Positions 1 through 64,000 of a stretch of 64,000 nucleotides of DNA are shown here, piece by piece. A program made the translations under genes and the position numbers. Below the pieces are notes generated by a model. That model worked only from the letters and a program-made list of their open reading frames with translations, ran no database searches and was not told the DNA's origin. Origin of the DNA: Microcella flavibacter (lineage in GTDB: Bacteria; Actinomycetota; Actinomycetes; Actinomycetales; Microbacteriaceae); the NCBI RefSeq assembly GCF_012530535.1, contig NZ_CP051299.1, positions 682,001 through 746,000 of the forward strand, read 5' to 3'. Within the stretch, counting starts at the first letter, position 1. Each line of letters begins with the position of its first letter.

Positions 1-771
1 TGGCTCGTCGCCGGCATCAACGACCGCGTGCAGCTGAGCGACGCCGCCCTGCGCCTCAACGCCATGATCGTGCGCGGCTGGCAGCTCGCCGGCGTCACCA
101 TCAGCGACCCGGCGAGCGTCTGGATCGACCGCACCGTCACCCTCGAGGCCGACAGCGAGATCCTGCCCGGAACCCAGTTGAAGGGCGCGACCTCGGTGGC
201 CTCCGGCGCCGTCGTCGGCCCCGACACGACCCTCGTCGACACCGAGGTGGGGGAGGGCGCCCGCGTGAGCCGCACCGACGCGACGCTCGCCGTCGTGGGG
301 GCGGGAGCATCCGTCGGCCCCTTCGCCTACCTGCGCCCCGGCACCGTCATCGGCGAGAAGGGCAAGGTCGGCACCTTCGTCGAGACGAAGAACACGACCC
401 TCGGCGCCGGCAGCAAGGTGCCGCACCTCTCGTACATCGGCGACACCACCGTCGGCGAGGGCTCGAACATCGGCGCGGGCACCATCACGGCCAACTACGA
501 CGGCGTCAACAAGCACACGACCGTCGTCGGATCGCACGTGCGCACCGGCTCGCACAACGTCTTCGTCGCCCCCGTTAGGATTGGCGACGGCGCGTACTCC
601 GGAGCCGGCACCGTCATCCGCAAGAACGTCGCGGCGGGCGAGCTGGCGCTGAACGTGGCCCCGCAGCGCAACCTCGCGGGCTGGGTGGCGACGAACCGGC
701 CGGGCACGGCAGCGGCCGAGGCCGCCGCCGCCGCGACGCAGCACGAAGCGAACGAGACGCCCGCGCCGTAA
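1..771 (+). CDS. glmU: GlmU, C-terminal part (5' end outside window)
   Basis: Bifunctional N-acetylglucosamine-1-phosphate uridyltransferase / glucosamine-1-phosphate acetyltransferase, which makes UDP-GlcNAc for peptidoglycan. The frame is open from base 1 and begins with the family-typical GINDRVQL stretch at the end of the uridyltransferase domain, so the N-terminal half lies upstream of the window. The 256 visible residues are mostly left-handed beta-helix hexapeptide repeats. Acetyltransferase signatures are present: HLSYIGDTTVGEGSNIGAG, with the likely catalytic His, followed by NYDGVNKHTT. The tail is Ala/Glu-rich. prs follows 62 bp downstream on the same strand, the usual glmU-prs pairing, so the two are probably co-transcribed. 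Identification is secure; only the start is unknown. Confidence 0.95.
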   Translation, partial: WLVAGINDRVQLSDAALRLNAMIVRGWQLAGVTISDPASVWIDRTVTLEADSEILPGTQLKGATSVASGAVVGPDTTLVDTEVGEGARVSRTDATLAVVGAGASVGPFAYLRPGTVIGEKGKVGTFVETKNTTLGAGSKVPHLSYIGDTTVGEGSNIGAGTITANYDGVNKHTTVVGSHVRTGSHNVFVAPVRIGDGAYSGAGTVIRKNVAAGELALNVAPQRNLAGWVATNRPGTAAAEAAAAATQHEANETPAP

Positions 772-833
772 GGCCGGCACGACAACCGGAACACCACACC
801 AGCGTCGCCGCGGCGACAGGGAGCAGGGCATCC

Positions 834-1811
834 ATGGCCAGCATCAAGATCACCGGCCAGAAGAAGCTCGTGCTCGTCACGGGCCGCGCCCACCCCGAGC
901 TCGCGCACCAGATCGCCGCCGAGCTCGAGACCGACGTCGTGCACACCGACGCCCGCACCTTCGCCAACGGCGAGATCTACGCGCGCTACGACGAGAGCGT
1001 GCGCGGCTGCGACGCCTTCGTCATCCAGTCCCACGCCCGGCCCATCAACGAGGCGCTCATGGAGCAGCTCATCATGGTGGATGCCCTCAAGCGGGCCTCG
1101 GCGAAGCGCATCACCGTCGTGGCCCCGTTCTACCCCTACTCGCGGCAGGACAAGAAGGGGCGGGGTCGCGAGCCGATCTCCGCCCGCCTCGTCGCCGACC
1201 TGTTCAAGGCCGCCGGCGCCGACCGCATTATGAGCGTCGACCTGCACGCCGCGCAGATCCAGGGATTCTTCGACGGCCCCGTCGACCACCTGTTCGCCAT
1301 GCCGGTGCTGCTCGAGCACTTCCGCGAGCAGCTCGACGCCTCGACGCTCACCGTCGTCTCGCCCGACATGGGCCGCGTGCGCGTCGCCGACATCTGGAGC
1401 GACAAGCTCGGCGCCCCGCTCGCCATCATCCACAAGCGCCGCGACCCGCTCGTGCCGAACCAGGTCTCGGTGCACGAGATCGTCGGCGACGTCTCGGGCC
1501 GCGTCTGCCTGCTCGTCGACGACATGATCGACACCGGCCGCACCATCGTCAAGGCCGCCGAGGCGCTCAAGAAGGCCGGAGCCATCGGCGTCGTCGTCGC
1601 TGCCACCCACGCCATCTTCAGCGACCCGGCCTTCGACATCCTGCAGGCCGAGGCGATCGACCGCGTCGTCGTCACCGACACCCTGCCGGTGCCCGACGAC
1701 AAGCGCTGGGATCGCCTCACCGTCCTCCCCATCGCCCCGCTGATCGCCCGCGCGATCCACGAGGTCTTCGACGACGGCTCGGTGACGAGCATGTTCGATG
1801 GTGCGGCTTGA
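834..1811 (+). CDS. prs: Ribose-phosphate pyrophosphokinase
   Basis: Makes phosphoribosyl pyrophosphate from ribose-5-phosphate and ATP for nucleotide, histidine and tryptophan synthesis. The 325-residue product has normal family length. Visible motifs are the catalytic flexible loop YPYSRQDKK, the metal-binding VDLHAAQIQGFF segment and the PRPP-binding loop CLLVDDMIDTGRT. The ATG is preceded by a gggagcaggg purine run. It follows glmU by 62 bp and ends before a strong 14-bp hairpin at 1887-1922. In many actinobacteria rplY comes next; here about 12 kb of other genes intervene. Confidence 0.97.
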   Translation: MASIKITGQKKLVLVTGRAHPELAHQIAAELETDVVHTDARTFANGEIYARYDESVRGCDAFVIQSHARPINEALMEQLIMVDALKRASAKRITVVAPFYPYSRQDKKGRGREPISARLVADLFKAAGADRIMSVDLHAAQIQGFFDGPVDHLFAMPVLLEHFREQLDASTLTVVSPDMGRVRVADIWSDKLGAPLAIIHKRRDPLVPNQVSVHEIVGDVSGRVCLLVDDMIDTGRTIVKAAEALKKAGAIGVVVAATHAIFSDPAFDILQAEAIDRVVVTDTLPVPDDKRWDRLTVLPIAPLIARAIHEVFDDGSVTSMFDGAA

Positions 1812-1886
1812 GGGCAGCGCGCCGATTGGCGCTTCGTGATGCCTCGACGCACGTTGCGCTCGCGTGACGGAGGGCCGACACGGCGG

Positions 1887-1922
1887 AGCCCCCTGACCGG
1901 CGCTGCGACCGGTCAGGGGGCT
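1887..1922. terminator. Bidirectional terminator between prs and DUF305 gene
   Basis: A perfect 14-bp stem (agccccctgaccgg at 1887-1900, its complement at 1909-1922) with an 8-nt loop, followed by cttt. It lies between two convergent genes and can serve both. Confidence 0.85.
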
Positions 1923-1938
1923 CTTTCCGCGCTATCGC

Positions 1939-2538
1939 CTAGAGGGCGGCGAGGAGATCCTCGATCTCGGCGATCTCCGCTGTCTGGTCGGCGATGATCT
2001 GGTCGGCGAGCTCGAGCACGTCCTCGTTCTGACCGGACTCGAGGGCCGTCTCCGCCATGCTGATCGCACCCTGGTGGTGGACGATCATCTGCTCGAGGAA
2101 CAGACGATCCGCCTCCGGGCCGGTCGCCGATTCGAGTGCCTGCATGTCGCTCTCGGACATGCCCATGTCGGATCCCATGTCCATACCCGACATCGACTCG
2201 TCGTAGTCGACCCCCCAGTCGTCGAGCCACTCCCTCATGGTCTCGATCTCCGGTCCCTGCGCATCCTTGATCCGCTGAGCGAGATCGGCGACGCGCGTAT
2301 CGGGGTCCGGCTTCGAGAGCAGCATGTCGGACATCTCGACCGCCTGCTCGTGGTGCGGGATCATCATGGTGACGAACATCTCGTCGGCAGCGTTGAATTC
2401 CGCTGACGTCTCGGGCATCTCCGACTCGCTCATGCCGGGCATGCCGGGCATGCTGCCGTCCGTGGACGCGCATCCTCCGAGCGTGAGTGCTGCTGCCAGG
2501 GCGAGAGAGGCGCCTGCAAAGGCTGTGGACTTCTTCAT
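1939..2538 (-). CDS. DUF305 lipoprotein
   Basis: A 199-residue secreted lipoprotein: basic N-terminus, hydrophobic stretch and lipobox LGGC at about residues 20-24. The body is a DUF305 (ferritin-like four-helix) domain with the two diagnostic motifs MMIPHHEQAVEM and MIVHHQGAISMAE, whose His/Glu residues are candidate metal ligands. Met-rich clusters (SMPGMPGMSESEMPE; MSGMDMGSDMGMSESDM) suggest soft-metal binding. DUF305 proteins often sit with copper-handling genes, but no copper pump or CsoR is seen here, so a copper role is inference. An aaggaaa ribosome-binding site lies just upstream of the ATG. The small membrane protein gene 113 bp upstream on the same strand is probably in the same transcript. 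Confidence 0.85.
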   Translation of the reverse strand: MKKSTAFAGASLALAAALTLGGCASTDGSMPGMPGMSESEMPETSAEFNAADEMFVTMMIPHHEQAVEMSDMLLSKPDPDTRVADLAQRIKDAQGPEIETMREWLDDWGVDYDESMSGMDMGSDMGMSESDMQALESATGPEADRLFLEQMIVHHQGAISMAETALESGQNEDVLELADQIIADQTAEIAEIEDLLAAL

Positions 2539-2651
2539 GGTGTTTTTCCTTCTACGGTTTGGTGGTTGTCATGGTGGCGCAATGCGCGCGCCCGGCGGTG
2601 GTCAGCATGCACGAAGATCTCGCCGAACTGATGATCCGCGTGCCGACCTGA

Positions 2652-3164
2652 TCACAGCCTCAGCACGCCCAGCCGATCCAACGTCGTCAGATTCGACCAT
2701 CGAACACGATCAGAAGGCGGACGTCGGGGAGGAGACGAGCGGAGCGCTCCTCGTGCGACGGTGGCCTGGAAGCGACGGACACGGCCCGCCGTCGTCAGCG
2801 CCAGCAGGCAGGAGATCAGAGCCATGGCGATGGCGGCTGACGCGGCGGCCGTTGAGACGCCGTCCCCGGCAGCCGGTGCCGACAGTGCGGTCTCCCCCGC
2901 ACCGGTGCTGCTGGGAACCGCCGGGGCGACCAACGCCGGATCACTCTGACCATCGCCGTTCGCCGTCAGCGCTGTCGACCCCACGGGAACGTGGGGTGCT
3001 CCGCTGGCGCCCGTATGAGTGGCTCCGAGGGCCATGAAGAGTGCGAAGCCGATCGTCGCGATGAGCACGCGCCGCCACAGACGGCGCCCTCCCGAAAGTC
3101 TCACACCCGCTGCCCTTCGCTGCTCGACGCTCACTCTTCCCGCGGAGGAACGACGAATCACCAA
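2652..3164 (-). CDS. Small membrane protein upstream of DUF305 gene
   Basis: Up to 170 residues with two hydrophobic segments (about residues 33-50 and 106-124), an Ala/Gly/Ser-rich stretch between them and an Arg-rich tail (SSPPRRPPSDRVRW). The segment GATHTGASGAPH after the first helix recalls small actinobacterial DUF6153-like proteins that often precede DUF305 genes; this is a resemblance, not a firm assignment. The start is uncertain: a TTG at 3164, the adjacent GTG, or a GTG about 30 nt further in. A TACGGT box on the same strand about 20 nt upstream could be its -10. No known catalytic motif is seen. Confidence 0.5.
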   Translation of the reverse strand: MVIRRSSAGRVSVEQRRAAGVRLSGGRRLWRRVLIATIGFALFMALGATHTGASGAPHVPVGSTALTANGDGQSDPALVAPAVPSSTGAGETALSAPAAGDGVSTAAASAAIAMALISCLLALTTAGRVRRFQATVARGALRSSPPRRPPSDRVRWSNLTTLDRLGVLRL

Positions 3165-3295
3165 AACCGCCGAGGGCTAACACCCTCACCGTACGGCCAC
3201 GACCCGGATCGAGTCTGGAAACGGTTTGCCAGGGAGCTATGCGTGTCCCGTGGGCGAGCTGAGAGTGGATCCGGGCGTCCATCGACCAGCTGCGG

Positions 3296-4714
3296 TCACA
3301 CGGTCCCGTCCGTGACGAGTTCCCGCACGGCCTCCGCGAACACCGCGTGGTGAGCATCCACATCGCTGCGGGTCGTCGCCGGGCACATGAGCGCCATGTT
3401 GTGGAACGGGGTGAGCATGATGCCGCGGTTGGCGAGGTAGAGGTGCAGGAAGTCCTCGAGCTCGCCGTCGGCGGCGAGGGCCGCCTGCGTGCCGTTCAGC
3501 GGGTACGGCCGCGCGAACCGGTACTCGGCCCGCGCGCCGAGCTGGTTGATCGACCATGGCAGCGCGTGCTGGTCGAAGAGCGCGTCGACGCCCTGCGTGA
3601 AGTAGGTCGCCGTGTCGATCATGTGCGCGAACGCCTCGTCGGTGAGCACGTGCTCGAGGGTCGCGCGCATGGCGGCGACCGAGAGCGGGTTGCCGGCGAG
3701 GGTGCCACCGACGCCGCCCATGTCGACGAGATCGAGGTCGTCGCGGGCGAGGGCGCGGTCGGCGAACTCGGCCGAGAGGCCGTAGGCCCCGGTCGGGATG
3801 CCCCCGCCGATCGCCTTGCCGATGACGACGATGTCGGGCTCGAGGTCGTAGGCCGTCGTCATGCCGCCGGGCCCGGCCGAGAAGGTGTGGGTCTCGTCGA
3901 TGATGAGCAGCGCCCCGTACTGCCGGGTCAGGGCGCGCACGCCCTCGAGGTAGCCGGGCTCGGGCAGCACGATGCCGATGTTGGTGAGCGCGGGCTCGAT
4001 GAGCACCGCGGCGACGTCGCCGTGCGCGAGCGCCCGCTCGAGGCCGGGCAGGTCGTTGTACTCGGCCGCGCGCGAGGTCTCGGTGACGTCGACCGGCGCG
4101 CCGACGTTGCCGGGCCGCGAGGCGCTCTCGCCGTCGGGGCCGACGACGACGAGCGATTCGTCGACCGAGCCGTGGTAGCAGTACGAGTGGAAGACGATCT
4201 TCGACCTGCCGGTCAGCGCCCGCACGAGCCGGATCGCCCAGCGGTTCGCATCGGTCGCCGTGAGCGAGAAGCTCCAGCGGTCCATCTTGAAGCGCCGCGC
4301 CAGCTCAGCGCCGACCCATTCGGCGTCCTCCGTCGGCAGCATGGTGGTGAGCCCGCCGAGGTCGCCCACCCGCGCGGTGATCGCCGCGACGACGGCCGGG
4401 TGCGAGTGCCCCGCCATCGCGCCGGTGTCGCCGAGCGCGAAGTCGATGTACTCGTGCCCGTCGATGTCGGTGACGCGGTTGCCCGAGGCGCGGTCGAGGT
4501 AGATCGGGAACCCGCCGGCCTTCTTGTTCATCCACGTCATCGGCACGCGGCCGAACAGGTGCTCGGCGCCCTCGTACGCGGCCTTCGAGCGGGGCCGCGC
4601 GGCGATGAACGCCTCCTGCTCGCGGGCGGTCAGGGCGGCGAGCCGGTCGCGATCGATCGTGGCGTACGAGGTGGTCGCCGCAGCGGTGGTCGCGGGGATG
4701 GCGGTGTCGGTCAT
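3296..4714 (-). CDS. Class III PLP-dependent aminotransferase (glutamate-1-semialdehyde mutase-like)
   Basis: A 472-residue fold-type I aminotransferase. It shows the PLP-aspartate motif LLIIDETHTF and the Schiff-base lysine in IVIGKAIGGGIPTGAYG. The entry segment GGFPIYLDRASGNRVTDIDGHEYIDFALGD resembles glutamate-1-semialdehyde 2,1-aminomutase and related aspartate aminotransferase family proteins. A heme-pathway role is unlikely because no hem genes are nearby; it is more probably an amino-acid or beta-amino-acid transaminase of unknown substrate. The ATG is preceded by ggagg at 6 nt. It is transcribed toward the DUF305 pair and has no obvious pathway partner in the window. Confidence 0.85.
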   Translation of the reverse strand: MTDTAIPATTAAATTSYATIDRDRLAALTAREQEAFIAARPRSKAAYEGAEHLFGRVPMTWMNKKAGGFPIYLDRASGNRVTDIDGHEYIDFALGDTGAMAGHSHPAVVAAITARVGDLGGLTTMLPTEDAEWVGAELARRFKMDRWSFSLTATDANRWAIRLVRALTGRSKIVFHSYCYHGSVDESLVVVGPDGESASRPGNVGAPVDVTETSRAAEYNDLPGLERALAHGDVAAVLIEPALTNIGIVLPEPGYLEGVRALTRQYGALLIIDETHTFSAGPGGMTTAYDLEPDIVVIGKAIGGGIPTGAYGLSAEFADRALARDDLDLVDMGGVGGTLAGNPLSVAAMRATLEHVLTDEAFAHMIDTATYFTQGVDALFDQHALPWSINQLGARAEYRFARPYPLNGTQAALAADGELEDFLHLYLANRGIMLTPFHNMALMCPATTRSDVDAHHAVFAEAVRELVTDGTV

Positions 4715-4958
4715 GAGATCCTCCGGTATTCGTCGACGGCGCGGCGCATCATCGACGATGCGCGCGACCGGATCCGTGCGGGTGCGCGGAGGAGGTGACC
4801 GGAAGCGATGAAGGCAACCACCGCTCCTCGACGGGTCGCATCGCCCGGGGTGGGCGACTCCGCGGCACGGAACGCCTCATTCTCGCAAGGCGTCGGCCGT
4901 TCGCGATAGTGCGGCGGGGCATCCCGCATCGAATGGATGCCCGCGGGGCGGCCGGGCG

Positions 4959-5333
4959 TCAGCTGGAGACGGCCGGCACGAGGCGCGGCGGCCCGGGGAT
5001 CAGCCCCAGCATCGCCACCCGCACCTCGCCCGCGGCGGTGACGGCGTAGCAGTTCCAGCCGATGGTCTCGAGGTTCGTCAGCTCGAAGGCGGCGCGCGCG
5101 GTGGTGCGCTCGCTCGCCGCGAGGTCGACCGCCAGGCGGCACGAGCGGGCGGCCGTGGACTGCGCGATGCCGAACGTCGTGAGCACCCCGGGGACGACCA
5201 TGGCGAGCATGGTCGCGATGGCGACCCACTTCATGACGCGGCGGCGGCGCTCGAAACGGTTCGCCGACTCCAGCTCGTCGAGCAGGTCGTCGTCGAAGCC
5301 GTCGTCGCGCAGCTCGCGGGGGTCGTCGTCCAT
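4959..5333 (-). CDS. Hypothetical single-pass membrane protein
   Basis: A 124-residue protein with a highly acidic N-terminus (MDDDPRELRDDGFDDDLLDELE), a basic patch (RFERRRRVMK), one membrane helix at about residues 36-56 and an extracytoplasmic domain of about 65 residues with two cysteines (SCRL and WNCY) that may form a disulfide. The acidic-basic-helix order predicts a cytoplasmic N-terminus. No family was recognised. A ggagg lies just before the ATG, rather close. The divergent APC permease starts 101 bp away. Codon use matches the chromosome, which supports a real gene. Confidence 0.65.
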   Translation of the reverse strand: MDDDPRELRDDGFDDDLLDELESANRFERRRRVMKWVAIATMLAMVVPGVLTTFGIAQSTAARSCRLAVDLAASERTTARAAFELTNLETIGWNCYAVTAAGEVRVAMLGLIPGPPRLVPAVSS

Positions 5334-5422
5334 CGCCTCCAGTGTCGCACGGGCGCCTCGGCGGGCGGCGGGCGCGGGAGCGGGGGCGCCGCCCGCGCCG
5401 CTCGCCCGTCACCCGCGCCGGA

Positions 5423-5434
5423 TAAGGTGCCCGG
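5423..5434 (+). promoter_or_regulatory. Leaderless-type promoter of APC permease
   Basis: TAAGGT at 5423-5428 ends 6 nt before the GTG at 5435, placing the predicted transcript start at the start codon. No ribosome-binding site is present. Confidence 0.55.
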
Positions 5435-6733
5435 GTGACCCCGGCCGCCGCCCCCGACCGCCCGCCCGCCCCCACGCCGGCGCTCGCCCGACGCATCGGC
5501 CTCGTCGGAGCCGTCGGCATCGGGCTCGCCTCGATGATCGGCGCCGGCGTCTTCTTCGTCTGGGCTCCCGCCGCGGCGGCCGCCGGCGCCGGGGGACTGC
5601 TGCCCGCCCTCCTCATCGCCGCCGTCATCGCCGCCCTCAACGCCGCGAGCTCGGCGCAGCTCGCCATGGCGCACCCCGTCGCGGGCGGCGCCTACGCCTT
5701 CGGCCGCCGCTGGGTCGGGCCGTGGACGGGCTTCATCGCCGGCTGGCTCTTCGTCACCGGCAAGACCGCCTCGGCCGCGGCCATCGCCTCCGTCGCCGCC
5801 GCCTACCTGTGGCCGGCGAACCCGACGCCCCTCGCCGCCGGGTTCGTCGTGCTGCTCGCCGCCCTCAACGCCTCGGGCGTGCGCACCACCGTGCGGGTCT
5901 CGATGGTCATCGTGATCGTCGTGCTGACGGGGCTCGCGATCGTGCTGGTCACGGCGGCCGTCGGGGGCGCCGCCCCGGTGGATGCTCCGCTCGCGCTCGA
6001 CGACGCGACCGTGCCGGGCGTGCTGCAGGCCGCCGCGCTGCTCTTCTTCGCCTTCGCCGGCTACGCGCGCATGGCGACCCTGGGTGAGGAGGTGCGCGAC
6101 CCGCGCCGAACGCTGCCGCGCGCGATCCTGCTCGCGCTGGGCATCGTGCTCGGCCTGTACGCGCTCGTCGCCGCCGTGCTCCTCGCCGGCCTCGGGCCGG
6201 CCGGGCTCGCGGCGAGCGACTCGCCGCTCGCCGCGCTGCTGCCGGACGAGGCGCGGCCGGCGGTGGCCGTGCTGGCGGGCATCGCCTGCCTCGGCTCGCT
6301 CGCGGGCATCCTGGCCGGTCTCAGTCGCACGAGCCTCGCGATGGCGCGCGAGCGCGACCTGCCCGGGCCGCTCGCCCGCGTCAGCGCGCGCACGAAGGCG
6401 CCCGTCGTCGCCGAGGCGATCATCGCCGCGGCCGCCGCCGTCATCGTCGTGCTGCTCGAGCCCGCCCAGCTCGTCGCCGCCTCGAGCGCCGCCGTGCTGC
6501 TCTACTACGCCATCGCGCACCTCTCGGCGCTGCGGCAGGAGGCCGAGCACCGCTGGCGCGGCAGCCGCGTCATCGCGGGCGCCGGGCTGGTGGGCTGCGT
6601 CGTGCTCGTCGTCGCGCTGCCGCCCGTGTCCCTGCTCGGCACGGCCGTGCTGCTGGCGACCGGGCTGCTGCTGCGCGCCCTCGCGCTGCTGCTCGCCCGC
6701 CGCCGGGCATCGGCCGGGGGAGCGCCGCGCTGA
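5435..6733 (+). CDS. APC-superfamily amino acid permease
   Basis: A 432-residue integral membrane protein with about 12 hydrophobic segments. The N-terminal signature GLVGAVGIGLASMIGAGVFFVWAPAAAAAGAGGLLPALL is the unwound TM1 substrate site of the APC family, and GYARMATLGEEVRDPRRTLPRAIL matches the conserved TM6 region of amino acid-polyamine transporters. Substrate cannot be told from sequence. The GTG start is set by the leaderless promoter layout. A small membrane protein gene follows after 20 bp. Confidence 0.88.
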   Translation: MTPAAAPDRPPAPTPALARRIGLVGAVGIGLASMIGAGVFFVWAPAAAAAGAGGLLPALLIAAVIAALNAASSAQLAMAHPVAGGAYAFGRRWVGPWTGFIAGWLFVTGKTASAAAIASVAAAYLWPANPTPLAAGFVVLLAALNASGVRTTVRVSMVIVIVVLTGLAIVLVTAAVGGAAPVDAPLALDDATVPGVLQAAALLFFAFAGYARMATLGEEVRDPRRTLPRAILLALGIVLGLYALVAAVLLAGLGPAGLAASDSPLAALLPDEARPAVAVLAGIACLGSLAGILAGLSRTSLAMARERDLPGPLARVSARTKAPVVAEAIIAAAAAVIVVLLEPAQLVAASSAAVLLYYAIAHLSALRQEAEHRWRGSRVIAGAGLVGCVVLVVALPPVSLLGTAVLLATGLLLRALALLLARRRASAGGAPR

Positions 6734-6753
6734 CCGACCGGCAGAATGGGCGC

Positions 6754-7308
6754 ATGGCCGACTCCGCGCACGACCGCTCGCCCGACGACGAGGACGGGCC
6801 CGCCGGCTGGGGCGACGACGACCGCGAGGCCGCACCCCGAGCGATGCCGACCGCCGGCGCCTTCCCGCGCCGCCGCCTGCTGATCTGGGCCGCCCTGAGC
6901 GGCCTGCTCGTCTGGGCGTCGCAGGGCCTCATCGAGACCGTCGGCGCCGCGATCCTCGGCGAGCCGCCGCTCGGCGCGTCCTGGTGGACGGCCGGGCACT
7001 GGGCGGTCGGCGCCGTCGCGCAGGCGATCGTCCTCGCCGGCGTGTGGATGATGCTGCCGAGCCGCCTCGCCCTGCTGCCGACGCTCGTGCTCAGCGTGCT
7101 GGCCGGGTCGCTCGCGCACCTGCTGGCCGCGGCCGGAGCATCCAGCGCCGCCGCCGGCACCGCCTTCGGCGACGACGCGCTGCTCTTCAGCCTCATCATC
7201 ACCGCCTCGGGGGCGGGCCTCGTCCAGGTGCTGCTGCCGACGGTGCTCGCGCTGCTGCCGCCGTTCCTCGGCCGCGCGATCCGGGCATCCCGCGCGCCGC
7301 GCGGCTGA
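6754..7308 (+). CDS. Hypothetical multi-pass membrane protein
   Basis: 184 residues with an acidic, disordered N-terminus of about 45 residues (DDEDGPAGWGDDDREA) and about four membrane helices (roughly residues 48-66, 84-105, 110-133 and 145-170). No recognisable domain. It follows the APC permease by 20 bp, but a cagaat box ending 6 nt before the ATG suggests it may also have its own leaderless start. It ends before a strong hairpin shared with the convergent gnd. Confidence 0.65.
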   Translation: MADSAHDRSPDDEDGPAGWGDDDREAAPRAMPTAGAFPRRRLLIWAALSGLLVWASQGLIETVGAAILGEPPLGASWWTAGHWAVGAVAQAIVLAGVWMMLPSRLALLPTLVLSVLAGSLAHLLAAAGASSAAAGTAFGDDALLFSLIITASGAGLVQVLLPTVLALLPPFLGRAIRASRAPRG

Positions 7309-7334
7309 GCGGTGCCTCGGCCGACGACTCCGGT

Positions 7335-7374
7335 GACGAGCGGCCCCCTCGATCGCTCGAGGGGGCCGCTCGTC
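7335..7374. terminator. Strong bidirectional terminator
   Basis: A perfect 18-bp stem (7335-7352 with 7357-7374) and a tcgc tetraloop, between the convergent membrane protein gene and gnd. There is little T-tract, as is common at this GC content. Confidence 0.85.
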
Positions 7375-7384
7375 GTCGTCGCGG

Positions 7385-8833
7385 CTAGTGCGCGTCGGTG
7401 GCGCTGATCTCGGTGCGGTCGCCGCTCCACAGCGTGTGGAAGGTGCCCTCGCGGTCGACGCGCTTGTAGGTGTGCGCGCCGAAGAAGTCGCGCTGCCCCT
7501 GCACGAGCGCGGCCGGCAGCCGGTCGGCGCGCAGGCCGTCGTAGTACGACAGCGAGGACGCGAAGGTCGGCGTCGGGATGCCCGCGAGCGCCGCGCCCGA
7601 GACGATGCGCCGCCACGACGGCAGCGAGCCGGCGACGGCCTCGGTGAAGTACGGCGCGGTGACGAGCGCCACGAGGTCGGGGTCGGCGGCGTAGGCCTCG
7701 GTGATGCGGTTGAGGAACTGCGCGCGGATGATGCAGCCGGCGCGCCAGATCTTCGCGATCTCGCCCTTCTTGATGTCCCAGTCGTACTCCTCGGCGCCGG
7801 CGACGATGGCGTCGAAGCCCTGGCTGTAGGCGATGATCTTCGAGGCGTAGAGCGCGCGGCGCACGTCCTCGATGAAGGCCGTGCGGTCATCCGGAGCCCA
7901 CTCGGCGGCGGCACCGGGCAGATCGGTCGCCGCGGCGCGCTGGGCGGGCTTGGAGGAGAGGGAGCGCGCGAACACTGCCTCGGCGATGCCGCTGACGGGC
8001 ACGCCCAGGTCGAGGGCGGTCTGCACCGTCCAGGCGCCGGTGCCCTTGGCGCCGGCCTGGTCGAGGATGACGTCGACGAGCGGCCTGCCGGTCTCGGCGT
8101 CGATCTGGCGCAGCACCTCGGCGGTGATCTCGATGAGGTAGCTCTCGAGCTCGCCGGTGTTCCACTCGGCGAAGACCTCGGCGATCTCGGCCGGCTCGAG
8201 GCCGCCCACGCGGCGCAGCAGGTCGTAGGCCTCGGCGATGAGCTGCATGTCGGCGTACTCGATGCCGTTGTGGATCATCTTGACGAAGTGGCCGGCGCCG
8301 TCGGTGCCGACGTGGGTGACGCAGGGCTCGCCCTCGGCGACGGCGGCGATCGAGCGCAGGATGGGACCGAGCGTCTCCCAGGCCTCGACGGAGCCGCCGG
8401 GCATGATCGAGGGGCCGTTGAGCGCGCCCTCCTCGCCGCCCGAGATGCCGGCGCCGACGAAGTTGATGCCGGTGGCGCGCACGGCGGCCTCGCGGCGGAT
8501 GGTGTCGGTGAACAGCGCGTTGCCGCCGTCGACGATGATGTCGCCCGGCTCGAACACGGCGCTGAGCGCGTCGATGACGGCGTCGGTGCCGCGGCCGGCC
8601 TGCACCATGATGATCGCGGTGCGCGGCTTCTGCAGCGCGGCGGCGAACTCCTCGTAGGTGCTCGTGGCGATGAAGCCGGCCTCGGGGTGCTCGGTGATGA
8701 GCGTCTCGGTCTTCTCGTACGAGCGGTTGTACACGGCGACGGTGTTGCCCTCGCGACTGGCGAGGTTGCGGGCCAGGTTCGAGCCCATCACCGCCAATCC
8801 GACGACGCCGATGTTGGCCTGGGGCTGGGTCAC
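7385..8833 (-). CDS. gnd: 6-phosphogluconate dehydrogenase, decarboxylating
   Basis: Oxidises 6-phosphogluconate to ribulose-5-phosphate and CO2 with NADP. At 482 residues it is the long form of the family. It shows the nucleotide-binding start GVVGLAVMGSNLARNLASR, the substrate-site segment GPSIMPGG, catalytic Lys and Asn in HFVKMIHNGIEYADMQ, and the family C-terminal region (FFGAHTYKRVDREGTFHTLWSGD). The GTG start at 8833 has aaggag at 6 nt. It is divergent from the gluconokinase-permease operon, whose product, 6-phosphogluconate, is its substrate. Confidence 0.96.
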   Translation of the reverse strand: MTQPQANIGVVGLAVMGSNLARNLASREGNTVAVYNRSYEKTETLITEHPEAGFIATSTYEEFAAALQKPRTAIIMVQAGRGTDAVIDALSAVFEPGDIIVDGGNALFTDTIRREAAVRATGINFVGAGISGGEEGALNGPSIMPGGSVEAWETLGPILRSIAAVAEGEPCVTHVGTDGAGHFVKMIHNGIEYADMQLIAEAYDLLRRVGGLEPAEIAEVFAEWNTGELESYLIEITAEVLRQIDAETGRPLVDVILDQAGAKGTGAWTVQTALDLGVPVSGIAEAVFARSLSSKPAQRAAATDLPGAAAEWAPDDRTAFIEDVRRALYASKIIAYSQGFDAIVAGAEEYDWDIKKGEIAKIWRAGCIIRAQFLNRITEAYAADPDLVALVTAPYFTEAVAGSLPSWRRIVSGAALAGIPTPTFASSLSYYDGLRADRLPAALVQGQRDFFGAHTYKRVDREGTFHTLWSGDRTEISATDAH

Positions 8834-8955
8834 GGGAACTCCTTGAAGAGGGGGCGTCGCGGAGCCGGGATCGACTGCCGGGAGCGGGTGGGTTCAGCTC
8901 CAGCCTATTGCGCGCCCTTCGCGGGATGCGCACCGGCTCTCAGCGGCAGTCGGGG

Positions 8956-8984
8956 TTGACGAGCGTGACGCCCCCGCATAGCAT
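8956..8984 (+). promoter_or_regulatory. Promoter of gluconate operon
   Basis: TTGACG at 8956-8961, a 17-nt gap, then TAGCAT at 8979-8984. The predicted transcript start falls near 8991, inside the first dyad. Confidence 0.6.
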
Positions 8985-8985
8985 C

Positions 8986-9009
8986 GGCAATCAAATCTGC
9001 TTTATTGCC
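8986..9009. promoter_or_regulatory. Candidate regulator operator 1
   Basis: Perfect inverted repeat ggcaat/attgcc with a 12-nt spacer, covering the predicted transcription start. AT-rich against the surroundings. Confidence 0.5.
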
Positions 9010-9025
9010 AATGCATGATGGCTAA

Positions 9026-9049
9026 ATCAGATGTAAAGACGCGTCTGAT
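9026..9049. promoter_or_regulatory. Candidate regulator operator 2
   Basis: Perfect inverted repeat atcaga/tctgat with the same 6-12-6 geometry as the first dyad, 40 bp further on and just before gntK. Confidence 0.5.
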
Positions 9050-9064
9050 CACTCGGGAGTCACT

Positions 9065-9589
9065 GTGGAACCCACGCCGCCGCTCATCGTCATGGGCGTC
9101 TCCGGATCCGGCAAGTCGACCATCGGTGCGGCGCTGGCCGCGGCGCTGCAGGTCGAGTTCATCGACGGCGACGATCTGCATCCCCGGGCGAACAAGCAGA
9201 AGATGGCCGCTGGCATCCCGCTGGATGACGAGGACCGCGCTCCGTGGCTCGAGATCATCGCCGAGCGCATCGGGGCCGAGCGCGCCGATGGCCGCTCGAT
9301 CGTCGTGGCCTGCTCGGCCCTGCGCCGCCGCTACCGCGACCAGCTGATCTCCTACGCCCCCGAGACCGTGTTCGTGCACCTCGCCGGCGACCGCGCCCTC
9401 ATCGCCGACCGCCAGGCGCACCGGCAGCACGAGTACATGCCCCCCAGCCTGCTCGACTCGCAGTTCGCGACCCTGGAGCCCCTGCAGGAGGACGAGCGCG
9501 CCGTGCTCGTCGACCCTGCGCTGACCCCGGAGGAGATCGTCCGCCGGGTCACCGAATCGATCGGCCGCCCGGCCGGCACGTCACGCTGA
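9065..9589 (+). CDS. gntK: Gluconokinase (first copy)
   Basis: Phosphorylates D-gluconate to 6-phosphogluconate with ATP. At 174 residues it has the size of the GntK family. It has the P-loop GVSGSGKST at residues 11-19, the substrate segment FIDGDDLHPRANKQKMAAGIPLDDEDRAPWL, the VVACSALRRRYRD motif and the lid region HEYMPPSLLDSQFATLE. The GTG at 9065 is the only start that fits the promoter and keeps the N-terminus short. It is first in an operon with gntP, an SDR and an alcohol dehydrogenase, behind paired operator-like dyads. A second gluconokinase lies at 13693. Confidence 0.94.
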   Translation: MEPTPPLIVMGVSGSGKSTIGAALAAALQVEFIDGDDLHPRANKQKMAAGIPLDDEDRAPWLEIIAERIGAERADGRSIVVACSALRRRYRDQLISYAPETVFVHLAGDRALIADRQAHRQHEYMPPSLLDSQFATLEPLQEDERAVLVDPALTPEEIVRRVTESIGRPAGTSR

Positions 9590-9609
9590 ACAGAGAGGTT
9601 GCGCGACAC

Positions 9610-11016
9610 ATGACCGAGACACCGTTCCTCTGGGAGCTGCCCACCGCGGGTCTGCTCCTCCTCGCCGCAGGAGCCATCGCGCTGCTGCTCGTGCTCATCA
9701 TCGTCGCGAGGCTGCACGCCTTCCTCGCGCTCATCATCGTCAGCGCGCTCACCGCGGTGGCCGCCGGCATCGCCCCCGGGTCGATCGTGTCGACCCTCAC
9801 CTCGGGCTTCGGATCGACGCTCGCGACCGTCGCGCTGCTGGTGGGGCTCGGGGCGATGCTCGGCCGGCTCATCGAGGCGAGCGGGGGAGCGAAGGTGCTC
9901 ACCGACGCGATGATCCGCCGCTTCGGCGAGAAGCGGGCGCCGCTCGCGCTGTCGATCGCCTCGCTGCTGATGGGCTTCCCGATCTTCTTCGACGCGGGCC
10001 TCGTCGTCATGCTGCCGATCATCTTCGCGGTCGCCCGCCGCCTCGGCGGATCGCTGCTGACCTACGCGTTCCCGGCCGCGGTCGCCTTCTCGGTCATGCA
10101 CATCTTCGTGCCCCCGCACCCCGGCCCCGTGGCCGCGAGCGGGCTCCTCGGCGCCGACGTCGGCCTCGTCATCCTGCTCGGCATCCTCGTCGCCATCCCC
10201 AACTGGTACATCGTGGGCTACCTGTTCGGGCGCCACCTCGGCCGCCGCTACGACATCGCCGTGCCGAACATCCTCGCCGGCCGGCCCGACGACGAGTCGG
10301 GCGACCTGTTCCGCTCGACCCCGAAGCTCGGCACCATCGTCTTCCTGCTCGCGCTGCCGCTCGTGCTCATCGCCTTCAACACCGGGCTCAACGCCGCCGC
10401 CACGGCCGGGCTCGTCTCGCTCGACGACACCGGCATCCAGGTGCTGCGCCTGATCGGCGAGACGCCCATCGCGCTGCTCATCACCGTGCTCGTCGCGATC
10501 GCCCTGCTCGGCTGGAAGCCGAAGAAGCAGCGCTCGCTCATCGAGACGATCACCGACAGCGCCCTCGGCCCGGTCTGCGCGATCATCCTCATCACCGGTG
10601 CCGGCGGCATGTTCGGCGGGGTGCTGCGCGCCACCGGCATCGGCAATGCGATCGCCGACTCGCTCGACGCGATCGGCCTGCCGATCATCGTCGCGGGCTT
10701 CGTGATCGCCGCGATCGTGCGCGTCGCGCAGGGCTCGGCCACCGTCGCCCTCACCACGGCGGCGGCGCTCGTGCAGCCCGTCGTGCTCGCCGACACGAGC
10801 TTCAACTCGATCGAGGTCGCCGCGATCGTGCTCGCCCTCGCGGCCGGCTCGGTGTTCGCCGGGCACGTCAACGACTCCGGCTTCTGGCTCGTCAGCCGCT
10901 TCTTCGGCATGGACACGCAGACGACGCTGAAGACGTGGACGGTCGGGCAGGCGCTCATCGGCATCATCGGCTTCGCGATCGCGCTCGGCATCTTCGGGCT
11001 CGCGAGCCTGATCTAG
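9610..11016 (+). CDS. gntP: Gluconate permease, GntP family
   Basis: Proton-linked gluconate (or ketogluconate/idonate) importer. 468 residues when started at the ATG at 9610; the frame stays open further upstream, but that part overlaps gntK and has no transporter character. About 12-14 hydrophobic segments. Family features include GFGSTLATVALLVGLGAMLGRLIEASGG near residue 60, HIFVPPHPGPVAAS and HVNDSGFWLVSRFFGMD in the C-terminal third. It starts 20 bp after gntK and the dehydrogenase gene follows after 31 bp, so these act as one operon. Confidence 0.93.
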   Translation: MTETPFLWELPTAGLLLLAAGAIALLLVLIIVARLHAFLALIIVSALTAVAAGIAPGSIVSTLTSGFGSTLATVALLVGLGAMLGRLIEASGGAKVLTDAMIRRFGEKRAPLALSIASLLMGFPIFFDAGLVVMLPIIFAVARRLGGSLLTYAFPAAVAFSVMHIFVPPHPGPVAASGLLGADVGLVILLGILVAIPNWYIVGYLFGRHLGRRYDIAVPNILAGRPDDESGDLFRSTPKLGTIVFLLALPLVLIAFNTGLNAAATAGLVSLDDTGIQVLRLIGETPIALLITVLVAIALLGWKPKKQRSLIETITDSALGPVCAIILITGAGGMFGGVLRATGIGNAIADSLDAIGLPIIVAGFVIAAIVRVAQGSATVALTTAAALVQPVVLADTSFNSIEVAAIVLALAAGSVFAGHVNDSGFWLVSRFFGMDTQTTLKTWTVGQALIGIIGFAIALGIFGLASLI

Positions 11017-11047
11017 CAGCGCGACCCCGAGCATCAGGAGGAGCAGC

Positions 11048-11818
11048 ATGAGTACCGCATTCGACCTCAGCGGCCGACGGGCCCTCGTCACCGGATCGAG
11101 CCGCGGCATCGGCCGCGCGATCGCCGCGGGCCTCGCCGAGGCGGGTGCGGTGCTCGTGCTGCACGGCCGCGATCCCGACCGTCTCGAGGCGACCCGGGCC
11201 GACTTCGCCGCGCGCTTCGGCGAGGAGCGCATCACCGCGGCCGCCTTCGACGTCACCGACGCCGAGGCGGTCGCGGCGGGCATCCATCGCATCGAGGCGG
11301 ATGCCCCGCCGATCGACGTGCTCATCAACAACGCGGGCGTTCAGCACCGGGAGCCTCTGCTCGACATCGCGCTCGCCGACTGGGATCGCGTCATCGCGAC
11401 CAACCTCACGAGCGCCTTCCTCGTCGGCCGCGAGGTCGCCCGGGGGATGGTGGCGCGCGGGCGCGGCAAGATCGTGAACATCGCCTCGGTGCAGACCGAC
11501 CTCGCGCGTCCCACCATCGGCGCCTACACGGCGTCGAAGGGCGGCATCCGCAATCTCACCCGCGCGATGACCGCGGAATGGGCGGGCGACGGCGTGCAGG
11601 TCAACGCCATCGCGCCCGGCTACATCCACACGGAGATGACGCAGGCGCTCGTCGACGACGAGACCTTCAACGGCTGGATCCTCGGGCGCACGCCCGCCGG
11701 CCGCTGGGGCACGACCGACGACATCGTCGGGCCCGCGGTGTTCTTCTCATCCTCGGCCTCCGACTTCGTCACGGGCCAGGTGCTCTTCATCGACGGCGGC
11801 ATGACCGCCGTCGTCTGA
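11048..11818 (+). CDS. SDR-family gluconate 5-dehydrogenase (5-keto-D-gluconate reductase type)
   Basis: A 256-residue short-chain dehydrogenase. It has the NAD(P)-binding motif TGSSRGIGRAIA, the structural NNAG motif, catalytic Ser in NIASV and the YTASK Tyr/Lys pair, and ends in FIDGGMTAVV. Placement between a GntP permease and an idonate dehydrogenase-like gene points to the IdnO role, interconverting D-gluconate and 5-ketogluconate. SDR substrates cannot be read from sequence, so the substrate is inferred from context. aggaggagc lies just upstream of the ATG. Confidence 0.85.
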   Translation: MSTAFDLSGRRALVTGSSRGIGRAIAAGLAEAGAVLVLHGRDPDRLEATRADFAARFGEERITAAAFDVTDAEAVAAGIHRIEADAPPIDVLINNAGVQHREPLLDIALADWDRVIATNLTSAFLVGREVARGMVARGRGKIVNIASVQTDLARPTIGAYTASKGGIRNLTRAMTAEWAGDGVQVNAIAPGYIHTEMTQALVDDETFNGWILGRTPAGRWGTTDDIVGPAVFFSSSASDFVTGQVLFIDGGMTAVV

Positions 11819-11842
11819 CCCATCGACCGACGAGGAGATCCC

Positions 11843-12895
11843 ATGACCCCGAGCAACCGCGCCGTCGTCGCCCATGCGGCCGACGACCTTCGCATCGAGA
11901 CGCGTCCCGAACCCCATGCGGCGTCGGACGAGGCCGTGATCGCGATCGCGTTCGGCGGAGTCTGCGGCAGCGACCTGCATTACTGGCGCCACGGCGCCGC
12001 GGGGGAGTCGATCCTGCGCGCGCCCATGGTGCTGGGCCACGAGGTGGTCGGGGTGGTGCAGCACGCGGCCGCCGACGGGTCCGGCCCCGCCGTCGGAACG
12101 GCCGTCGCCGTTCATCCCGCGACCGAGCTGCCCGGCGACGGCTCGCGCTACCCCGCCGATCGGCCGAACCTCGCGCCCGGCGGCACCTACCTCGGCAGTG
12201 CGGCCCGCGTGCCCCACACCGAGGGGGCCTTCGCCGACCGGGTCGCGCTGCCCAGCCGCATGCTCCGTCCGCTGCCGCAGGGCCTGTCCCTGCGCGCCGC
12301 CGCCGTGATCGAGCCCGCGAGCGTGGCGTGGCACGCGGTCGCGCGCGCCGGCGAGGTCACGGGCCGGCACGCGCTCGTCGTCGGGGCGGGCCCGATCGGC
12401 GCGCTCATCGTGGCGGTGCTTCGCCGGGCGGGCGCGGCGCACATCACGGTCGTCGACCTGGTGCCGCGGGCGCTGGATGCCGCGCTCGCGCTCGGCGCCG
12501 ATGCGGCGCTGCTCGCCGACGACGCCGAGGCGATCGCCGCCGTCGACGCCGACGTGAGCTTCGAGTCGAGCGGCAACCACCGGGGCCTCGCCTCGGCCGT
12601 GCGCGGCACGACGCGCGGCGGCACGGTCGTCATGGTCGGCTTGCTGCCCTCGGGCGAGCAGCCCGCCCTCATCTCCCTCGCGATCACCCGTGAGCTCGAG
12701 CTGCGCGGGTCGTTCCGATTCGCGGGCGAGATCGACGCGGTCGTGGCGGCCCTCGCGGACGGCTCGCTCGACGCCGCGGGCGTGGTCACCCACGAGTTCG
12801 ACGCCGACGACGCGCTCGAGGCCTTCGCGGTCGCCGCGGATCCCGCCCGCTCGGGCAAGGTGCTGCTGCGATTCGCCGGGGCGGGGCAGCTCTAG
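11843..12895 (+). CDS. Zinc-dependent alcohol dehydrogenase, L-idonate 5-dehydrogenase type
   Basis: A 350-residue medium-chain dehydrogenase. The N-terminal catalytic domain has the zinc-site motifs GVCGSDLHYWRHGAAGE and GHEVVG, and the Rossmann motif VVGAGPIGALIVAVLRRAG starts near residue 180. The Cys-rich structural zinc loop is missing or degenerate: the stretch around residues 90-115 (HPATELPGDGSRYPADRPNLAPGG) has no cysteines, so a second zinc is unlikely. Together with the upstream SDR it suggests L-idonate to 5-ketogluconate to gluconate conversion. Last gene of the operon, 24 bp after the SDR, with ggag before the ATG. Confidence 0.85.
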   Translation: MTPSNRAVVAHAADDLRIETRPEPHAASDEAVIAIAFGGVCGSDLHYWRHGAAGESILRAPMVLGHEVVGVVQHAAADGSGPAVGTAVAVHPATELPGDGSRYPADRPNLAPGGTYLGSAARVPHTEGAFADRVALPSRMLRPLPQGLSLRAAAVIEPASVAWHAVARAGEVTGRHALVVGAGPIGALIVAVLRRAGAAHITVVDLVPRALDAALALGADAALLADDAEAIAAVDADVSFESSGNHRGLASAVRGTTRGGTVVMVGLLPSGEQPALISLAITRELELRGSFRFAGEIDAVVAALADGSLDAAGVVTHEFDADDALEAFAVAADPARSGKVLLRFAGAGQL

Positions 12896-12925
12896 CCGGT
12901 CAGCGGGCCGCGGTCGGGGACCCGG

Positions 12926-13639
12926 TCAGCGGGCCGCGCGCTCCGTACCGTCCCAGATCGGCGCGACCTCGTCGGCGGTGCGGCCGAGGATGGAGCGCAT
13001 GGCGTCGGCGGCCCGCTCCGGCCGCCCGGCCTGCACGCCGTCGGCCACGTCGACGTGCCACTGCAGGGCCTCCTCGTGCGGGTGCGTCGGCATGAGGCCG
13101 TGCTCGGTGCGGCCGCGCAGCACGGCGGCGACGGCGCCGTCGAGCGCGGCCAGCATCTCGTTGCCCGATCCGCGCAGCACGAGGGCGTGGAAGGCGATGT
13201 CGAGCTCGAGGAAGCCCTCGAGATCCCCGGCGCGCCCGAGCTCGCGCATGCGGGCGGCGATGGTCATGAGCTCCTCGCGCACGGCGGCGGGGGCGTGGCG
13301 CGCGGCGAGATCCGCGGCGAGGGGCTCGACCGCCGCCCGCAGCTCGGTCAGGGAGCGCAGCTGCACGGCGCGATCGGGGCCGTCGAGGCGCCAGCGGATG
13401 ACGTCGGCCGAGTACACGTTCCACCGCTCGGCACCGAGCACGCGCACGCCCAGCCGCTTGACCGACTCGACGAGGCCGTTCGTCTGCAGGGCCCGGATGA
13501 CCTCGCGCACGACCGACAGGCTCACCTCGTAGCGCTGCGCGAGCTCCCCGGCCTGCACGACCTCGCCGCGGGCGAGCCGCCCGGCGACGATGGAGGATCC
13601 GAGGTCGTCGAGCAGGCGGCGGTGGAGGCTCGACGGCAT
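12926..13639 (-). CDS. GntR-family regulator with FCD domain
   Basis: A 237-residue repressor of the FadR subgroup. The N-terminal winged helix (LGSSIVAGRLARGEVVQAGELAQRYEVSLSVVREVIRALQTNGLVESVKRLGVRV) is followed by an all-helical FCD ligand domain with DLEGFLELDIAFHALVLRGSGNEML and a late HVDVADGVQAG segment carrying metal-binding-type His/Asp residues. Expected to respond to gluconate or 6-phosphogluconate and to control the operon at 9065 and possibly the gluconokinase at 13693, from which it diverges by 53 bp. The assignment of the dyads at 8986-9049 to this protein is inference. TATCGT ends 6 nt before its ATG, so it looks leaderless. Confidence 0.9.
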   Translation of the reverse strand: MPSSLHRRLLDDLGSSIVAGRLARGEVVQAGELAQRYEVSLSVVREVIRALQTNGLVESVKRLGVRVLGAERWNVYSADVIRWRLDGPDRAVQLRSLTELRAAVEPLAADLAARHAPAAVREELMTIAARMRELGRAGDLEGFLELDIAFHALVLRGSGNEMLAALDGAVAAVLRGRTEHGLMPTHPHEEALQWHVDVADGVQAGRPERAADAMRSILGRTADEVAPIWDGTERAAR

Positions 13640-13692
13640 GGTCGAACGATACCGCGCAGGCCGCGGGCAGGACCGCTCGCTACGGTGGGGGG
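13640..13692. promoter_or_regulatory. Divergent leaderless promoters, GntR gene and gluconokinase 2
   Basis: On the minus strand TATCGT (13651-13646) ends 6 nt before the regulator ATG; on the plus strand TACGGT (13681-13686) ends 6 nt before the kinase ATG. Confidence 0.6.
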
Positions 13693-14238
13693 ATGCCCGG
13701 CTCCCGTCCCCCGCTCGTGCTCATGGGCGTCTCCGCCGCCGGCAAGACGGTCGTCGGCCGGGAGGCCGCCGCGCTGGCGGGCATCCCCTTCCTCGACGCC
13801 GACGACCTGCACCCGCGCGCCAACGTCGAGAAGATGGCCCGCGGCATCCCGCTCGACGATGCGGACCGCGCGCCCTGGCTCGACGCCGTCGGCGGCGAGC
13901 TGCGGGCGGCGGCGCCGTGCATCGTGGCGTGCAGCGCGCTGACCCGGGCCTACCGGGCCCGGCTGCGCGGGCTCGCGCCCGGCACGATCTTCGCCCTGCT
14001 CGACGTGCCCCGCGCCGTGCTCGAGCAGCGCATCGCGAAGCGCGAGGGGCACTACATGCCGCCGAGCCTGCTCGACTCGCAGCTGGCGACCCTCGAGGCG
14101 CCGGGCGAGGGCGAGCGCATCGTCGTGCTCGACGGGGAGCGCACGATCGCGGAGCTCGCCGAGCAGGTCGCGGCCCTCATGGCCGAGGCGCCCGATGCGC
14201 CGCAGCCGCCCGACGCGCCCGGCGCCCCCGTCGGCTAG
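13693..14238 (+). CDS. Gluconokinase (second copy)
   Basis: A 181-residue GntK-family kinase with P-loop GVSAAGKT, the segment FLDADDLHPRANVEKMARGIPLDDADRAPWL and the lid HYMPPSLLDSQLATLE. It is clearly homologous to the kinase at 9065 but diverged, with an Ala/Pro-rich tail. It has its own leaderless promoter and lies divergent to the GntR gene rather than in the permease operon. It could be a constitutive copy or prefer a related acid; the sequence does not decide. Confidence 0.9.
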   Translation: MPGSRPPLVLMGVSAAGKTVVGREAAALAGIPFLDADDLHPRANVEKMARGIPLDDADRAPWLDAVGGELRAAAPCIVACSALTRAYRARLRGLAPGTIFALLDVPRAVLEQRIAKREGHYMPPSLLDSQLATLEAPGEGERIVVLDGERTIAELAEQVAALMAEAPDAPQPPDAPGAPVG

Positions 14239-14241
14239 ACT
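14236..14241 (+). promoter_or_regulatory. -10 box of rplY promoter
   Basis: TAGACT overlaps the stop codon of the upstream kinase. A start near 14248 would give a leader of about 140 nt before rplY. Confidence 0.45.
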
Positions 14242-14390
14242 GACGGCTGAACTTCGGCGAGGAAGGGCGCGTCCGCGCTCTTCGTAATCGACGCGGTGGG
14301 TTAGGCACCAGGTCTTTCCTCACGCGATCCAGCGTTCGAGTTGACACACACGACCGGGCCTGAAGGCCCCCAGAGTCAAGGAGCATCACC

Positions 14391-15047
14391 ATGTCCGAGT
14401 CCAACCGCCTCTCCGTGCAGGTCCGCACGAGCTTCGGCAAGGGCGCGGCCCGCAAGCTGCGCGCCACCCACATGATCCCCGCCGTCATCTACGGCCACGG
14501 CACCGAGCCGCGCCACATCGCGCTGCCCGGCCACGAGACCGCGCTCCTGCTGCGCAAGTCGAACCTCCTCCTCACGCTCGACATCGAGGGCGACGAGCAG
14601 CTCGCGCTCGTCAAGGACGTGCAGAAGGACCCGGTGCGCCAGCTCATCGAGCACATCGACCTCATCGTCGTGCGCAAGGGCGAGAAGGTCGTCGTCGACG
14701 TCCCCATCCACGTCGAGGGCGAGTCGTTCGCCGGCACCGTCGCGATGCTCGACACCACGACGCTCAGCGTCGAGGCCGAGGCCACCCACATCCCCGAGTC
14801 CTTCACCGTCTCGGTCGAGGGCCTCGAGGAGGGCACGCAGATCCTCGCCGGCCAGGTCGAGCTGCCCAAGGGCACCACGCTCGTCACCGACCCCGAGGCG
14901 CTCGTCATCAACATCACCGTGCCGCAGCTCGACCTCACCTCCGACGCCGAGGGCGACGAGACCGCTGAGGGCGACGAGGCCGAGGGCGCCGAGGGCGAGT
15001 CGGCTGAGGGCGACGACGCCGCCGGCGACGACGAGAAGTCCGAGTAG
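14391..15047 (+). CDS. rplY: 50S ribosomal protein L25 / general stress protein Ctc
   Basis: 5S rRNA-binding protein of the long Ctc/TL5 type: 218 residues, with an N-terminal L25 domain (VRTSFGKGAARKLRATHMIPAVIYGHG) and a C-terminal beta domain (VPIHVEGESFAGTVAMLDTTTLSVEAEATHIPESFTVSVEGLEEG), then an acidic Glu/Asp/Gly/Ala tail typical of actinobacteria. aaggag lies 8 nt before the ATG. pth follows after 41 bp and mfd beyond, the standard actinobacterial order. Confidence 0.96.
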   Translation: MSESNRLSVQVRTSFGKGAARKLRATHMIPAVIYGHGTEPRHIALPGHETALLLRKSNLLLTLDIEGDEQLALVKDVQKDPVRQLIEHIDLIVVRKGEKVVVDVPIHVEGESFAGTVAMLDTTTLSVEAEATHIPESFTVSVEGLEEGTQILAGQVELPKGTTLVTDPEALVINITVPQLDLTSDAEGDETAEGDEAEGAEGESAEGDDAAGDDEKSE

Positions 15048-15088
15048 GCACCATCTTCGGAATCCGGCGCCGCACGGAGGATCGGCCC

Positions 15089-15679
15089 ATGGCCGAGGAG
15101 AACGTGTGGCTCGTAGCCGGGCTCGGGAATCCCGGGCCCGGCTACGCCGGCAACCGCCACAACGTCGGGCAGATGGCGCTCGACGAGCTCGCCGACCAGG
15201 TCGGTGCGCGCTTCAGCCGTCACCGCACCACCACGATGCTCGCCGAGGGCCGTCTGCGCCCCGGTGGGCCGAAGCTCGTGCTCATCAAGCCGATGAGCTA
15301 CATGAACACCTCGGGCGGCCCGGTCTCCAGCGCCGCCCAGTACTTCGGCATCCCGCCCGAGCGCACGATCGTCATGCACGACGACCTCGACCTGCCCTTC
15401 GAGACGATCCGCCTCAAGGCCGATGGGGGGCACGGCGGCCAGAACGGCGTGCGCGACGTCATCAAGGCCCTCGGCACCCCGCAGTTCCTGCGCGTGCGGA
15501 TCGGCATCGGCCGCCCTCCGGGTCGGCAGGATCCGGCCGACTACGTGCTGAAGGACTTCGCCGCCGCCGAGCGCTCCCGCCTGTCGATCGTGCTGGGCGA
15601 CGCCGCCGACGCGGTGCAGGACGTCATCGACGACGGGCTGACGGCGGCGCAGCAGCGCTGGCACGCGCCCCGGGCCTGA
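15089..15679 (+). CDS. pth: Peptidyl-tRNA hydrolase
   Basis: Releases tRNA from prematurely dropped peptidyl-tRNA. 196 residues. Family signatures GLGNPGPGYAGNRHNVG (with the catalytic His), KPMSYMNTSGGPV, MHDDLDLPF and GGHGGQNGVRDV are all present. The ATG has ggagg upstream. Usual neighbour of rplY and mfd. Confidence 0.97.
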   Translation: MAEENVWLVAGLGNPGPGYAGNRHNVGQMALDELADQVGARFSRHRTTTMLAEGRLRPGGPKLVLIKPMSYMNTSGGPVSSAAQYFGIPPERTIVMHDDLDLPFETIRLKADGGHGGQNGVRDVIKALGTPQFLRVRIGIGRPPGRQDPADYVLKDFAAAERSRLSIVLGDAADAVQDVIDDGLTAAQQRWHAPRA

Positions 15680-15731
15680 GCGCAGCATCCCGAACCGCCC
15701 CCGCCCCGCGGTGCACCCAGCGAGCCCCGCG

Positions 15732-15737
15732 TAGGAT
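15732..15737 (+). promoter_or_regulatory. Leaderless-type promoter of mfd
   Basis: TAGGAT ends 6 nt before the GTG start at 15744; no Shine-Dalgarno sequence precedes the start. Confidence 0.6.
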
Positions 15738-15743
15738 TCCGGG

Positions 15744-18700
15744 GTGAGTCTCGAGCGGTTGATCCCGGCCCTGTCGCGCGCCCGAACGATCGCGGGCGCG
15801 CTCGATCACGCCGCCGAGCCGACCGGGTTCTCGGTCGTCGAGGGCCTGCGCGTTCCCCTGCTCGCCGCGATGCTCGAGCGCCGCGAGGGCCCGCAGTGCC
15901 TGCTCGCGATCACGGCGACGGGGCGCGAATCCGAGCAGGTGCAGGATGCCCTGCGCACGCTCGCGCCGGCCGCGACGATCCTCGATCTCCCCGCGTGGGA
16001 GACCCTGCCGCACGAGCGCCTGAGCCCCGGCGCCGAGACCGTCGGCCGCCGCATCCGCACGCTGCGCGCCCTCAAGGCGTGGGCGGCCGAGCCCTCCGGT
16101 CCGCTCGTCGTCGTCGCCTCGGTGCGCGCGGTGCTGCAGCCGCTGCCCACGGGGCTCACCGAGATCGAGCCCGTCGTGCTCACCCGCGGAGCGCGCGGGC
16201 AGGATCTCACGGCCGTCGTCGGCCGCCTCGTCGACCTCGCGTACACGCGCGTCGACATGGTCACCCGCCGCGGCGAGTTCGCGGTGCGCGGCGGCATCCT
16301 CGACGTGTTCCCCGCCGTCGCCGAGCACCCCGTGCGGGTGGAGTTCTTCGGCGACGAGGTCGAGCAGCTGCGCGACTTCTCCGTCGCCGACCAGCGCTCG
16401 CTGCCCACCGAGCTGCCCGGCATCGAGCTGCCGCCGACGCGCGAGATGCTGCTCACCGACGGGGTGCGGCAGCGCGCCGCCGAGATGGTGCACGAGTTCC
16501 CGAGCATGCAGCAGATGCTCGCGAAGATCGCCGAGGGCATCCCCGTCGAGGGCATGGAGAGCCTCGCGCCCGCGCTCGTCGACCGGCTCGTACCGCTGAC
16601 CCACTACCTGCCCGAGCGCGCCGCGATCGCGGTGCTGAGCCCCGAGCGCGTCGCCGGCCGGGCGAAGAACCTCGTCGAGACGAACCGCGAGTTCCTCACG
16701 GCGGCCTGGCACGCGGCCACCGCGGGGGCCGAGGCGCCCATCGACCTCGACGCCGGCGACTTCCTCACCGTCGAGGGCCTGCACGAGGCCGCGGGGGAGC
16801 GCGACTGGTTCACCGTCAGCTCGTTCGACGCCGACGACCCGGGCATCCTGCGCATCGAGGCCGACGAGCCGCCGACGTTCGCCGGCCGGGCCGGCGGGGC
16901 CGTCGACCACGTCGTCGACCGCGTGCGCGCGGGCTGGACGATGATCGTCGTCGCGCAGGGCGCGGGCCTGGTCGAGCGCGCGGGCGTCGTGCTCGGCGAG
17001 CAGGAGGTCGCGGCGCGCGCCGTCGACGAGCTGCCCGCGAAGCTTGATTCGGGCATCGTCTACCTCGTGCGCGGCGCCGTCGAGCACGGCTTCGAGCTGC
17101 CCGAGATCCGACTGGGGCTGCTGAGCGAAGCCGAGTTCTACGGCCGCACCGTCGGCTACGACTCCCGCGCGCCGAAGAAGCTCGCGAGCCGCCGCAAGAA
17201 CGTCGTCGACCCTCTGCAGCTCGTCGCCGGCGACCACGTCGTGCACCAGACCCACGGCATCGGCCGGTTCCTCGAGCTCGTGCAGCGCGAGGTCTCCACC
17301 GGCGGGCGCAACGCGGTGAAGAGCACGCGCGAGTTCCTCGTCATCGAGTACGCGCCATCCAAGCGAGGGTTCCCGGGCGACAAGCTCTACGTGCCCACCG
17401 ATCAGCTCGACCTCCTCACCCGCTACGTCGGCGGCGAGGCGCCCGCGCTCAGCAAGATGGGCGGCAGCGACTGGTCGGCGGCCAAGGGCAAGGCGCGCCG
17501 CGCGGTGCGCGACATCGCCGTCGAGCTCGTCAAGCTGTACTCCGCGCGCATGTCGAGCCGCGGCCACGCCTTCGAGCCCGACACACCCTGGCAGCGCGAG
17601 CTCGAGGAGGCGTTCCCCTACGCCGAGACGCCCGACCAGCTGACGACCATCGACGAGGTCAAGCGCGACATGGAGTCGCCCATCCCGATGGACCGCCTGC
17701 TCGCGGGCGACGTCGGCTACGGCAAGACCGAGGTCGCCGTGCGCGCCGCCTTCAAGGCCGTGCAGGGCGGCAAGCAGGTCGCGATGATCGTGCCGACGAC
17801 GCTGCTGGTGAAGCAGCACCTCGAGACCTTCACCGAGCGCTTCGCCGGGTTCCCCGTGCACCTGCGCGCCCTCAGCCGGTTCCAGACCGACAAGGAGGCG
17901 AAGGAGACCCTCGACGGGCTCGCCCGCGGCACGATCGACGTCGTCATCGGCACGCACCGCATCCTCAGCCAGGGCGTCGCCTTCAAGGATCTCGGCCTCG
18001 TCATCATCGACGAGGAGCAGCGCTTCGGCGTCGAGCACAAGGACGCCCTGAAGAAGCTCAAGCACAACGTCGACGTGCTCGCGATGTCGGCCACGCCCAT
18101 CCCGCGCACCCTCGAGATGGCCGTGACGGGCATCCGCGAGATGTCGACCCTCGCGACCCCGCCCGAGGACCGCCACCCGATCCTCACCTTCGTCGGCCCC
18201 TACAGCGACAAGCAGGTGACCGCCGCGATCCACCGCGAGCTGCTGCGCGAGGGCCAGGTGTTCTACGTGCACAACCGCGTGTCGAGCATCAACCGGGTGG
18301 CGGCGCACCTGGCCGAGCTGGTGCCGGATGCGCGCATCGCGGTCGCGCACGGCCAGATGGGCGAGGCGGCCCTCGAGCAGGTGATGGTCGACTTCTGGGA
18401 GCGCCGCTTCGACGTGCTCGTCTCGACGACGATCATCGAGACCGGACTCGACGTGGCCAACGCCAACACGCTCATCATCGACCGCGCCGACAAGTACGGG
18501 CTCAGCCAGCTGCACCAGCTGCGCGGGCGCGTGGGCCGCAGCCGCGAGCGCGCCTACGCGTACTTCCTCTACGACGAGCTCAAGCCGCTCACCGAGACGG
18601 CGCACGACCGCCTGCAGACCCTCGCCGCGCACAGCGACCTCGGCGGCGGCATGCAGATCGCGATGAAGGATCTCGAGATCCGCGGCGCCGGCAACCTGCT

Positions 18701-19277
18701 CGGCGCCGAGCAGGCCGGCCACATCGCCGGCGTCGGCTTCGACCTGTACCTGCGCATGATCGGCGAGGCCGTGAGCGTCTTCCGCGGCGACGCGGCCAAC
18801 GAGCAGACCGAGCTGCGGCTCGAGCTGCCCGTCGACGCGCACATCCCCGAGGACTACGTCGAGAGCGAGCGCCTGCGCCTCGAGGCGTACCAGAAGCTCT
18901 CGACGGCGGCCGCGCCGGCGAGCAACGACGAGGCGCTCGGCGAGGTGCTCGACGAGCTCGCCGACCGCTACGGCGAGCCGCCCGCGCCCGTGCTCACGCT
19001 CATGCGCGTCTCGCAGCTGCGCCGCACCGCGCAGAAGATCGGCCTGAGCGACGTCGTCGTCATGGGCTCGAACCTGCGCATCGTCGGCCGCGAGCTGTCC
19101 GAGTCGCGGCAGATGCGCCTGCAGCGCCTCTACCCGGGCTCGAAGTACTTCGCCCAGACCCGCACCGTGACGCTGCCCCTGCCGAAGGACGCCGACGACG
19201 CGCTCATCCTCGACTGGACGACGCAGGCGCTCGGCGCGCTGTACGAGCTCGACGAGGCGACGGCGCCCGCGGTCTAG
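15744..19277 (+). CDS. mfd: Transcription-repair coupling factor Mfd
   Basis: A 1,177-residue DNA translocase that displaces stalled RNA polymerase and recruits UvrA. The N-terminal UvrB-like module covers about residues 1-350. The RNA polymerase-interacting CarD-like module begins near residue 490 (AGDHVVHQTHGIGRFLELVQRE). The RecG-like motor has Walker A AGDVGYGKTEVA, the DEEQ box IIDEEQRFG and TSATPIPRTLEMA-type motif III. The C-terminal TRCF domain ends in the Ala/Val tail. GTG start fixed by the leaderless promoter. Its TAG stop overlaps the stop of the convergent CPBP gene. Confidence 0.97.
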   Translation: MSLERLIPALSRARTIAGALDHAAEPTGFSVVEGLRVPLLAAMLERREGPQCLLAITATGRESEQVQDALRTLAPAATILDLPAWETLPHERLSPGAETVGRRIRTLRALKAWAAEPSGPLVVVASVRAVLQPLPTGLTEIEPVVLTRGARGQDLTAVVGRLVDLAYTRVDMVTRRGEFAVRGGILDVFPAVAEHPVRVEFFGDEVEQLRDFSVADQRSLPTELPGIELPPTREMLLTDGVRQRAAEMVHEFPSMQQMLAKIAEGIPVEGMESLAPALVDRLVPLTHYLPERAAIAVLSPERVAGRAKNLVETNREFLTAAWHAATAGAEAPIDLDAGDFLTVEGLHEAAGERDWFTVSSFDADDPGILRIEADEPPTFAGRAGGAVDHVVDRVRAGWTMIVVAQGAGLVERAGVVLGEQEVAARAVDELPAKLDSGIVYLVRGAVEHGFELPEIRLGLLSEAEFYGRTVGYDSRAPKKLASRRKNVVDPLQLVAGDHVVHQTHGIGRFLELVQREVSTGGRNAVKSTREFLVIEYAPSKRGFPGDKLYVPTDQLDLLTRYVGGEAPALSKMGGSDWSAAKGKARRAVRDIAVELVKLYSARMSSRGHAFEPDTPWQRELEEAFPYAETPDQLTTIDEVKRDMESPIPMDRLLAGDVGYGKTEVAVRAAFKAVQGGKQVAMIVPTTLLVKQHLETFTERFAGFPVHLRALSRFQTDKEAKETLDGLARGTIDVVIGTHRILSQGVAFKDLGLVIIDEEQRFGVEHKDALKKLKHNVDVLAMSATPIPRTLEMAVTGIREMSTLATPPEDRHPILTFVGPYSDKQVTAAIHRELLREGQVFYVHNRVSSINRVAAHLAELVPDARIAVAHGQMGEAALEQVMVDFWERRFDVLVSTTIIETGLDVANANTLIIDRADKYGLSQLHQLRGRVGRSRERAYAYFLYDELKPLTETAHDRLQTLAAHSDLGGGMQIAMKDLEIRGAGNLLGAEQAGHIAGVGFDLYLRMIGEAVSVFRGDAANEQTELRLELPVDAHIPEDYVESERLRLEAYQKLSTAAAPASNDEALGEVLDELADRYGEPPAPVLTLMRVSQLRRTAQKIGLSDVVVMGSNLRIVGRELSESRQMRLQRLYPGSKYFAQTRTVTLPLPKDADDALILDWTTQALGALYELDEATAPAV

Positions 19278-20140
19278 GGCGTCGGCGCGCGCGGCGTGCC
19301 CGTCGGCGCGGCCTCGGCGGGAGCATCCACCGCCGCGGGCGGAGGCAGAGGACGCAGCACCGGCGGCATCCGCACCGACCCCGGCACGCGATGCACCCCG
19401 TACACGGTCGCCGGGATGAGCACGAGGGTGCGCAGGTCGAGCAGCAGGTGCAGCACGATGACGAGCAGGATGCTGCCGCTGAGCACGTAGACGACGGTGA
19501 GCACCAGCCCGATCGCCGTGGCGCCCGCGACGCCCACGGGCCCCTGGTAGGCGTGCAGCAGCCCGAACAGCAGCGCCGAGAGCAGGAACGCGCTGAGGGG
19601 CTCGCCGGTGACGAGCACGAGCAGCGCCGGCATGGCGAGGCGGAACAGCAGCTCCTCGACCACTCCGGCGTTGATCGAGAGGCCGGCGCCGAGAGCGAGC
19701 TCGGGGCGGTTGCGGGGGAGGAGGGCGGCGATGTCGCCGATCATGACGACGCCGCCCTCGCGCCGCGCCGAGCGGATGCCGATGACCGTGACGGCGATCA
19801 GGCCGAGGACGGCGCCCGCGAGCGCGCCGATGCCGAAGCCCGAGCCGAGCGCATCCCGCACCGCGCCCACTCCCGGCAGCGCCTGGGCCGCGCGCAGCAG
19901 CGGCGCGACGACGGGATGCACGAGTGCGAGCACCACGACCGCCGAGCCGCCGAGCAGCAGGAACGACTCGAGCAGCCAGCGCCGCATCGCGGCCTGGCGC
20001 CGCGCGGTGGAGCGGTAGCGGCGGAACCGGCGGTACTCGCGGCGGTCCTTGCTCGCCGCGCGCCAGCCGTGCAGGGCGACGACGCCGAGGGCGAGCGCCG
20101 CGGCGGCGAGCCGGGCGGGCCAGTCGAGCTCGGGGATCAC
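19274..20140 (-). CDS. CPBP-family intramembrane metalloprotease
   Basis: 288 residues with about eight hydrophobic segments. The CPBP/CAAX protease motif 1 reads VVEELLFRLAMPALL (paired Glu and Arg), motif 2 is in ALLFGLLHAYQG and motif 3 in VIVLHLLLDLRT. The family includes Abi-type and type II CAAX prenyl endopeptidases; the actual substrate is unknown. Convergent to mfd, sharing the four bases ctag so that each gene uses TAG within it. Pro/Ala-rich cytoplasmic tail. Confidence 0.82.
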   Translation of the reverse strand: MIPELDWPARLAAAALALGVVALHGWRAASKDRREYRRFRRYRSTARRQAAMRRWLLESFLLLGGSAVVVLALVHPVVAPLLRAAQALPGVGAVRDALGSGFGIGALAGAVLGLIAVTVIGIRSARREGGVVMIGDIAALLPRNRPELALGAGLSINAGVVEELLFRLAMPALLVLVTGEPLSAFLLSALLFGLLHAYQGPVGVAGATAIGLVLTVVYVLSGSILLVIVLHLLLDLRTLVLIPATVYGVHRVPGSVRMPPVLRPLPPPAAVDAPAEAAPTGTPRAPTP

Positions 20141-20257
20141 GCTCCCAGCCTGTCACGGCCGAATCGGGGCGAACTGTCGAGAACGGGTGCCAGGGTCGAG
20201 GCCAGCCGCGCCGATCGCGTCCGGCGAGCACCACCCGACCGGACGATGGGGAGACCG

Positions 20258-21715
20258 ATGAGCACGAGCGACGTCGGCCTGCGCTCCGCCCGCGGCCCCA
20301 TCCTGCTGGCGCTCATGGTGACGACGGGCCTCGTCGCGATCGACGCCACCATCCTCGCCACGGCCGTGCCGACGCTCGTCGACGAGCTCGGCGGTTTCGA
20401 GCAGTTCCCGTGGCTGTTCTCGATCTACCTGCTCGCCCAGGCCGTCTCGGTGCCGATCTACGCGAAGCTCAGCGACGTCGTGGGGCGCAAGCCGATCATC
20501 CTCATCGGCATCGGGCTGTTCCTGCTCGGCTCGATCCTGTGCGCGCTCGCCTGGAGCATGCCCGCCCTCATCGCCTTCCGCGCCATCCAGGGCCTCGGCG
20601 CCGGCGCGGTCGGCCCCATGGCGATCACGATCGCGGGCGACATCTACTCCGTCGCCGAGCGCGCCCGCGTGCAGGGCTACATCGCGAGCGTCTGGGCGGC
20701 CTCGGCCGTCATCGGCCCGACCCTCGGCGGCCTGTTCGCCGAGCTCGACGCCTGGCGCTGGATCTTCCTGATCAACATCCCGCTGTGCCTCCTAGCGGGG
20801 TGGATGCTCATCCGCACGTTCCACGAGACGGTCGAGCGCCGCACCCACAAGGTCGACTACCTCGGCGGAGCCCTCCTCACGGCCTCGCTCATCCTGCTGC
20901 TGCTCGGCGTGCTCGAGGGCGGGCAGGCCTGGGCCTGGGCGTCCTGGCAGAGCGTCGTCGCCTTCGGCGGCGGCGCCGTGCTGCTCGCGGCGTTCGCGCT
21001 CGCGGAGCGGCGCGCCGCCGAGCCCATCCTCCCCACCTGGGTGTTCTCGCGGCGCCTGCTGCTGACCACGACGCTCGTCTCCACGGGCGTGGGCGCGGTG
21101 CTGTTCGGGCTGACGAGCTACGTGCCCACCTTCCTCGAGGGCTCGATCGGCACGAGCCCGCTCGTCGCCGGCCTCGCCCTCGCGGCCCTCACGATCGGCT
21201 GGCCGATCTCTGCCTCGCTCTCGGGCCGGCTGTACCTGCGGCTAGGGTTCCGCACGACGGTGCTGCTCGGCATGATCGCCGTCGTCGGCGGATCGCTCGT
21301 ACTCGCGCTGTCGGCCCGCACGCCCTCAGTGCTCGTCGTCGCGATCGCCTGCTTCCTCGTCGGCCTCGGGCTCGGCCTCGTCGCCACGCCCTCGCTCATC
21401 GCGGCGCAGGCGAGCGTGCCGTGGAACGAGCGCGGCGTCGTCACCGGCACGAACCTCTTCGCCCGCAGCATCGGCAGCGCCGTCGGCGTCGCGATCCTCG
21501 GCGCCATCGCCAACGGCATCATCGGCCGCGAGGGCGCGGGGCCGGCCGCCGGAGTCGCACCCGAGCAGATCGTCGACGCCTCCGCGGCGGTGTTCGCGGC
21601 CACCCTCGTCGCCGCGCTCGCGACCGCGGCGCTCGCCGCCGCCATGCCGCGCACGCCCGTTCCGGCAGCCGAGCCCGCCGACGCCGCCGACGCCTCGGAG
21701 CCCGCGCGAGCCTGA
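20258..21715 (+). CDS. MFS drug exporter, DHA2 (14-TM) family
   Basis: 485 residues with about 14 hydrophobic segments. It starts with LMVTTGLVAIDATILATAVPTLVDELGG, the motif D1-like first helix of DHA2 exporters such as EmrB/QacA. The loop KLSDVVGRKPIILIGIGLFLLGS is MFS motif A, and the fifth-helix motif C appears as WAASAVIGPTLGGLFAE. The frame is open upstream of 20258, but gggga 8 nt before this ATG and the protein start choose it. No divergent regulator is adjacent. Confidence 0.9.
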   Translation: MSTSDVGLRSARGPILLALMVTTGLVAIDATILATAVPTLVDELGGFEQFPWLFSIYLLAQAVSVPIYAKLSDVVGRKPIILIGIGLFLLGSILCALAWSMPALIAFRAIQGLGAGAVGPMAITIAGDIYSVAERARVQGYIASVWAASAVIGPTLGGLFAELDAWRWIFLINIPLCLLAGWMLIRTFHETVERRTHKVDYLGGALLTASLILLLLGVLEGGQAWAWASWQSVVAFGGGAVLLAAFALAERRAAEPILPTWVFSRRLLLTTTLVSTGVGAVLFGLTSYVPTFLEGSIGTSPLVAGLALAALTIGWPISASLSGRLYLRLGFRTTVLLGMIAVVGGSLVLALSARTPSVLVVAIACFLVGLGLGLVATPSLIAAQASVPWNERGVVTGTNLFARSIGSAVGVAILGAIANGIIGREGAGPAAGVAPEQIVDASAAVFAATLVAALATAALAAAMPRTPVPAAEPADAADASEPARA

Positions 21716-21839
21716 GCCGAGCATCCCGCCGCCGAGTTGCGGGTTCGCGCTCGAGATGCGGGTTCGAAAGCCGCAGCTCGGCAGCAAGGCTCAACTCGCC
21801 GAGCGCGAGCCTGCGCGCGCCTGAGCCGAGCATCCCGCC
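21704..21839. repeat. 27-bp direct repeat flanking a hairpin element
   Basis: The 27-bp end of the MFS gene, including its TGA, at 21704-21730 is repeated with one mismatch at 21813-21839. Between them is an imperfect inverted repeat (ccgagttgcgggtt at 21732-21745 with aaagccgcagctcgg at 21767-21781). No gene lies here. Confidence 0.7.
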
Positions 21840-21872
21840 CCGTCGTAGACCCCGCCCTGCGAGGATGACGGC

Positions 21873-22661
21873 ATGACCGACCCGCACCCGGCACCGCACC
21901 CGGCACCGCACCCGGCACCGCACCCGGCACCGCACCCGGCACCGCACCCCGCCGCCACCGCCGCCCCCGCCGGAACCCCCGTCGAGCCGCATCCCGCCCT
22001 CGACGCGCTCATCGGCGTCATGGCGCGCCTGCGCGGCCCCGGCGGCTGCGCCTGGGATGCCGAGCAGACCCATGAGAGCCTGACGCCGTACCTCATCGAG
22101 GAGTCGCACGAGCTCGTCGACGCGATCGAGCACGGCACGCGCGACGACGTGCTCGAGGAGCTCGGCGACGTGCTCTACCAGGTGCTGTTCCACGCCGATC
22201 TCGCGGCGGCGCACCCGACCGAGCCCTTCACGATCGACGACGTCGCCGCGCGCTCGATGGCGAAGATGGTCGGCCGCCACCCGCACGTCTTCGGCGAGGG
22301 CGTGACGGCCGACACCGCCGCCGAGGTCTCGGCCAACTGGCAGCGCTGGAAGGCCGCGGAGAAGCCCGCCCGCACCTCGGTGCTCGACGGCATCCCCGCC
22401 GGCCTGCCCGCCCTCGCCCGTGCCGAGAAGGTCGCCGGGCGCGCCGCCGATCTGGGCGTCGCGGCCCCTGCGTCCCCGGCCGCGATCGACGAGGGGATGC
22501 TCGCCGACGAGCACGCGCTGGGCATCCACCTGCTCGCCCTCGCCACGGCGGCGCGCGCCCGCGGACTGGACGCGGAGCGCGCCCTCCGAACGGCACTGAG
22601 GGACTACGAGGAACTCATCCGATCGGCTGAGGCCGAACGCCGCAGCGGCGTGGTTGACTGA
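21873..22661 (+). CDS. mazG: MazG-family nucleoside triphosphate pyrophosphohydrolase
   Basis: Hydrolyses non-canonical or excess NTPs to NMP and pyrophosphate. 262 residues. The MazG core has LRGPGGCAWDAEQTHESLTPYLIEESHELVDAIEHG with the metal-binding EESHE, then EELGDVLYQVLFHADLA (EELGD). The second half is a typical actinobacterial C-terminal region. It is preceded by an unusual N-terminal extension of (Pro-His-Pro-Ala)n encoded by five perfect 12-bp repeats. The usual place between mfd and eno is kept, although eno is displaced by about 4.6 kb. Confidence 0.92.
   Translation: MTDPHPAPHPAPHPAPHPAPHPAPHPAATAAPAGTPVEPHPALDALIGVMARLRGPGGCAWDAEQTHESLTPYLIEESHELVDAIEHGTRDDVLEELGDVLYQVLFHADLAAAHPTEPFTIDDVAARSMAKMVGRHPHVFGEGVTADTAAEVSANWQRWKAAEKPARTSVLDGIPAGLPALARAEKVAGRAADLGVAAPASPAAIDEGMLADEHALGIHLLALATAARARGLDAERALRTALRDYEELIRSAEAERRSGVVD
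21885..21944 (+). repeat. Five perfect 12-bp tandem repeats in mazG
   Basis: The unit cacccggcaccg is repeated five times in phase with the codons, encoding Pro-His-Pro-Ala. A sixth, degenerate unit follows. Confidence 0.95.
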
Positions 22662-22666
22662 CGCTC

Positions 22667-23587
22667 ATGACCGCACCCGCCATCAGCGTCGAGGGGGTGT
22701 CCCGTCGGTTCGGCGAGGTGCACGCCGTGCGCGACGCGAGCTTCGAGGCCCACGCCGGCAGCGTGACCGCCCTCATCGGGCCCAACGGCTCGGGCAAGAC
22801 CACGCTGCTGCTCATGCTCGCGACGCTGCTGGCTCCCGACGCCGGCACGATCCGCCTGGCGGGGCACGACCCCGTCGCCGATCCGCGCGCGGTGCGCTCG
22901 GCGATGGGCTGGATGCCCGACGTGCTCGGCTCGTGGAGCTCGATGACCGTGCGCGACACGCTCGTCACCACCGGGCGGCTCTACGAGCTCGGCCTCGAGC
23001 AGTCGCGGCAGCGGGCGGCGGAGCTGATCCAGCTCGTCGGCCTCGAGCCGCTCGCCGATGCGCCGACGCGCGTGCTGAGCCGCGGGCAGAAGCAGCGGCT
23101 GAGCCTCGGGCGGGCGCTCGTGCATCGGCCGAGCATCCTGCTGCTCGACGAGCCCGCCTCGGGCCTCGACCCCGCCGCGCGCGTCGACCTGCGCGTGCTC
23201 GTGCGCTGGCTCGCCGCCGAGGGCGCCGCGGTGCTGGTCTCGAGCCACGTGCTCTCCGAGCTCGACGAGATGGCCGATGCGGCGGTCTACGTCGACGGCG
23301 GCGTCACCGCCTCGGCCGAGAGCATCGCGGCCACCCGCACGACGATGCGCGACTGGCGCATCCGGGCCCTCGACCGGCCCGCGCTCATGGCGGCGCTCGA
23401 CGAGCTGGGGCAGCGCCCCACCGACGTCGACCACTTGGGCGCCCTCGTGCCCGTCGCGGGCGAGGCGGAGGCGGCGCAGCTGCTCGCCCGGCTCGTCGAG
23501 CGCGGCGTCGCGATCAGCGCCTTCGGCCCCGCTGTCGGCGACCTCGAGCACACCTTCCTCGACCTGGCCAAGGGAGGCCGCTCGTGA
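22667..23587 (+). CDS. ABC transporter ATP-binding protein
   Basis: 306 residues: Walker A GPNGSGKTT near residue 39, signature LSRGQKQRLSLGRAL, Walker B ILLLDEPASGLDP and H-loop SSHVLSELD. The Q-loop region reads GWMPDVLGSWSSMTVRDTL. The C-terminal 90 residues are of the type found in ABC-2 exporter ATPases. The next gene starts inside its stop codon (gtga), so the pair is translationally coupled. Starts 5 bp after mazG. Confidence 0.92.
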   Translation: MTAPAISVEGVSRRFGEVHAVRDASFEAHAGSVTALIGPNGSGKTTLLLMLATLLAPDAGTIRLAGHDPVADPRAVRSAMGWMPDVLGSWSSMTVRDTLVTTGRLYELGLEQSRQRAAELIQLVGLEPLADAPTRVLSRGQKQRLSLGRALVHRPSILLLDEPASGLDPAARVDLRVLVRWLAAEGAAVLVSSHVLSELDEMADAAVYVDGGVTASAESIAATRTTMRDWRIRALDRPALMAALDELGQRPTDVDHLGALVPVAGEAEAAQLLARLVERGVAISAFGPAVGDLEHTFLDLAKGGRS

Positions 23588-24666
23588 ACCGCTACCTCGA
23601 CGGCCTCGGCACGATCGTGCGGCTCGAGCTGCGACAGCGCATCCGCTCGGTCGCCTGGGTCGTGCTCATCAGCATCGTCTTCGTGCTCGTCGTCGTCGTC
23701 TCGGTGCTGCTGTGGTTCTCGCTCTCGGCCTTCGGCGGCGACGCGGCCTCGAGCGGCGGCGTCTACTCGTCGATCATCTTCTTCGTGCTGCTCATCGGCA
23801 CGCTCGTGGCGCCCGCGATGAGCGGCAACGCCATCAACGGCGACCGCGACGCCGGAACCCTCGCCACCACCCAGGTGACGCTCGCGAGCACGAGCCAGAT
23901 CGTGCTCGGCAAGTTCCTCGCCGCCTGGACGGTCGGCCTCACCTTCCTCGCCGCGAGCCTGCCGTCGCTCGCCTTCGCCGTCATCGGGGGAGGGGTGCGC
24001 CTCGACACCCTCCTGGCCTCGTTCGGGATGCTCGTCCTCGAGCTCGGCGTCGTCGCCGCCGTCGGCGTCGGCCTCAGCGGCCTCATCTCGCGCCCGCTGT
24101 TCTCCGTCGTCACGACGTACCTCGTGGTCGCCGCCCTCAGCGTCGGAACCCTCATCGTCTTCGGCCTCGGATCCCTCGCCGCGCAGTCCGAGGTGCGGGT
24201 GACCAGCATCGAGCCCGACTACGCGCAGGCCGACCCCGAGACGGGTCTCTTCGACGGGCCGCCGACCTGCATCACGAACGAGTACACCTACACGGTGCCG
24301 CGCACCGACCAGGTCTGGGGCTTCCTCGCCGCGAACCCCTACGTGATGCTCGCCGATGCCGCGCCCGCCTCGTTCGACCGCAACGGCACCCCGCTCGACC
24401 TCTTCGGGCAGATCGCCTTCGCGGCGCGCTCGGCGCAGGTGCCGGTCGAGCTCGAGCGCACCGACGACTACTGCACGGGCGATCGCTACCAGGGCGCGTT
24501 CCCGGAGGACTACGAGACGCCGGAGGAGGTCATCGCCTCGACCGTGCCGACCTGGTTCGTGGGCCTCGGCCTGCACCTGCTGCTCGCGGCGGGGCTGCTG
24601 CTCGGCGCCGTGCGCCGCACGAGCACGCCGGCGGTGCGCCTCGCGCGCGGCAGCCGCATCGCCTGA
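23584..24666 (+). CDS. ABC-2 type permease
   Basis: 360 residues in the transcript with the ATPase gene. The GTG start overlaps the upstream stop. Hydrophobic segments lie at about residues 20-45, 57-75, 110-135, 145-170, 175-200 and 315-335, with a large extracytoplasmic loop (about residues 200-310) holding two cysteines (PTCITN, DDYCTG). GDRDAGTLATTQVTLASTSQIVLGKFLAAW is the ABC-2 membrane signature. Export substrate unknown. Confidence 0.88.
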   Translation: MNRYLDGLGTIVRLELRQRIRSVAWVVLISIVFVLVVVVSVLLWFSLSAFGGDAASSGGVYSSIIFFVLLIGTLVAPAMSGNAINGDRDAGTLATTQVTLASTSQIVLGKFLAAWTVGLTFLAASLPSLAFAVIGGGVRLDTLLASFGMLVLELGVVAAVGVGLSGLISRPLFSVVTTYLVVAALSVGTLIVFGLGSLAAQSEVRVTSIEPDYAQADPETGLFDGPPTCITNEYTYTVPRTDQVWGFLAANPYVMLADAAPASFDRNGTPLDLFGQIAFAARSAQVPVELERTDDYCTGDRYQGAFPEDYETPEEVIASTVPTWFVGLGLHLLLAAGLLLGAVRRTSTPAVRLARGSRIA

Positions 24667-25193
24667 GCCGATGACGGGAACGGGGCGGCGGGGCTCGGCT
24701 CGGAGGATCGTTCCGCCGCGCGGGCGTCGTGCGCCCGAGCCGCTCGACGGGGCGAGGAGTGGCGCCCCCGGCAACCCGAATGCCGAGGGCACCGACGGCG
24801 GCGGACCGTAGCCGGGCCGCCGTCCCGGCCGCGTGCAACCCGAATGCCCGCGACCAGTCGTGAATCCCCCGGGGAGCATCGATCGGCGAGCGCCGATGCG
24901 TGAGCATCCCCGACGACGAGCGTAGCGGCGCGCTCGGCCGCGCGGCTGAGGAAGCCCAGGGCGCGTCGCGAACGCCGTCGGCGAGAGCCCAGACGCAGCG
25001 GAGAGGCGAGCGCCCCGCAACCCGAATGCGAGGCGCTCGCGCGCGGCCCTGTCGGAGCGACGGGGGCCGCGCACATCGGCCGGGTCCCACCCGAAGGGAC
25101 TCGACCGAGCAGGTCGGATCGGCGTCCCCGCCGATCCCAGCAGCAGGCGCAGCGCTCGATGATCCCCCGATCCGAGCGGCGCCTGGCTCAGGC
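24667..25193. other. Gene-poor region with three copies of a 13-bp motif
   Basis: About 530 bp without a supported gene; the open frames here have no start signal or recognisable product. The 13-mer gcaacccgaatgc occurs three times in the same orientation at 24771-24783, 24835-24847 and 25017-25029. Confidence 0.6.
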
Positions 25194-25232
25194 TACATAA
25201 CGTATGTACAAATAGCAAACATTTGTTATGTT
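25194..25232. promoter_or_regulatory. Twin TetR operators
   Basis: Two 15-bp dyads of the same form, tACAT-N5-ATGTa (25194-25208) and aACAT-N5-ATGTt (25218-25232), with centres 24 bp apart. They sit in an AT-rich island immediately before the TetR gene. Confidence 0.7.
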
Positions 25233-25238
25233 AGCGCC

Positions 25239-25838
25239 ATGTCTCCTCGCAACGACCCGGCGCGCAAGCCGCTGCTGCTGCTCGAGATCCTCGAGCACCT
25301 CCGCGAGCGTCCCCTCGCGACGATCACGTTCCGCTCGCTCGCCGAGGCGCTCGGGGTCAGTCCGTTTACTCTCGTCTACCACTTCGGTACGCGTCGCGAG
25401 CTCATGGCGGAGATCATCGGGTCGATCGGTGCGCGGCAGGATCGCGTCATCCAGGCCGAGCTCGACGTCGACCCCTCGCTCGATGCGCACCTCGCGGCGA
25501 CGAGGGCCTCGTGGCAGCACTTCCTCCATCCGGTCCCCCGGTCGCTGCTGCGACTCGAGTTCGAGGCGGCCCTCCTCGAGGTGACCGACAAGGAGCTCGA
25601 CGCCGGAGGTCTGGCGATCCACGGCCGATGGGTCGAGTGGGGCGCGGAGGCCGTCGAGCGGTTGGGCCTTCCACGCGAGATCGCCGAGCTCGAATCGCGT
25701 GTGCTCGTCGATCAGATCTACGGCTTCCAGTTCGATCTCATCGTGAGCGGTGACGAGGTGCGCGCGACCCGCGCCTTCGAGATCGCCCTTCAGTCGTACG
25801 GCGAGCGTCTCGCCGCGCACCTCGCCGCGACCTCCTGA
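25239..25838 (+). CDS. TetR-family transcriptional regulator
   Basis: 199 residues with the TetR helix-turn-helix at about residues 13-60: LEILEHLRERPLATITFRSLAEALGVSPFTLVYHFGTRRELMAEIIG. The C-terminal ligand domain is helical and unassigned. The ATG at 25239 lies 6 bp from the second operator dyad, so autorepression is likely. The frame is open much further upstream but that part crosses the operators. Possible targets are the upstream exporter genes or hisS; no divergent partner exists. Confidence 0.88.
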   Translation: MSPRNDPARKPLLLLEILEHLRERPLATITFRSLAEALGVSPFTLVYHFGTRRELMAEIIGSIGARQDRVIQAELDVDPSLDAHLAATRASWQHFLHPVPRSLLRLEFEAALLEVTDKELDAGGLAIHGRWVEWGAEAVERLGLPREIAELESRVLVDQIYGFQFDLIVSGDEVRATRAFEIALQSYGERLAAHLAATS

Positions 25839-25876
25839 CGCCCGCCCGCGGCGCGGGCCGCACCCGGGTGCCGTGA

Positions 25877-25882
25877 CAGAAT
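25877..25882 (+). promoter_or_regulatory. Leaderless-type promoter of hisS
   Basis: cagaat ends 6 nt before the ATG at 25889; weaker than the TANNNT boxes elsewhere. Confidence 0.45.
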
Positions 25883-25888
25883 CGGGGC

Positions 25889-27154
25889 ATGGCCAGCCCG
25901 GTGACCCCGCCCCGCGGGATGCGCGACCTCCTGCCCGCCGACAAGGCCCATCGTGAGCACGTGCTCGGCCTCATCCGGGGCGTGTACCGCGCGCACGGCT
26001 TCGACGAGATCGAGACGCCCGTCATGGAGGACTCGAGCCGGTTGCACGCCGGGCTGGGCGGCGACAACGAGAAGCTCGCCTACGCCGTCATGAAGCGCGC
26101 CCTCACCGTCGACGATCTGCAGGCGGCCGAGCGCCCCCTCGACCTCGCCGATCTCGGGCTGCGCTTCGACCTCACCGTGCCGCTCGCCCGCTTCTACGCG
26201 AGCAACCGCGCGAAGCTGCCGGGCGTGTTCCGCTCCATCCAGATCGCGCCCGTGTGGCGGGCCGAGCGTCCGCAGAAGGGCCGCTACCGCCAGTTCGTGC
26301 AGTGCGATATCGACATCATCGGCGAGCCGGGCGTGCTCGCCGAGATCGAACTCATCACCGCCACGAGCGAGGCGCTCGAGGCCCTGGGGCTGCGCGGCTG
26401 CAGCATCCGCCTCAACGACCGCCGGCTGCTGACCTCGTGGCTCGATGCGCACGACGTTCCCGAATCGCTTCATCCTCGCGCGCTCATCATCCTGGACAAG
26501 TTGGACAAGATCGGGGTCAGTGGCGTGGCTGCAGAGCTCGCGTCGATGGGTCTCGTGCACGTGAATTCGATGCTGGCGTTCATGGAGTTGAGCCAGGGCG
26601 ATGGCGACGATTCCTGGGCGATGTTGGAGTCGGAAGCATGGTCGTCGAGCCAGGCGGCGGCCGACCTTCGAGCGATTCGTGCCGCGGTCGGCCCCCGCGC
26701 GAGGCTCGTCTTCGACCCGTTCCTCGTGCGCGGCATGGGCTACTACACCGGCCCGATCTTCGAGGTCGCGCACCCCGAGCTCGGCTACTCGCTCGGCGGC
26801 GGCGGGCGCTACGACGGCATGATCGGCCGCTTCCTCGGCGCCGAGGTGCCGGCCACCGGCTTCTCGCTCGGCTTCGAGCGCCTCATCGACCTCGTGCCGC
26901 CGGCGCCGTCGACGGGCGAGGGGGATGCCGCTCTCCTGCACGAGAAGGGCGTCGACCCGGCGCGGCTCATGGCGCTGAAGTCGCTCCTCATCGAGCAGGG
27001 CGTGCGCGTGCGGCTCGCCGCCAAGCCGAAGAACCTGCGCGGAGCCCTCGACCAGCTCGCCGCCGACGGCTTCGGCCGCTTCGCCATCGTCGGATCGGAC
27101 GCCCCCGCGCATCCCGACGCCCTCGACTGGCGGCCCCTCGAGCGCAGCGCCTGA
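25889..27154 (+). CDS. hisS: Histidyl-tRNA synthetase
   Basis: 421-residue class II synthetase. Motif 1 region PRGMRDLLPADKAHREHVLGLIRGVYRAHGFDEIETPVMED, motif 2 APVWRAERPQKGRYRQFVQCDIDIIG, the histidine-specific loop RGMGYYTGPIFEV and motif 3 GGGGRYDGMIGRFLGAEVPATGFSLGFERL are all intact, with a C-terminal anticodon-binding domain (SLLIEQGVRVRLAAKPKN...). The segment encoded by about 26455-26690, in the insertion domain before the YYTG loop, uses codons rare elsewhere in the window (TTG, CTT, CCT, AGT, GCA, GAA), while the frame stays intact. Confidence 0.95.
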   Translation: MASPVTPPRGMRDLLPADKAHREHVLGLIRGVYRAHGFDEIETPVMEDSSRLHAGLGGDNEKLAYAVMKRALTVDDLQAAERPLDLADLGLRFDLTVPLARFYASNRAKLPGVFRSIQIAPVWRAERPQKGRYRQFVQCDIDIIGEPGVLAEIELITATSEALEALGLRGCSIRLNDRRLLTSWLDAHDVPESLHPRALIILDKLDKIGVSGVAAELASMGLVHVNSMLAFMELSQGDGDDSWAMLESEAWSSSQAAADLRAIRAAVGPRARLVFDPFLVRGMGYYTGPIFEVAHPELGYSLGGGGRYDGMIGRFLGAEVPATGFSLGFERLIDLVPPAPSTGEGDAALLHEKGVDPARLMALKSLLIEQGVRVRLAAKPKNLRGALDQLAADGFGRFAIVGSDAPAHPDALDWRPLERSA

Positions 27155-27190
27155 CGCCGTCGCGCTCTCCGGGGCGTCGCCGCCCGCGAG

Positions 27191-27241
27191 TAGGATCGCC
27201 TGCGGACATCACCACCCCCGCACGTCCAGACTTTGAAGGAG
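27191..27241 (+). promoter_or_regulatory. eno promoter and ribosome-binding site
   Basis: TAGGAT at 27191-27196 predicts a start near 27203 and a leader of about 47 nt; gaaggag at 27235-27241 precedes the GTG at 27250. Confidence 0.55.
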
Positions 27242-27246
27242 ACTGA

Positions 27247-28530
<1,284 letters not shown>

Positions 28531-28545
28531 CCGCACCTCTCCATC

Positions 28546-28588
28546 GACGGGCCCGCCGTCCTCCCTTCGGGGAGGGGGCGGGCCCGTC
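28546..28588 (+). terminator. eno terminator
   Basis: A 12-bp outer stem (gacgggcccgcc at 28546-28557 with 28577-28588) enclosing an inner cctccc-ttcg-gggagg hairpin. Confidence 0.85.
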
Positions 28589-28591
28589 GCC

Positions 28592-28597
28592 TACGCT
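28592..28597 (+). promoter_or_regulatory. Leaderless-type promoter of divIC
   Basis: TACGCT ends 6 nt before the ATG at 28604, directly after the eno terminator. Confidence 0.6.
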
Positions 28598-28603
28598 GGG
28601 GGC

Positions 28604-29104
28604 ATGGCCCGCCGACCGTCCACCGAGCTGCCCGTCGCCCTCCCGGCCGACGCGCCGGCGACGAGCGCGTGGTTCCGCAATCTGCAGGTCTCCGGCTTCA
28701 CCGTCACCGTCTTCCTGCTCATCGTCGGCGCCCTCGTGGTGCTCGCTCCGTCGCTGCGCGTGCTCGTCGAGCAGCAGCAGGAGATCGCCGAGCTCGAGGC
28801 GCGCGTCGCCGCCCAGGAGGCCTCGGTCGACGGCCTCGAGGAGGAGATCGACCGCTGGGCCGACCCCGCCTTCATCGAGTCGCAGGCCCGCGACCGCCTG
28901 CTCTACGTCAAGCCCGGCGACATCTCGTACCTGGTCATCGACGACGGCGCGACCGTCGAGTCGTACGTCGAGCAGCCCGTGAGCGACGACATCCAGACCA
29001 CCCGCATCGATTGGAGCCGCGCCGTGCTCGACTCGCTCCTCGTCGCCGGGCTCACCGAGCTGCCGGCCGTGGAGCTCCTGCCCGCTCCGGGGGAGGCCCC
29101 GTGA
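28604..29104 (+). CDS. FtsB/DivIC septum formation initiator
   Basis: A 166-residue bitopic divisome protein. Membrane helix at about residues 30-52, then a leucine-rich coiled coil (LVEQQQEIAELEARVAAQEASVDGLEEEIDRW) and the family motif ADPAFIESQARDRLLYVKPGDISYLVID. Placement after eno and before a DUF501 gene is the standard actinobacterial arrangement. The DUF501 start overlaps its stop (gtga), so the two are coupled. Confidence 0.92.
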   Translation: MARRPSTELPVALPADAPATSAWFRNLQVSGFTVTVFLLIVGALVVLAPSLRVLVEQQQEIAELEARVAAQEASVDGLEEEIDRWADPAFIESQARDRLLYVKPGDISYLVIDDGATVESYVEQPVSDDIQTTRIDWSRAVLDSLLVAGLTELPAVELLPAPGEAP

Positions 29105-29619
29105 GCCGGCCGCCGTTCGCCCCGTTCACCGAGCGGGACGTCGAGATCGTCAGCGCGCAGCTGGGGCGTCCGGCGCGCGATGTGATCGGCATCCCGGCCC
29201 GCTGCGTCTGCGGCGCGCCCACCGTCGTCGCCACGCGACCCCGGCTGGGCAACGGCACGCCCTTCCCGACGCTGTACTACCTGACCCACCCGGGGGCGAC
29301 GGCCTCGGCCTCGCGCCTCGAGGCCTCGGGCATCATGGCCGTCTGGCAGGCCGAGCTGGGCGAGAACGCCGAGCTCGCGGCGCAGTACGCCGCCGCCCAC
29401 GAGCAGTACCTCGCCGATCGCGAGTCGATCCTGCCGGTGCCCGAGGTCGAGGGCTACTCGGCCGGCGGGATGCCCACCCGGGTGAAGTGCCTGCACGCGC
29501 TGCTCGGCCACGCCCTCGCCGCGGGCCGCGGGGTCAACCCGATCGGCGACCGCGCCCTCGACGAGGGCGACTGGAGCCCGGAGGTCTGCGCATGCGCCCC
29601 CGATCAGCGCGGAGCCTGA
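29101..29619 (+). CDS. DUF501 domain protein
   Basis: 172 residues. DUF501 signature with conserved Cys pairs: ARCVCGAPTVVATRPRLGNGTPFPTLYYLTHP, then GGMPTRVKCLHALLGHALAAGRGVNPIGD and WSPEVCAC near the end. The cysteines could hold a metal; the function is unknown. The GTG start overlaps the divIC stop. The usual downstream partner, an exopolyphosphatase, is absent and an S8 protease takes its place, its ATG lying 28 bp inside this gene. Confidence 0.88.
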   Translation: MSRPPFAPFTERDVEIVSAQLGRPARDVIGIPARCVCGAPTVVATRPRLGNGTPFPTLYYLTHPGATASASRLEASGIMAVWQAELGENAELAAQYAAAHEQYLADRESILPVPEVEGYSAGGMPTRVKCLHALLGHALAAGRGVNPIGDRALDEGDWSPEVCACAPDQRGA

Positions 29620-30866
29620 GCCTGCTCCTCGCCGCCGCCCTCCTCGGCGGCGCGGCCACCGGCGCGGGCGCGACCGTGCTGCCCGCGCCCTCCGCGGCGG
29701 CCGACGCCGTGCGCGACCGGCAGTACTGGCTCGACGACTACGGCATCCGTGCGGCGTGGGCGGTGACGCGCGGTGCGGGCGTCTCGATCGCGATCATCGA
29801 CTCGGGCGTCGACGACGGACATCCCGATCTGCAGGGGGCGGTGATCGGCGGCACCGACGTGTCGGGGGAGGGCGCGGCCGACGGCACGCGCCCGGTCGGC
29901 GCCGAGCGCCCCGACCACGGCACGATGGTGGCCTCGCTCGCGGCCGGGCGGGGCAGCGGGCCCGACGCGGGCGTCATCGGCGCCGCGCCCGAGGCCGACC
30001 TGCTGAGCGCCTCGCTCGCCTTCGGCGCCGGCGCGCGCGACGGTGACGCCCAGGTCGCCGAGGCGGTGCGCTGGGCGGTGGATGCCGGTGCCGACGTCAT
30101 CTCGCTCTCCCTCACCCGCAACACCGTCGACTGGCCCGAGAGCTGGGACGACGCCTTCCTCTACGCGGAGCGCAACGACGTCGTCGTCGTCGCCGCAGCC
30201 GGCAACCGCGGCAGCGGCACCGACCAGGTCGGAGCGCCCGCGACCATCCCCGGCGTGCTCACCGTCGGCGGGGTCACCCGCGCGGGCCGCGCGAGCGACG
30301 AGGCCTCCTCGCAGGGCATCTCGATCTCGGTCGTCGCCCCGAGCGAGCAGCTCGTCGGATCCGTGCCCGGCGGCGGGCACGTGCTCTGGCAGGGGACGAG
30401 CGGCGCGACACCGATCGTCGCGGGCATCGCCGCGCTCGTGCGCGCCGCGCACCCCGACGAGACGGCCGCGCAGGTCATCCAGCGCATGATCGGCACCGCG
30501 CGCCCGGTGACGGCCGCCGTTCCCGACCCGCTGTACGGCTTCGGCTACATCGATGCCGAGGCCGCCGTGCGGGCCGCCGAGCCCGCCGTGACCGCGAACC
30601 CGCTCGGCAGCCTCGAGCGCTGGATCGCGGTCAACCGGCGCGCCGACTCCGGGTCGACGGTGCTCGAGATCCCCGCGCCGCAGGAATCGCTCGGCAGGGA
30701 GGCCGAAGCGCCCGAGGTGACCACGGGCGACGTGCTGCGGGCGACGGCCATCGCGGCCGAGCCGCTCGTGCCGCTCGCCATCGCCCTGTACGTCGGGATG
30801 CTGCTCGTGATCGGGTGCCTCACCGCCGCCGTCGTCGGTTTCGCCCGCCCACGGCGCACGCTGTAG
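29592..30866 (+). CDS. Secreted, membrane-anchored S8 (subtilisin/mycosin-like) protease
   Basis: 424 residues. Signal peptide at about residues 1-37 ending in an Ala-rich cleavage region. The catalytic triad is visible: Asp70 in IAIIDSGVDDGHPDL, His109 in DHGTMVAS and Ser around residue 275 in GTSGATPIVAGIAALV; the oxyanion Asn is in AAAGNRGSG. One C-terminal membrane helix (LAIALYVGMLLVIGCLTAAVVGFA) and a basic tail anchor it, the layout of mycosins. No type VII secretion genes are in the window, so an ESX role is not supported. The start lies inside the DUF501 gene. Confidence 0.9.
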   Translation: MRPRSARSLSLLLAAALLGGAATGAGATVLPAPSAAADAVRDRQYWLDDYGIRAAWAVTRGAGVSIAIIDSGVDDGHPDLQGAVIGGTDVSGEGAADGTRPVGAERPDHGTMVASLAAGRGSGPDAGVIGAAPEADLLSASLAFGAGARDGDAQVAEAVRWAVDAGADVISLSLTRNTVDWPESWDDAFLYAERNDVVVVAAAGNRGSGTDQVGAPATIPGVLTVGGVTRAGRASDEASSQGISISVVAPSEQLVGSVPGGGHVLWQGTSGATPIVAGIAALVRAAHPDETAAQVIQRMIGTARPVTAAVPDPLYGFGYIDAEAAVRAAEPAVTANPLGSLERWIAVNRRADSGSTVLEIPAPQESLGREAEAPEVTTGDVLRATAIAAEPLVPLAIALYVGMLLVIGCLTAAVVGFARPRRTL

Positions 30867-30869
30867 ATT
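30864..30869 (+). promoter_or_regulatory. -10 box of ndh promoter
   Basis: TAGATT overlaps the stop codon of the protease gene and predicts a leader of about 29 nt containing the aaggag ribosome-binding site. Confidence 0.55.
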
Positions 30870-30904
30870 GTGGTCGACCACCACCAGCAAGGAGAGCTAC
30901 CACC

Positions 30905-32227
30905 GTGCCCAGAATCCTGATCGTCGGTGGCGGCTACGCCGGCTTCTACACCGCTCTCAAGCTCGAGAAGTGGTTGCTCAAGGGTGAGGCCGAGGTCGTC
31001 GTCGTCGACCCGCTGCCGTACATGACCTACCAGCCGTTCCTGCCCGAGGTCGCCGCCGGGCAGATCGAGCCGCGCCACTCGGTGGTCTCGCTGCGCCGCC
31101 ACCTGAAGAAGACCACCGTCATCACGGCCAAGGTCACCGGCATCGAGCACGCGAACCGCACCGCCACGATCACTCCCGAGGTCGGCGAGCCCTGGCAGAT
31201 GGAGTACGACCACGTCGTCGTCACCGCGGGCGCCGTCTCGCGCACCTTCCCCATCCCCGGCGTCGCCGACAACGCGATCGGCATGAAGTCGATCGAGGAG
31301 GCCGTGGCCGTGCGCGACCGCCTGCTCGACAACTTCGCCAAGGCCGCCCTGCTGCCCGCCGGCCCCGCGCGCGACCGCCTGCTCACCGTCGTCGTCGTCG
31401 GCGGCGGCTTCGCCGGCATCGAGACCTTCGCCGAGCTGCGCGCCCTCGCGAGCGCGCTGCTGAAGGACTACCCGAACCTCACGATCGACGACACCCAGTT
31501 CCACCTCATCGAGGCGATGGGCCGCATCATGCCCGAGGTCTCGCTCGAGACCAGCCACTGGGTGCTCAAGAACCTCGCCCAGCGCGCGGCGACCGTGCAC
31601 CTCGACACGCAGCTGAAGAGCGCCGTCGACGGCGTCATCGAGCTGTCGACCGGCGAGAGCTTCGAGAGCGACCTCATCATCTGGACGGCCGGCGTCATGG
31701 CCAACCCCGTCGTGCGCGGTACCGACCTGCCCCTGGAGGAGCGCGGCCGCATCCGCACCCGCGCCGACCTGCGCGTGCACACCGAGGACGGCGCCATCGT
31801 CGAGGGCGCCTGGGCCGCGGGCGACGTCTCCGCGGTGCCCGACCTCTCCGGCGGCGGCGTGGGCGGCTTCTGCGTGCCCAACGCGCAGCACGCCGTGCGC
31901 CAGGGCAAGCGCCTCGCCAAGAACCTCGTCGCCGTGCTGCGCGACGAGGAGCCGGTCGACTACGAGCACAAGAACCTCGGCGCCGTCGCGGGCCTCGGCC
32001 TCGGCCACGGCGTGTTCCAGTCGGGCCGCATCGCCATCAAGGGCGTCGTCGGCTGGGTCATGCACCGCGGCTACCACGGCCTCGCGATCCCCATGTGGGA
32101 GCGCAAGCTGCGCGTCTTCAGCGGCTGGGCCTGGAACCTCGTGCTCGGTCGCGACAACGTCAGCCTCACCGCCCGCGAGGAGCCCCAGGCGTACTTCCAG
32201 GAGTTCGCCTCGCGCCCCAAGGCCTGA
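30905..32227 (+). CDS. ndh: Type II NADH dehydrogenase
   Basis: Non-proton-pumping NADH:quinone oxidoreductase of the respiratory chain, 440 residues. FAD-binding motif ILIVGGGYAGFYTALKLEK at the N-terminus, NADH-binding motif VVVVGGGFAGIETFAELR near residue 165, and the FAD-contacting WAAGDVSAVPD near residue 300 followed by the quinone-side segment PNAQHAVRQGKRLAKNL. The C-terminal amphipathic region (GVVGWVMHRGYHGLAIPMWERKLRVFSGWAWNLVLGRD) supports membrane attachment. GTG start with aaggag upstream. Confidence 0.95.
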   Translation: MPRILIVGGGYAGFYTALKLEKWLLKGEAEVVVVDPLPYMTYQPFLPEVAAGQIEPRHSVVSLRRHLKKTTVITAKVTGIEHANRTATITPEVGEPWQMEYDHVVVTAGAVSRTFPIPGVADNAIGMKSIEEAVAVRDRLLDNFAKAALLPAGPARDRLLTVVVVGGGFAGIETFAELRALASALLKDYPNLTIDDTQFHLIEAMGRIMPEVSLETSHWVLKNLAQRAATVHLDTQLKSAVDGVIELSTGESFESDLIIWTAGVMANPVVRGTDLPLEERGRIRTRADLRVHTEDGAIVEGAWAAGDVSAVPDLSGGGVGGFCVPNAQHAVRQGKRLAKNLVAVLRDEEPVDYEHKNLGAVAGLGLGHGVFQSGRIAIKGVVGWVMHRGYHGLAIPMWERKLRVFSGWAWNLVLGRDNVSLTAREEPQAYFQEFASRPKA

Positions 32228-32323
32228 GCGCCGCATCCCGCATCGCCACGACGCCCCCGCCGCCCTGCGCGCCAGGGGCGTCGTGCTGCACGGTCGCGGC
32301 CGCCGACCTAGGCTGGGGGCTGC

Positions 32324-32400
32324 GCCCCGGTAGCCCAATCGGCAGAGGCAGCCGACTTAAAATCGGCCCAGTGTGGGTTCGAGTCCCACCCGGGGTACCA
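32324..32400 (+). tRNA. tRNA with anticodon UAA (Leu), CCA encoded, short variable loop
   Basis: Full cloverleaf: acceptor gccccgg/ccggggt (first pair G-U), D arm, anticodon stem gccga/tcggc with loop cttaaaa (anticodon TAA at 32358-32360), T arm gtggg-ttcgagt-cccac, discriminator A and genomic CCA. The variable region is only 5 nt, whereas bacterial tRNA-Leu is normally class II with a long variable arm. Confidence 0.88.
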
Positions 32401-32434
32401 CTCACGCGCGTGACGGCTCGGCGCAGCAACGGCA

Positions 32435-34468
32435 TCAGCGCAGCGACGGCTCCACCCAGCGCACCCAGGCGGTGATCGCCATGAGCACGGCGGCGACCGC
32501 GGCGGCGACGAGCGTGAGCAGCAGCAGCGGGAAGTTGGCCCCTGCGGCGAAGATCGCTCCCGCGACGGCGCCGGCGAGCAGCGCGGCGACCACCCAGAGC
32601 GGTCGCGAGACCGCGTAGAGCGCGCGACCCGGGTACAGCCCCACCGGCAGCAGCAGGAGCAGCAGCGACCCGAGACCGCCCAGCGCGACCGCGGCGGCGG
32701 TCTCGCTCCACAGACTCATCCAGAACCCGGTGCTCGGGGTCAGCAGGTCGTGCGCCGCCCACGCGAGCAGCGAGAGCACTGCGACCCCGCCGAGCTGCGC
32801 CGAGGCGACCCCGACCCGCGCGCGCATCCGCACGGTCCCGGCGGCCGACGCGACGAGCACGACGCCGATCAGCAGGGCGGGCCGCAATTCCCCGAAGCGG
32901 GTCAGCACGGCGGCCGCGGCGGCGGCGAACAGGATGCCCGGCAGCAGCTGCACGGTCACCGGTGCCCGCCACGTGCGGCCGGCCAGCCGCGCAGGCAGCG
33001 ACACCCCCACCGCGTTGAGCACGAGGAGACCGAGGCCGATCGCCGCGGTGAGGCGCAGGTAGCGCACCTCCCACGCGACGCTGCCGGATAGGGCGGCGAG
33101 GAGAGCGGCAACGCCGAAGACGGCGACCGCGGTGACGGTCGGCGAGAGCAGCGGCTCGGTGTCGACGACGGCGGGGCGGTTGCGGCCCAGCATGCGCGGT
33201 CCGCGGGAGCGCAGGCGCGGCAGCGCCGCGGTCGAGAAGGCGCGGATGGGCAGCGCGATGAGCAGGAGGTAGCCGAGCGCGACGAGCAGGCCGAGCAGCA
33301 GCCCGCCCCGCTCGGCGACCTGGGCGAGGGTCGGGAGGGCGTTGCCGAATCCGCTCGGCGTTCCCCAGTTGGTGGCGACGGACCCCGGAGGCGCCGGGGT
33401 CGGGGTGATCGGTCCGGTACTCGGGCGGGGCGAGGCATCGCCATCGTGGGGAGCCGAGGGGCTGGGGGAGGGAGTGCCGTCCGGCCCCGGCGTCGGTGAG
33501 GGGGTGGGGGAGTCGGCGGGCGGGGAGGGAGCTCCGGGTGCGGTCGGTCGCGGCGTCGGAGTCGCGCCCGCCGGGCCCGCGAGCACGCTGAGCGGCGCGA
33601 TGGGCGCGCTGAAGTTGCCGGCGGGGTCGATCTGCAACACCTGGATGCTCCACTCGCCGGGGGAGGGGAGGCCGATCGGGCAGCTCCAGGCGCCGGTGCC
33701 GGCCGCCGTCGTCTCGCAGAGCAGCGAACCGCTCGCGAAGACCTGCACCGTGGCTCCGGGCTCGCCGGTGCCGCGCGTCTCGAGCCGGCCGTCGGTCGTC
33801 CGCGTGCCCGCTTCGGGGGAGGTCACGACGGGCGATGCCGGGATGTCACGATCGACGGTGGCACGAACGGCGGACGACGGAAAGCTCGCTCGATCGGGAA
33901 AGGCGGCGTCGATCTGCCGAGCCGATACCTGGTAGGTGCCAGTGGGGACGACCAGACGGCACGACCAGAATCCGCTCGATATTGTGGCAGGGCACTCCTC
34001 TGCGCCCGTGACGGGAGTGCCGTCGACGAGTAGTTCGACCCGAGTCCCCGGCGCACCGACACCCGTGAACAGGCCCGTCGTCATGACGGTTCCCGCGCCG
34101 TCGATCGTCGGTGGCCCGAGAACCCGGACCCGGGAGGGGACGGGTGGTTGCTCGGAGTCGTCCGACAGCGTCTCCACCGCGGCGAGATCCCACACGCCGT
34201 TCGCGAGCGACACCCCGGGGCAGCTCCACGCAGTCTCCTCCGTAGCGGCGACTTCGCACAGGATGCGGTCGTCGGAGCTCAGGACGAGGCTCGAGCCGGC
34301 CCCTTTCGTGCCCGACACGGTGAACGACGCCGTTCCGACGAAGCCACCCTCGGGGGCGGTGAATGTCACCGCCGCCGAGGCGGGGGCCGCCGGCACGAGC
34401 ACGCCCGCGGCGACGGTGACGACGGCGAGCAGGCCGAGCGCGGCGGTCACGAGTCGGGTGCGGCGCAT
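32435..34468 (-). CDS. Secreted Ig-like repeat protein with multi-pass membrane domain
   Basis: 677 residues. Signal peptide (RRTRLVTAALGLLAVVTVAAGVLVPAAPASA), then three Ig-like beta repeats over about residues 30-290, each with the same Cys pair: CEVAATEETAWSC, CPATISSGFWSC and CETTAAGTGAWSC. A Pro/Thr/Ser-rich linker follows (about 300-375), then about eight membrane helices to the C-terminus. The layout suggests an exposed adhesive or sensing arm on a membrane base; no enzyme motif is seen and the family was not recognised. The start at 34468 is chosen by a ggaggggg site and the signal peptide, although the frame opens further upstream. Confidence 0.8.
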   Translation of the reverse strand: MRRTRLVTAALGLLAVVTVAAGVLVPAAPASAAVTFTAPEGGFVGTASFTVSGTKGAGSSLVLSSDDRILCEVAATEETAWSCPGVSLANGVWDLAAVETLSDDSEQPPVPSRVRVLGPPTIDGAGTVMTTGLFTGVGAPGTRVELLVDGTPVTGAEECPATISSGFWSCRLVVPTGTYQVSARQIDAAFPDRASFPSSAVRATVDRDIPASPVVTSPEAGTRTTDGRLETRGTGEPGATVQVFASGSLLCETTAAGTGAWSCPIGLPSPGEWSIQVLQIDPAGNFSAPIAPLSVLAGPAGATPTPRPTAPGAPSPPADSPTPSPTPGPDGTPSPSPSAPHDGDASPRPSTGPITPTPAPPGSVATNWGTPSGFGNALPTLAQVAERGGLLLGLLVALGYLLLIALPIRAFSTAALPRLRSRGPRMLGRNRPAVVDTEPLLSPTVTAVAVFGVAALLAALSGSVAWEVRYLRLTAAIGLGLLVLNAVGVSLPARLAGRTWRAPVTVQLLPGILFAAAAAAVLTRFGELRPALLIGVVLVASAAGTVRMRARVGVASAQLGGVAVLSLLAWAAHDLLTPSTGFWMSLWSETAAAVALGGLGSLLLLLLPVGLYPGRALYAVSRPLWVVAALLAGAVAGAIFAAGANFPLLLLTLVAAAVAAVLMAITAWVRWVEPSLR

Positions 34469-34648
34469 GAGGCCCCCTCCCCGTCCGTTGCGCGTCATCG
34501 GTCCGAGCGGGGCGGCGATGCCGCGACCTCGGATCGCTGCCGCCATCATCCCAGGTATCCCTCATGTCGACCGCGACGTGACATCGGGTGTCGGCGCACC
34601 CATAGCCGCAGCGCAGGCGCATCCCTGTCGGCGAGCGCACCCCCGCCC

Positions 34649-34654
34649 TACACT
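34649..34654 (+). promoter_or_regulatory. Leaderless-type promoter of lemA
   Basis: TACACT ends 6 nt before the ATG at 34661; no ribosome-binding site is present. Confidence 0.6.
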
Positions 34655-34660
34655 GACCGC

Positions 34661-35227
34661 ATGGAACTCCTGATCGTCATCGGCGTCATCGTCCTCCTCG
34701 CCGTGATCGTCGGCATCTACCTCTGGTCGACCTACAACTCCCTCGTGACGCTCAACGTGCGCGTCGACGAGGCGTGGAGCGACATCACGGTGCAGCTCAA
34801 GCGCCGAGCCGATCTGCTGCCCAACCTCATCGAGGCGGTGAAGGGCTACGCCGCGCATGAGAAGCAGGTGTTCGAGAGCGTCACGCGCGCCCGTGCTGAG
34901 ACGCTGAGCGCCCAGGGCCCGGCCGATGCCGCCGCCGCCGAGGGGCACATGCAGCAGGCGCTGAAGAGCATCTTCGCCGTCGCCGAGGCCTACCCGCAGC
35001 TGCAGGCCAGCCAGAACTTCCTGCAGCTGCAGGGCGAGCTCGTCGACACCGAGGACAAGATCCAGGCCTCCCGCCGCTTCTACAACGGCGGCGTGCGCGA
35101 GCTCAACGTCAAGATCAAGCAGTTCCCGAACACGCTCTTCGTGCGGGGCCTGGGCTTCACCGAGCGCGACTTCTTCGAGGTGGCCGACTCGGCCGCGATC
35201 GCCGAGCCGCCGCGCGTGCAGTTCTAG
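34661..35227 (+). CDS. LemA family protein
   Basis: 188 residues: N-terminal membrane helix (about residues 2-24) and a helical LemA domain with the signature YNSLVTLNVRVDEAWSDITVQLKRRADLLPNLIEAVKGYAAHEKQVFESVTRAR and FYNGGVRELNVKIKQFPN. Function unknown; LemA genes often pair with HtpX-type proteases, as here, with htpX 47 bp downstream. The frame is open upstream, but the leaderless promoter fixes the ATG. Confidence 0.92.
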   Translation: MELLIVIGVIVLLAVIVGIYLWSTYNSLVTLNVRVDEAWSDITVQLKRRADLLPNLIEAVKGYAAHEKQVFESVTRARAETLSAQGPADAAAAEGHMQQALKSIFAVAEAYPQLQASQNFLQLQGELVDTEDKIQASRRFYNGGVRELNVKIKQFPNTLFVRGLGFTERDFFEVADSAAIAEPPRVQF

Positions 35228-35274
35228 CCGACCGCTCGCCGAGCATCCCCTGACCTCGCCCCAGGAGGGCATCC

Positions 35275-36156
35275 GTGTACCGCGCCATCGCCGCGAACAA
35301 GCGCAACACCATCTTCATCATGCTCGCGTTCTTCGTGCTCATCGGGGCGCTCGGGCTCGTCGCCGACTACCTCTACGGGGGCGGCTTCGGCATCTTCATC
35401 GGCACCCTCATCGGCGCGGCCGCGTACACGCTCTTCCAGTACTTCGCGGCCGGGCGGCAGGCGCTGTCGATGGCGGGCGCGCGGCAGATCCAGAAGGCCG
35501 ACAACCCCCGGCTGTACCGCATCGTCGAGAACCTCGCCATCACCGAGGGGATGCCCATGCCGGCGGTCTACGTCGTCGACGACCCCGCACCGAACGCCTT
35601 CGCCACGGGCCGCGATCCGCAGCACGCGAGCGTCGCCGCCACGACGGGCCTCATGGAGCTCATGACCGACCGCGAGCTCACCGGCGTCATGGCCCACGAG
35701 CTGGGGCACGTCAAGAACTACGACATCCGCGTCTCGACCATCGTCTTCGGGCTCACCGTCGCGGTCGGCCTCATCGCCGACGTGCTCGCCCGCATGGCCT
35801 TCTTCGGCGGCAACCGCAACAACAACGGCGGCAACCCGATCGTGCTCGTCTTCGGCCTCGTCGCGATGCTCGTCGCCCCGCTCGTCGCCGCGCTCATCCA
35901 GGCCGCCGTGTCGCGGCAGCGCGAGTACCTCGCCGACGCCACGGGCGCGCTGACCACCCGCGACCCCGAGGCGCTCGCGAGCGCGCTGCAGAAGCTCGGC
36001 GACTACGCCCGGCCGATGCGCAAGCAGAACTCGACGATGGCGCACCTGTGGATCAGCGACCCGATGAAGCCGGGCGTGATGGACCGCATGTTCCAGACGC
36101 ACCCGCCGATCGCCGAGCGGGTCAAACGCCTCATCCAGAACTCGAACCGCTTCTAG
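35275..36156 (+). CDS. htpX: HtpX-type M48 membrane metalloprotease
   Basis: 293 residues. Two N-terminal helices (about residues 14-50), the zinc motif HELGH in GVMAHELGHVKNYDIR with a downstream Glu ligand in REYLADATGALTTRD, and further hydrophobic segments between them. The family degrades misfolded membrane proteins under envelope stress. GTG start with aggagg upstream. Follows lemA and is probably in the same transcript. Confidence 0.93.
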   Translation: MYRAIAANKRNTIFIMLAFFVLIGALGLVADYLYGGGFGIFIGTLIGAAAYTLFQYFAAGRQALSMAGARQIQKADNPRLYRIVENLAITEGMPMPAVYVVDDPAPNAFATGRDPQHASVAATTGLMELMTDRELTGVMAHELGHVKNYDIRVSTIVFGLTVAVGLIADVLARMAFFGGNRNNNGGNPIVLVFGLVAMLVAPLVAALIQAAVSRQREYLADATGALTTRDPEALASALQKLGDYARPMRKQNSTMAHLWISDPMKPGVMDRMFQTHPPIAERVKRLIQNSNRF

Positions 36157-36184
36157 AGCGCCACCGCGGTCGGTCGCGGCGACG

Positions 36185-37405
36185 TCAGCGGGCGAGCGCC
36201 GCCCGCACCTCCGCGGCGGCATCGCCGGGCCCCGCGACCTCCACGTCGTCGAGGCCCTGCCAGGCGGCGGCCGAGCGCAGCAGCGGCGCGAGGCGCTCGG
36301 CGAGCGCGCCGTGCGGCACGCCGTCCTCGGCCCAGGCCGACTGCACGCGCAGCACGCCGGCCTTCCGATCGCTCTTGAGGTCGACCCGGCCGGCGAGCGC
36401 GTCGTCGACGAGCACGGGCAGCGAGTAGTACCCGTACCGCCGCTTCGCCGCCGGCGTGTAGATCTCGATGCGGTAGTGGAAGTCGAAGAGGCGCAGCGCG
36501 CGATCCCGGTACCAGACCACCGGATCGAAGGGCGAGAGCAGGGCGGTCGCCTCGATGCGCCGGGGGATGCTCGCGGCCGGGTCGCGCCAGGCGGGCAGCG
36601 GGCGCGCGCCGCGCATCCACCCCTCCACCGTCACGGGCTCGACGATGCCCTCCTCGTGCAGCTCGCGCAGCGCGGCCTGTGTGTCGGCGACGGGCAGGCG
36701 GTGGTAGTCGGCGATGTCGCCGACCGCGCCGACCCCGAGTGCGACGACGGCGCGGTGCACGAGGGCGCGCATCGCCTCGGCCCGTGGCACCCGCTGCGCG
36801 TGCAGAGCGGCGAGCCCCACCTGCTCGGGCAGGGCGTAGACGCGCGAGAACCCGCGCCGCCCGGCGCTCACGACGTCGCCCCAGCGGAACAGGAACTCGA
36901 GCCCGTGCTTGACGTCGCTCCAGCCCCACCAGGGCCCGCGCCGCACGTTCGCCTCGTGCTCGATCTCGCCCGCCGTGACCGGGCCGGTGACGGCGAGCTC
37001 CTGCAGCAGCCACTCGAGCATCGGGCCGTGCTCGCGCACCCAGGCGTGCTTGACGGGGTCGCGCCCGCGCAGCAGCTCGCGCTTCCAGTGCCAGAGCGGC
37101 CAGTCCTCGCGCCGGATGACCGCCGCCTCGTGCGCCCAGTACTCGTGGTACCGCCCGCGCCGCGCGAACAGCAGCGCGTCGAGCGCGGCCGGGTCGTAGG
37201 GGCCGAGGCGGGCGAACAGCGGCAGGTAGTGCGAGCGGGCGAAGACGCTCACCGAGTCGAGCTGCAGCACGCCGAGCCGGTCGACGGCCGCGGCGAGGCG
37301 GCGCGGGGTGACGGCGTCGGGATGCCCGCGCCCCACGTTCCGACGCCCGAAACCCTGCGCGGCGAGCGCGAGCCGGCGCGCGGCGGGGGCGGTCAGGTGC
37401 GGCAC
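36185..37405 (-). CDS. YcaQ-type winged-helix DNA glycosylase family protein
   Basis: 406 residues of the HTH_42 family, represented by E. coli YcaQ, which unhooks DNA interstrand crosslinks. Segments that match the family by eye: LGVLQLDSVSVFARSHYLPLFARLGPYDPAALDALLF, YHEYWAHEAAVI (the HEY/WAH region), WWGWSDVKHGLEFLFRWGDVVS and LLSPFDPVVWYRDRALRLFDFHYRIEIYTPAAKRRYGYYSLPVLVDD. GTG start. Convergent with htpX, 28 bp apart, with only a weak 5-bp hairpin between. Role inferred from family. Confidence 0.85.
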   Translation of the reverse strand: MPHLTAPAARRLALAAQGFGRRNVGRGHPDAVTPRRLAAAVDRLGVLQLDSVSVFARSHYLPLFARLGPYDPAALDALLFARRGRYHEYWAHEAAVIRREDWPLWHWKRELLRGRDPVKHAWVREHGPMLEWLLQELAVTGPVTAGEIEHEANVRRGPWWGWSDVKHGLEFLFRWGDVVSAGRRGFSRVYALPEQVGLAALHAQRVPRAEAMRALVHRAVVALGVGAVGDIADYHRLPVADTQAALRELHEEGIVEPVTVEGWMRGARPLPAWRDPAASIPRRIEATALLSPFDPVVWYRDRALRLFDFHYRIEIYTPAAKRRYGYYSLPVLVDDALAGRVDLKSDRKAGVLRVQSAWAEDGVPHGALAERLAPLLRSAAAWQGLDDVEVAGPGDAAAEVRAALAR

Positions 37406-37459
37406 GCCTCGACGCTATCGGGCACGGGCGACATCGCCGGAGCATCCTGAGGCCCCCTC

Positions 37460-37477
37460 GTTCACCCGTCGTTCACC
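37460..37477 (+). promoter_or_regulatory. PHO-box-like direct repeat
   Basis: GTTCACC-cgtc-GTTCACC: two exact heptamers at an 11-bp period, matching the direct-repeat unit bound by PhoP in Streptomyces. It lies 42 nt upstream of a TAGCGT -10 candidate at 37520-37525 and before a four-gene ABC importer. Confidence 0.6.
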
Positions 37478-37596
37478 CGGCCGCCGCCGGGGTGCACCGA
37501 GTGCGACATGTCGCCTGCTTAGCGTGCGATCAGCGCGGTACCCCCTGAGCTCGACCACAGCACGAGCCGCCGCGCCCTTCCCCGGAGGACACCCCT

Positions 37597-38727
37597 GTGA
37601 TTCGCTCTCGACTCCTCGCCGGCGCGGCCCTCGCCGCCGTCGCGACCCTCTCCCTGACCGCCTGCGCCACCGACGCCGAGCCCACCGCGGCCGGCGGCGT
37701 CGACGCCTCGACCGCCACGAGCCTCGCCGACTTCGGCACGCTCGCCGACCTCGAGGAGGCCGCGAAGGCCGAGGGCGCCCTCAACGTCATCGCGCTGCCC
37801 CGCGACTGGGCCAACTACGGCGAGATCATCGACCTCTTCGCCGAGCGCTACCCCGAGATCACCATCACCGAGGCCTCGCCCGACGCCTCGAGCGCCGAGG
37901 AGATCCAGGCCGCCGAGAACCTGCGCGGCCAGGACACCGCCCCCGACGTCTTCGACCTCGGCCTCGCCGTCGCGCTCACGAGCACCGACTACTTCGCGCC
38001 CTACAAGGTCGAGCGCTGGGACGACATCCCCGACGCCCTCAAGGAGGAGTCGGGCCTGTTCGTCGGCGACTACGGCGGGTACATGGCGGTCGGCTACGAC
38101 CCCGACGCCGTGCCCGCCCCCGAGTCGCTCGACGACCTCCTCGGCGAGGAGTACCGCGGCAAGGTCGCCATCAACGGCGACCCGACCCAGGCCGGTGCGG
38201 CGTTCGCGGCGGTCGGCATGGCCACCGTGCAGAACGGCGGCGACCTCGACGACTTCCAGGCCGGCATCGACTTCTTCGAAGAGCTCAACGCCGCGGGCAA
38301 CTTCGTCAAGATCGACCCCACGCCCGCCACGGTCGCCTCGGGCGAGACCCCCGTCGTCTTCGACTGGGACTACCTGAACAACGGCTACGCCGCCGAGCTC
38401 GACGGCCAGCGCAACTGGGAGGTCGTGGTCTTCGAGGGCACCGGCTACGCGGGCTACTACAACCAGGCCATCAACGTCGACGCCCCGAACCCGGCCGCCG
38501 CGCGCCTCTGGATGGAGTTCCTCTACAGCCCCGAGGTGCAGAACCTGTGGCTGAAGGGCGGCGCCCGCCCCGTGCTCGAGCAGGCCATGGTCGAGGCCGG
38601 CGAGATCGACGAGGCGCTGTACGCCGCGCTGCCCGAGGCCCCGGCCGACACGGTCGTGCCCTCGGCCGAGCAGAGCGACGCCGCGGCGACGCTGCTCGGC
38701 GAGCGCTGGGCGACCGCTGTCCAGTAG
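37597..38727 (+). CDS. ABC importer substrate-binding lipoprotein
   Basis: 376 residues with a lipoprotein signal (LAAVATLSLTACATD, Cys near residue 24). The mature part is a periplasmic-binding fold of the polyamine/iron/2-aminoethylphosphonate cluster: ALNVIALPRDWANYGEIIDLFAERYPEITITEASPDASSAEEIQ, GYMAVGYDPDAVPAPESLDDLL and MEFLYSPEVQNLWLKGGARPVLEQ. With two permeases and a PotA-like ATPase downstream it forms a complete importer. The upstream PHO box favours a phosphorus compound such as a phosphonate; the sequence alone does not prove this. GTG start with ggagg upstream. Confidence 0.85.
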   Translation: MIRSRLLAGAALAAVATLSLTACATDAEPTAAGGVDASTATSLADFGTLADLEEAAKAEGALNVIALPRDWANYGEIIDLFAERYPEITITEASPDASSAEEIQAAENLRGQDTAPDVFDLGLAVALTSTDYFAPYKVERWDDIPDALKEESGLFVGDYGGYMAVGYDPDAVPAPESLDDLLGEEYRGKVAINGDPTQAGAAFAAVGMATVQNGGDLDDFQAGIDFFEELNAAGNFVKIDPTPATVASGETPVVFDWDYLNNGYAAELDGQRNWEVVVFEGTGYAGYYNQAINVDAPNPAAARLWMEFLYSPEVQNLWLKGGARPVLEQAMVEAGEIDEALYAALPEAPADTVVPSAEQSDAAATLLGERWATAVQ

Positions 38728-38746
38728 CACGGTCGTCACCCCCGCG

Positions 38747-38784
38747 GTCGAGCCCCGGAGCGCAACAGCGCCCCGGGGCTCGAC
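38747..38784 (+). terminator. Long hairpin between binding-protein and permease genes
   Basis: A 12-bp stem (gtcgagccccgg with 38773-38784) extended by an inner gcgc-aaca-gcgc stem. Without a T-tract, it may act as an attenuator or mRNA stabiliser that keeps binding-protein output above that of the permeases. Confidence 0.6.
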
Positions 38785-38830
38785 CCGCCCCGTCCGGCCC
38801 CGCCGCACCCGCGGCGCCGCCGCCTGGGGG

Positions 38831-39652
38831 GTGGCGCCCTTCGCCCTGTACATCGCCCTCTTCCTCGCCCTGCCGACCGGCATCGCCCTCGCGACCGGCT
38901 TCGTGGACGAGGAGGGAGCGTTCACGCTCGACACGATCGCCGCGCTCGGCGACCCCTTCGTGCTCTCCGGCTTCGGCACCTCGATCGCGCTCTCGGCCTT
39001 CACCGCCGTCGTGGGCGCCCTGCTGGGCGCGCTGGTCAGCTATGCGATCGTCGCGGCCCGCCCCGAGGGGATGCTCCGCTCGGTGATCGACGCCGCGAGC
39101 GGGGTGCTCGCCCAGTTCGGCGGCGTGATGCTCGCCTTCGCGTTCATCGCGACGATCGGCATCCAGGGCGGCGTCACGGTGCTGCTGCGCGACCTCGCCG
39201 GCATCGACATCTTCGCCGACGGCGTCTGGCTCTACGAGTCGCCCGGCCTGATCCTGCCGTACGTCTACTTCCAGGTGCCGCTCATGATCATCGTCTTCCT
39301 GCCCGCGCTCGAGTCGCTCAAGCCGCAGTGGGCCGAGGCCAGCGCGACCCTCGGCGGCACGACCGCGACCTTCTGGTGGCGCATCGGCATCCCCGTGCTC
39401 TGGCCCTCCTTCCTCGGCTCTCTGCTGCTGCTCTTCGCCAACGCCTTCTCCTCCTACGCGACGGCCGCGGCCCTCACGAGCCAGGGGCAATCGATCGTGC
39501 CGCTGCAGATCCGGGCGGCGCTCACGAGCGAGACCCTGCTCGGGCGCGAGAACCTCGCCGGCGCGCTCGCGCTCGGCATGATCGTCGTGATGGTCGTCGT
39601 CATGACGCTGTACGCCCTGCTGCAGCGCCGGGCCGACCGGTGGCGGCGATGA
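38831..39652 (+). CDS. ABC importer permease 1
   Basis: 273 residues from the GTG at 38831, with about six membrane helices and the EAA loop EASATLGGTTATFWWRIGIPVLWPS. The start is doubtful: the frame stays open upstream, encoding a plausible basic N-terminal tail (RPVRPRRTRGAAAW), but it has no ATG, GTG or TTG. The next candidate is a CTG at 38717 overlapping the end of the binding-protein gene, and that reading passes through the hairpin. The next permease gene overlaps its stop (atga). Confidence 0.85.
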   Translation: MAPFALYIALFLALPTGIALATGFVDEEGAFTLDTIAALGDPFVLSGFGTSIALSAFTAVVGALLGALVSYAIVAARPEGMLRSVIDAASGVLAQFGGVMLAFAFIATIGIQGGVTVLLRDLAGIDIFADGVWLYESPGLILPYVYFQVPLMIIVFLPALESLKPQWAEASATLGGTTATFWWRIGIPVLWPSFLGSLLLLFANAFSSYATAAALTSQGQSIVPLQIRAALTSETLLGRENLAGALALGMIVVMVVVMTLYALLQRRADRWRR

Positions 39653-40458
39653 GCGCGGGCGCGGGCATCCCCGCCCCGAGCGCGCTCGCCCGCCGCAGCA
39701 TCCTCACGATCGTCGGCGTGCTGTTCGCCATCCCGATCGTGGCGATGGTCGAGTTCACGCTGCGCCGCGGGCTCGAGGGCGGCTACGACCTCAGCCGCTG
39801 GATCACCGTGCTCACGGGCGATCTCGGCCCCGCCTACCGGCCGCTCGGGCAGGCGATCGGCAACTCGCTCGCCCTCGCGGCGGTGACCGTGCTCGTCGTG
39901 CTCGTGCTGCTCGTGCCGACGATGGTGCTCGTGCAGTTGCGACTGCCGCAGCTGCGCCGGGCGCTCGAGTTCGTCTGCCTGCTGCCGATCAGCATCCCGG
40001 CGATCGTGCTCGTCGTCGGACTCGCGCCCGTCTACAGCGTCGTCGCCCGCCTGTTCGGCAGCGGCGTCTGGACCCTCGCCTTCGCCTACGGCATCATCGT
40101 GCTGCCCTTCGCCTACCGCGCCGTGCAGTCGAACCTCGACGCGCTCGACGTCGCGACCCTGACCGAGGCGGCGCGCTCGCTCGGCGCCTCCTGGCCCGTC
40201 ACCATCGTGCGCGTACTGCTGCCGAACCTGCGCCGCGGGCTGCTCGCCGCGGCCTTCATCTCGATCGCCGTCGTGCTCGGCGAGTTCACCATCGCCTCGC
40301 TGCTCAACCGGCAGAACCTGCAGACGGCCCTCGTCGTCGTGAGCAAGGACGACCCCTACATCGCCGTGGTGCTCGCACTGCTGGCGCTCCTGCTGGCCTT
40401 CGTGCTGCTGCTCGTCATCGGGCGCGTCGGGCGGGGCCGCACCCGGAAGGAATCATGA
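39649..40458 (+). CDS. ABC importer permease 2
   Basis: 269 residues with about six membrane helices. EAA loop TEAARSLGASWPVTIVRVLLPNLRRGLLAA near residue 180. ATG overlaps the stop of permease 1 and its own stop overlaps the ATPase start, so the three membrane-complex genes are translationally coupled. Confidence 0.9.
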   Translation: MSAGAGIPAPSALARRSILTIVGVLFAIPIVAMVEFTLRRGLEGGYDLSRWITVLTGDLGPAYRPLGQAIGNSLALAAVTVLVVLVLLVPTMVLVQLRLPQLRRALEFVCLLPISIPAIVLVVGLAPVYSVVARLFGSGVWTLAFAYGIIVLPFAYRAVQSNLDALDVATLTEAARSLGASWPVTIVRVLLPNLRRGLLAAAFISIAVVLGEFTIASLLNRQNLQTALVVVSKDDPYIAVVLALLALLLAFVLLLVIGRVGRGRTRKES

Positions 40459-41543
40459 CCGACACGACCGCTCCGTCCACCGTCCCGGGCCCCGGCCGCG
40501 TCTCCGCGCCCGTCGCCCTCGAGGGCGTCGTCAAGCGCTTCCCCGGGCTCACCGCGCTCGATGGCGTCTCGCTCGACCTCGCCCCGGGCGAGTTCGTCGC
40601 CCTGCTCGGCCCCTCCGGCTGCGGCAAGACGACGGCCCTGCGCGTGCTCGCCGGGCTCGAGCCGGCTGACGAGGGGCGCATCCTCATCGACGGCGAGGAC
40701 GTCGCCCGCGTGCCCACGAACAAGCGCGACATCGGCATGGTGTTCCAGTCGTACTCGCTGTTCCCGCACATGACCGTTCTCGAGAACGTCGAATTCGGGC
40801 TCCGGATGCGCCGCGTGCCCGCGGCGGACCGCCGACGCCGCGCGCAGGACTCCCTCGACCTGGTCGGCCTCGACCACCACGGAGCGCGCTACGCGCACCA
40901 GCTCTCCGGCGGCCAGCAGCAGAGAGTCGCCCTGGCTCGCGCGCTCGTGACCCGCCCCCGCGTCCTCCTGCTCGACGAGCCGCTCAGCGCGCTCGACGCG
41001 AAGGTGCGCGTGCAGCTGCGCGACGAGATCCGCCGCATCCAGACCGAGCTCGGCATCACGACCGTCTTCGTCACGCACGACCAGGAGGAGGCGCTCGCCG
41101 TCGCCGACCGCGTCGCCGTCATGCGCGCGGGCCGCATCGAGCAGATCGGCACGCCCGAGGAGCTGTACACTCGGCCCGCCTCGGCCTTCGTCGCCGAGTT
41201 CGTGGGCCTCAGCAACCGGCTTGCCGGCACCGTCGACGGCGAGGCCGTGGTCGTGCTCGGGCAGCGGCTGCCCCTGCTGGCCCCCGCCGAGCACGGCGCC
41301 GCCGTGCGGGCGCTCGTCCGACCGGAGGACATCCGCCTCGGGGCCGATGGCGCGGGTGCGGCGGGCACCGTGCTGACGAGCTCGTTCCTGGGCTCGCTGC
41401 GCCGCACCCGCGTGCGCCTCGACGGGGGGGAGGAGCTCGTGGTGCAGCACGACGTCGCACTGCCCGCCCGCCCCGGCGACCGCGTCGGCGTGACGCTCAG
41501 CGGGCGCGCAGTGTCGACCTCGCCGGCCGAGCCGCGCTCGTAG
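40455..41543 (+). CDS. ABC importer ATP-binding protein (PotA/CysA type)
   Basis: 362 residues. Walker A GPSGCGKTTA, Q-loop VFQSYSLFPHMTVLENVEFGL, signature LSGGQQQRVALARAL, Walker B VLLLDEPLSALD and H-loop VTHDQEEALAVADR. A C-terminal TOBE domain follows (EFVGLSNRLAGTVDGEAVVV... ALVRPEDIRLG). This is the class that energises polyamine, iron, thiamine and 2-aminoethylphosphonate importers. Last gene of the operon. Confidence 0.93.
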   Translation: MTDTTAPSTVPGPGRVSAPVALEGVVKRFPGLTALDGVSLDLAPGEFVALLGPSGCGKTTALRVLAGLEPADEGRILIDGEDVARVPTNKRDIGMVFQSYSLFPHMTVLENVEFGLRMRRVPAADRRRRAQDSLDLVGLDHHGARYAHQLSGGQQQRVALARALVTRPRVLLLDEPLSALDAKVRVQLRDEIRRIQTELGITTVFVTHDQEEALAVADRVAVMRAGRIEQIGTPEELYTRPASAFVAEFVGLSNRLAGTVDGEAVVVLGQRLPLLAPAEHGAAVRALVRPEDIRLGADGAGAAGTVLTSSFLGSLRRTRVRLDGGEELVVQHDVALPARPGDRVGVTLSGRAVSTSPAEPRS

Positions 41544-41546
41544 ACT
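41541..41546 (+). promoter_or_regulatory. Leaderless-type promoter of AI-2E transporter gene
   Basis: TAGACT ends 6 nt before the ATG at 41553 and overlaps the stop of the ATPase gene; this selects the ATG over the GTG at 41547. Confidence 0.6.
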
Positions 41547-41552
41547 GTGGCG

Positions 41553-42710
41553 ATGCTCCGTCGCCACCGATCCGCCGAGCCCGACGCCCCCCTGACCGAC
41601 GGCGTGCCCCCGGGCATGCGCATCGCGGGGGCGTGGTCCTGGCGCCTGCTCGCCATCGCCGCGGTCATCGGCGTCGTCATCTTCCTGGTCATGCAGCTCG
41701 CGCTGCTCGTCATCCCCATCTTCATCGCCGTGCTGCTCGCGGCGCTGCTGCAGCCGCTCAACGGCTGGCTGCAGAGGATCGGCTGGCCGAAGTGGCTGAG
41801 CGTCACCGCCTCGATGCTCGCGCTCATCGGCGCCGTCTCCGGGCTCGTATGGCTCGTCGTCTCGCAGATCCGCAGCGGGCTGCCCGCGCTCGAGGAGCGC
41901 GCGGTCGAGCGATTCGACGAGGTCGTCGGGCAGATCAGCACGGCCTTCGGCATCTCGGAGGACGAGATCGGCACGGTCATCGACGACACCCTCGGGCAGT
42001 TCGATCTCACCGACGACTGGTTCGTCAGCGGCGCCCTCTCGGTCGGCTCGACGGTCGGCGAGGTGCTGACGGGCGCCGTGCTGGCGCTGTTCACCCTGCT
42101 CTTCCTGCTGCTCGACGGCCGCCGCATCTGGAGCTTCGTGCTGGGGCTCCTGCCGAAGCAGTCGCGCAAGGCCGTCGACGGCGGCGCGACCGCCGGCTGG
42201 TTGACCGTCACGAACTTCGCCAAGGTGCAGATCTTCGTCGCGTTCGTCGACGCCGTGGGCATCGGGCTCGGTGCGGTCATCCTGCAGCTGCCGCTCGCCC
42301 TGCCCATCGCGGTCGCGGTGTTCCTCGGCAGCTTCATCCCCATCATCGGCGCCGTCGTGACGGGCGCGCTCGCCGTCGTCGTGGCGCTCGTCTTCTACGG
42401 CCCGGTGCAGGCGCTCATCATGCTCGGCATCGTTCTGCTCGTGCAACAGATCGAGGGCAACATCCTGCAGCCGCTCGTCATGGGCTCGGTCGTGCGGGTG
42501 CACCCGCTGGCCGTCGTGCTCGCGGTGGCGGCCGGCGGGTTCCTCGCCGGCATCCCGGGAACGCTCTTCGCCGTGCCCATCGTCGCGTTCCTCAATGTCT
42601 CCATCCGGTACATTGCGAGCGGGGCGTGGAAGACCCGCCCCCGCCCGACCATGGCCGATCTCGCGGCCATCACCGACGTCGACGAGAGTCGCCAGAAGAA
42701 GAAGAGATGA
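41553..42710 (+). CDS. AI-2E family transporter
   Basis: 385 residues with about eight membrane helices. Family features: the long pore-lining start VIFLVMQLALLVIPIFIAVLLAALLQPLNGWLQ, and QIEGNILQPLVMGSVVRVHPLAVVLAVAAGGFLAGIPGTLFAVPIVAFLNV near the C-terminus. Family members export varied small molecules and some act as Na+/H+ antiporters; the substrate here is unknown. The ilvA start overlaps its stop codon. Confidence 0.9.
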   Translation: MLRRHRSAEPDAPLTDGVPPGMRIAGAWSWRLLAIAAVIGVVIFLVMQLALLVIPIFIAVLLAALLQPLNGWLQRIGWPKWLSVTASMLALIGAVSGLVWLVVSQIRSGLPALEERAVERFDEVVGQISTAFGISEDEIGTVIDDTLGQFDLTDDWFVSGALSVGSTVGEVLTGAVLALFTLLFLLLDGRRIWSFVLGLLPKQSRKAVDGGATAGWLTVTNFAKVQIFVAFVDAVGIGLGAVILQLPLALPIAVAVFLGSFIPIIGAVVTGALAVVVALVFYGPVQALIMLGIVLLVQQIEGNILQPLVMGSVVRVHPLAVVLAVAAGGFLAGIPGTLFAVPIVAFLNVSIRYIASGAWKTRPRPTMADLAAITDVDESRQKKKR

Positions 42711-43990
42711 CCGACACGGTGGTGACGACGCCGGTTCCCGAGCCGCGCGCGGCGCTCGCGGACCTCGCCGGGCCGACCCTGGCCGAGGTCGAGGCGGCGC
42801 GCGAGGTCGTGCGCGCGGTGGCCGAGATCACGCCGATGGAGACCTCGCGGCACCTCAGCGAGATCCTCGGCGTGCCCGTGCACATGAAGTGCGAGAACCT
42901 GCAGCGCACCGGCTCGTACAAGATCCGCGGCGCGTACAACCGCATGTCGCGGCTGAGCGACGCCGAGAAGGCGCGCGGCGTCGTCGCCGCGAGCGCCGGC
43001 AATCACGCTCAGGGCGTCGCCTTCGCCGCGCGCGAGCTGGGCATCCGCGCCACGATCTTCATGCCGATCGGCGTCGCCCTGCCGAAGCTGCAGGCGACCC
43101 GCCACTACGGCGCCGAGGTGGTGCTCGTCGGCCACACCGTGGCCGAGCCGCTGCGTGCCGCGCAGACCCACGCGGCCGACACGGGTGCCGTCTACATCCC
43201 GCCCTTCGACCACCCCGACGTCATCGCCGGCCAGGGCACGCTCGGGCTCGAAGTGCTCGAGCAGGTGCCCGACCTCGAGACGATCATCGTGCCGATCGGC
43301 GGCGGCGGGCTCATCTCGGGCATGGCGAGCGTGCTCAAGCGCAAGGCCGCCGAGCTCGGGCGCGAGATCCGCATCATCGGCGTGCAGTCCTCGCAGGCGG
43401 CCGCCTACCCCGCGAGCCTCGCGGCCGGCGCGCCCACCGAGGTCGTCGTGCACCCCACCATCGCCGACGGCATCGCCGTCTCGAAGCCGGGCAAGCTCAA
43501 CTTCGCGATCATCAAGGATGCCGTGGACGAGGTCGTCACGGTCGACGACGACGACATCGCGCGGGCCATGCTCGTGCTGCTCGAACGCGCCAAGCTCGTC
43601 GTCGAGCCGGCCGGGGCGGTCGGAGTCGCGGCCATCCTCACGGGGCGCGTGCGCGCCTCCGGCCCGACCGTCGTCATGCTGTCGGGCGGCAACATCGATC
43701 CGCTCGTCATGGAGCGCGTCATCAGCCACGGGCTCGCCGCGTCGGAGCGCTACCTCAAGCTGCGCATCCCGCTGCCCGACCGCCCCGGCCAGCTCGCCGA
43801 GACGAGCCGCATCGTGGCGGAGCAGAACGCGAACGTCGTCGAGGTGCTGCACACCCGCCACGGCTCGGGCCTGCAGATCAGCCAGGTGGAGCTCGAGCTG
43901 CACATCGAGACCCGCGGGCCGGAGCACGCCGAGCAGGTGCTGCACGCGCTGCGCGCGCACGGCTACGCGCCGCGCTCCATCAGCGTCTGA
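42707..43990 (+). CDS. ilvA: Threonine ammonia-lyase
   Basis: PLP-dependent threonine deaminase giving 2-oxobutanoate for isoleucine synthesis or threonine breakdown. 427 residues. PLP-lysine motif CENLQRTGSYKIRGAYN, glycine loop GGGGLISG, the SAGNHAQGVAFAA signature and a C-terminal ACT-like domain (LRIPLPDRPGQLAETSRIVAEQNANVVEVLHTRHGS). The ATG overlaps the AI-2E gene stop (atga). Confidence 0.94.
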   Translation: MTDTVVTTPVPEPRAALADLAGPTLAEVEAAREVVRAVAEITPMETSRHLSEILGVPVHMKCENLQRTGSYKIRGAYNRMSRLSDAEKARGVVAASAGNHAQGVAFAARELGIRATIFMPIGVALPKLQATRHYGAEVVLVGHTVAEPLRAAQTHAADTGAVYIPPFDHPDVIAGQGTLGLEVLEQVPDLETIIVPIGGGGLISGMASVLKRKAAELGREIRIIGVQSSQAAAYPASLAAGAPTEVVVHPTIADGIAVSKPGKLNFAIIKDAVDEVVTVDDDDIARAMLVLLERAKLVVEPAGAVGVAAILTGRVRASGPTVVMLSGGNIDPLVMERVISHGLAASERYLKLRIPLPDRPGQLAETSRIVAEQNANVVEVLHTRHGSGLQISQVELELHIETRGPEHAEQVLHALRAHGYAPRSISV

Positions 43991-44283
43991 GGAGCGGCGC
44001 AGGCGCGGCTGCTCACGAGAGACCCTCGTCGCCCGGCTGAGGGACTGCCCTCCGCTGGGCCTCGAGCACGGTGACGGGGACCCGTGCATCGCGTGCGGAG
44101 CACGCGCGCTGCCGCGATCACGTGCGTCGCACGTGCACCTTCCACTCTGCAGGACTTTCGCGAGTGATGCTCCACTGACTCCTGCAGAGTGGAAGGAGCG
44201 ACAGCGGGAGACCATCACCTCGGCGAGGGCGGGCCCGCCCCGTCAGGAGGCCACGATCGTGCGGCACGGCCAGGGTCTTCGCC
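43991..44283. other. Structured intergenic region after ilvA
   Basis: About 290 bp with no supported gene but several dyads: gcgtgc-gga-gcacgc, the 17-nt palindrome cacgtgcgtcgcacgtg at 44119-44135, and a perfect 17-bp inverted repeat (44138-44154 with 44180-44196). Confidence 0.65.
44138..44196. repeat. Perfect 17-bp inverted repeat
   Basis: ccttccactctgcagga at 44138-44154 and its exact complement at 44180-44196 with a 25-nt spacer. It may terminate ilvA or be the remains of a small insertion. Confidence 0.8.
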
Positions 44284-44306
44284 GTCCGGCCGCGACGCGT
44301 CCGGAC
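44284..44306 (-). terminator. Candidate greA terminator
   Basis: gtccgg at 44284-44289 pairs with ccggac at 44301-44306 at the end of greA; cgccg/cggcg flanks could extend the stem. Confidence 0.45.
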
Positions 44307-44791
44307 TACGGCGTGTAGTTCTCGACGTCGAGGATCTCGACGCTGATGCTCGCGCCGGTCGGCGCCTCGTAGCTGGTCTTCTCGCCGATCTTGAGGCCGA
44401 GGATGGCCTCGCCGAGCGGGCTCTTCTCGCTGTAGACGTCGAGATCGCTGCCGGCGGCGAGGATCTCGCGGCTGCCGAGCAGGAACTTCTCCTCGTCGCC
44501 CGACACCAGAGCGGTGACGACGGTGCCGGCCTCGACGACGCCGTGCGACTCGGGCGCCTCGCTGACGGTGGCGGTGCGCAGCAGCTCGGTGAGCTGGCGG
44601 ATGCGGGCCTCCATCTTGCCCTGCTCGTCCTTCGCGGCGTGGTAGCCGCCGTTCTCCTTGAGGTCGCCCTCGTCGCGCGCCGTCTCGATGCGCTTCGCGA
44701 TCTCGGAGCGGCCCTCGGTCTCGAGGGTGTGCAGCTCAGCGGTGAGCCGGTCGTACGCGTCCTGGGAGAGCCACGGGGTCTCGCTGCTCAT
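44306..44791 (-). CDS. greA: Transcription elongation factor GreA
   Basis: 161 residues. N-terminal coiled coil (YDRLTAELHTLETEGRSEIAKRIETARDEGDLKENGGYHAAKDEQGKMEARIRQL) with the acidic DEGDLKENGGY tip that works in the RNA polymerase secondary channel, then the C-terminal FKBP-like domain (SEKSPLGEAILGLKIGEKTSYEAPTGASISVEILDVENY). aggagg precedes the ATG. Relieves backtracked complexes by transcript cleavage. Confidence 0.96.
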   Translation of the reverse strand: MSSETPWLSQDAYDRLTAELHTLETEGRSEIAKRIETARDEGDLKENGGYHAAKDEQGKMEARIRQLTELLRTATVSEAPESHGVVEAGTVVTALVSGDEEKFLLGSREILAAGSDLDVYSEKSPLGEAILGLKIGEKTSYEAPTGASISVEILDVENYTP

Positions 44792-44860
44792 CGGTCATCG
44801 CCTCCTGACAGAACGGAACCGGCCGAAGGTCGGCCGGTTCCGTGATCGATTCCGTCGAGG

Positions 44861-45313
44861 CTACGGGAGCCAGCAGCGGTACGGCAAACCCGTCACGGGC
44901 CGCTCGGAGGTTCGCAGCGACTCGGCGAACTGCCGCGTGCGCTGCTCCGACGCGCCGAGCTCGACGATTCGCCAGCCGACGATGCCGAAGCTGCCGTTGA
45001 GAGCCTGCAGCGCGCAGCTCACCTCGACGCCCGGCTCGACACTGACCTCCCACTGAACGGTGACGCTCGACTCGGTGACGTCGAGATACCCGAGCTCGCG
45101 GACCTCCAGCGTGGAGCTCGTGCCGGAGAGGCCGCCCCAGACGACCCAGGCCGCGAAGACGCCGACGAAGGCGACCGCGCTCATGATCGAGACAGTGCGC
45201 ACGCGGCGGCCATCGCGCGGCGTCCGGCCGTACCGCTGGTCGAGCCGTGACGACGGCGTGTCGGCAGGGCGGGTGCGGGAAAGGGACATGATTCGGCGCT
45301 CGATCGATTCCAC
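44861..45313 (-). CDS. DUF4307 membrane protein
   Basis: Up to 150 residues: LDQRYGRTPRDGRR, one membrane helix (about residues 43-65) and an extracytoplasmic domain with VTVQWEVSVEPGVEVSCALQALN and a C-terminal PYRCWLP. This is the DUF4307 pattern of actinobacteria, commonly near greA. Start either the GTG at 45313 or the ATG at 45289; neither has a clear ribosome-binding site. Function unknown. Confidence 0.8.
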   Translation of the reverse strand: MESIERRIMSLSRTRPADTPSSRLDQRYGRTPRDGRRVRTVSIMSAVAFVGVFAAWVVWGGLSGTSSTLEVRELGYLDVTESSVTVQWEVSVEPGVEVSCALQALNGSFGIVGWRIVELGASEQRTRQFAESLRTSERPVTGLPYRCWLP

Positions 45314-45326
45314 AGGAGACGGCGGT

Positions 45327-45396
45327 TAGTCTCGATGACCGTAGCGCGCGCTGCTGTGCGCGTGCTCACCGTCCGGCCCCGAGATCAAATTCTCGG
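45327..45396. promoter_or_regulatory. Divergent control region with hairpin
   Basis: TAGTCT at 45327-45332 is a candidate -10 for the rightward gene; an inverted repeat ccgaga-tcaaat-tctcgg at 45379-45396 lies in its leader. Confidence 0.4.
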
Positions 45397-45423
45397 TGGC
45401 CCCGAACCGCAATGGAGTTGCTC

Positions 45424-45774
45424 GTGACGTGGTTGCCGTCCGCCCTGATGCCTCAGGGTCTCGGGCCCACCCCGGTAGATGATCCACTCATTCCGTCCAT
45501 CGAGATCGACCCCAACCTCGTCACTCCGGGGGTCTCCGGATTCATTGCGACCGCCGTGGTCACGATCGTCGTCGTTCTGCTGATCGTCGACATGATGCGC
45601 CGCATGCGCCGGGTGCGGTACCGCGGCGAGATCCGCGAGCGGCTGGCCGCCGAGCAGGCGGAGCAGGACGGGGCGACGGGATCCAACGCGGCGACCGGAT
45701 CCGACGCGGCGACCGGCTCAGGCGCCGAACGGCGGGTCGACGGCGACGAGCAGGATCCCCGTCCAGTGGCATAG
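45424..45774 (+). CDS. Hypothetical small membrane protein
   Basis: 116 residues: short N-terminus, one membrane helix (GFIATAVVTIVVVLLIVDMMRRMRRVRY, about residues 37-65 with basic flank) and a charged tail ending in the repeat GSNAATGSDAATGSGAE, which comes from 18-bp tandem DNA repeats. The GTG at 45424 has ggag at 6 nt and is preferred over the in-frame ATG at 45412. Its last 57 bp overlap the 3' end of the convergent hemolysin III gene. No family recognised. Confidence 0.65.
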   Translation: MTWLPSALMPQGLGPTPVDDPLIPSIEIDPNLVTPGVSGFIATAVVTIVVVLLIVDMMRRMRRVRYRGEIRERLAAEQAEQDGATGSNAATGSDAATGSGAERRVDGDEQDPRPVA

Positions 45775-46452
45775 GAACGCGATCACCGTGAGCGCGTGGA
45801 AGATCTCGTGGAACCCGAAGACCCCGGGCACCGGGTTCGGCTTCTTCATGCCGTAGATGATCGCGCCGGCCGTGTAGGCGAGCCCGCCCGCGATGACGAG
45901 CACCATCATGGCCGCGTCGGCGGCGAACAGGTCGCCCATGTAGAGCACGGCGGCCCAGCCGAGCAGCAGGTACAGCGGCACGTACGCCCAGCGGGGCGCG
46001 CCGATCCAGAACACGCGGAACCCGATGCCGAGCGCGGCGCCCGCCCAGACCAGCCCGAGCAGCAGGTACCCCTTCTCGGGCGGCAGCGCGAGCACCGCGA
46101 GCGGCGTGTAGGTGCCCGCGATGAGCAGGAAGATGTTGGCGTGGTCGAGGCGCTTGAGCAGGATGCGCGTGCGCTCGCTCCACGTGAAGCGGTGGTACGT
46201 CGCCGAGATGCCGAAGAGCAGCAGCGAGGTGGTCATGAAGACCGCGCTCGACCACGTCGCCGCGGCGCCGTCGGCGGCGAGCAGCAGCACGATGCCGGCG
46301 ACGAGCGCGACGGGGAAGGTGCCGGCGTGGATCCAGCCGCGCCAGGTCGGCTTGGCATCGAGCTGCGCGTACTCGATCGACTCCTCGAGCAGGGGAACGT
46401 TGGGCAGGTCGGCGGCGGGTTCGCGCTCGACGTCCGAGTCGGGTGAGGTCAC
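45718..46452 (-). CDS. Hemolysin III / YqfA-type (PAQR-related) membrane protein
   Basis: 244 residues with seven membrane helices. Family motifs with the zinc-type ligands: SATYHRFTWSERTRILLKRLDHANIFLLIAGTYTPLAVL, and FGFHEIFHALTVIAFLCHWTGIL near the C-terminus (Ser, His, Asp, His, His). Despite the family name, hemolysis is not implied. The GTG at 46452 is chosen because TAGGGT on the minus strand ends 7 nt before it. Divergent from uppS. Confidence 0.87.
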   Translation of the reverse strand: MTSPDSDVEREPAADLPNVPLLEESIEYAQLDAKPTWRGWIHAGTFPVALVAGIVLLLAADGAAATWSSAVFMTTSLLLFGISATYHRFTWSERTRILLKRLDHANIFLLIAGTYTPLAVLALPPEKGYLLLGLVWAGAALGIGFRVFWIGAPRWAYVPLYLLLGWAAVLYMGDLFAADAAMMVLVIAGGLAYTAGAIIYGMKKPNPVPGVFGFHEIFHALTVIAFLCHWTGILLVAVDPPFGA

Positions 46453-46459
46453 GGCTCCG

Positions 46460-46532
46460 ACCCTACGTCGGCGCACCGCCGCCGCGGAATCCTTTGGCCT
46501 CCGCGGACAAGCGCTGCGGTGTGCACTACCGT
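46460..46532. promoter_or_regulatory. Divergent leaderless promoters, hemolysin III gene and uppS
   Basis: TAGGGT on the minus strand (46465-46460) ends 7 nt before its GTG; TACCGT on the plus strand (46527-46532) ends 6 nt before the uppS GTG. Confidence 0.55.
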
Positions 46533-46538
46533 GAGTCT

Positions 46539-47321
46539 GTGCGTTCGAAGCGAACCCCGCTCGGCAGCGGGCTGCTCTACCAGCTCTACATGGGCCGCCT
46601 GCGGCGGCGCCTGGCGGGCACGACGCACCCCCACCACGTCGCCATGATCATCGACGGCAACCGGCGCTGGGCTCGTCAGTACGGCGGCACCACTGACCAC
46701 GGTTACCGTGCCGGCGCCGACAAGATGCGCGAGTTCCTCTCCTGGTGCGACCAGGCCGACATCGGCGTCGTCACCCTCTACCTGCTCTCGACCGACAATC
46801 TTGCCGGTCGCCACGCCGACGAGCTGGCCGGCCTCACCCGCATCATCGCCGAACTGGCCGACGAGCTCTCCCGCCAGCCCGGCTGGCGCGTGCAGCACGT
46901 CGGCAGCCGCGACGGCCTCAGCGAGAACCTGCTGCAGCACCTCGACGACGCCGAGGCTCGCACGGCCGACAACCGCGGCCTGCACATCAACCTCGCCGTC
47001 GGCTACGGCGGCCGGCGCGAGATCGCCGATGCCGTGCGCTCGATCGTGCACCACCACGCCGAGCGCGGCGGAACCCTCGACGAGCTCGCCGAGCAGGTCA
47101 CCCCCGAGCGCATCGCCGAGCACCTCTACACCGGCGGCCAGCCCGACCCCGACCTCGTGATCCGCACCTCCGGCGAGCAGCGGCTCAGCGACTTCATGCT
47201 GTGGCAGAGCGCCCACAGCGAGTTCTACTTCGTCGAGGCGCTCGGCCCCGACCTGCGCGAGGTCGACTTCCTCCGCGCTCTCCGCGACTTCGCCCGCCGC
47301 CAGCGCCGCTTCGGCGCCTGA
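46539..47321 (+). CDS. uppS: Isoprenyl (polyprenyl) diphosphate synthase, UppS family
   Basis: 260-residue cis-prenyltransferase making the lipid carrier for wall synthesis. HVAMIIDGNRRWARQYGGTTDHGYRAGADKMREFLSWC with the catalytic Asp and substrate Arg residues, and RTSGEQRLSDFMLWQSAHSEFYFVEALGPDLREVDFLRALRDFARRQRRFG. The frame is open upstream, but the leaderless promoter sets the GTG at 46539. Chain length of the product cannot be read from sequence. Confidence 0.94.
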   Translation: MRSKRTPLGSGLLYQLYMGRLRRRLAGTTHPHHVAMIIDGNRRWARQYGGTTDHGYRAGADKMREFLSWCDQADIGVVTLYLLSTDNLAGRHADELAGLTRIIAELADELSRQPGWRVQHVGSRDGLSENLLQHLDDAEARTADNRGLHINLAVGYGGRREIADAVRSIVHHHAERGGTLDELAEQVTPERIAEHLYTGGQPDPDLVIRTSGEQRLSDFMLWQSAHSEFYFVEALGPDLREVDFLRALRDFARRQRRFGA

Positions 47322-47410
47322 GCGGCCGCCCACCCGACCCCGCCCCACCCGCTGCACCGCGAGCGCGACCCGCGCGCTCCACCCCACCGCCTCGAAGGAG
47401 CGCGCATCCC

Positions 47411-48538
47411 GTGATCTCGATCGATGAGTACGCCGCCCGGTTCCGCGAGGACCCGGGCTACCTGAACTTCGCCAGCGCCGGTCCGGTCGGCGACACCGTC
47501 GTCGCTGAGATGCGCGCGCAGTCGGAGATCTTCGCGCGCGCCCGCTTCGGCTCGCTGCCCGACGTGCTCGGGGAGGAGGAGCGGGTGGATGCGGCCGTCG
47601 CCCCGCTGCTCGGGTTCCGGCCGGATCAGGTGGTCTTCCAGCCGAGCACGAGCCAGGCGCTCATGCACGTCATGTTCGGGCTCACCGGCGGGCTCGCGCT
47701 GAGCGCGGGGGAGTTCCCCTCCGTCGGTTACGCCGCCGCCCGTGCGGCCGAGGCGCTCGGCGTGCTCGTGCCGCACGCCATCACCCCCGAGCACGAGCGC
47801 ATCACCCCGGCCGTCGTGCGCGACCAGATGGCCTCCTCCGTCGTCGCGGTCTGCGTGAGCCTCGTCGACTACCGCACCGGGCACCTGGTCGACCTCGAGG
47901 GCATCCGCCAGGTGATCGGCGACCGGCTGCTCATCGTCGACGCCATCCAGGGCGTCGGCGTCGTCGAGGCGCCGTGGGGGGTCGCCGACGTCATCGCGTC
48001 CGGCGGGCAGAAGTGGCTGCGGGCCGGGTACGGCACGGGGTTCCTCGCGATGAGCGACCGCGCGCGCGAGCAGCTCACGCCGGTGTGGTCGGGCTGGACG
48101 GCCGTCGGCGAGCTGCCGGACGGGCCCGATCACGACATCCGCCCGCCGCAGCCGGATGCGCGCGCGTTCCGCGTCGGCTTCGCCGACCCCGCGGCGCAGG
48201 GAAGACTGGCGGTCGCCGTCGAGGAGGTGCTGGACGTGGGCGTGGGGGTGCTGCGTGAGCGGGTGCTCGAGCGCGCCTCCCGGGTCGTCGACCTGCTGGA
48301 CGAGGTTGGCCTGCCCGTCGTGTCGCCGCGGGAGGACGCCGAACGGGCCGGGATCGTCGTCGCCGAGCCGGCACCGGAGCAGCTGAGCATCCTCACCGCC
48401 GCCCTGCACAACCACGGCGTCACCGTCACCGCGCGCGGGGGTCGGGTGCGCTTCGCCCCGCACGCCTCGACGAGCGACGAGACGCTCGAGCTGCTGCGCG
48501 AGAGCCTCGCCGAGTACCAGGCCGGCACCCGCATCTGA
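47411..48538 (+). CDS. Class V PLP-dependent aminotransferase
   Basis: 375 residues. PLP-lysine motif DVIASGGQKWLRAGYGTGFLAMS, the preceding VDAIQGVGVVEAPW Asp/Gln pair and an N-terminal YLNFASAGPVGD start typical of the cysteine desulfurase / kynureninase / alanine-glyoxylate fold. Substrate unknown. gaaggag at 47394-47400 precedes the GTG. The ISL3-bounded unit begins 13 bp after its stop, so the gene itself is intact. Confidence 0.88.
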   Translation: MISIDEYAARFREDPGYLNFASAGPVGDTVVAEMRAQSEIFARARFGSLPDVLGEEERVDAAVAPLLGFRPDQVVFQPSTSQALMHVMFGLTGGLALSAGEFPSVGYAAARAAEALGVLVPHAITPEHERITPAVVRDQMASSVVAVCVSLVDYRTGHLVDLEGIRQVIGDRLLIVDAIQGVGVVEAPWGVADVIASGGQKWLRAGYGTGFLAMSDRAREQLTPVWSGWTAVGELPDGPDHDIRPPQPDARAFRVGFADPAAQGRLAVAVEEVLDVGVGVLRERVLERASRVVDLLDEVGLPVVSPREDAERAGIVVAEPAPEQLSILTAALHNHGVTVTARGGRVRFAPHASTSDETLELLRESLAEYQAGTRI

Positions 48539-48543
48539 ACACC

Positions 48544-48551
48544 CGGTTACC
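48544..48551. repeat. Left 8-bp target site duplication
   Basis: cggttacc directly abuts the left terminal inverted repeat; an identical copy abuts the right one at 51635-51642. Confidence 0.9.
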
Positions 48552-48604
48552 GGCTCTTCCCAGATGAGGGTGTAGGTCGGCCGGGCGCGTCGGTCCGCAG
48601 ATAG

Positions 48605-48663
48605 ACGTCGAGGTCTCCCGACGACGGAGGTTCCTACGCCATCCATCCGAAAGACCTCGACGT
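48605..48663 (+). repeat. 12-bp inverted repeat in transposase leader
   Basis: acgtcgaggtct at 48605-48616 is exactly complementary to 48652-48663, enclosing a ggagg and reaching into the GTG start of the transposase fragment. Confidence 0.7.
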
Positions 48664-48717
48664 GCCCGACGCTACCCCGTCGGCCGGCTTCGGCCGCCCT
48701 GACCTGACCGCCTTCGC
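48662..48717 (+). pseudogene. ISL3 transposase, N-terminal fragment
   Basis: From a GTG the frame reads VPDATPSAGFGRPDLTAFA, resembling the start of actinobacterial ISL3 transposases (RPDLTxF). It is cut off at 48718 by sequence matching an IS end, so only about 18 codons remain. Identified from recollection of the family and position inside the left terminus. Confidence 0.55.
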
Positions 48718-48733
48718 GGCTCATCCCAATCGG
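48718..48733 (+). repeat. Nested ISL3 terminal repeat
   Basis: ggctcatcccaatcgg is identical to the outer 16 bp of the element's own right terminus (51634-51619 reversed) and interrupts the transposase fragment. Confidence 0.75.
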
Positions 48734-48945
48734 CTCTGATCGGGTCTGCTGACCCTCTCGACGAGAACGCAGCGACATCACAGCCACCCAACTCCGACCG
48801 TCCGGGAAGCCGGGGCACGTCACATGGGCTGTGCTGCGGGCGTGTCGAGTGGGTCGTCCAGGGGCGACGCAGGAGCGTCGACGCGACGTGCTGAGAGGTG
48901 GTTCCAACCGAGCGCTAGGACACAAGCTACAGGCATGGCGATAGG
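48734..48945. other. Non-coding spacer inside element
   Basis: About 210 bp with no supported gene; lower GC and less regular composition than the chromosome. Confidence 0.5.
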
Positions 48946-49887
48946 TCAGGAACGGCGTCGCTCCCTGCGCAGGAGGGAGCGCAGAGTCTCGGCGTTCGCG
49001 TAGCCGACCCGTAGCGCGATCTCGGCGGAGGTGAGGTCCGTGGTTGCTGAGAGGTGTCGAGCTCGTTCGGTGCGAAGCCGTTGGACGAAGCCGAGCGGAG
49101 TGAGGTTGAGCGCCGCACGGACTCGTCGTTCGAGGGTGCGCCGGCTGGTGCCGAGCGACTGCGCGACGAAGGCGACGTTGAACGGTTCGTCCAGGCGGGC
49201 GCGCACGAAGCGTTCGAACTCGACGACGATCGGGTCCTCGTGCCGGAGATGTTCGTAGGCGACGAAGGCCGCCTGCGACGGACGCTCGTCGATGATGAGG
49301 AGCTTGGCGACATGTTGGGCCAGGTCGGGGCTGATCGATCGCACGAGTGAGAGCGCGAGGTCGATGTGGGCGAACGCGGCGCCGGCGGTGACGAGGTTCC
49401 CGTCGACCACGACCATGGTGTCGAGATCGAGGGCGACGGTCGGATAGCGCTTCCGGAACTCCGGCCCCAGGAACCAGCTGGTCGTCGCCCTCCGATGATG
49501 CATCCGTCCGGTCTCGGCGACAGCGAACACGCCGGTGCACGCCGCGGCGATCCGGGTGGTCGCCTCGTCGAGGCGCCCGAGCGAGGCGATGACCGAACGA
49601 GCATCTCGGCTCTGGAGGACGTCGTTGGTAGCGGCGGCCGTAAGGGTTCCAAGCGCAGGGACGACGACCACGTCGAACTCTCCGGACTCCGACAGCGGGT
49701 GGTCCACCGACAGGGTCATCGATGCCGTCGTGGTCACTCGCCGTTTCGGTCCGAGGATGGCGAGTTCGATCGGGTCGATCCGCGGGTCGACATCGCCGCG
49801 GGCTCCGTCGGCCACCCGCACGATGTCGATGACCGACGCGACCGCCGAACCGAGGCAGCCGTCGATCGCGATCAGTCCGATACGCAT
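48946..49887 (-). CDS. GlxA-type AraC regulator (DJ-1/PfpI domain plus HTH)
   Basis: 313 residues. The N-terminal DJ-1/PfpI-like domain has RIGLIAIDGCLGSAVASVIDIVRVAD, FDVVVVPALGT and the nucleophile-elbow-like IAAACTGVFAVAETG with a Cys. The C-terminal AraC double helix-turn-helix has LDEPFNVAFVAQSLGTSRRTLERRVRAALNLTPLGFVQRLRTERARHLSATTDLTSAEIALRVGYANAETLRSLLRRE. The ATG at 49887 is chosen because TATTGT on its strand ends 7 nt before it. Divergent from the small monooxygenase-like gene, its likely target. Codon use is less GC3-biased than the chromosome, fitting transfer. Confidence 0.88.
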   Translation of the reverse strand: MRIGLIAIDGCLGSAVASVIDIVRVADGARGDVDPRIDPIELAILGPKRRVTTTASMTLSVDHPLSESGEFDVVVVPALGTLTAAATNDVLQSRDARSVIASLGRLDEATTRIAAACTGVFAVAETGRMHHRRATTSWFLGPEFRKRYPTVALDLDTMVVVDGNLVTAGAAFAHIDLALSLVRSISPDLAQHVAKLLIIDERPSQAAFVAYEHLRHEDPIVVEFERFVRARLDEPFNVAFVAQSLGTSRRTLERRVRAALNLTPLGFVQRLRTERARHLSATTDLTSAEIALRVGYANAETLRSLLRRERRRS

Positions 49888-49894
49888 GACGTAA

Positions 49895-49951
49895 ACAATA
49901 GCAATACTGCCGTATACGCCACTCCCCACCGGCCCTCGCTCGTCATAGGCT
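49895..49951. promoter_or_regulatory. Divergent promoter region of passenger genes
   Basis: TATTGT (49900-49895, minus) serves the regulator and TAGGCT (49946-49951, plus) is a candidate -10 for the monooxygenase-like gene. An 8-bp palindrome cgtatacg lies between at 49911-49918. Confidence 0.45.
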
Positions 49952-49994
49952 GAATTCGTCCCACGAAGAACACCGACGTCAAGGAGAGTCCCTC

Positions 49995-50306
49995 ATGTCC
50001 ACACCCTCATCACTTCCGTATGCCTTCGTCGCCAAGATCGTCGCGGCCGATGGACAGCACGACGCGCTCGCCGATCTGCTCGCCGGCGCTGTCGCACTCG
50101 CCAACGAAGAAGTAGGAACGATTGTCTGGTTCGCGGTCAGGACCCACGCCGACACCTTCTGGATCTTCGATGCATTCCCCGACGAGGCCGCTCGCGACGC
50201 CCACGCCAACGGCGCCATCGTCGCAGCCCTGATGGCCAACCAGCACCTCCTCGGCGCAGCACCCGAGATCCTGGCGGCCGACGTCCTCGCGTCCAAGCTC
50301 CCGTAG
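49995..50306 (+). CDS. Small antibiotic-biosynthesis-monooxygenase-like protein
   Basis: 103 residues with the dimeric alpha-beta barrel pattern: YAFVAKIVAADGQHDALADLLAGAVALANEEVGTIVWFAVRTHADTFWIFDAFPDEAARDAHANGAIVAALMANQHLLGAAPEI. This is the ABM/YgiN-type layout (FVAKI start, W/F-rich strands, AHxxG helix). Members act on quinones or reactive carbonyls without cofactors. aaggag lies before the ATG. Paired divergently with the GlxA-type regulator inside the ISL3-bounded element. Confidence 0.8.
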   Translation: MSTPSSLPYAFVAKIVAADGQHDALADLLAGAVALANEEVGTIVWFAVRTHADTFWIFDAFPDEAARDAHANGAIVAALMANQHLLGAAPEILAADVLASKLP

Positions 50307-50877
50307 TCCGCCAACGCACGAGACGATCGCGCCCCGCCGAGCCGTCGGACCCGACCGCCTCGACACCCGCACCACGTTGACGATCCCCGACGGGCCGATC
50401 ACGAGGGGGGCCAGGCAACACCAGGCGCAAGCCTGGAGCGGCACTGGTTCACCGGTGGTCATCGAGAGAGCCAGCGCGGTTCCATGGCAGCGCAACTGTG
50501 TCAACTTGCCCTCCGTCCCGCTAGGCGCCGTGGGCGGGTCTTGGTTGCGATCCGTTGCCGTGACGGGAGACGCGTTGCGCGTCGCAGCGATGACGGGTCG
50601 TTGGCGTTCCGGGGCTTTGCGTTCGTGCGCGTCGCCCGTGCGGCATGGAACATCTCGCTGCGCACACAACGATCGCTGCGCCGACGCACCGTTGACACCT
50701 CGCACGTCCAGGTCGCGAACAACGCCACGCCGCGTTGCCGAGCGGAGCGAGGCCTATCGGCACACGGACAGGATGCCGGCCGCGAGCGCTCAGCCGGGGA
50801 GGGGTCCGTCGCAGAGGAGAGCGACGTCGGTGTCGGGCACAGCCGTGAGGCCAGCGCATCGCGCGACCACCAGAACC
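50307..50877. other. Gene-poor segment inside element
   Basis: About 570 bp. Long open frames exist on both strands but none has a start signal, normal codon bias or a recognisable product. It could be decayed coding sequence. Confidence 0.55.
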
Positions 50878-50919
50878 GAACAGCCCCTGCACTGCGTTTC
50901 CGCAGGTCAGGGGCTGTTC
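50878..50919 (-). terminator. Terminator after the tRNA fragment
   Basis: A 12-bp stem (gaacagcccctg at 50878-50889 with 50908-50919) enclosing an inner ctgcg-tttc-cgcag hairpin, 6 bp beyond the tRNA fragment's 3' end. Confidence 0.75.
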
Positions 50920-50925
50920 GCCAGG

Positions 50926-50960
50926 GCCGCCTGTCGGAATCGAACCGACGACCTAATCAC
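50926..50960 (-). pseudogene. tRNA 3' fragment, probably tRNA-Thr
   Basis: On the minus strand: end of the anticodon stem (gtgatt), variable loop aggtc, a complete T arm gtcgg-ttcgatt-ccgac and the 3' acceptor strand aggcggc. The 5' half is missing. The 3' sequence is that expected of actinobacterial tRNA-Thr(UGU). Either a broken tRNA gene or an attachment-site core left by a tRNA-targeting integrative element. Confidence 0.7.
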
Positions 50961-50980
50961 GTCGGCTTTGCGTCTATCGC

Positions 50981-51631
50981 TTCCGTGACGCGGTCGAGGT
51001 GGTCGCGATGGACGGCTTCACCGGGTTCAAGACCGCCGCTGCAGAGGAGATCCCGGACGCGGTCACGGTGATGGATCCCTTCCACGTCGTGCGCTTGGCC
51101 GGTGACGCCCTCGTCAGGTGCCGGCGCCGGGTCCAACTCGCGATCCACGGGTACCGTGGGTTCAGGGACGACCCGCTCTACACGTCGCGGCGCACGCTGC
51201 ACACCGGCGCGGACCTGCTCACCGACAAGCAGAGCGACAGGCTACGCGCGCTGTTCGTTGATGACGCTCACGTCGAGGTCGAGGCGACCTGGGGTGTCTA
51301 CCAGCGCATGATCGCCGCCTATCGCCACGAGGACCGGCAACGTGGCCGCGAGCTCATGGAGAAGCTGATCACCGATCTCAGCGCCGGCGTCCCCAAGGTG
51401 CTCACCGAGCTCACCACCCTGGGCCGGACCCTGAAGAAGCGAGCCGCTGACGTGCTCGCCTACTTCGAACGACCCGGTACCAGCAACGGGCCGACCGAGG
51501 CGCTCAACGGACGGCTCGAACACCTGCGCGGCTCCGCATTCGGGTTCCGCAACCTGACCAACTACATCGCCCGAGGCCTGCTCGAGACCGGCGGCTTCAG
51601 ACCCCAACTTCTACACCCCCGATTGGGATGA
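50981..51631 (+). pseudogene. ISL3 transposase, C-terminal half
   Basis: About 216 codons of an approximately 430-residue ISL3 transposase. It begins in the DDE catalytic domain (RDAVEVVAMDGFTGFKTAAAEEIPDAVTVMDPFHVVRLA) and runs through DLSAGVPKVLTELTTLGRTLKKRAADVLAYFERPGTSNGPTEALNGRLEHLRGSAFGFRNLTNYIARGLLETGGFRP to a TGA just inside the right terminus. The N-terminal zinc finger, HTH and first catalytic Asp are missing. The remaining frame is intact, so the break is recent. A GTG at 50999 could start a truncated protein. Confidence 0.88.
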
Positions 51632-51634
51632 GCC

Positions 51635-51642
51635 CGGTTACC
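51635..51642. repeat. Right 8-bp target site duplication
   Basis: cggttacc, identical to 48544-48551. Confidence 0.9.
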
Positions 51643-51813
51643 CGCGTGTGACGCCGGGCGTGTCGCTGTCGACCCGAGCGCTCGTCGGGTCTAGCGTCAG
51701 CCGCATCAGGCAGCCCGCCTGATCGCGACGGCCATGACTCGTCCGCGAATCCCGGCCGACGCGTCGCGAGACAACGGTCCGGGTCGCGCCCGCGCTCCCC
51801 GGGATATGGAGCA

Positions 51814-53169
51814 ATGGTGGCCGCTTCCGACACCTCCCGCCAGGCAGTTTCCGCTCAGACGACCGAGCAGGGGGTGGCACAGCGCACCTACGTGCTCGAC
51901 ACCTCCGTGCTGCTGAGCGATCCGAAGGCCCTGTTCCGCTTCGCCGAGCACGCGGTGGTCATCCCCGTCGTCGTCATCGGCGAGCTCGAGGCCAAGCGCA
52001 ACGATCCCGAGATCGGGTACTTCGCCCGGCAGGCGCTGCGCAACCTCGACGAGCTGCGGGTGCTGCACGAGCGTCTCGACTTCCCCATCGCGGTGGGGGA
52101 TGCCGGCGGATCGATCCGCGTCGAGCTCAACCACTCCAACCAGTCGGTGCTGCCCTCGGGGCTGCAGCTGGGCGACAACGACTCGCGCATCCTCGCCGTG
52201 GCGATGAACCTCGCCAACGACGGACTGCACGTGGTCGTCGTCTCGAAGGATCTGCCGATGCGGGTGAAGGCCTCGTCGATCGGCCTCGCCGCGGAGGAGT
52301 ACCGCGCCGAGCTCGCCGTCGACTCGGGCTGGACGGGCACCGACGACGTGCGCCTCTCGAGCGAGCAGATGTCGACCCTCTACGACCGCGAGACGATCGA
52401 GACCTCGACCGTGCGCGACGTGCCGATCAACACCAACCTCGTCATCCACTCCGACCGCGGCTCGGCCCTCGGCCGGGTCTCCGAGCCCGGGCGCATCAGC
52501 CTCGTGCGCGGCGACCGCGACGTCTTCGGTCTGCACGGCCGCTCGGCCGAGCAGCGCCTCGCGATCGACATGCTGCTCGACCCGCAGATCGGCATCGTCT
52601 CGCTCGGCGGCCGCGCCGGCACCGGCAAGTCGGCGCTCGCCCTCTGCGCCGGGCTCGAGGCGGTGCTCGAGCGGCAGCAGCAGCGCAAGATCATGGTGTT
52701 CCGCCCGCTGTACGCGGTCGGCGGTCAGGAGCTCGGCTACCTGCCCGGCGACGCGAGCGAGAAGATGAACCCCTGGGCGCAGGCCACCTTCGACACCCTC
52801 GGCAGCGTCGTCTCGCAGAACGTGCTCGACGAGGTCATCGACCGCGGCATCCTCGAGATCCTGCCGCTCACGCACATCCGCGGCCGCTCGCTGCACGACG
52901 CCTTCGTGATCGTCGACGAGGCGCAGTCGCTCGAGCGCAACGTGCTGCTCACGGTGCTCAGCCGCATCGGCCAGAACTCGAAGGTCGTCCTCACGCACGA
53001 CGTCGCCCAGCGCGACAACCTGCGGGTCGGCCGCCACGACGGCGTCGCGAGCGTCATCGAGACCCTCAAGGGGCACGGGCTGTTCGGGCACATCACCCTT
53101 ACCCGCTCCGAGCGAAGCGCGATCGCCGCGCTCGTGACCGATCTGCTGGAGGGCAACGAGCTGGCCTGA
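51814..53169 (+). CDS. PIN-PhoH (PhoH2-type) ATPase
   Basis: 451 residues fusing an N-terminal PIN ribonuclease domain ([39 protein letters not shown]; acidic residues also in [12 protein letters not shown] and [11 protein letters not shown]) to a C-terminal PhoH ATPase (Walker [17 protein letters not shown], Walker [14 protein letters not shown], and [14 protein letters not shown]). PhoH2 proteins are RNA-unwinding ribonucleases. The ATG at 51814 has only ggag very close, so an upstream or downstream start is possible. It lies 171 bp after the mobile element. Confidence 0.9.
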
Positions 53170-53249
53170 GCCGCACGTGGTGCGCGGGGGCGGTCGGGGG
53201 AGCCCGGCCGCCCCTCGTCGTGCGGGAGTCGAGCATCCCTCTTGCATCG

Positions 53250-53270
53250 CTATCTCGATATAGGTAGATT
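53250..53270 (+). promoter_or_regulatory. PadR gene promoter and operator candidate
   Basis: ctatctcgatatag at 53250-53263 is a 14-bp palindrome with one mismatched pair. TAGATT at 53265-53270 ends 7 nt before the ATG at 53278, so bound protein would block a leaderless promoter. Confidence 0.55.
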
Positions 53271-53277
53271 TCGACGC

Positions 53278-53610
53278 ATGGAACCCCTCTCGCGCGTGAC
53301 CGCCGCGACCGTCGACGTGCTGGATGCCCTGCTCGAGCACCCCGACGGCTGCTGGGGTCTGCTCGCCATCAAGCGCAGCGGCCGCCCCGCCGGCACCGTC
53401 TACCCCGTGCTCGACCGGCTCGAGCGCGCGGGGTGGATCACCTCGGAGTGGGAGCGCGATGACGAGCGCCCCGGCCCTCGCCGGCGGTACTACCGGCTCA
53501 CCGGCGACGGGGCGGTGCAGGCGGCACGGACGGTGGGGGAGTTCCGCGCGCGGGCCGCCTCGCGGCGCACGAACGCGGCGCCCGCGCTGCGGCCGGGGTT
53601 CGCGTCGTGA
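53278..53610 (+). CDS. PadR-family transcriptional regulator
   Basis: 110 residues, a minimal winged helix: ATVDVLDALLEHPDGCWGLLAIKRSGRPAGTVYPVLDRLERAGWITSEWERDDERPGPRRRYYRLTGDG. The GTVYPVLDRLERAGW recognition helix is diagnostic. Leaderless start with a palindromic site over its promoter suggests autorepression. The membrane protein gene overlaps its stop (gtga), so the two form a regulator-target pair. Confidence 0.9.
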   Translation: MEPLSRVTAATVDVLDALLEHPDGCWGLLAIKRSGRPAGTVYPVLDRLERAGWITSEWERDDERPGPRRRYYRLTGDGAVQAARTVGEFRARAASRRTNAAPALRPGFAS

Positions 53611-54818
53611 GCGGGTCCGCCCGCTCCGTCGGCTCCCGCCGGCTCGCGCTCGCCCGCCGTCTGCTTCCCGCCGCGCTCCGCGAGCGCTACGACGAGCAGT
53701 GGTCGGCCGACCTCCGCGATGCCGACGAGCTCGGTGTGCCGGGCCCCTCCATCGCCTGGGGAGCACTCCGGTTCGCCGCCCTCAGCCGCTTCGGCCCGCA
53801 CGGCGCCGAGCCCGCGGAGCTCGAGCGGCAGTCCTGGCACCTCGCGCGCTGGGGCGGCGCGCTCATCGGCACCGCCGCGGTCGGTTCGACCGTCGGGTTC
53901 CTCGGCTTCGGCGGCCTGGCCGGCCTCGGGCCGCTCGCGGCCGTGCATCCGGCTCTCGCGCTCGTCGGGCTCGCGCCCGTCCTGTTCGTGGTCGGCGCGG
54001 CGGCTGCGGGCATCGCCCTGCTGTGGGCGGCCGTGCTGCGGCGGCCGCGCATCCACCCGATGTCGCTGCTCGTCGTCCTCGCGCTCTCGGCCGGGTCGGT
54101 GCTCATCGCGCTCTGGCCCGTCGCCATCGATCGTCCGGATCCGCTCGCGAGCACCCTGCTCGGCGGGGGCGCGCTGCTGCTCGTGCTCGGCGCGATCGGG
54201 GCGCTCGTCGTGTGGGGCGCGACGCCCGCCGAGAAGTGGCGACCGCTTCCCCGGGACGCGTCGGATCGTCCGGGGCGCTCCGGTCCCGTCACGCTCGCGG
54301 CGTCCCTCGCGATGGTCGGGGTCATCGTGCTCGGGCTCGTCGAGGGGCTCGTGTGGGGCGTGCAGGACCAAGCGGGCGGGATCCCGGCCGCGGCGGTCTA
54401 CGCGGCGCTCACCGACCTCGACCGGGTGTACGGGATCGCGAACGTGCTGGTGTGGGCCGCGATCGCGAGCGTCGGGCCGCTCGTGCTGATCCTCGTGCGG
54501 CACCGCGCGCTCGTCCGCGGCGAGGCCGAGGCCGCCGTCACCCGGCTCGTCGGCGTCCTCGGCCTGCTCGGCGTCGGCGCCACCGTGTTCTTCCAGGGCT
54601 GGGCGACCTTCTCGATCGGAATGTCGATCGCCGACACCCTGCCGCCGTACACGGGCAGCCGTTCGACGCTGTGGTTCGCGTACTCGTCCGTCGGCACCAT
54701 CGCAGCGCTCACGGGGCTGCTGCTCGCCCTCGCCCCGACGGCGCGCACGAGCGGCAGCGCCCCCGTGCGCGCGGCCGCGTCGCGCGACCTGCGACGGGCG
54801 TACCCGCCGCTGGGCTGA
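53607..54818 (+). CDS. Hypothetical multi-pass membrane protein, PadR partner
   Basis: 403 residues. The N-terminal segment RRLLPAALRERYDEQWSADLRDADELGVPGPSIAWGALRFAALSRFG resembles the cytoplasmic head of permease-like proteins co-transcribed with PadR regulators. About nine to ten membrane helices follow (from about residue 90). No enzymatic motif. Translationally coupled to the PadR gene, so probably the controlled target, perhaps a stress or antibiotic-response membrane protein; this is inference from context. Confidence 0.7.
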   Translation: MSGSARSVGSRRLALARRLLPAALRERYDEQWSADLRDADELGVPGPSIAWGALRFAALSRFGPHGAEPAELERQSWHLARWGGALIGTAAVGSTVGFLGFGGLAGLGPLAAVHPALALVGLAPVLFVVGAAAAGIALLWAAVLRRPRIHPMSLLVVLALSAGSVLIALWPVAIDRPDPLASTLLGGGALLLVLGAIGALVVWGATPAEKWRPLPRDASDRPGRSGPVTLAASLAMVGVIVLGLVEGLVWGVQDQAGGIPAAAVYAALTDLDRVYGIANVLVWAAIASVGPLVLILVRHRALVRGEAEAAVTRLVGVLGLLGVGATVFFQGWATFSIGMSIADTLPPYTGSRSTLWFAYSSVGTIAALTGLLLALAPTARTSGSAPVRAAASRDLRRAYPPLG

Positions 54819-54845
54819 CGGCGAGGGATGCCCGCCCCCGGGCCC

Positions 54846-56249
54846 CTACAGGCCGGGCGAGGTCATCGAGAGCACGTCGAGCAGTTCGTCGAGCTGCTGC
54901 TCGGTGATCTCGCCGCGCTCGACGAAGCCGAGGTCGACGACCGCCTCGCGCACGGTGATGCTCTGCGCGACGGCGTGCTTGGCGACCTTGGCCGCGGCCT
55001 CGTAGCCGATGACGCGGTTGAGCGGGGTGACGATCGAGGGCGAGGACTCGGCGAGCGCGCGCGCCCGGTCGAGGTCGGCCTCGAGGCCGGTGACGGTCTT
55101 GTCGGCGAGGACGCGCATCGAGTTCGACAGCAGGCGGATCGACTCGAGCAGCGCGGTGCCCATGACGGGGATGGCGACGTTGAGCTCGAAGGAGCCCGAG
55201 GCGCCGGCCCAGGCGATGGTGGCGTCGTTGCCGATGACGCGCGCGCTCACCATGAGCACGGCCTCGGGCACGACGGGGTTCACCTTCCCGGGCATGATCG
55301 AGGAGCCGGGCTGCAGGTCGGGGATGCGCAGCTCGCCGAGGCCCGTGTTGGGGCCGGAGCCCATCCAGCGCAGATCGTTGCAGATCTTGGTCAGCGAGAC
55401 GGCGATGACGCGCAATGCGCCGCTCGCCTCGACGAGGCCGTCGCGGGCGCCCTGCGCCTCGAAGTGGTCCTCGGCCTCGGTGATGGGCAGGCCGGTCGAG
55501 GTCGCGAGCTCGGCGATGACCTTCTGCGAGAAGCCGAGCGGGGTGTTGATGCCGGTGCCCGTCGCGGTGCCGCCGAGGGGCACCTCGGCGACGCGCTCGA
55601 TGGTGCCGCGCACGCGGGCGGTACCGAGGCGGATCTGCCGGGCGTAGCCGGCGAACTCCTGCCCGAGGGTGACGGGCGTCGCGTCCATGAGGTGGGTGCG
55701 ACCGGCCTTGACCGCGGTCTTCCAGAGCTCCGCCTTCTCCTCGAGCGCGGCGGCGAGGTGCTCGAGCGCGGGGATGAGGTCGCTCAGCAGCGCCTGCGTG
55801 ACGGCGAGGTGCACCGAGGTGGGGAACACGTCGTTCGACGACTGCGAGGCGTTGACGTGGTCGTTGGGGTGCACGGCGAGCGCCTCGGTCGAGGCGAGGG
55901 TCGCGAGCACCTCGTTCATGTTCATGTTCGAGCTCGTGCCCGAGCCCGTCTGGTACGTGTCGACCGGGAAGTGCTCGTGGTGCTGCCCGCCGATGATCTG
56001 GTCGGCGGCGCCGACGATCGCCTGCGAGAGGGCGCCGTCGAGGATGCCCAGCTCGGCGTTGACGATCGCCGCGGCCCGCTTGATCTGCGCCAGGGCGACG
56101 ATCTGCCCGGGCTCGAGGCCCGATCCGGAGATCGGGAAGTTCTCGACGGCGCGCTGCGTCTGCGCGCGGTAGAGGGCCGTGCGCGGCACGCGCACCTCGC
56201 CCATGGTGTCGTGCTCGATGCGGAAGTCGGACTCGGTGGGCGTGCTCAC
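54846..56249 (-). CDS. fumC: Fumarate hydratase, class II
   Basis: TCA-cycle enzyme, 467 residues. Signature [16 protein letters not shown] with the catalytic Ser loop, [37 protein letters not shown] and the catalytic His region [21 protein letters not shown]. aaagga precedes the GTG start. The carbonic anhydrase gene lies 59 bp upstream on the same strand. Confidence 0.96.
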
Positions 56250-56308
56250 GGCGATGTGATTCCTTTGCAGACGGTGCGGATCGGTGGGATCGGGGGAGGG
56301 TTCGCGGG

Positions 56309-56953
56309 TCAGATCTGCCCGACGACGGCGTCGGGCTCGACACGGCCCTCGGCGAGGCGGTAATTGGCGCCGACGACTGCCAGGGTACCCGCGGCGACCG
56401 CCTCGCTGATGAGCTCGCTCGCGGCGAGCAGCTCACCGACGGTGTCGCGCAGGTGCTCGCGCCCGACGTCCATCGCGTCGAGGGAGCCGACGTCGGTGCC
56501 GCCGGTCGCGAGCAGGCAGCGGTCGACGGCGGGGTGGATGCGCGCCACGAGGCCCGCGATGTGCGTGGGCAGCGGCGCGGGGTCGGGCTGCCGCGAGTCG
56601 ATGGCGGCGCGCACGGCCCCGCACTCGTCGTGGCCGAGGACGACGATGAGGCGCACCTTGAGCACGGCGACGGCGTACTCGAGCGAGCCGATGACGCTGT
56701 CGCTGATGACCTGCCCCGCGTTGCGCACGACGAAGAGGTCGCCGAGGCCCTTGTCGAAGATGATCTCGGCGGCGAGGCGCGAGTCGGAGCATCCGAACAG
56801 GGCGGTCGAGGGCGCCTGGTAGCCGGCGAGCTCGGTGCGGCGCTCGACGTCCTGCCGGGGGTGCCGCGGCGTGCCGGCGACGAAGCGCTCGTTGCCGCGC
56901 TCCATCTCGCGCCAGACCTCGGCCGGGGTGCGCTTCTGGTTCTGCTCGGGCAT
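56309..56953 (-). CDS. Beta-class carbonic anhydrase
   Basis: 214 residues. Zinc ligands are visible: Cys and Asp in [32 protein letters not shown] and His/Cys in [13 protein letters not shown]. Interconverts CO2 and bicarbonate, supplying carboxylases. aggagg precedes the ATG. Head of a probable unit with fumC. Confidence 0.94.
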
Positions 56954-57019
56954 GGTGCCTGCCTCCTGCGGTCGCGTCGATCGTCGAGCCGCGCGCGGCG
57001 CGCCCGCGCGGGGCGCGGG

Positions 57020-57658
57020 CTACTCGGCGGGCTCGGGCAGCTCGGCGGCCACGGCGGTCGCCAGCTGCGCGAACTCCGCCTCGGTCGCCGTGCCGTACAG
57101 CACGACGGTGCTCGTGGCGGTCTCGGTCACGAGGGCGTACTGGCGGTTGCCGACGGCCTCGTTCCCGCGTCGATCGTAGAGGCTCCAGACGACGCCGCCG
57201 ATCTCGACCTCCTCCGACGACCGCGGCTGCCGAAGCTCGTCGGCGAGCCACGTCGGGTTGGCGTCGAAGCCCTGCACGAGGGCCAGGAACCGCTCACCGG
57301 GGGTGATGAAGCCGATGTACCACTCGATGACGGTCGCGTCGCCGCTGAGGTCGGCCCGATTGCTCACCCAGTCCTCGGGCACGTCGGGCGCGAGCACCTG
57401 CTGCCCGAGCCCGCCCTCGGCCTCGACGGCGCTCGCGCGGTAGTCGATCAGCAGGTCGTCGGGCTCCTCGCGCACGGTCACGACGACGAGGAACATGACG
57501 ATCGCCATCGAGGCGACGAGCGAGAGCACGAGGTTGCGGGTCGTCTGGTTCGCGCGGCGCTTGCGGCGGTTCTCGGCGATGCGGTCGGCCTTCTCCTGCG
57601 GCGTCTCGGGGCGCCCGAGCTCGGCGACGATCGGCCGGCCGGTGACCGGGTCGGTCAC
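57020..57658 (-). CDS. DUF4245 membrane protein
   Basis: 212 residues: cytoplasmic N-terminus (GRPIVAELGRPETPQEKADRIAENRRKRRANQTTRN), one helix (LVLSLVASMAIVMFLVVVTV) and a lipoprotein-sensor-like extracellular domain (DWVSNRADLSGDATVIEWYIGFITPGERFLALVQGFDANPTWLADEL). DUF4245 is an actinobacterial family of unknown function commonly found next to xseB. The GTG at 57658 overlaps the xseB stop (gtga), which selects it over longer in-frame readings. Confidence 0.85.
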   Translation of the reverse strand: MTDPVTGRPIVAELGRPETPQEKADRIAENRRKRRANQTTRNLVLSLVASMAIVMFLVVVTVREEPDDLLIDYRASAVEAEGGLGQQVLAPDVPEDWVSNRADLSGDATVIEWYIGFITPGERFLALVQGFDANPTWLADELRQPRSSEEVEIGGVVWSLYDRRGNEAVGNRQYALVTETATSTVVLYGTATEAEFAQLATAVAAELPEPAE

Positions 57659-57900
57659 GACGAGCCGCCCGGGCTCGCGCCGGTGGCCGCGCGGGCGGCG
57701 TCGAGGCGCTCCTTCGCGCCGATGAGCCAGTCCTCGCAGCGGCGGGCGAGCGCCTCGCCGCGCTCCCACAGGGCGATGGACTGCTCGAGGGTCGCGCCGC
57801 CCTGCTCGAGCTCGGTGACGACGCGGGCGAGCTCGTCGCGCGCCTGCTCGTAGCCGAGGTCGGCGATCGCCGGGAGGTCGGGGGTGATCACATCAGCCAT
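57655..57900 (-). CDS. xseB: Exodeoxyribonuclease VII small subunit
   Basis: 81 residues. Family pattern LGYEQARDELARVVTELEQGGATLEQSIALWERGEALARRCEDWLIGAKERLDAA. The ATG at 57900 follows the xseA stop by 1 bp, so it is coupled to xseA; the frame opens a little upstream, but that part overlaps xseA. Its stop overlaps the DUF4245 start. Confidence 0.94.
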   Translation of the reverse strand: MADVITPDLPAIADLGYEQARDELARVVTELEQGGATLEQSIALWERGEALARRCEDWLIGAKERLDAARAATGASPGGSS

Positions 57901-57901
57901 G

Positions 57902-59164
57902 CTACGAATCCGTCTCTGCATCGGGGGTGGGAGGTGCCGGGGCATCCGCCCGGGCGTCGAGCCGGCCCTCGGCGAGGGTGAGGCGCAGCGGCTCGTCGGC
58001 GACGACGCCCGCGGGGCCGCGCAGTACGGCGCCGTCGGCCCGCTGCACGATCGCGTAGCCGCGGTCGAGGGTGTGTTGCGGCGAGAGAGCGCGCAGCTGC
58101 CGGCGGCGCTCGCCGAGGTCGAGGTGGGCGCGCTCGACGAGCCGCGCAGTGAGCTCGGCGCCGCGGGCGACCATGCGGGTGAGCTCGTCGGCCCGGCTGT
58201 CGACGATCCAGGCGCCGGAGGCGAGCGAGGGGCGCGAGCGGATGGCCGCGATGCGGTCGACCTCGGTCGCGATGGCCCCCGTGACGCGCGTGAGCATGCG
58301 CGAGCGCACCTGCTGCATGGTCGCGAGCTCCTCGCCGACGTCGGGCACGACGCGCTTGGCGGCGTCGGTCGGGGTCGAGGCGCGCAGGTCGGCGACGTCG
58401 TCGAGCAGCGGGCGGTCGTTCTCGTGGCCGATGGCGCTCACGAGCGGCGTCGTCGCGGCGGCGGCGGCGCGCACGACGGCCTCGTCGCTGAAGGGCAGCA
58501 GGTTCTGGAAGTCGCCGCCGCCGCGGGCGACGATGATGACGTCGACCTCGGGGTCGGCATCGAGCGCGCGGATGCCCGCCACGAGCTCGCCGACGGCGCG
58601 GTCGCCCTGCACGGCCGCGTGGTGCACCCGGAACCGCACGTTCGGCCAGCGCAGCTGCGCGTTGCGCAGCACGTCCTTCTCGGCGTCGCTGTCCTTGCCC
58701 GTCACGAGGCCGATGCACTGCGGCAGGAACGGCAGCCGCTGCTTGCGGGCGGCGTCGAACAGCCCCTCGCCGCGCAGCTGCTGGCGCAGGCGCTCAAGGC
58801 GCTCGAGCAGGTCGCCGAGGCCGACGCGGCGCATGTCGAAGACCTGCATGGTGAGGCTGCCGCCCTTGACCCACCAGTTGGCCTTGACGAGGGCGACGAC
58901 GCGGTCGCCCTGCGCGAGGCCGGCCGGCAGCTTGGCCTTGACCGACGACCAGACGGTGAACGAGACGGTCGCGTCGACGGAGAGGTCTTTGAGCTTGCCG
59001 TAGACGTTGCCGCCCGACACGCCCCACTGGGTGATCTCGCCCTCGACCCAGACGCTGCCGAGCCGGTCGATGTACCCCTTGATCTTCTGCGAGAGCTCGG
59101 CGACCGGCCACGGCGACTCCGCCGTGGCGGGACCGTCGGTCGACGGTGCGGCGAACTCGGTCAC
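57902..59164 (-). CDS. xseA: Exodeoxyribonuclease VII large subunit
   Basis: 420 residues. N-terminal OB-fold ([42 protein letters not shown]), the catalytic domain with [62 protein letters not shown] and [29 protein letters not shown], then the coiled-coil region and the C-terminal LDRGYAIV motif. Degrades single-stranded DNA in both directions with XseB. GTG start; divergent from ispH. Confidence 0.95.
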
Positions 59165-59264
59165 GACGGGATGCTCCTTCGAGGGGTCGCTGCCAGGCTA
59201 CTGGGCGCCACCGACGCGGCCGCCCGGGCCGCCCGCATCGGGGGAGTCGCCCAGGCCCCCCGCC

Positions 59265-59270
59265 TACACT
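59265..59270 (+). promoter_or_regulatory. Leaderless-type promoter of ispH
   Basis: TACACT ends 7 nt before the GTG at 59278; this selects GTG over the internal ATG at 59359. Confidence 0.6.
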
Positions 59271-59277
59271 GGGGAGC

Positions 59278-60354
59278 GTGAGCACCATCACGAACGGCGC
59301 CCTCGGCGTCACGTTGACCACGCCCGTCATCCCCGAGCGCCGCGAGCGCCTCACTCCCATGCCCGTCGACCGTCCGCGCTCGGTGCTCCTCGCCGCGCCC
59401 CGCGGCTACTGCGCCGGCGTCGACCGCGCGGTCATCGCGGTCGAGAAGGCGCTCGAGCAGTACGGCGCCCCCGTGTACGTGCGCAAGCAGATCGTGCACA
59501 ACGTGCACGTCGTGAGCGAGCTCGAGAAGGCCGGCGCGATCTTCGTCGACGAGGTCGAGGAGGTGCCGCACGGCTCGCACATCGTCTTCTCCGCCCACGG
59601 GGTGAGCCCCGCCGTCGTGCAGGGCGCCGCCGACCGCGACCTCGCCGCCATCGACGCCACGTGCCCGCTCGTCACCAAGGTGCACCGCGAGGCCGTGCGC
59701 TTCGCCAAGCAGGAGTACCGCATCCTGCTCATCGGCCACGAGGGCCACGAGGAGGTCGAGGGCACCATGGGCCACGCGCCCGACCGCACCATCCTCATCG
59801 GCACGCCCGAGGAGGCCGACACCGTCGAGGTGCCCGCCGACGAGCCCCTCATCTGGCTCTCGCAGACCACGCTGAGCGTCGACGAGACGATGGAGACCGT
59901 GCGGCGCCTGCGCGCCCGGTTCCCGCACCTGCAGGATCCGCCGAGCGACGACATCTGCTACGCGACCCAGAACCGCCAGGTCGCGATCAAGAAGGTGGCG
60001 CCGGATGCCGATCTCGTGATCGTCGTCGGCTCGGCCAACAGCTCCAACAGCGTGCGCCTGGTCGAGGTCGCGCTCGAGTACGGGGCGAAGGCCGCGTACC
60101 GCATCGACTACGCGAGCGAGATCGAGCAGGCCTGGTTCGAGGGCGTCGCGACCGTCGGCGTCAGCTCGGGGGCCTCGGTGCCCGAGGTGCTCGTCGAGCA
60201 GGTGCTGGCCGATCTGGCCGACGCGGGCTTCGCCGACGTCACGATCGTGAAGACGGCGGAGGAGGACCTCATGTTCTCGCTGCCGAAGGAGCTGCGCACC
60301 GACAAGTCGGGCAAGCAGGACGAGCGCGCGCTCGGCGGCCGCACCCGCACCTGA
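59278..60354 (+). CDS. ispH: 4-hydroxy-3-methylbut-2-enyl diphosphate reductase
   Basis: Last step of the MEP isoprenoid pathway, an iron-sulfur enzyme. 358 residues. The three cluster cysteines are in [22 protein letters not shown] and [11 protein letters not shown]; catalytic Glu/Thr region [23 protein letters not shown] and [14 protein letters not shown] also match. Its product feeds UppS-type lipid carriers. Divergent to xseA, the normal actinobacterial arrangement. Confidence 0.95.
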
Positions 60355-60386
60355 CCCCGGCACGGGGCGCGCGGGGGGCCAGGGCG

Positions 60387-60392
60387 TACCAT
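60387..60392 (+). promoter_or_regulatory. Leaderless-type promoter of first kinase gene
   Basis: TACCAT ends 6 nt before the ATG at 60399. Confidence 0.55.
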
Positions 60393-60398
60393 CCCCCC

Positions 60399-61688
60399 AT
60401 GACCGCGCCGAGCTCCCGTCAGGACTCGGCGGCGCTGTCGTCCCTCCCGCCGCCGCGCGACCTCACGGCGGCCTCGCTCACGCGCGGCCTCGCGACGGCC
60501 GAGCGCATCATCGGCATCGCCTCGCTCGTGCTGACCCTGGGCCTCGTGCTCGAGCTCTCGCTGCGCCAGGGCGGCGAGCGGGGGGCGCTCACCGGGCTGC
60601 TGCTCACGGTGTGGCTGCTGCCGCTGCTCATCACGGCCGTGCTGCACCTGCTGCGCCCGCGCATCGGCTCCGGCGCGCTCGTGCTCGTCGTCGGGCTGCT
60701 CAGCACGGCCGGCTGGTCGGCGACCCTGCTCGCCCGCTCGAGCGCCGACGAGGCGCACGGTGCGTTCCTGATCGAGTCGACCGCCTGGACGCTCGCCCTC
60801 ATCGGCGCGGTGCAGCCCACGGCCCGCAGCGGCGTGCGGTGGTCGGTGCTCGGCCTCGTCGTCGGCACCCTCGGCCTCGTGCTCGGCGCGCTCGCCGTCG
60901 GCGCTCCCGCCGCACTCTCGCCCGACCGCTTCGTCGACGGCGGCATCGTCATCGTCGCGTACCTCGTCGTCGCGCTCGGCTGGCGCCGCACCCGCGGTCG
61001 GCTGCCGGCCCTGCCGCAGGTGGAGCGCGCCACCCGCGAGGCGCATGCGCGCCGACTGCGCGAGCGCGCCGCCGCGGCCGTCGTGCACGACACCCTCCTC
61101 TCCTCCCTCACCCTCGTCGCGCGGGCGCTCGACGGTCCGGTGGATGCCCGGCTCGAGCGCGTCATCCGCCGCGACCTGCGCGTGGTCGGCACCGCCGAGG
61201 TGACCGCCGCGGGCACCGCGTCGACCTCGTCCGACCTGCTGCCGCTGCGCCTCGTGGAGCTCGCCGAGGGCTACCGGTGGCGCGGCCTCCGCGTCGACGT
61301 CTCCGGCGTCGACGCGGTGCCCGAGCTCGACCGCCACGTCGCCGAGGCCCTCGTCGAGGCGGTCGCCGCCGCGCTCGACAACGTGGCGCGGCACTCCGGG
61401 TCGGCGAGCGCCGAGGTCACGATCGGCACGAGCGAGCGTGCGGTGACGGTGATGATCGTCGACACCGGGCACGGCTTCGACCCGCACGACGTCGCGGCCG
61501 AGCGGCTGGGCGTGCGCGAGTCGATCGTCGGGCGGATCGAGCGGCTCGGCGGCCGCGTGCGCATCTTCTCGGGCGAGACCGGCACCACGGTCGTGCTCTC
61601 GCTGCCGCTGGCGGCGGGCGGCCCGGGCGCCGAGCCGGGCTCGAGCGCGGCATCCCGCCCCGCACCGCGCAGCGGCGGCCCGGCATGA
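60399..61688 (+). CDS. Sensor histidine kinase-like membrane protein A
   Basis: 429 residues. About five to six N-terminal membrane helices (roughly residues 38-195), a linker, a dimerisation-type motif with candidate phospho-His (AAAVVHDTLLSSLTLVARAL) and an HATPase_c domain: N-box EALVEAVAAALDNVARHSG, G1 VDTGHGFDP and C-terminal RLGVRESIVGRIERLGGRVRIFSGETGTTVVLSLPL. The order resembles NarL-partner kinases. Coupled to the next gene by an atga overlap. No response regulator is visible in the window. Confidence 0.83.
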   Translation: MTAPSSRQDSAALSSLPPPRDLTAASLTRGLATAERIIGIASLVLTLGLVLELSLRQGGERGALTGLLLTVWLLPLLITAVLHLLRPRIGSGALVLVVGLLSTAGWSATLLARSSADEAHGAFLIESTAWTLALIGAVQPTARSGVRWSVLGLVVGTLGLVLGALAVGAPAALSPDRFVDGGIVIVAYLVVALGWRRTRGRLPALPQVERATREAHARRLRERAAAAVVHDTLLSSLTLVARALDGPVDARLERVIRRDLRVVGTAEVTAAGTASTSSDLLPLRLVELAEGYRWRGLRVDVSGVDAVPELDRHVAEALVEAVAAALDNVARHSGSASAEVTIGTSERAVTVMIVDTGHGFDPHDVAAERLGVRESIVGRIERLGGRVRIFSGETGTTVVLSLPLAAGGPGAEPGSSAASRPAPRSGGPA

Positions 61689-62860
61689 GCGCCTGGTGGC
61701 AGCGCTCGGCCCTCGAGGTCGACACGCTCGGCTGGCTGACGAGCTCGATCGTCATCGCCTGGGTCGCGGGCCTCATCCTCGTGCACGGCGTCGTCTCGAT
61801 CTCGCTCGGCGGGCAGGCCGGCCCCGCGCCCGAGCTGCAGGTGCTCGCGATCGTCGTCATGGCGTCGTCGGCGCTGCTCATCCACGGCGCCTCCCAGCCG
61901 CGGGGGCACGCGCTGGCCGGCCCGCTGACGGTCGGGGTGTTCGTGCTCGTCGCGGTCGCCGTCGTCGTCTCCGCCCTCGGCTACGCGGGCACGGCCGTCA
62001 CCGCCGAGCTCTGGTGGGCGCCGCTCGGCGCCGCCCTCGTTCTCATGTCGATCAGCCCGGTCGTGCCCGGCCGCATCTACGTTCCCGGCTCGCTCGGCGT
62101 CATCGTCGTGACCGCGGCGGCCTCGACGCTCGTCGCCGTCGCCGCCGGATCGCCGACCCCGGTCGCCGACACGGTCATCGCCACCTCCACCGTGATGTTC
62201 GCGCTCATCGGCGGGTCGGTGCTCACCTCGACCCTCGTGCTCGGCGTCGAGGGGTGGCGCGCCGATCGTCGCACGACCGCCGAGCTGCTCGGCGACTCGG
62301 AGCGGGTGCTCGCCGTCATCGACGAGGTCACCGACCACCGCCTCAGCTCGGAGGTCATGGTGTTCCTGCAGGGGGTCGCCGAGCGCGGCGCGATCGTCGA
62401 GGCCGACCGCGTGCGGGCCGGGATGCTCGCCGAGCGCCTGCGCGGCGACCTCGTGCAGCGCGACCAGCAGAGCTGGCTCACCTCGCTCATCGCGGGCCGC
62501 GCCGTCCTCGTCGACGACCCGGAGCGGCTCGCCGAGACCATCACCGTCGAGCAGCGCGGCGCCCTCATCGCGCTCCTCGACGGGCTGTTCTCCGACCCCC
62601 AGGCGGGCGTGCGGTCGGCGCGGCTGGCGCTCGCGCGGCGCCGCGAGGGCACCGTCGCCGTCGCGCTCACGATCGAGCTCTCGCTGCCCGAGGGCCGGCG
62701 CACCTCGGTGCTGACCCCGTACTACCTGACCGTGAAGTCGGTCGTGCCGCGGGTCGAGTGGCGCAACGGCGAGTCGCTGCACGTCGCCTTCGACGCCGAC
62801 GTGGCCGCGCCCTCGACGGGGCCGACGCCGCGGGCGCCCGCGGGCCCGCCGCGCCGCTAG
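61685..62860 (+). CDS. Membrane protein between two kinase-like genes
   Basis: 391 residues. Six or so N-terminal membrane helices (to about residue 190), then a cytoplasmic helical region (LGDSERVLAVIDEVTDHRLSSEVMVFLQGVAERGAIVEADRVRAGMLAERLRGDLVQRDQQSWLTSL) and a beta-rich end (RRREGTVAVALTIELSLPEGRRTSVLTPYYLTVKSVVPRVEWR). The membrane-then-cytoplasmic layout mirrors its kinase neighbours, but no phospho-His box or ATP-binding N/G boxes are seen, so it may be a degenerate partner kinase. The ATG overlaps the stop of kinase A. Confidence 0.7.
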   Translation: MSAWWQRSALEVDTLGWLTSSIVIAWVAGLILVHGVVSISLGGQAGPAPELQVLAIVVMASSALLIHGASQPRGHALAGPLTVGVFVLVAVAVVVSALGYAGTAVTAELWWAPLGAALVLMSISPVVPGRIYVPGSLGVIVVTAAASTLVAVAAGSPTPVADTVIATSTVMFALIGGSVLTSTLVLGVEGWRADRRTTAELLGDSERVLAVIDEVTDHRLSSEVMVFLQGVAERGAIVEADRVRAGMLAERLRGDLVQRDQQSWLTSLIAGRAVLVDDPERLAETITVEQRGALIALLDGLFSDPQAGVRSARLALARRREGTVAVALTIELSLPEGRRTSVLTPYYLTVKSVVPRVEWRNGESLHVAFDADVAAPSTGPTPRAPAGPPRR

Positions 62861-62905
62861 TCTGCACCTGCGCCCGCACGGGCGGGAGCGGGAGGAGCGG
62901 CGACC

Positions 62906-64000
62906 GTGGCCTCGATCACCCTGCCCCGCGACGTCGCCGCATCGACCATCGTGAGGGGCGTCGCCACCGCCGGCCGCGCGGTGCTCGTGGCCGGCCAGCT
63001 GACCGCCGCCGCGCTCACCGTCGACGTGTTCGTCGACCGGGGCGCCGGCCCCGCGCTGCCGCTCGTGCTCGCGCCGATCCTGACGGCGCTGCTGCTCTCG
63101 CTGCTGCTGCTCGCGCGGCCGGGGCTGGCGACGGCCGCGCTCTTCCTCGGCGGAGCGGGCGTCGCCTCGACGGCGTACGTCGTGCTGGGCATGCAGGCGC
63201 TGCCGAGCCTCGACGACCCCTCGCCCTACCTGCTCAACCGGATCGGCACCGGCATCGCCCTCGTCGGGGCCGTGCGCGGCAGCGCCCGCAGCGGCATCCT
63301 CTGGACGATCGCCGGCACCGTCGTCGGCCACGGCAGCGTCGCCCTCGGGCTGCTCATCGCCGACCGGCCGGTCGAGGTCGGGCTCGGCCCCGTGCTCACG
63401 GGTCTCGTGCTCGTGCTCGTGTACGTCGTCCTCGCGATCGCGCGCGTGCAGGCCAAGCGCCGCATCCCCGACCTCGACGCACTGCAGCGCGACCTCGAGG
63501 CGACCGAGCGGCGCGGCGCCCTCGAGGCCCGCTCCGCGGCGGTCATCCACGACACCGTGCTCGCCGACCTCGCCGCGGTCGCCGCCCGCTCGGGGCCGAT
63601 CGACGACCGGCTGCGCGCGTCCCTGCGCTCCGACCTCGCGCTCGCCGGGCGGCCGGTGGCGATCGCCGAGGAGCCCTCGGGGTCCCTCCCGCCCCATCAG
63701 CTCTCGGCCGAGCTGCTCGAGCTCGCGGGCCAGTACGCGTGGCGGGGGCTGACGGTGCAGCTGAGCGGCGTCGAGACGCTCGCGGGGCATCCCATCGACG
63801 ACCGGCGCGCCGGCGCCGTCATGGGCGCCGCGCGCGCCGCGCTCGACAACGTCGTCGCCCACGCGGGGACCGACAACGCCGAGGTCGTCGTCGGCGTGCG
63901 CGATCAGACCCTCGCGGTGCTCGTCGTCGACGACGGCCGGGGCTTCGACGCGGTCGACGCCGACCGTCTCGGCGTGCGCGGCTCGATCCGCACGCGCGTC
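62906..64000 (+). CDS. Sensor histidine kinase-like membrane protein B (3' end outside window)
   Basis: 365 codons to the window edge without a stop. Membrane helices over about residues 15-180, then SAAVIHDTVLADLAAVAARSG with a candidate phospho-His, and HATPase_c features RAALDNVVAHAG (N-box) and VDDGRGFDAVDADRLGVRGSI (G1). It is a paralogue of kinase A: both share HDT(L/V)L, Y(R/A)WRGL and RLGVR(E/G)SI. gggaggag precedes the GTG. It runs in the same direction, 45 bp after the middle gene. Confidence 0.82.
   Translation, partial: MASITLPRDVAASTIVRGVATAGRAVLVAGQLTAAALTVDVFVDRGAGPALPLVLAPILTALLLSLLLLARPGLATAALFLGGAGVASTAYVVLGMQALPSLDDPSPYLLNRIGTGIALVGAVRGSARSGILWTIAGTVVGHGSVALGLLIADRPVEVGLGPVLTGLVLVLVYVVLAIARVQAKRRIPDLDALQRDLEATERRGALEARSAAVIHDTVLADLAAVAARSGPIDDRLRASLRSDLALAGRPVAIAEEPSGSLPPHQLSAELLELAGQYAWRGLTVQLSGVETLAGHPIDDRRAGAVMGAARAALDNVVAHAGTDNAEVVVGVRDQTLAVLVVDDGRGFDAVDADRLGVRGSIRTRV

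Follow-up and report, generated by a model that had tools for sequence, protein, structure and literature searches.

Insertion sequences of the ISL3 family have related terminal inverted repeats and produce an 8-bp target duplication. In the accessible portions of the respective reports, ISPst2 is an ISL3 element with an ArsR regulator and a permease, for which 8-bp direct repeats are given for ISPst2a and ISPst2b (PMC6305408), and ISPpu12a is an ISL3-family element with passenger genes (PMC4133298). As far as those portions describe them, the unit analyzed here resembles both in having ISL3 ends around one transposase and further genes, in ISPst2 likewise a regulator and an effector, but it differs in its ends and cargo, in the IS stub that precedes the cargo, and in the second, altered inner end present in many copies. 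The available part of a third report describes a mobile insertion cassette that has ISPfr11 termini but lacks a transposase (PMC2909200). Our locus, like the cassette as described there, consists of DNA that lies between IS ends and encodes no working transposase; in contrast, the IS is a different one, and the defect is a deletion in a single lineage of an element that mostly bears a transposase. Finally, a chromosomal vanHAX insertion carries an ISL3 element at its 3′ end and is accompanied by an 8-bp duplication, its mechanism being uncharacterized according to its authors (PMC11702846, accessible text). There, too, DNA beside a single ISL3 element was inserted with an 8-bp duplication, but whereas the accessible text concerns events in one strain, the present unit is a lineage spreading as a fixed unit.

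The IS of direct relevance is ISPfr2 (ISL3 family, Propionibacterium freudenreichii), to whose family the downstream transposase of the present unit is annotated (record annotation, "ISL3-like element ISPfr2 family"). All B. aurantiacum strains are reported to carry ISPfr2 (PMC6579920, accessible part), and the available text of the literature naming it mentions no cargo. We found no description of the present unit in the available text of the literature on ISPfr2, ISL3 passenger genes, transporter IS (tIS), and ABM, nor an assigned function for its two-gene module; ISfinder may name the unit.

Boundaries and insertion site of the window copy

The copy under study lies in a 64,000-nucleotide stretch of Microcella flavibacter DNA (contig NZ_CP051299.1, positions 682,001 to 746,000), referred to here as the window. 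The element proper spans 48552-51634, or 3,083 bp (Table 1), and lies between what we take to be an aminotransferase-like gene and a PhoH-like gene. Its ends match at 19 of 24 positions, a level reached by 0 of 20,000 random pairs drawn from the same 4-kb region, and CGGTTACC stands on both sides, giving the window copy both the related terminal inverted repeats and the 8-bp target duplication of the ISL3 family. When the window flanks are joined at one copy of the 8-mer, they align over 1,400 bp, with 0 gaps and at 93%, to G018, a member of the same genus that has the empty site. The preliminary description, made from the window alone, had claimed matching terminal inverted repeats with identical 8-bp flanks, a size of 3,083 bp, and an empty site restored at one 8-mer; all of these hold, the last as a collinear, ungapped site in the congener.

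Table 1. Coordinates, in the window, of the features of the element and its flanks
Feature	Position	Strand	Basis or comment
8-bp target duplication, left copy, CGGTTACC	48544..48551		Identical to 51635-51642; G018 empty site
Left terminal inverted repeat (IRL)	48552..48575	+	19/24 match with right end
Stub of 5′ end of first ISPfr2-like IS, 166 bp	48552..48717	+	97% to IS reference positions 2-167; also in relatives
16-bp internal exact copy of right-end tip, inverted	48718..48733		Sequence comparison
GlxA/FtrA-type regulator, DJ-1/PfpI domain and AraC-type HTH, 313 aa	48946..49887	-	Pfam
Region between regulator and ABM gene, putative divergent promoter	49888..49994		Sequence
ABM-domain protein, 103 aa	49995..50306	+	Predicted fold; weak PF03992 match
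Non-coding segment, about 360 bp, in some copies, missing from others	50348..50707		Comparison of copies
Terminator-like hairpin close to cargo 3′ end	50877..50920		Arms 90% complementary
36-bp fragment like 3′ end of tRNA-Thr gene	50924..50959	-	92% to host tRNA-Thr(CGT) gene
Deletion junction CTT, between cargo end and mid-transposase	50980..50982		~0.99 kb missing compared with 4,076-bp R. erythropolis X5 unit
3′ part of second ISPfr2-like IS	50983..51634	+	ISL3 transposase, NF033550 position about 175 to 369
Right terminal inverted repeat (IRR)	51611..51634	-	Pairs with IRL, 19/24
8-bp target duplication, right copy, CGGTTACC	51635..51642		Same 8-mer as left flank

The internal 16-bp tip at 48718 was considered as a working end. 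In the one cut-left copy read (L112), the last stub bases before the tip are kept, with no sign that it is used.

Architecture in relatives and the deletion in the window

The right 655 bp of the window element match the 3′ part of the ISPfr2-like IS at 98.5%, and ~2.26 kb of DNA separates this part from the left stub. The protein of the right part scores as an ISL3 transposase (PF01610, E 7e-42, 144 bits, positions 57-239 of 240) and reaches E 1.5e-52 and 179 bits against NF033550 (cut-off 180), or 186.4 bits in the genome search. The window thus holds an ISL3-type DDE transposase as a fragment without its 5′ half, which is presumably non-functional. Viewed alone, it offers a 5′ stub and a 3′ part that point the same way, and the preliminary description took these for the two ends of a single ISL3 transposase gene, split by ~2.2 kb of cargo that had inserted into or replaced its middle.

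Comparison with other actinobacteria makes that model highly improbable. In relatives, the unit consists, in order, of the 166-bp ISPfr2-like stub, the divergent GlxA/AraC-type regulator and ABM gene, and a complete ISPfr2-like IS, with a length of mostly 3.2-4.1 kb. The 4,076-bp unit of R. erythropolis X5 has stub, cargo, 205 bp, and complete IS, and many others follow the same plan; the ~205 bp of cargo-to-IS DNA is missing from the window. Moreover, the stub stops at the same place, IS position 167, in the window copy and in relatives, whereas the 3′ fragment starts at 786 in the window and at 848 in another deletion form. Because of the arrangement in relatives, the left stub and right fragment would represent two different IS copies, not one split transposase. 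The cargo did not replace the transposase middle, and the window copy corresponds to the relatives' unit minus ~1 kb.

Of 80 fetched loci that contain related transposases, 60 have the window cargo, and 56 of the 80 hold at least 1,000 bp of it. A transposase open end to end is present at 38 of those 60 loci; in this family, a transposase is mostly retained. Wherever the left end was visible in relatives it is the 166-bp stub, the exception being L115, with an extra inverted IS on the left side. The preliminary description had also called for a search for copies with the same two ends and different cargo. Further copies exist, with the same cargo, whereas none with other cargo was seen in the plasmid collection (best place per record, plus two second-best places, both holding the same cargo). 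With the left 194 bp as query, the match extends beyond the 166-bp stub in 14 of 18 plasmid records, each of these 14 belonging to the 16 cargo records (H1-H16); in Rhodococcus BH4 and R. qingshengii CP077418, the best place matches only the IS part of this query.

We consider the window block very probably a deletion derivative of an ISL3-family (ISPfr2-like) transposon, one that is likely no longer self-mobile. The overlap at the deletion junction is 3 bp, CTT, and the junction is present in one of 398 family genomes, its own. In the window lineage, the unit would have inserted between the aminotransferase-like and PhoH-like genes, and ~1 kb between the cargo end and mid-transposase would have been lost at the 3-bp overlap, before or after insertion; the deletion could predate insertion, the target duplication being compatible with either order. 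As a genome-wide profile search of the window genome found no other ISL3 transposase, the copy would be stranded unless transposase comes from outside. The search proposed for a transposase able to act in trans elsewhere in this genome thus found none, while a full-length related transposase and IS occur in a congener (G004, locus L124).

An alternative is that the 3,083-bp form is a working non-autonomous carrier, or mobile insertion cassette, that arrived via transposase supplied in trans. The window copy does have cargo enclosed by IS ends and no working transposase (the 5′ half is gone and inactivity is presumed), its 8-bp duplication is perfect, its outer ends are of the usual sequence, and the congeneric IS is a conceivable source. 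A deletion form of independent origin, 2,452 bp long, also occupies two different sites, one shared by L102 and L105 with the duplication ATCAAGAC and another in L103. However, L103 is without a matching duplication, the window junction was seen in no family genome but its own among the 398, and neither a second copy of the element nor another ISL3 transposase was found there, which together render trans mobilization unlikely. What stands of the earlier view of a non-autonomous ISL3 carrier is an ISL3-ended element with target duplication and empty site but no whole transposase; what falls is a middle replaced by cargo.

Target duplications and the ends probably used in transposition

Exact 8-bp duplications are found at the outer ends of 37 of 45 testable copies (window included), 36 of them distinct, compared with a mean of 0.9 and a maximum of 4 when flanks were re-paired in 1,000 shuffles. 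The other eight copies lack an exact duplication, one of them by a single base. When the inner IRL is instead paired with the right flank, duplications number 0 of 29, and the inner tip deviates from GGCTCTTCCC in 24 of 29 cases, the outer tip in 4 of 50. The duplications have A/T centers: among 45 distinct ones, with those of lone IS counted, position 4 is A/T in 43 and position 5 in 41.

These data suggest how the whole transposon may move. The 166-bp left stub would carry the outer IRL, while the complete ISPfr2-like IS would supply the transposase and the outer IRR; using these two outer ends, the transposase would shift ~3.2-4.1 kb as one unit and duplicate 8 bp of targets that are A/T-rich at the center.

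As in a composite transposon, the cargo moves with the outer ends, but two complete IS around it are not present, the left being a stub and the right, in the window, truncated. A classical composite, with cargo movable by either IS and only chance keeping the pieces together, would account for two IS-derived ends around cargo, for the inner IRL tips that are unaltered (5/29), for the varied positions of downstream IS copies at the cargo end, and for the inverted IS of L115. It accords poorly with a left end that is otherwise a stub wherever seen, with the contrast between inner and outer duplications, and with a class of ~3,191 bp that has no inner IRL and a single pair of ends, and we regard it as improbable. 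The ~3,191-bp class, having one end pair, one transposase, and passengers, fits a tIS; the window copy, with its incomplete transposase, does not. A unit moved by its outer ends is nevertheless not an obligate one: the lone IS L124 of G004, which has both an altered tip and a duplication, shows that an altered inner end can still work.

Cargo genes, their conservation, and a possible role

The regulator has PF01965 and PF12833 above cut-off but does not reach the cut-offs of the FtrA and GbdR equivalog models. The ABM gene falls just under the PF03992 cut-off (E 0.001, 19.6 bits versus 23.1). An AlphaFold model of its 103-aa protein (pLDDT 94, single chain) has 2pd1 as best PDB match with a TM score of 0.93, followed by Rv0793, PA0709, LsrG, and YgiN, which supports a ferredoxin-like alpha-beta (ABM) fold. 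The original identification of the cargo as a GlxA-type AraC regulator and a small ABM-like protein agrees with the Pfam domains and with this weak but fold-supported match.

Between copies, the intergenic region as a whole differs by 8.5%, versus 1.4-1.6% for the genes and 3.9% and 2.2% for two other non-coding stretches, with the differences arranged in blocks. Being more variable than any of these, the whole region was rejected as a conserved operator.

The regulator is intact in 74 of 74 and the ABM gene in 77 of 77 qualifying copies, with uncorrected pN/pS values of 0.27 and 0.25, respectively; N-terminal transposase parts are broken in 13 of 79. Altogether, 0 of 151 cargo sequences are broken versus 15 of 157 transposase parts, a comparison among related copies whose p-value is nominal. 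Most loci entered by a match to the C-terminal part of the transposase, a route that selects against broken copies of it. Transposon-free versions of the gene pair occur as well, at L211 (89% DNA) and at L212 and L213 (81%), where homology spans about the two genes and no IS or transposase match was found within 10 kb. The cargo has stayed intact more often than the transposase, a pattern that points to a probable benefit from the two-gene module.

As to what that benefit is, we can offer a tentative reading, far less certain than the structural one: the DJ-1/AraC protein may sense a reactive small molecule and switch on the neighboring ABM protein, which may help detoxify aldehydes or quinones. 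Among 12 larger ABM loci (7 scanned for one regulator only), a Zn-dependent dehydrogenase lies at most 0.5 kb upstream of the ABM homologue in L187, L188, and L196, and a DJ-1/PfpI gene at most 0.9 kb upstream in L197. On Dietzia pDK2035-77, genes annotated as formaldehyde dehydrogenase, type 1 glutamine amidotransferase, and ABM adjoin the element. PA0709, one of several fold matches, was crystallized with a glyoxal modification; 2pd1, the nearest solved relative, is a protein of unknown function. Of the 21 loci with ABM homologues at ≤60% identity, 5 have the divergent regulator and the other 16 show none within ~1.5 kb.

Taken as a family, the copies may record a composite ISL3 arrangement turning stepwise into a single unit, the left IS becoming a stub and the inner end mutating and then disappearing in the 3,191-bp class, together with a selected, self-contained sensor-plus-ABM module, possibly directed against reactive aldehydes or quinones, that spread through many actinobacterial genera and outlives the transposase in several lineages, including that of the window. 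This account is plausible but put forward with reserve. One recognizable family holds natural forms that resemble steps on the way from a composite transposon to a transporter IS, namely, a stub, an altered inner end, a lost inner end, and a lost transposase.

The element in the window and its insertion site

The window occupies positions 682001-746000 of a one-contig genome of 2.62 Mb. Within it, the preliminary description had proposed a bounded unit with matching terminal inverted repeats and identical 8-bp flanks, and both features are borne out. An ISPfr2-like ISL3 element carrying a GlxA/AraC-type regulator and a divergent ABM-domain gene spans 48552-51634, with CGGTTACC on both sides. 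Its ends are identical, when inverted, at 19 of 24 positions, a match reached by none of 20,000 random pairs from the same region. The predicted empty site also has a counterpart: when 700 bases from each flank are fused at a single 8-mer, they give a gap-free 1,400-base alignment, at 93% identity, to another genome of the genus (G018). One neighboring open reading frame (ORF) stops at 48538 and the next starts at 51814; as the element lies between them, neither is broken by this measure. An exact 16-bp inverted copy of the right-end tip is found at 48718-48733, directly after the IS stub, and the same junction is present in relatives.

Architecture and movement of the unit

Relatives were recovered by DNA searches of 99 genomes and the plasmid collection, plus a transposase search of genome contigs, and comprise three classes: lone ISPfr2-like elements of ~1,440 bp, whole units, and broken units. 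The whole unit used as reference here, from Rhodococcus erythropolis X5 (L117), begins with a stub, the 5' end of a first IS bearing the outer left end (IRL), and closes with a complete IS whose left end is the inner IRL.

Parts of the 4,076-bp whole unit of Rhodococcus erythropolis X5
Part	Length	Place in the unit
Stub	166 bp	First
Cargo	2,266 bp	Second, after the stub
Spacer	205 bp	Third, between cargo and IS
Complete IS	1,439 bp	Last

A variant of ~3,715 bp is without ~360 bp of noncoding cargo, another of ~3,191 bp joins cargo position 1627 directly to IS position 28 and has no inner IRL, and two copies of 4,683 and 5,421 bp are longer units with duplications. In Rhodococcus sp. BH4 (L115), an inverted second IS replaces most of the left stub, and two IS copies in opposite directions surround the cargo. 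Among the top 80 of the 543 confirmed relatives (83 to 97% identity in the matched transposase part), 60 loci match the cargo, 56 of them with an uninterrupted match of ≥1,000 bp. The transposase in these 60 loci is open end to end in 38, full length with a broken frame in 11, and without end-to-end alignment in 11.

Compared with the R. erythropolis X5 unit, the window copy is 993 bp shorter. Its deletion junction reads CTATCGCTTCCGTGACG, and the whole unit has CTATCGCTTGATGCG where the cargo ends and GACGCCTTCCGTGACG within the IS, so that CTT is common to both. With up to 3 mismatches allowed, the 30-base junction is present in 1 of 398 Microbacteriaceae genomes, the window's own. A second deletion form of 2,452 bp, joining cargo position 1697 to IS position 848, is represented by L102, L103, and L105, with two copies at one site with a duplication and one elsewhere without. 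More broken or cut units include L098, L106, L136, L137, L139, L162, L199, and L200 (L136, L137, L139, and L162 being represented by short stretches).

Flanks were compared in the 45 of 91 sequences, window included, in which a single stub and a single right end are present together with their flanks. Identical 8-bp flanks border the outer ends in 37 of the 45, with 36 different duplications, whereas 1,000 re-pairings averaged 0.9 matches and never exceeded 4; the other 8 pairs fail 8-bp identity. The flank of the inner IRL matches the right-end flank in 0 of 29, and 24 of the 29 inner tips are altered. Such an altered end remains usable, as a lone ISPfr2-like IS from G004, a genome of the same genus (L124, 4834-6272, minus strand), has the altered tip GGGTCTTCTC and a duplication, CGATTCAG, a single-base variant of the sequence CGTTTCAG that forms the inner flank of many units. 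This lone IS counts against strict unit-only movement. Distinct duplications, lone IS included, favor A/T at the two central positions (43/45 and 41/45).

Conservation and putative role of the cargo genes

Copies were counted at ≥93% identity and ≥97% length, a length rule that drops copies cut by contig ends. Before the count, 17 loci were excluded as duplicates; for two of these (L132 and L158) no counterpart record is apparent, and residual duplicates are possible. The regulator is open and gap-free in 74/74 copies and the ABM gene in 77/77. The N-terminal transposase part is broken in 13/79 and the C-terminal part in 2/78, with in-frame gaps in 2 more of the 78; these transposase counts take in lone IS copies, and most loci were recovered with the C-terminal part as bait, a bias toward intact copies of that part. 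Broken cargo thus amounts to 0/151 versus 15/157 for the transposase parts (Fisher P = 4e-5, nominal as the copies are related). The pN/pS ratios are 0.27 for the regulator, 0.25 for ABM, and 0.39 and 0.34 for the N- and C-terminal transposase parts. The putative divergent promoter region (49888-49994) shows five to six times more variation between copies than the two genes, and its block-wise pattern suggests mosaic alleles.

The regulator combines DJ-1/PfpI and AraC-type HTH parts. The predicted ABM structure (pLDDT 94) matches 2pd1, a protein of unknown function, with a TM score of 0.93; lower-ranked matches are Rv0793, LsrG, YgiN, and PA0709, the last crystallized with a glyoxal modification. 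Among 21 more distant ABM loci (34 to 60% identity), 5 have a divergent regulator, and in the remaining 16 none was found in the adjoining sequence compared, at most 1.5 kb on either side. In 12 ABM loci fetched at larger size, an upstream Zn-dependent dehydrogenase occurs in 3 and an upstream DJ-1/PfpI gene in 1, neighbors having been scanned only in part of the 12 and the others checked for one regulator alone. From the regulator domains, the ABM matches, and these neighbors, we tentatively favor a response to reactive aldehydes or quinones as the most likely role of the cargo.

Origin and spread of the cargo

When 346 genomes of the phylum were searched for the regulator, 11 contained a match at E ≤1e-30, the window's own included; no donor proper was identified. 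Outside the class, three genomes (G920, G1052, and G1042) have a regulator with 83 to 91% identity and an adjoining divergent ABM gene with 82 to 92%. As the DNA homology extends over roughly the gene pair alone and 10 kb of sequence gave no match to an IS or transposase, the captured module was probably the regulator/ABM pair itself. At the far end of the cargo (50877-50959), a hairpin is followed by a 36-bp fragment resembling a tRNA-Thr 3' end, and together they look like donor or island remains. The downstream IS of some relatives begins at the end of this fragment (L118) or 13 bases past it (L039).

The cargo, at ≥96% identity over at least 1,400 of 1,617 bp, occurs in 14 of 398 Microbacteriaceae genomes, and the ABM protein, at ≥98%, in 9 of 394 genomes of the class, both counts including the window's own; the tally of 151 in the Microbacteriaceae search takes in short chance matches. 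Some part of the unit is matched by 105 plasmid records, and 16 among the best 40 of these contain the cargo. On a Dietzia plasmid (L119), the unit adjoins annotated formaldehyde dehydrogenase, amidotransferase, and second ABM genes. One unit (L059) lies in a record named Sporosarcina beigongshangi, another phylum by name; it may represent cross-phylum transfer or a contaminated contig, the latter being possible because the flanks have 57% and 69.5% G+C.

The window copy is genuine, has a good explanation, and is of an ordinary kind. What is new, as a variant, is the family to which it belongs, a stub-plus-IS unit bearing a conserved two-gene cargo.
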